A stretch of 7,379 nt of DNA from Thioalkalivibrio sp. (GTDB lineage Bacteria; Pseudomonadota; Gammaproteobacteria; Ectothiorhodospirales; Ectothiorhodospiraceae): assembly GCA_003555285.1 (NCBI GenBank), contig PWGH01000167.1:1-7379 (forward strand), written 5' to 3'. Below the pieces are notes generated by a model. That model had not been told where the DNA came from. It worked only from the letters and a program-made list of their open reading frames with translations, and made no database searches. Made by a program: the position numbers and the translations under genes. How positions within the stretch are numbered: the first letter of the stretch is position 1; each line of letters opens with the position of its first letter. Shown piece after piece: positions 1 through 7,379 of this stretch.

Positions 1-99
1 GAAAGTACCGAAAGTACCGAAAGTACCGAAAGTATGGAAAGTATGGAAAGTATGGAAAGTATGGAAAGTATGGAAAGTATGGAAAGTATGGAAAGTATG
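1..99. repeat. 9-bp tandem repeat array (11 units, runs off the left edge)
   Basis: Eleven head-to-tail 9-bp units: the first three read GAAAGTACC and the next eight GAAAGTATG, with no other variation. The block is distinctly more AT-rich than the genes around it. The run of eight identical units suggests recent expansion by replication slippage, and the ACC/ATG split shows that at least one unit variant was itself amplified. The array continues beyond base 1, so its true copy number is unknown. The unit is three codons long, so all frames stay open, but there is no start signal and the composition argues against coding. Confidence 0.95.
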
Positions 100-122
100 G
101 TGATTCCAGTCTTTACAGTTTA

Positions 123-147
123 TTCCGTGCTTTCCGTGCTTTCCGTG
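123..147. repeat. short 9-bp tandem repeat (TTCCGTGCT, about 2.8 units)
   Basis: Two exact copies of TTCCGTGCT (123-131 and 132-140) and a third partial one (141-147) that merges into the following 20-bp array. Read on the minus strand the unit is AGCACGGAA, so it carries the GGAAAG core of the left-hand array in inverse orientation. I recall CACGGA-type degenerate short repeats between genes of several GC-rich proteobacteria, but could not verify this. Confidence 0.8.
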
Positions 148-217
148 GCTAACTTTCTTCATTCGTGGCTAACTTTCTTCATCCGTGGCTAACTTTCTTC
201 ATCCGTGGCTGACTTTC
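143..217. repeat. 20-bp tandem repeat array (about 3.75 units)
   Basis: Units at 143-162, 163-182 and 183-202 read CCGTGGCTAACTTTCTTCAT, with one substitution (initial C to T) in the second. A partial, diverged unit fills 203-217. On the minus strand each unit contains GAAAGT, the same core as the 9-bp array at 1-99. The block lies about 40 bp beyond the stop codon of the minus-strand RNA ligase gene, so it would be in the 3' tail of that transcript if there is readthrough. Confidence 0.92.
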
Positions 218-237
218 ACCTGCAGCGCAGGGTCTGC

Positions 238-253
238 CGGGCCGCTGGGCCCG
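238..253 (-). terminator. GC hairpin just after the RNA ligase stop (weak terminator candidate)
   Basis: CGGGCC-GCTG-GGCCCG forms a perfect 6-bp stem with a 4-nt loop, two bases past the stop codon of the minus-strand ligase gene. No T-run follows on the minus strand, so it is not a classical intrinsic terminator. It may stabilise the mRNA 3' end or be chance in GC-rich DNA. Confidence 0.25.
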
Positions 254-255
254 CA

Positions 256-1368
256 TCAGTCGAATTGGATGGCACCGTCGAGTGCGGTGGCCAGCGTGCC
301 GGTCATTCGGTCGAAGATGCGGTCGAATTCCAGTACCCAATAGCCGTTGTCCTCGCGCGGGGTGCCCGGCGCGATGCGGATCCGATGGCCGCCGGTCTGG
401 TTCAGATGGGTGATGAAGTGCTGCGCGTTGCGGTATTCGCGAAAGCGGCAGCGGTAGCGGTGGTCGACCCGCCCCTGCGCCAGACTGCCGGCCACCGCGC
501 GATCCAGCCCGGCCAGGAAGGCGCGCCCGAGACGGCGTTCCCGGTCGGCATCGCCGTGCTGGCCGTGCTCGGTGATGAACAGGGCCAGTCGCGTCAGGCG
601 GTTGATGAAATAGGCGGGCGGCAGGTCGAGCAACTGCTCGCTGCAGACCCCGATGTCGGTGATGTTGGAGCCCCCGGTCACGTACTTGGCACGGATCGGA
701 TCCTGCTCCCCCTTCAGCACCAGACCCTCCGCCCCTTCGTTGTCGAGTTGCAGGATCAGCTGGCGCAGAGCCTGGCCCTCGGTCGGGTGAAAACGGCCGA
801 AGGTGCGGGTGGCCGGCAGCCCGTGACGGGCGATCAGCTGCATCTTTTGATCGTGCGGCAGAAAGCCGGGCTGGCCCTGGCGCATCAGGTCGAACACGAA
901 CAGCGCGACATCCCGGGGAATGTCCGGCGGCGAACCCTCCAGGTAGGGGTTGTCCGGCCCGGCGATCTCGGCGCACAGCACCAGATCGGGTTCGGCATCG
1001 AACAGGCCGGGGTCGAGAAAGTCCGGCAGCCGGTCGGTGCTGAAGGCACAGACGAAGCCGCCGCGGCTGAAGGCGTAGACCCGGTCCTGATGGCGCAGGA
1101 TCCGGACATTGAAGCCGTCGATCTTCTCCTCGGCCCAGAACGGGCCCTGGAATTGCTGGCGCAGCCCGTTGGACAGCGATTGAATGCGGGCGATCGCCGG
1201 ATAGCCGGGAACGACCACCCCATCGGGCAGCACCACGCTGCCCCGCGGGTGGCCCGCGACCGTCTCGGTCAGACGCGCATAGTGGAGGTCTTCGAACCGG
1301 TGCCGTTCGGCCCGTCCTCCTGCCACCGCCTGCACCAGAATCTGCGAGTCCAGTGTCTTGCGATCCAT
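256..1368 (-). CDS. ATP-dependent RNA ligase, Pab1020/Rnl3 (TIGR01209-like) family
   Basis: The predicted 370-aa protein has the nucleotidyltransferase motifs of covalent RNA ligases: motif I EKIDGFNVR (residues 81-89, adenylated Lys82), the motif III region LCAEIAGPDNPYL (131-143), IIIa VFDL (158-161), motif IV EGLVLK (214-219) and motif V AKYVTGGSN (227-235). The C-terminal part (about 240-370) matches the expected dimerisation/C-terminal region. Length and overall pattern fit the Pyrococcus Pab1020/Methanothermobacter Rnl3 group, which join or circularise RNA ends in the cytoplasm using ATP. The ATG at 1368 was chosen because homology-like sequence starts there; the frame stays open further upstream, but that part is antisense to the regulator gene. 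The Shine-Dalgarno is weak (GAGG about 15 nt upstream). The gene is alone on its strand, with a 117-bp divergent gap to the sigma-54 activator. Its RNA substrate is unknown. I am confident of the family and less so of the start. Confidence 0.9.
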   Translation of the reverse strand: MDRKTLDSQILVQAVAGGRAERHRFEDLHYARLTETVAGHPRGSVVLPDGVVVPGYPAIARIQSLSNGLRQQFQGPFWAEEKIDGFNVRILRHQDRVYAFSRGGFVCAFSTDRLPDFLDPGLFDAEPDLVLCAEIAGPDNPYLEGSPPDIPRDVALFVFDLMRQGQPGFLPHDQKMQLIARHGLPATRTFGRFHPTEGQALRQLILQLDNEGAEGLVLKGEQDPIRAKYVTGGSNITDIGVCSEQLLDLPPAYFINRLTRLALFITEHGQHGDADRERRLGRAFLAGLDRAVAGSLAQGRVDHRYRCRFREYRNAQHFITHLNQTGGHRIRIAPGTPREDNGYWVLEFDRIFDRMTGTLATALDGAIQFD

Positions 1369-1447
1369 GGGTACAGTGTAGAGCCTCGGCCAGGGGCTTG
1401 GCGAGGCGAAACTGCGGAGCACTCGGCTCCTTGGCCCGCTTCCTGCT

Positions 1448-1460
1448 ACCCTCGCAGGGT
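1448..1460. promoter_or_regulatory. 13-bp dyad in the divergent ligase/regulator gap
   Basis: ACCCT-CGC-AGGGT is a perfect 5-bp inverted repeat with a 3-bp centre, 25 bp before the regulator start. It lies in the only non-coding DNA between the RNA ligase and the regulator, so it could be an autoregulatory operator. No convincing sigma-70 promoter and no GG-N10-GC sigma-54 element was found on the minus strand of this gap. Short dyads are common by chance in such DNA. Confidence 0.2.
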
Positions 1461-1485
1461 CACGAATCACAGGCGGGCGGATGCG

Positions 1486-2829
1486 ATGAAAAAACCTGCA
1501 GGGGCTCCGGTCGCCTTGGCCCCCGAGGCTCTGGCGCTGCTGGAGGTGTATCACGAGCCGGCCGTACTGCTCGATCTCGACTACGTCATCCTGGCCGCGA
1601 ACGCTGCCTATCGGGAGGCCTACGGCGCGCCGCCGGCGCAGCGCCGGCATTGCTTCGAGGTTTCTCACAACTACGCGGTACCCTGCGACCAGGCGGGCGA
1701 GAGTTGCCCGCTGAAGACGACCCTGGAGACCGGGAGGATGACCCGGGTGATGCACCTGCACCACACGCCCCGCGGCGACGAGCATGTCGAAGTGGAAACC
1801 AGACCCATCGCCGGCGCCGACGGGGCCACGCGGTACATCCTGGAGATCATGCGCCACACCCGGCTCGCGAGTGCCGATCCCGGGGCCAAGGGCATGGTCG
1901 GGCGTTCGCCCGCGTTCACGCGCATGCTCGGCCTGATGCAGCGCGCGGCCCCCAGCGAGGCCGCCGTGCTGCTGTTGGGGGAAACCGGCACCGGCAAGGA
2001 GATGGTGGCGCAGGCGATCCATGCGGCGAGCCTGCGCAGCACCGGACCCTTCGTCCCGGTGGAATGCGCCGGATTGACCGAGACCCTGTTCGAGAGCGAG
2101 CTCTTCGGTCATGAGAAGGGGGCCTTCACCGGGGCGGCCAGCCTGAAGACCGGGTTGGTCGAGGCCGCGCGTGGTGGCACGCTGTTCCTGGACGAGGTCG
2201 GGGATATTCCGCTGTCGATGCAGGTCAAGCTGCTGCGGCTGCTGGAGACCGGCTGCTTCCGGCGGGTCGGCAGCACGGTCGCCCAGGAATCCGATTTTCG
2301 TCTGATCTGCGCGACCCATCGGGATCTGAAGGCGCAGGTGGCCGCCGGGGAGTTTCGTCTGGACCTGTACTTTCGGCTCAGCGTGTTTCCGATTGCACTG
2401 CCGCCCCTGCGCCAGCGCCGTGAGGATCTGCCGCTGCTGGTCGAGGTGCTGTTGCGCCGGCTGCGTTCAGCACGCGGCATGCGCCTGACGTCGGCCGCGC
2501 TGGAGGCCTTGGAGGACATGGACTTTCCCGGCAACATTCGCGAACTGCGCAACATCCTGGAGCGCGCGAGTCTGCTCACCGACGGGGATGCCATCGGCGT
2601 GGCCGAGGTGACGGTCGACCTCGAGTCGCCCATTGGCCAGGAGGGGTGTCCCTGGGGCGATACGGTAATTCCGCTGGCCGAACTCGAGCGCTTCTACCTA
2701 GCACGGGTATTGGCCCGGTATCCGGAGGATCGCCAGGAATTGGCGCGCCGTCTGGGGATCTCGGAACGAACGCTGTACCGCAAGCTGCAGCGCATCGAGG
2801 GCGACCCGGATCCGACCGAGGCGACCTGA
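1486..2829 (+). CDS. PAS-domain sigma-54-dependent transcriptional activator (AAA+, Fis-type HTH)
   Basis: A 447-aa cytoplasmic enhancer-binding protein that would remodel sigma-54 RNA polymerase with ATP. Domains: an N-terminal PAS-like sensor (about 17-125); an AAA+ core (about 137-365) with Walker A GETGTGKE (165-172), the sigma-54-contacting loop GAFTGA (212-217) and Walker B GTLFLDEV (231-238), followed by [10 protein letters not shown] (347-356); and a C-terminal Fis-type helix-turn-helix (about 395-436, [19 protein letters not shown]). No phosphoreceiver domain is present, so control is probably by ligand or redox state through PAS. The PAS domain has Cys56, His61, Cys67 and Cys74 in the pattern CFEVSH-x5-PC-x6-CPL, which could hold a metal or cofactor (inference). 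ATG 1486 fits the PAS start; the frame continues far upstream, but only antisense to the ligase gene. The 244 bp after its stop contain two sigma-54-type promoters, its most likely targets. Confidence 0.95.
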
Positions 2830-2858
2830 GCCCGCAGACCGTGCCCGAACGCCCCGCG

Positions 2859-2873
2859 CAGGGGCAACCCCTG
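2859..2873. promoter_or_regulatory. CAGGGG-N3-CCCCTG dyad, candidate enhancer for the adjacent activator
   Basis: CAGGGG-CAA-CCCCTG is a perfect 6-bp inverted repeat with a 3-bp spacer, 30 bp past the regulator stop. It overlaps another GC hairpin (GCCCC-GCGCA-GGGGC, 2851-2865). Single half-sites recur downstream: CCCCTG at 2907-2912 and CAGGGG at 2944-2949. Fis-type activators bind dyads upstream of -24/-12 promoters. This dyad lies about 60 bp before the predicted start from the 2902 element and about 180 bp before that from the 3018 element, a usable enhancer distance. Its assignment to this regulator is inference. Confidence 0.35.
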
Positions 2874-2901
2874 TCAGCCGTTGTGCAGCCACTGCCAGAT
2901 G

Positions 2902-2916
2902 TGGCACCCCTGTTGC
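2902..2916 (+). promoter_or_regulatory. sigma-54 (-24/-12) promoter P1
   Basis: TGGCACCCCTGTTGC matches the TGGCAC-N5-TTGC consensus exactly, with GG (2903-2904) and GC (2915-2916) exactly 10 bp apart as sigma-54 requires. Transcription would start near 2928, reading into the small ORF at 3074 with a leader of about 145 nt. The -12 half overlaps the palindrome TTGCGCAA (2913-2920). It lies immediately downstream of a sigma-54 activator gene. Confidence 0.6.
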
Positions 2917-2956
2917 GCAAAGGGCAAGAAAACAACAGGAGACCAGGGGGGCGAAG

Positions 2957-3000
2957 AATACTATTATAGTTTTATAAAATAACGGTTTAAGCATAAAAAG
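2957..3000. promoter_or_regulatory. AT-rich palindromic tract between the two sigma-54 elements
   Basis: A sharp AT-rich island in GC-rich DNA, containing two adjacent perfect inverted repeats: ACTAT-T-ATAGT (2960-2970) and TTTTATAAAA (2970-2979), then TTTAAGCATAAAAAG. Placed upstream of a sigma-54 promoter, it could be a bending region of the IHF type or an additional operator. I found no exact match to the IHF consensus. TATTAT-like -10 hexamers occur, but with no acceptable -35. Confidence 0.35.
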
Positions 3001-3017
3001 TGGCTGCGATGCCTCGA

Positions 3018-3032
3018 TGGCACGGGTTGTGC
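3018..3032 (+). promoter_or_regulatory. sigma-54 (-24/-12) promoter P2
   Basis: TGGCACGGGTTGTGC matches TGGCAC-N5-TTGC with one change (first T of TTGC is G). The invariant GG (3019-3020) and GC (3031-3032) are exactly 10 bp apart, and the full TGGCACG of the -24 element is present. Transcription would start near 3043-3045, about 30 nt upstream of the small ORF's start codon. This is the better-placed promoter for the small ORF. Confidence 0.6.
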
Positions 3033-3062
3033 TTTGATCCAGAAGACACAGCCCGCGTCCAT

Positions 3063-3067
3063 AGGAG
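3063..3067 (+). promoter_or_regulatory. ribosome binding site of the 24-aa ORF
   Basis: AGGAG sits 6 nt before the ATG at 3074, the best Shine-Dalgarno in the window. It is the main reason to accept the tiny ORF. A complementary CTCCT at 3228-3232 in the same transcript's 3' part could pair with it. Confidence 0.65.
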
Positions 3068-3073
3068 TTTTCC

Positions 3074-3148
3074 ATGAGTATTCTGCAGTCATCGGCCCTT
3101 GCCTTCCTGACGATCCTCGGAGCGATCCTGCTGGCTTCCATGCTGTAG
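3074..3148 (+). CDS. 24-aa uncharged single-span membrane peptide, unrecognised
   Basis: I do not recognise this peptide. It starts MSILQSSALAFLT and ends ILLASML. Residues 8-24 are a continuous hydrophobic stretch long enough for one membrane span, only Gln5 and a few Ser/Thr are polar, and there is no charged residue at all. In favour of a real gene: AGGAG with 6-nt spacing, a sigma-54-type promoter about 30 nt upstream of the start codon, a second one further up, and a strong intrinsic terminator 98 nt past the stop with no other plausible gene inside the unit. Size and hydrophobicity recall small inner-membrane regulators (CydX, KdpF class) and type I toxins (Ibs, TisB class), but I see no sequence link to either. 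It may alternatively be incidental to a regulatory RNA made from the same promoter. Confidence 0.6.
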   Translation: MSILQSSALAFLTILGAILLASML

Positions 3149-3246
3149 CCCGTTCTTTGAAGGGAGCCCACCGAGCCCGCAACGACCCGATGGCTTCGTT
3201 CTGGCGCTTCTTTTTTCTTGCGCGAACCTCCTCCATCGCGCCCTTG

Positions 3247-3270
3247 CCGCCCTCACGGGCGGTTTTTTTT
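3247..3270 (+). terminator. Rho-independent terminator
   Basis: A perfect 6-bp GC stem, CCGCCC-TCAC-GGGCGG (3247-3262), is followed directly by eight T (3263-3270). It ends the small-ORF transcript and insulates it from the oxidoreductase operon. A weaker hairpin plus T-rich run lies earlier (AACGA/TCGTT at 3181-3200, then a T-rich stretch at 3208-3219), so there may be two 3' ends. Confidence 0.9.
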
Positions 3271-3272
3271 GC

Positions 3273-3290
3273 GCCGGGTGGGAACCCGGC
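3273..3290. other. perfect hairpin directly after the terminator
   Basis: GCCGGGT-GGGA-ACCCGGC is a 7-bp stem with a 4-nt loop, 2 bp past the terminator T-run. No T-run follows. It may be a backup terminator stem, a protein-binding dyad or a chance GC palindrome. Confidence 0.3.
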
Positions 3291-3363
3291 ATGGGGGCGG
3301 CGTCCTTGGGGCTGCGCGCTGCGGCAGCGGCTGCTACTCTCTGGAAAGGAATCCGGGCGGTAT

Positions 3364-3384
3364 GCGGCCGGGAGTACAGGCCGC
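3364..3384 (+). other. hairpin in the leader of the oxidoreductase operon
   Basis: GCGGCC-N9-GGCCGC forms a 6-bp stem 54 bp before the start codon at 3439. An extended -10-like TGCTACTCT lies at 3332-3340 without a good -35, so a transcript starting near 3347 would carry this stem in its leader. I recognise no known riboswitch. The rest of 3291-3438 shows nothing else I can support. Confidence 0.22.
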
Positions 3385-3438
3385 CTGGCCTGAGCGATTT
3401 CCACGCCAAGCCCGACAGGTTACAAGGACACGCACAGC

Positions 3439-4926
3439 ATGGAACGACAGCTCTCGGTGATGCGAGCGGCAAAGTTGGTGGGTGTCACCCGGGCCGAATT
3501 GCAGGCCCGCATCAAATGCGGAGCGTTGGCGAGCTTCGATGGCCTGGTGCAGGTGAGCGACTTGCTCGCATTGTATCCGGCGACCCGCCTGGCAGAGGAG
3601 CGGACGCTGGAGCGCCTGGACCGGATCAAGGCCGAGGCCCTGGGCCGGAATGTCGCCGGACGCAGTCTTCCCGACCCTCAGGTGCTGGCCCAGCGCCTGG
3701 GGGTGCTGGGACATCAGTTGACCCGTGCCCGTCAGCAGGCGGAGCATTACACGGGCGTGCTGGCGGCCTTGGAGCGTCACCTGCGCAGCCTGGAGAGGAA
3801 TCCGGATGAAGCCCAACGAGCGGTCGTGCAGGACATCAAGCTCTGGATGCAGAGCGCCTTGCGTCAGGGCACGACCGCGGCCGCCGACGCTCCGTTGGAT
3901 GGGGGGAGTTGGTTCAGCGTGCTGACACCGCAGATCCGTTTGCTGCCCGGAAACCACGAATTCCTGGTGGAAGGCTCGGATACCGTGCTCGAGGCCGCGC
4001 TGCGCGCCGGGCTGTCGCTGAGCTACGGCTGCAGCAACGGCAACTGTGGCGAGTGCAAGGCCCGCATCGTGTCCGGGGAGGTGCGTGAGGTGCGCCCGCA
4101 CGACCACGTGATCAGCGAGGTGGAACGGCTGCAGGGCTATACCTTGCTGTGCACGGTCGCACCGGTCACCGATCTGGTCATCGAGGGGGGAGTGGCGCAC
4201 CTTCCTGAAGACCTCCCGCTGCAGACGATCGACGCGACGGTGCGCGCGATCGAACATCCGGGTCCGCATGTGGCGTTGTTGAAGGTGCAAACCCCCCGGA
4301 CCCGACGGCTGCGCTTTCTGGGCGGCCAATACGCGCGCCTGCGCCTCGATGGCGTCGCCGCCGAGGCCTGGTTGCCGCTGGCCAATTGCCCCTGCGACGA
4401 CCGCAACCTGGTCTTTCACGTCGTCGAGGATCGCTCGGACCCCTTTGCCGTCCGGTGCTTCGAGGGCCTGCGCAAGGGCGATCGGGTCCAGCTCGAGGGT
4501 CCCTTCGGCGAATTCGTGATGCCCGAGGGCATCGAACGGCCCCTGGTCTTTCTCGCGTGTGACACCGGCTTCGCACCGATCAAGAGCCTGATCGAACATG
4601 TGATCGCCCTCGATACCGTCGATGCGATGGACCTGATCTGGGTCGCCACCGGGGCCGTCGGCCACTACCAGGACAACCTGTGCCGCTCCTGGGACGATGC
4701 GCTGGACGGTTTTCACTACAAACCGGTGCGGGTGAACGCCGCCAGCACGCCGGAGGCCTGGTCGGCTGTGCTGAGCGGCAGTCTGGCGCGGCTGGAGGAT
4801 CCCGTGGAGCACGATTTCTTCGTCGCCGGACCGGCCTTCTTCGTCGCGCTCGCGCTGTCTGCGCTGGAGCGGCTGGGGGTGGCTTCGGAACGGATCGTGC
4901 CGCAGATCCTCCCGCCGCCGCGTTGA
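3439..4926 (+). CDS. fusion oxidoreductase: HTH-like/coiled-coil + 2Fe-2S ferredoxin + ferredoxin-reductase-like module
   Basis: A predicted 495-aa soluble electron-transfer protein. Residues 1-50 look like a small helix-turn-helix or excisionase-like fold (SVMRAAKLVGVTRAELQARI). Residues 52-145 are helical with a probable coiled coil. Residues 163-250 are a plant-type [2Fe-2S] ferredoxin with ligands Cys198, Cys203, Cys206 and Cys238 (C-x4-C-x2-C-x31-C). Residues 265-495 resemble the FAD/NAD(P)H reductase module of phenol hydroxylase/CDP-6-deoxyglucoseen reductase relatives, with a nucleotide-site motif FLACDTGFAPIKS (371-383). The usual flavin-binding R-x-Y-S is replaced by AWLP (310-313) before LAN, so flavin binding is doubtful. 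Start ATG 3439 has AAGGA (3424-3428) 10 nt upstream. It is probably first in an operon with the next two genes, 10 bp from the second. Partner and substrate are unknown. Confidence 0.85.
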   Translation: MERQLSVMRAAKLVGVTRAELQARIKCGALASFDGLVQVSDLLALYPATRLAEERTLERLDRIKAEALGRNVAGRSLPDPQVLAQRLGVLGHQLTRARQQAEHYTGVLAALERHLRSLERNPDEAQRAVVQDIKLWMQSALRQGTTAAADAPLDGGSWFSVLTPQIRLLPGNHEFLVEGSDTVLEAALRAGLSLSYGCSNGNCGECKARIVSGEVREVRPHDHVISEVERLQGYTLLCTVAPVTDLVIEGGVAHLPEDLPLQTIDATVRAIEHPGPHVALLKVQTPRTRRLRFLGGQYARLRLDGVAAEAWLPLANCPCDDRNLVFHVVEDRSDPFAVRCFEGLRKGDRVQLEGPFGEFVMPEGIERPLVFLACDTGFAPIKSLIEHVIALDTVDAMDLIWVATGAVGHYQDNLCRSWDDALDGFHYKPVRVNAASTPEAWSAVLSGSLARLEDPVEHDFFVAGPAFFVALALSALERLGVASERIVPQILPPPR

Positions 4927-4936
4927 GCCGTTTCCG

Positions 4937-5692
4937 TTGATCCCCTGCGCTACGCCGTCGCGGGTGCCGGAACCGGCCCAACCGGGCGACCCGCGACTTT
5001 CGATCGTGATTCCGGTGCTGAACGAGGCCGACCACCTGCCGCGGCTGCTCGGCGACCTCGAACCCCTGCGGGTGCAGGGCTGCGAGATCATCGTGGTCGA
5101 CGGCGGCAGCCGGGATGCGACGCTGGCCGTGGCCGCGGCGGGCGCGGATCGGGTGCTGCACGGCCCTCGCGGGCGGGCCCTGCAGATGAACACCGGCGCC
5201 GCCCGGGCCCGGGGTGCCGTGCTCTGGTTCCTGCATGCCGATACCCGGGTGCCGGGGTCCGTGGCCGCGGCGCTGCCGGATCCCGATCAGGGCGCATGGT
5301 CCTGGGGCCGCTGTGGCGTGCGCCTGTCCGGCGACCGGCGGGCCTTTCGGTTGATCGGCGCGCTGATGAACTTACGCTCCTGCCTGACCGGCATCGCGAC
5401 CGGGGACCAGGGGATCTTAGTGCGGCGCGCGGCCTTCGAGCGCGTCGGCGGCTTTCCGGAGATCCCGCTGATGGAGGACATCGCGCTGTCGCGCCAATTG
5501 AAGCAGAGCTTCGGCCGTCCCTGCTGCCTGCGGGCGCACCTGATCACCTCGAGTCGGCGCTGGGAGACCGGCGGTATCGGGCGCACCGTACTGCTGATGT
5601 GGAGCCTGCGTCTGGCCTACTGGGCCGGCGCCGACCCGGCTGCGCTCGCCCGGCGGTATCGAAGCGCGCAAGCGCTGCCGGGGGGGTCGTGA
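4937..5692 (+). CDS. family 2 glycosyltransferase, TIGR04283-type
   Basis: A 251-aa GT-A fold transferase. It has the N-terminal nucleotide-sugar strand LSIVIPVLNEADHL (21-34), IIVVDGGSRDAT (51-62), the metal-binding LHADTR (99-104), ATGDQGILVRR (154-164) and PLMEDIALSRQLK (177-189), all typical of the TIGR04283 group annotated as arsenosugar-biosynthesis or rSAM/selenodomain-associated transferase 2. A hydrophobic stretch near the C-terminus (217-231) may associate with the membrane. Start is uncertain: TTG 4937 has a poor Shine-Dalgarno and GTG 4964 would give 242 aa; both precede the conserved fold. The stop overlaps the next gene by 4 bp, indicating translational coupling with its usual partner family. 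No radical SAM or selenoprotein gene lies in the window, so the arsenosugar role is by family name only. Confidence 0.88.
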   Translation: MIPCATPSRVPEPAQPGDPRLSIVIPVLNEADHLPRLLGDLEPLRVQGCEIIVVDGGSRDATLAVAAAGADRVLHGPRGRALQMNTGAARARGAVLWFLHADTRVPGSVAAALPDPDQGAWSWGRCGVRLSGDRRAFRLIGALMNLRSCLTGIATGDQGILVRRAAFERVGGFPEIPLMEDIALSRQLKQSFGRPCCLRAHLITSSRRWETGGIGRTVLLMWSLRLAYWAGADPAALARRYRSAQALPGGS

Positions 5693-6333
5693 GGGTGTTG
5701 GTCTTCGCCCGGGCGCCGGTGGCCGGAGCGGCGAAGACCCGGCTGATGCCGGCCCTCGGCGGTGAAGGCGCGGCGCATCTGCACCGCCGCCTGGTGCGCC
5801 GTGCGCTGGGCATGGCCACCGGCGCTGGCATCGGCCCGGTCGAACTCTGGTGTGCACCGGATGCACGGCATCCCTTTTTTGCGGCCTGCCGGCAGGACTT
5901 TGGCTGCACGCTGCACGCACAGTCATCGGGCGATCTGGGGGCGCGCATGCGCCAGGCGCTGGAGACCGGTGGCGTTGCCGGTGGCGCGGTCGGCCTGCCG
6001 GCCCTGGTGCTGGGCTCCGATGCGCCGGGGCTGCAGGCGGGGACGCTGCAGGCCGCCGGCCGTGCGCTGCACACCGGGCGGGATTGCGTGCTGGTTCCGG
6101 CCCTGGATGGCGGCTATGTACTGATCGGGCTCGCGGTGTCCGCTCCGGCGTTGTTCGAGGCCATGCCCTGGGGTACCGAAACGGTGCTGGAGCAGACCCG
6201 GCGCCGGTGCCGCCAGCAGGGCCTGGACCTGGCCGAATGGCCGCCCGTACCGGACATCGACGTCCCAGAGGACCTGGTCCATTGCCCCCCGGAGCTGTGG
6301 CGGGATCTGCGCATCGATGCCTCAGCCGAGTAG
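5689..6333 (+). CDS. TIGR04282/DUF2064-type transferase (GT-A fold)
   Basis: A 214-aa protein of the DUF2064/COG3222 group, annotated as rSAM/selenodomain-associated transferase 1. Motifs: nucleotide-binding LVFARAPVAGAAKTRL (4-19), VLGSDAPGL (107-115) with the likely metal-binding Asp111, VPALDGGYVLIGL (136-148), and C-terminal DIDVPEDL (189-196). The GTG start overlaps the previous TGA stop as GTGA; an upstream extension of the same frame exists only inside the previous gene. It is almost always next to a TIGR04283 partner, as here, and the two probably act in one sugar-transfer pathway whose product cannot be told from this sequence. Confidence 0.88.
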   Translation: MRVLVFARAPVAGAAKTRLMPALGGEGAAHLHRRLVRRALGMATGAGIGPVELWCAPDARHPFFAACRQDFGCTLHAQSSGDLGARMRQALETGGVAGGAVGLPALVLGSDAPGLQAGTLQAAGRALHTGRDCVLVPALDGGYVLIGLAVSAPALFEAMPWGTETVLEQTRRRCRQQGLDLAEWPPVPDIDVPEDLVHCPPELWRDLRIDASAE

Positions 6334-6359
6334 GCGTACCGGTAGCGACGGCGGCCCTG

Positions 6360-6371
6360 GTGCCATGGCAC
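6360..6371. promoter_or_regulatory. 12-bp perfect palindrome upstream of the small membrane protein
   Basis: GTGCCATGGCAC is a perfect palindrome in the 103-bp gap between the transferase and the small membrane protein. A second near-palindrome, GGTGCCCCTGGGGACC, follows at 6389-6404. These may be operator sites. The TGGCAC in it is not followed by a -12 GC at the right spacing, so it is not a sigma-54 promoter. Confidence 0.22.
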
Positions 6372-6430
6372 GGCGATGAAATACCCGGGTGCCCCTGGGG
6401 ACCGTGGGGTTACCGAGTCATGAAGTGCGT

Positions 6431-6436
6431 TAGAAT
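6431..6436 (+). promoter_or_regulatory. -10-like hexamer immediately before the small membrane protein
   Basis: TAGAAT matches the sigma-70 -10 consensus at 5 of 6 positions and ends just before the ATG at 6437. Initiation 6-7 nt later would fall on the second in-frame ATG (6443), giving a leaderless mRNA. No Shine-Dalgarno is visible. The -35 region at 17-bp spacing (GGTTAC) is poor. Confidence 0.25.
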
Positions 6437-6712
6437 ATGCTGATGCGCAACATCATCGCCTGGATCGACCGTACGCCCGTTTGGCTCTTCGTGGTCTTCG
6501 TCGCCACGTTGGGGCTGTCGCCCTGGGTGCCCGAGCCGCACATTGCCGAAAAGATCCGCTGGCTGCTGGCCGGCGAACTGACCCGGCCGTTGGATATCTT
6601 CGATCTGGTGCTGCATGCGGTGCCCTGGTTGCTGCTGGGCCTGAAGCTCGGCCGGGAGACCTGGAAGGAATTCGCGCCGCGTGTGGGATCGCGGGCCTCG
6701 TCCGAGGATTGA
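6437..6712 (+). CDS. small membrane protein (about 90 aa), conserved hypothetical
   Basis: A 91-aa protein (89 aa from the second ATG at 6443). A basic/aromatic N-terminus (MRNIIAWIDRTP) precedes a first membrane span at about 14-30 (VWLFVVFVATLGLSPW); a polar loop VPEPHIAEKIRWL comes next, then a second hydrophobic segment at about 53-70 (DIFDLVLHAVPWLLLGLK) and a charged tail. I recall short proteins with the DRTPxWL...PEPH...EK...DIFDLxLH pattern in gammaproteobacteria, sometimes labelled RND transporter, a label the size does not support. It is 103 bp after the glycosyltransferase pair and may have its own promoter. Function unknown. Confidence 0.8.
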   Translation: MLMRNIIAWIDRTPVWLFVVFVATLGLSPWVPEPHIAEKIRWLLAGELTRPLDIFDLVLHAVPWLLLGLKLGRETWKEFAPRVGSRASSED

Positions 6713-6729
6713 TGATCGGGCGGCTGCGG

Positions 6730-6760
6730 AGGGTGGGCCCGCTGCGCTTGGCCCACCCTA
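6730..6760 (-). repeat. REP-like palindromic element, copy 1
   Basis: AGGGTGGGCC (6730-6739) and GGCCCACCCT (6750-6759) form a perfect 10-bp inverted repeat around the loop CGCTGCGCTT. Read on the minus strand it begins TAGGGTGGG and its loop is AAGCGCAGCG, identical to the core of copy 2. It lies between convergent genes and could act as a bidirectional mRNA end. TAGGGTGGG...CCCACCCTA elements are, from memory, a widespread intergenic repeat class in bacteria. Confidence 0.75.
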
Positions 6761-6794
6761 CTGGCGCATAGGCACCATACGGCGCGGGTTTGCG

Positions 6795-6828
6795 TAGGGT
6801 GGGTGAAGCGCAGCGCACCGGCCACCCT
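6795..6828 (+). repeat. REP-like palindromic element, copy 2 (inverted relative to copy 1)
   Basis: TAGGGTGGGTGAAGCGCAGCG begins the element and CCACCCT (6822-6828) closes it, giving a 7-bp outer stem (6796-6802 with 6822-6828) and an alternative inner GGTG/CACC stem (6802-6805 with 6816-6819). It shares TAGGGTGGG and the AAGCGCAGCG core with copy 1 in opposite orientation, so the two could also pair with each other as a longer cruciform or hairpin. Confidence 0.7.
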
Positions 6829-6851
6829 GGACCACGGGGCGGCCGGGCGCT

Positions 6852-7379
6852 CTATGCGGCCTGGGCGCGCGCGGGACCGGTGTACACGCTACGGGCTGCG
6901 GGGATGGCGCGGCCGGGTGTGAGACCGCCCATTTCGGCGAGCAGGGTCTCCAGGGCGCCGAGGCACAACAGCACGTTGCGCTCGTTGGCCGTATGGCCCA
7001 TCAGGCCGATGCGCCAGATCCTGCCGGCATACGGGCCGAGGCCAGCCCCGATTTCCAGGCTGTAGCGCTCGAGCAGCGCGGTGCGCAGCGCGGCCTCGTC
7101 GACACCGTCCGGAATCCGGATCGCATTGAGTTGCGGCAGCCGGTGTTGCGGCGCGACCAGAAACTCGAGGCCCATCGCCTCGATGCCGGCCTTCAACGCC
7201 TCGTGATGGTGGCGATGGCGCGCCCAGCTGGCCTCCAGCCCCTCTTCGTGCAGGATCCCCAGGGCCTCGTGCAGCGCATACAGGGCGTTGATCGGTGCGG
7301 TGTGGTGGTAGGCGCGCTTGCCGCTGCTGCCGTCCCAGTAGCCCATCACCAGATTCAGGTCCAGAAACCAGCTCTGGAC
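6852..7379 (-). CDS. class V PLP aminotransferase, alanine/serine-glyoxylate type (3' part only)
   Basis: The C-terminal 175 residues of a gene whose 5' end lies beyond the right edge. Visible: SWFLDLNLVMGYWD, then KRAYHHTAPINALYALHEAL, the substrate-handling segment of the serine/alanine-glyoxylate aminotransferase group, and a C-terminal domain with RLPQLNAIRIPDGVD and the conserved LGPYAGRIWRIGLMGHTAN, which carries the substrate-carboxylate-binding Arg region. The catalytic PLP-lysine lies upstream, outside the window. Members interconvert glyoxylate/glycine with alanine, serine or aspartate; the exact donor cannot be read from this part. It converges on the small membrane protein gene across the REP-like pair. 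The reading frame is intact to the TAG stop. Confidence 0.92.
   Translation of the reverse strand, partial: VQSWFLDLNLVMGYWDGSSGKRAYHHTAPINALYALHEALGILHEEGLEASWARHRHHHEALKAGIEAMGLEFLVAPQHRLPQLNAIRIPDGVDEAALRTALLERYSLEIGAGLGPYAGRIWRIGLMGHTANERNVLLCLGALETLLAEMGGLTPGRAIPAARSVYTGPARAQAA

Follow-up and report, generated by a model that had tools for sequence, protein, structure and literature searches.

A conserved sigma-54-type unit of Thioalkalivibrio-like bacteria with a 24-codon ORF and an anti-Shine-Dalgarno hairpin, a candidate dual-function RNA

We analysed a 7,379-nucleotide stretch of Thioalkalivibrio sp. DNA (hereafter the window) and found that the region following the gene of a PAS-type activator very probably constitutes a conserved sigma-54-type unit coding for a 24-aa peptide. 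The unit also contains a 3' hairpin with an anti-Shine-Dalgarno (anti-SD) loop, an element absent from the earlier reading of the locus. Sequence comparison supports the unit itself, its coding ORF, the conserved hairpin and a fixed spacing between palindrome and promoter. The original prediction had described one self-contained unit with two sigma-54 promoters, and a product that was either a roughly 230-nt RNA or the peptide. Block-wise conservation, coding-type substitutions and unlinked copies uphold a single unit with one promoter, the peptide and a terminator, but not the two promoters. The either/or does not stand, as both parts are conserved, the peptide as protein and the hairpin as RNA sequence. 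Our preferred reading, to which we give even credence, is a dual-function transcript that would combine a membrane micropeptide with an anti-SD small RNA (sRNA).

The unit is flanked in the window by the gene of its presumed regulator (1486..2829, + strand), a 447-aa protein with PAS_4, sigma-54 AAA+ and Fis-HTH domains in Pfam, and by a gene (3439-4926, + strand) whose product resembles a 2Fe-2S reductase and is extended at its N-terminus. An RNA ligase gene (259-1368, - strand; family match to TIGR01209) precedes the activator, while the reductase is followed by TIGR04283 and TIGR04282 genes (4937-6330), each with the family name arsenosugar biosynthesis glycosyltransferase; then come a 91-aa ORF and, on the minus strand, an aminotransferase-like piece. 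Relatives were obtained by whole-genome searches, of which the productive one covered an order with 47 genomes; those in the orders of G341, G086 and G182 yielded nothing useful. The activator was found at E<=1e-140 in 24 of the 47 genomes, with 71-76% identity in 13, 66-68% in 2 and 56-59% in 9, and the close homologues carrying a species name belong to Thioalkalivibrio. Ten of the 13 genomes in the first group have the downstream region on the same contig (L134-L139, L141-L143 and L145); L140, L144 and L146 were excluded as their contigs end 0-106 nt past the activator. G463, one of the three genomes cut in this way, has the region on a separate contig (L188), which we equated with the locus on the strength of the TIGR04283 and TIGR04282 genes that follow; counting it brings the relatives to 11. 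Alignment A2 and covariance model R1 comprise the window and ten relatives, without G463, and pN/pS was computed on the window and nine. Gene order around the unit was identical in the five longer stretches examined (L194-L197 and L200), and the TIGR04283/TIGR04282 pair adjoins the unit in relatives too.

Conservation in the aligned relatives takes the form of islands within a drifting background. The first island, a palindrome CTGCCA-GATG-TGGCAC (2892..2907), is the presumed enhancer site bound by the activator, and the enhancer dyad proposed here earlier is indeed conserved as a palindrome. Its form in the aligned relatives is CTGmCA-N4-TGGCrC, with CTGCCA-N4-TGGCAG in L137 and L138 and a more diverged version in G463. 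The sigma-54 -24/-12 element TGGCAC-N7-TGC (3018..3033, + strand) matches 10 of 11 consensus positions in the window, and the window and 10 relatives score 9-10 in a scan that demanded GG and GC. The distance from the start of the palindrome to that of the -24/-12 element is 125-127 nt in 10 of the 11 sequences (window and relatives) and 138 nt in L137. Transcription would be expected to start near 3044. The predicted AT-rich tract is also present: a 65-nt spacer (2932..2996), 40-105 nt past the palindrome start, is 65% AT in a window of 67% GC and 58-74% AT in 10 sequences, with a short conserved A-rich core.

Another -24/-12-like match (2902..2917, + strand) overlaps the palindrome and also reaches 10 of 11 consensus positions in the window, so that both consensus elements of the original prediction are present. 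Dinucleotide shuffles of 2830-3438 (n=2000) contained at least one site scoring 10 or more in 1.6% of cases and two such sites in none. However, a GG-N10-GC match of at least 8/11 was found at the 2902 place in only two of 11 sequences (the window and L141). We therefore rejected two tandem promoters, since the palindrome is conserved at this place and the GG-N10-GC element is not. The 2902 element is probably not a promoter and is better read as the activator's binding site.

We searched 16 genomes for the exact palindrome pattern and obtained 8 matches, seven at the locus, which is the source of the pattern, and one elsewhere (G463:C217). Allowing up to one mismatch gave 54 matches vs 138 for the reversed pattern. 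A wider activator regulon was thus rejected, since outside the locus the pattern does not exceed chance frequency. The near absence of the exact palindrome elsewhere suggests that this promoter may be almost the only one served by the activator, in a scan that degenerate sites would escape. With the presumed site nearly without other exact matches in the genomes searched, the output of the activator may be readable from one RNA.

Downstream of the promoter, we confirmed a Shine-Dalgarno sequence AGGAG (3063..3067, + strand) and a 24-codon ORF (3074..3148, + strand, stop TAG) for the hydrophobic single-span peptide MSILQSSALAFLTILGAILLASML. No larger gene fits between promoter and terminator, as had been stated: no ORF of at least 60 aa lies wholly inside, and several longer ORFs overlap parts of the region on both strands. 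The expectation that the peptide would recur downstream of orthologous activators was borne out, as the Shine-Dalgarno sequence and the ORF were found in the window and in 9 of the 11 relatives with a readable region; among relatives keeping the activator, the 3018 element is conserved in 10. The expected bias toward synonymous substitutions was likewise observed. pN/pS was 0.14 over 36 pairs of nine relatives (pS 0.48, pN 0.066) and 0.25 with the window included, vs 4.1 and 2.0 in the other two frames without the window. Variable columns numbered 5, 5 and 19 at codon positions 1, 2 and 3, respectively (binomial p 5e-4, a value that ignores shared ancestry). The window peptide is the most diverged copy, with pN 0.33 and pS 0.47 against the others and 54% identity to that of L134. 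It is uncharged, as predicted, whereas the peptides of the relatives carry K or R at position 2. These comparisons argue clearly that the ORF codes for a protein under purifying selection, which would be translated and located in the membrane. Its GRAVY hydropathy is 1.92.

The ORF is followed, after about 40 to 190 nt of spacer without conservation, by a 22-nt hairpin, GCGCGA-ACCTCCTCCA-TCGCGC (RNA GCGCGA-ACCUCCUCCA-UCGCGC; 3220..3241, + strand), recognised by alignment, folds and covariance-model search. Its loop (3226-3235) carries the anti-SD motif UCCUCC in every one of the 11 aligned sequences. The hairpin is nearly invariant in these sequences beside the freely drifting spacer, with TCCTCCATCGCGC unchanged throughout and 7 of the 10 loop positions (TCCTCCA) invariant. 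The perfect intrinsic terminator of the original prediction was confirmed after it (3246..3270, + strand), with a stem at 3246-3262 and T8 at 3263-3270. Hairpin and terminator occur in the window and in all 11 relatives, including G441 and G442, which keep the promoter and lack the ORF.

In each of the three 3' stretches that were folded, the minimum-energy structure included the hairpin. The z score was -4.58 for the last 60 nt of the window, -3.08 for a 70-nt stretch of L135 and -1.25 for one of 121 nt in L137, the last not clearly better than shuffles. The hairpin was also predicted, as the only anti-SD one, within the complete 226-nt transcript of the window, which as a whole folds no better than its shuffles (z -0.69), 52 of the 200 being as good. 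Covariation of the stem was uninformative because the stem hardly varies. A covariance-model search of the 47 genomes returned 12 matches above 60 bits in 11 genomes; ten of these had built the model, and the additional two were G463:C51 and the unlinked G458:C73. Six of the weaker matches, below 40 bits, were examined and set aside, as all end in ordinary terminators. Identity with a known RNA family was rejected, since Rfam gave no match at the gathering score and only three weak matches (up to E 5) far below cut-offs.

A promoter and a hairpin kept where the ORF is lacking, as in G441 and G442, would be expected of a pure non-coding sRNA with an incidental ORF. We rejected this reading, which we regard as barely credible, on the codon pattern of substitutions, and the peptide copies at unlinked loci also speak against it. 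The hairpin could instead belong to the activator mRNA, as its 3' UTR or terminator, or to the regulation of the downstream reductase, rather than to a sigma-54 transcript: it sits between both genes on the same strand and would stop read-through from the activator. We consider this improbable, because the unlinked locus G458:C73 has promoter, peptide and hairpin beside other genes, and because the unit is still present in G463 and G465, where the reductase gene was not found after it.

Weightier, if still doubtful in our judgement, is a plain small mRNA whose sole product is the micropeptide, the hairpin being a 3' UTR stability or processing element with no targets in trans. It would fit the clearly coding ORF, as well as three of the four unlinked peptide copies, where no hairpin match was found. 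Conversely, a hairpin and promoter kept without any ORF in G441 and G442 are difficult to explain on these terms, and a stability element would not need the invariance of the loop. These points favor the dual-function reading, against which stand the shuffle-like fold of the whole transcript, the nearly invariant stem, the diverged window peptide and the generic complementarity of the loop.

To explore the distribution of the peptide, a profile of 8 peptides was run against the 47 genomes and gave 13 matches at E<=1.1e-13 in 10 genomes, followed by none below 0.1. Nine of the 13 matches lie at the activator locus and are mostly the sequences that built the profile. The remaining four are unlinked: G458:C73, itself in the profile, G465:C312, G466:C209 and G463:C238. 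The first is a copy with promoter, peptide and hairpin, while at the other three the search for the hairpin gave no match. The start codon is preceded by a -24/-12 element at 73 (G458:C73), 72 (G465:C312) and 83 nt (G463:C238), and this element in turn by a palindrome TGGTGC-N4-GCACC, whose start lies 114, 118 and 135 nt ahead of it, respectively; at G466:C209, the contig ends where the -24/-12 element would stand. Since this palindrome differs from that of the activator locus, the unlinked copies may answer to a second activator. Peptide without hairpin and hairpin without ORF both occur, which indicates that the two parts are separable, yet they are usually found together.

Three of the unlinked copies (L224 in G465:C312, L225 in G466:C209 and L226 in G463:C238) lie near an apparent RimK/zinc-protease cluster, as read from translations, and a further small hydrophobic ORF (MDMDIPLL...) closely follows the unlinked peptide in G465 and G466. 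The ribosome site of the unlinked peptide in L224 and L225, TGGAGAAGAA, is complementary to the type A loop UUCUCCUCCA at 9 of 10 positions. Two of 170 rough sites reach the same value, so we did not retain this complementarity as target evidence, and take it as a hint only.

More than one copy of the peptide was present in three of the 10 peptide-bearing genomes, a feature that would suit a type I toxin, in which a tiny hydrophobic membrane peptide is held in check by an RNA, either antisense or through the 3' anti-SD hairpin in cis. Small type I toxins are similar to the 24-aa peptide in size and hydropathy. On the other hand, a scan of both window strands for one promoter type detected no sigma-70-like site, and the loop is a poor match to the ribosome site of the peptide itself (5 to 7 of 10 positions complementary in five type A loci). 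Furthermore, sigma-54 control by a single neighbour is, to our knowledge, unusual for such toxins, and we rate this explanation as highly improbable.

G466, which has no activator match at E<=1e-140, carries on another contig (L228, G466:C114, 1-1345) an RNA-ligase gene directly beside the hairpin and what appear to be the last codons of the peptide, at the contig end. L228 is apparently a relic of the unit, which here lacks the activator along with the promoter and most of the ORF. We also searched 369 genomes drawn across the class, none a known carrier, with an extended profile whose only positive control is the 47-genome search of the order. No peptide match rose above chance: the best E was 0.006, and 18 genomes gave matches at E<=0.05, where chance alone would give about 18. 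We therefore rejected a broader distribution of the peptide.

In the dual-function reading, the neighbouring PAS-type activator would bind the palindrome at 2892-2907, the DNA would loop over the AT-rich spacer, and the activator would open the promoter at 3018 to yield a single sigma-54 transcript of about 226-227 nt in the window. Translation would produce a 24-aa peptide spanning the inner membrane once and probably tuning a complex of the membrane, perhaps an electron-transfer complex. The 3' end, which is not translated, would fold so that the loop UCCUCC could pair with the Shine-Dalgarno sequences of target mRNAs, and the transcript would end at the intrinsic terminator. The conserved anti-SD loop is suggestive of such a base-pairing part.

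The unit would combine three known kinds, the dual-function RNA, the anti-SD sRNA and the sigma-54 sRNA. The Qrr sRNAs of Vibrio are likewise expressed from a -24/-12 promoter under an NtrC-family activator, LuxO; unlike the unit, which has no sequence match to them in Rfam, we know of no conserved peptide in sigma-54 sRNAs of this type. CydX-type micropeptides are tiny single-span subunits of respiratory complexes, and relatives of the activator precede bd-oxidase-type genes in L003 and L198. In contrast, the unit has no oxidase genes alongside, its neighbours being the activator, the reductase, the arsenosugar-type enzymes and the RNA ligase. A CUCCUCC-type loop is also found in the CcsR RNAs.

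According to the portions of the reports available, Pos19 of Rhodobacter sphaeroides and SgrS/SgrT of E. coli (PMC5036791), as well as VcdRP of Vibrio cholerae (PMC8672173), are coding sRNAs in which the RNA acts apart from the peptide. Like them, as far as they are described there, the unit would have a promoter and a terminator of its own and would hold, in one short RNA, a small ORF together with a putative base-pairing part. However, those are controlled by RpoE, CRP or SgrR, whereas here a sigma-54 promoter stands beside a presumed dedicated activator; the 24-aa peptide is unrelated to theirs, and pairing is putative here. SmelA075 and SmelA099 of Rhizobiales, in the part of the account at hand, form hairpin loops with the anti-SD motif CCUCCUCCC (PMC3927594), to which the UCCUCC loop is similar, but they have three or four such hairpins instead of one and belong to a different class of bacteria. 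The alphaproteobacterial ccaF1-CcsR (CIN1) transcripts (Rhodobacter) join a small protein and sRNAs ahead of a Rho-independent terminator, and CcaF1 is described, in the excerpt available, as a 71-aa DUF1127 RNA-binding protein under RpoHI/RpoHII control, with four CcsR RNAs (PMC10253847). The unit shares the arrangement of a small protein and an RNA element on one terminator-ended transcript, and differs in its hydrophobic 24-aa product and its sigma-54 promoter; DUF1127 was not found among the seven window proteins scanned. As anti-SD sRNAs, small proteins cotranscribed with sRNAs and coding sRNAs all exist elsewhere, we propose the dual-function RNA. No description of the unit itself was found in open-licence literature, and a survey of 50 genomes including Thioalkalivibrio names other motifs in the part available (PMC11109978).

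The activator offers some indications as to the signal. Cysteines 56, 67 and 74 of its PAS region are present in 26 of 26 aligned homologues and would fit a metal- or redox-sensing domain. In two T. sulfidiphilus-type genomes (L147 and L148), a -24/-12 element and the gene of a membrane protein come after the homologous activator. In a longer stretch of one of them (L198, G471, 7353-12667), this membrane protein matches Cyt_bd_oxida_I and Cytochrome_CBB3, both below cut-off, and the next genes encode another membrane protein, the flavoprotein of a flavocytochrome c sulfide dehydrogenase and a cytochrome c. In L003, an Oxalobacteraceae MAG, a 53% identical activator precedes a -24/-12 element and the gene of cytochrome bd subunit I. 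One may reasonably guess at a respiratory or sulfide signal, against which the scan of ten genes downstream of homologous activators counts: only L003 matches an oxidase family at cut-off, the others matching GcpE, an Fe-S assembly domain or nothing.

A bolder and unlikely extension is that, in one Thioalkalivibrio clade, an activator whose relatives precede bd-type oxidase and sulfide-dehydrogenase genes was rewired so that one RNA acts twice on respiration. The peptide would dock on a membrane electron-transfer complex, and the anti-SD hairpin would silence chosen mRNAs, including that of the unlinked paralogous peptide with the 9/10 site in G465 and G466. In T. sulfidiphilus-type genomes the homologous activator instead precedes a cytochrome and sulfide-dehydrogenase cluster, which makes it testable whether a small RNA has replaced protein genes as the output.

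Altogether, a small overlooked gene beside a regulator has been kept in most close relatives of these Thioalkalivibrio-like sulfur bacteria. It represents a lineage-restricted micropeptide family, clearly selected as protein and joined to a separately evolving RNA element. Relatives with both parts, the hairpin only or the peptide only allow the two functions to be told apart.

Several further features of the neighbourhood were observed. The RNA ligase gene adjoins the activator in longer relative stretches as well, and the TIGR01209 family is rare in bacteria. Such ligases have been linked to the protein-only RNase P HARP in a report whose available part names Thioalkalivibrio (PMC12153264). 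Three homologues of the reductase (P0144, P0145 and P0149) carry PF04358 in the same protein. This domain, which we take to be DsrC, points to a possible link to sulfur oxidation. Lastly, tandem repeats GAAAGTATG (period 9) and TCCGTGGCTAACTTTCTTCA (period 20) occupy the edge of the window (1-217).
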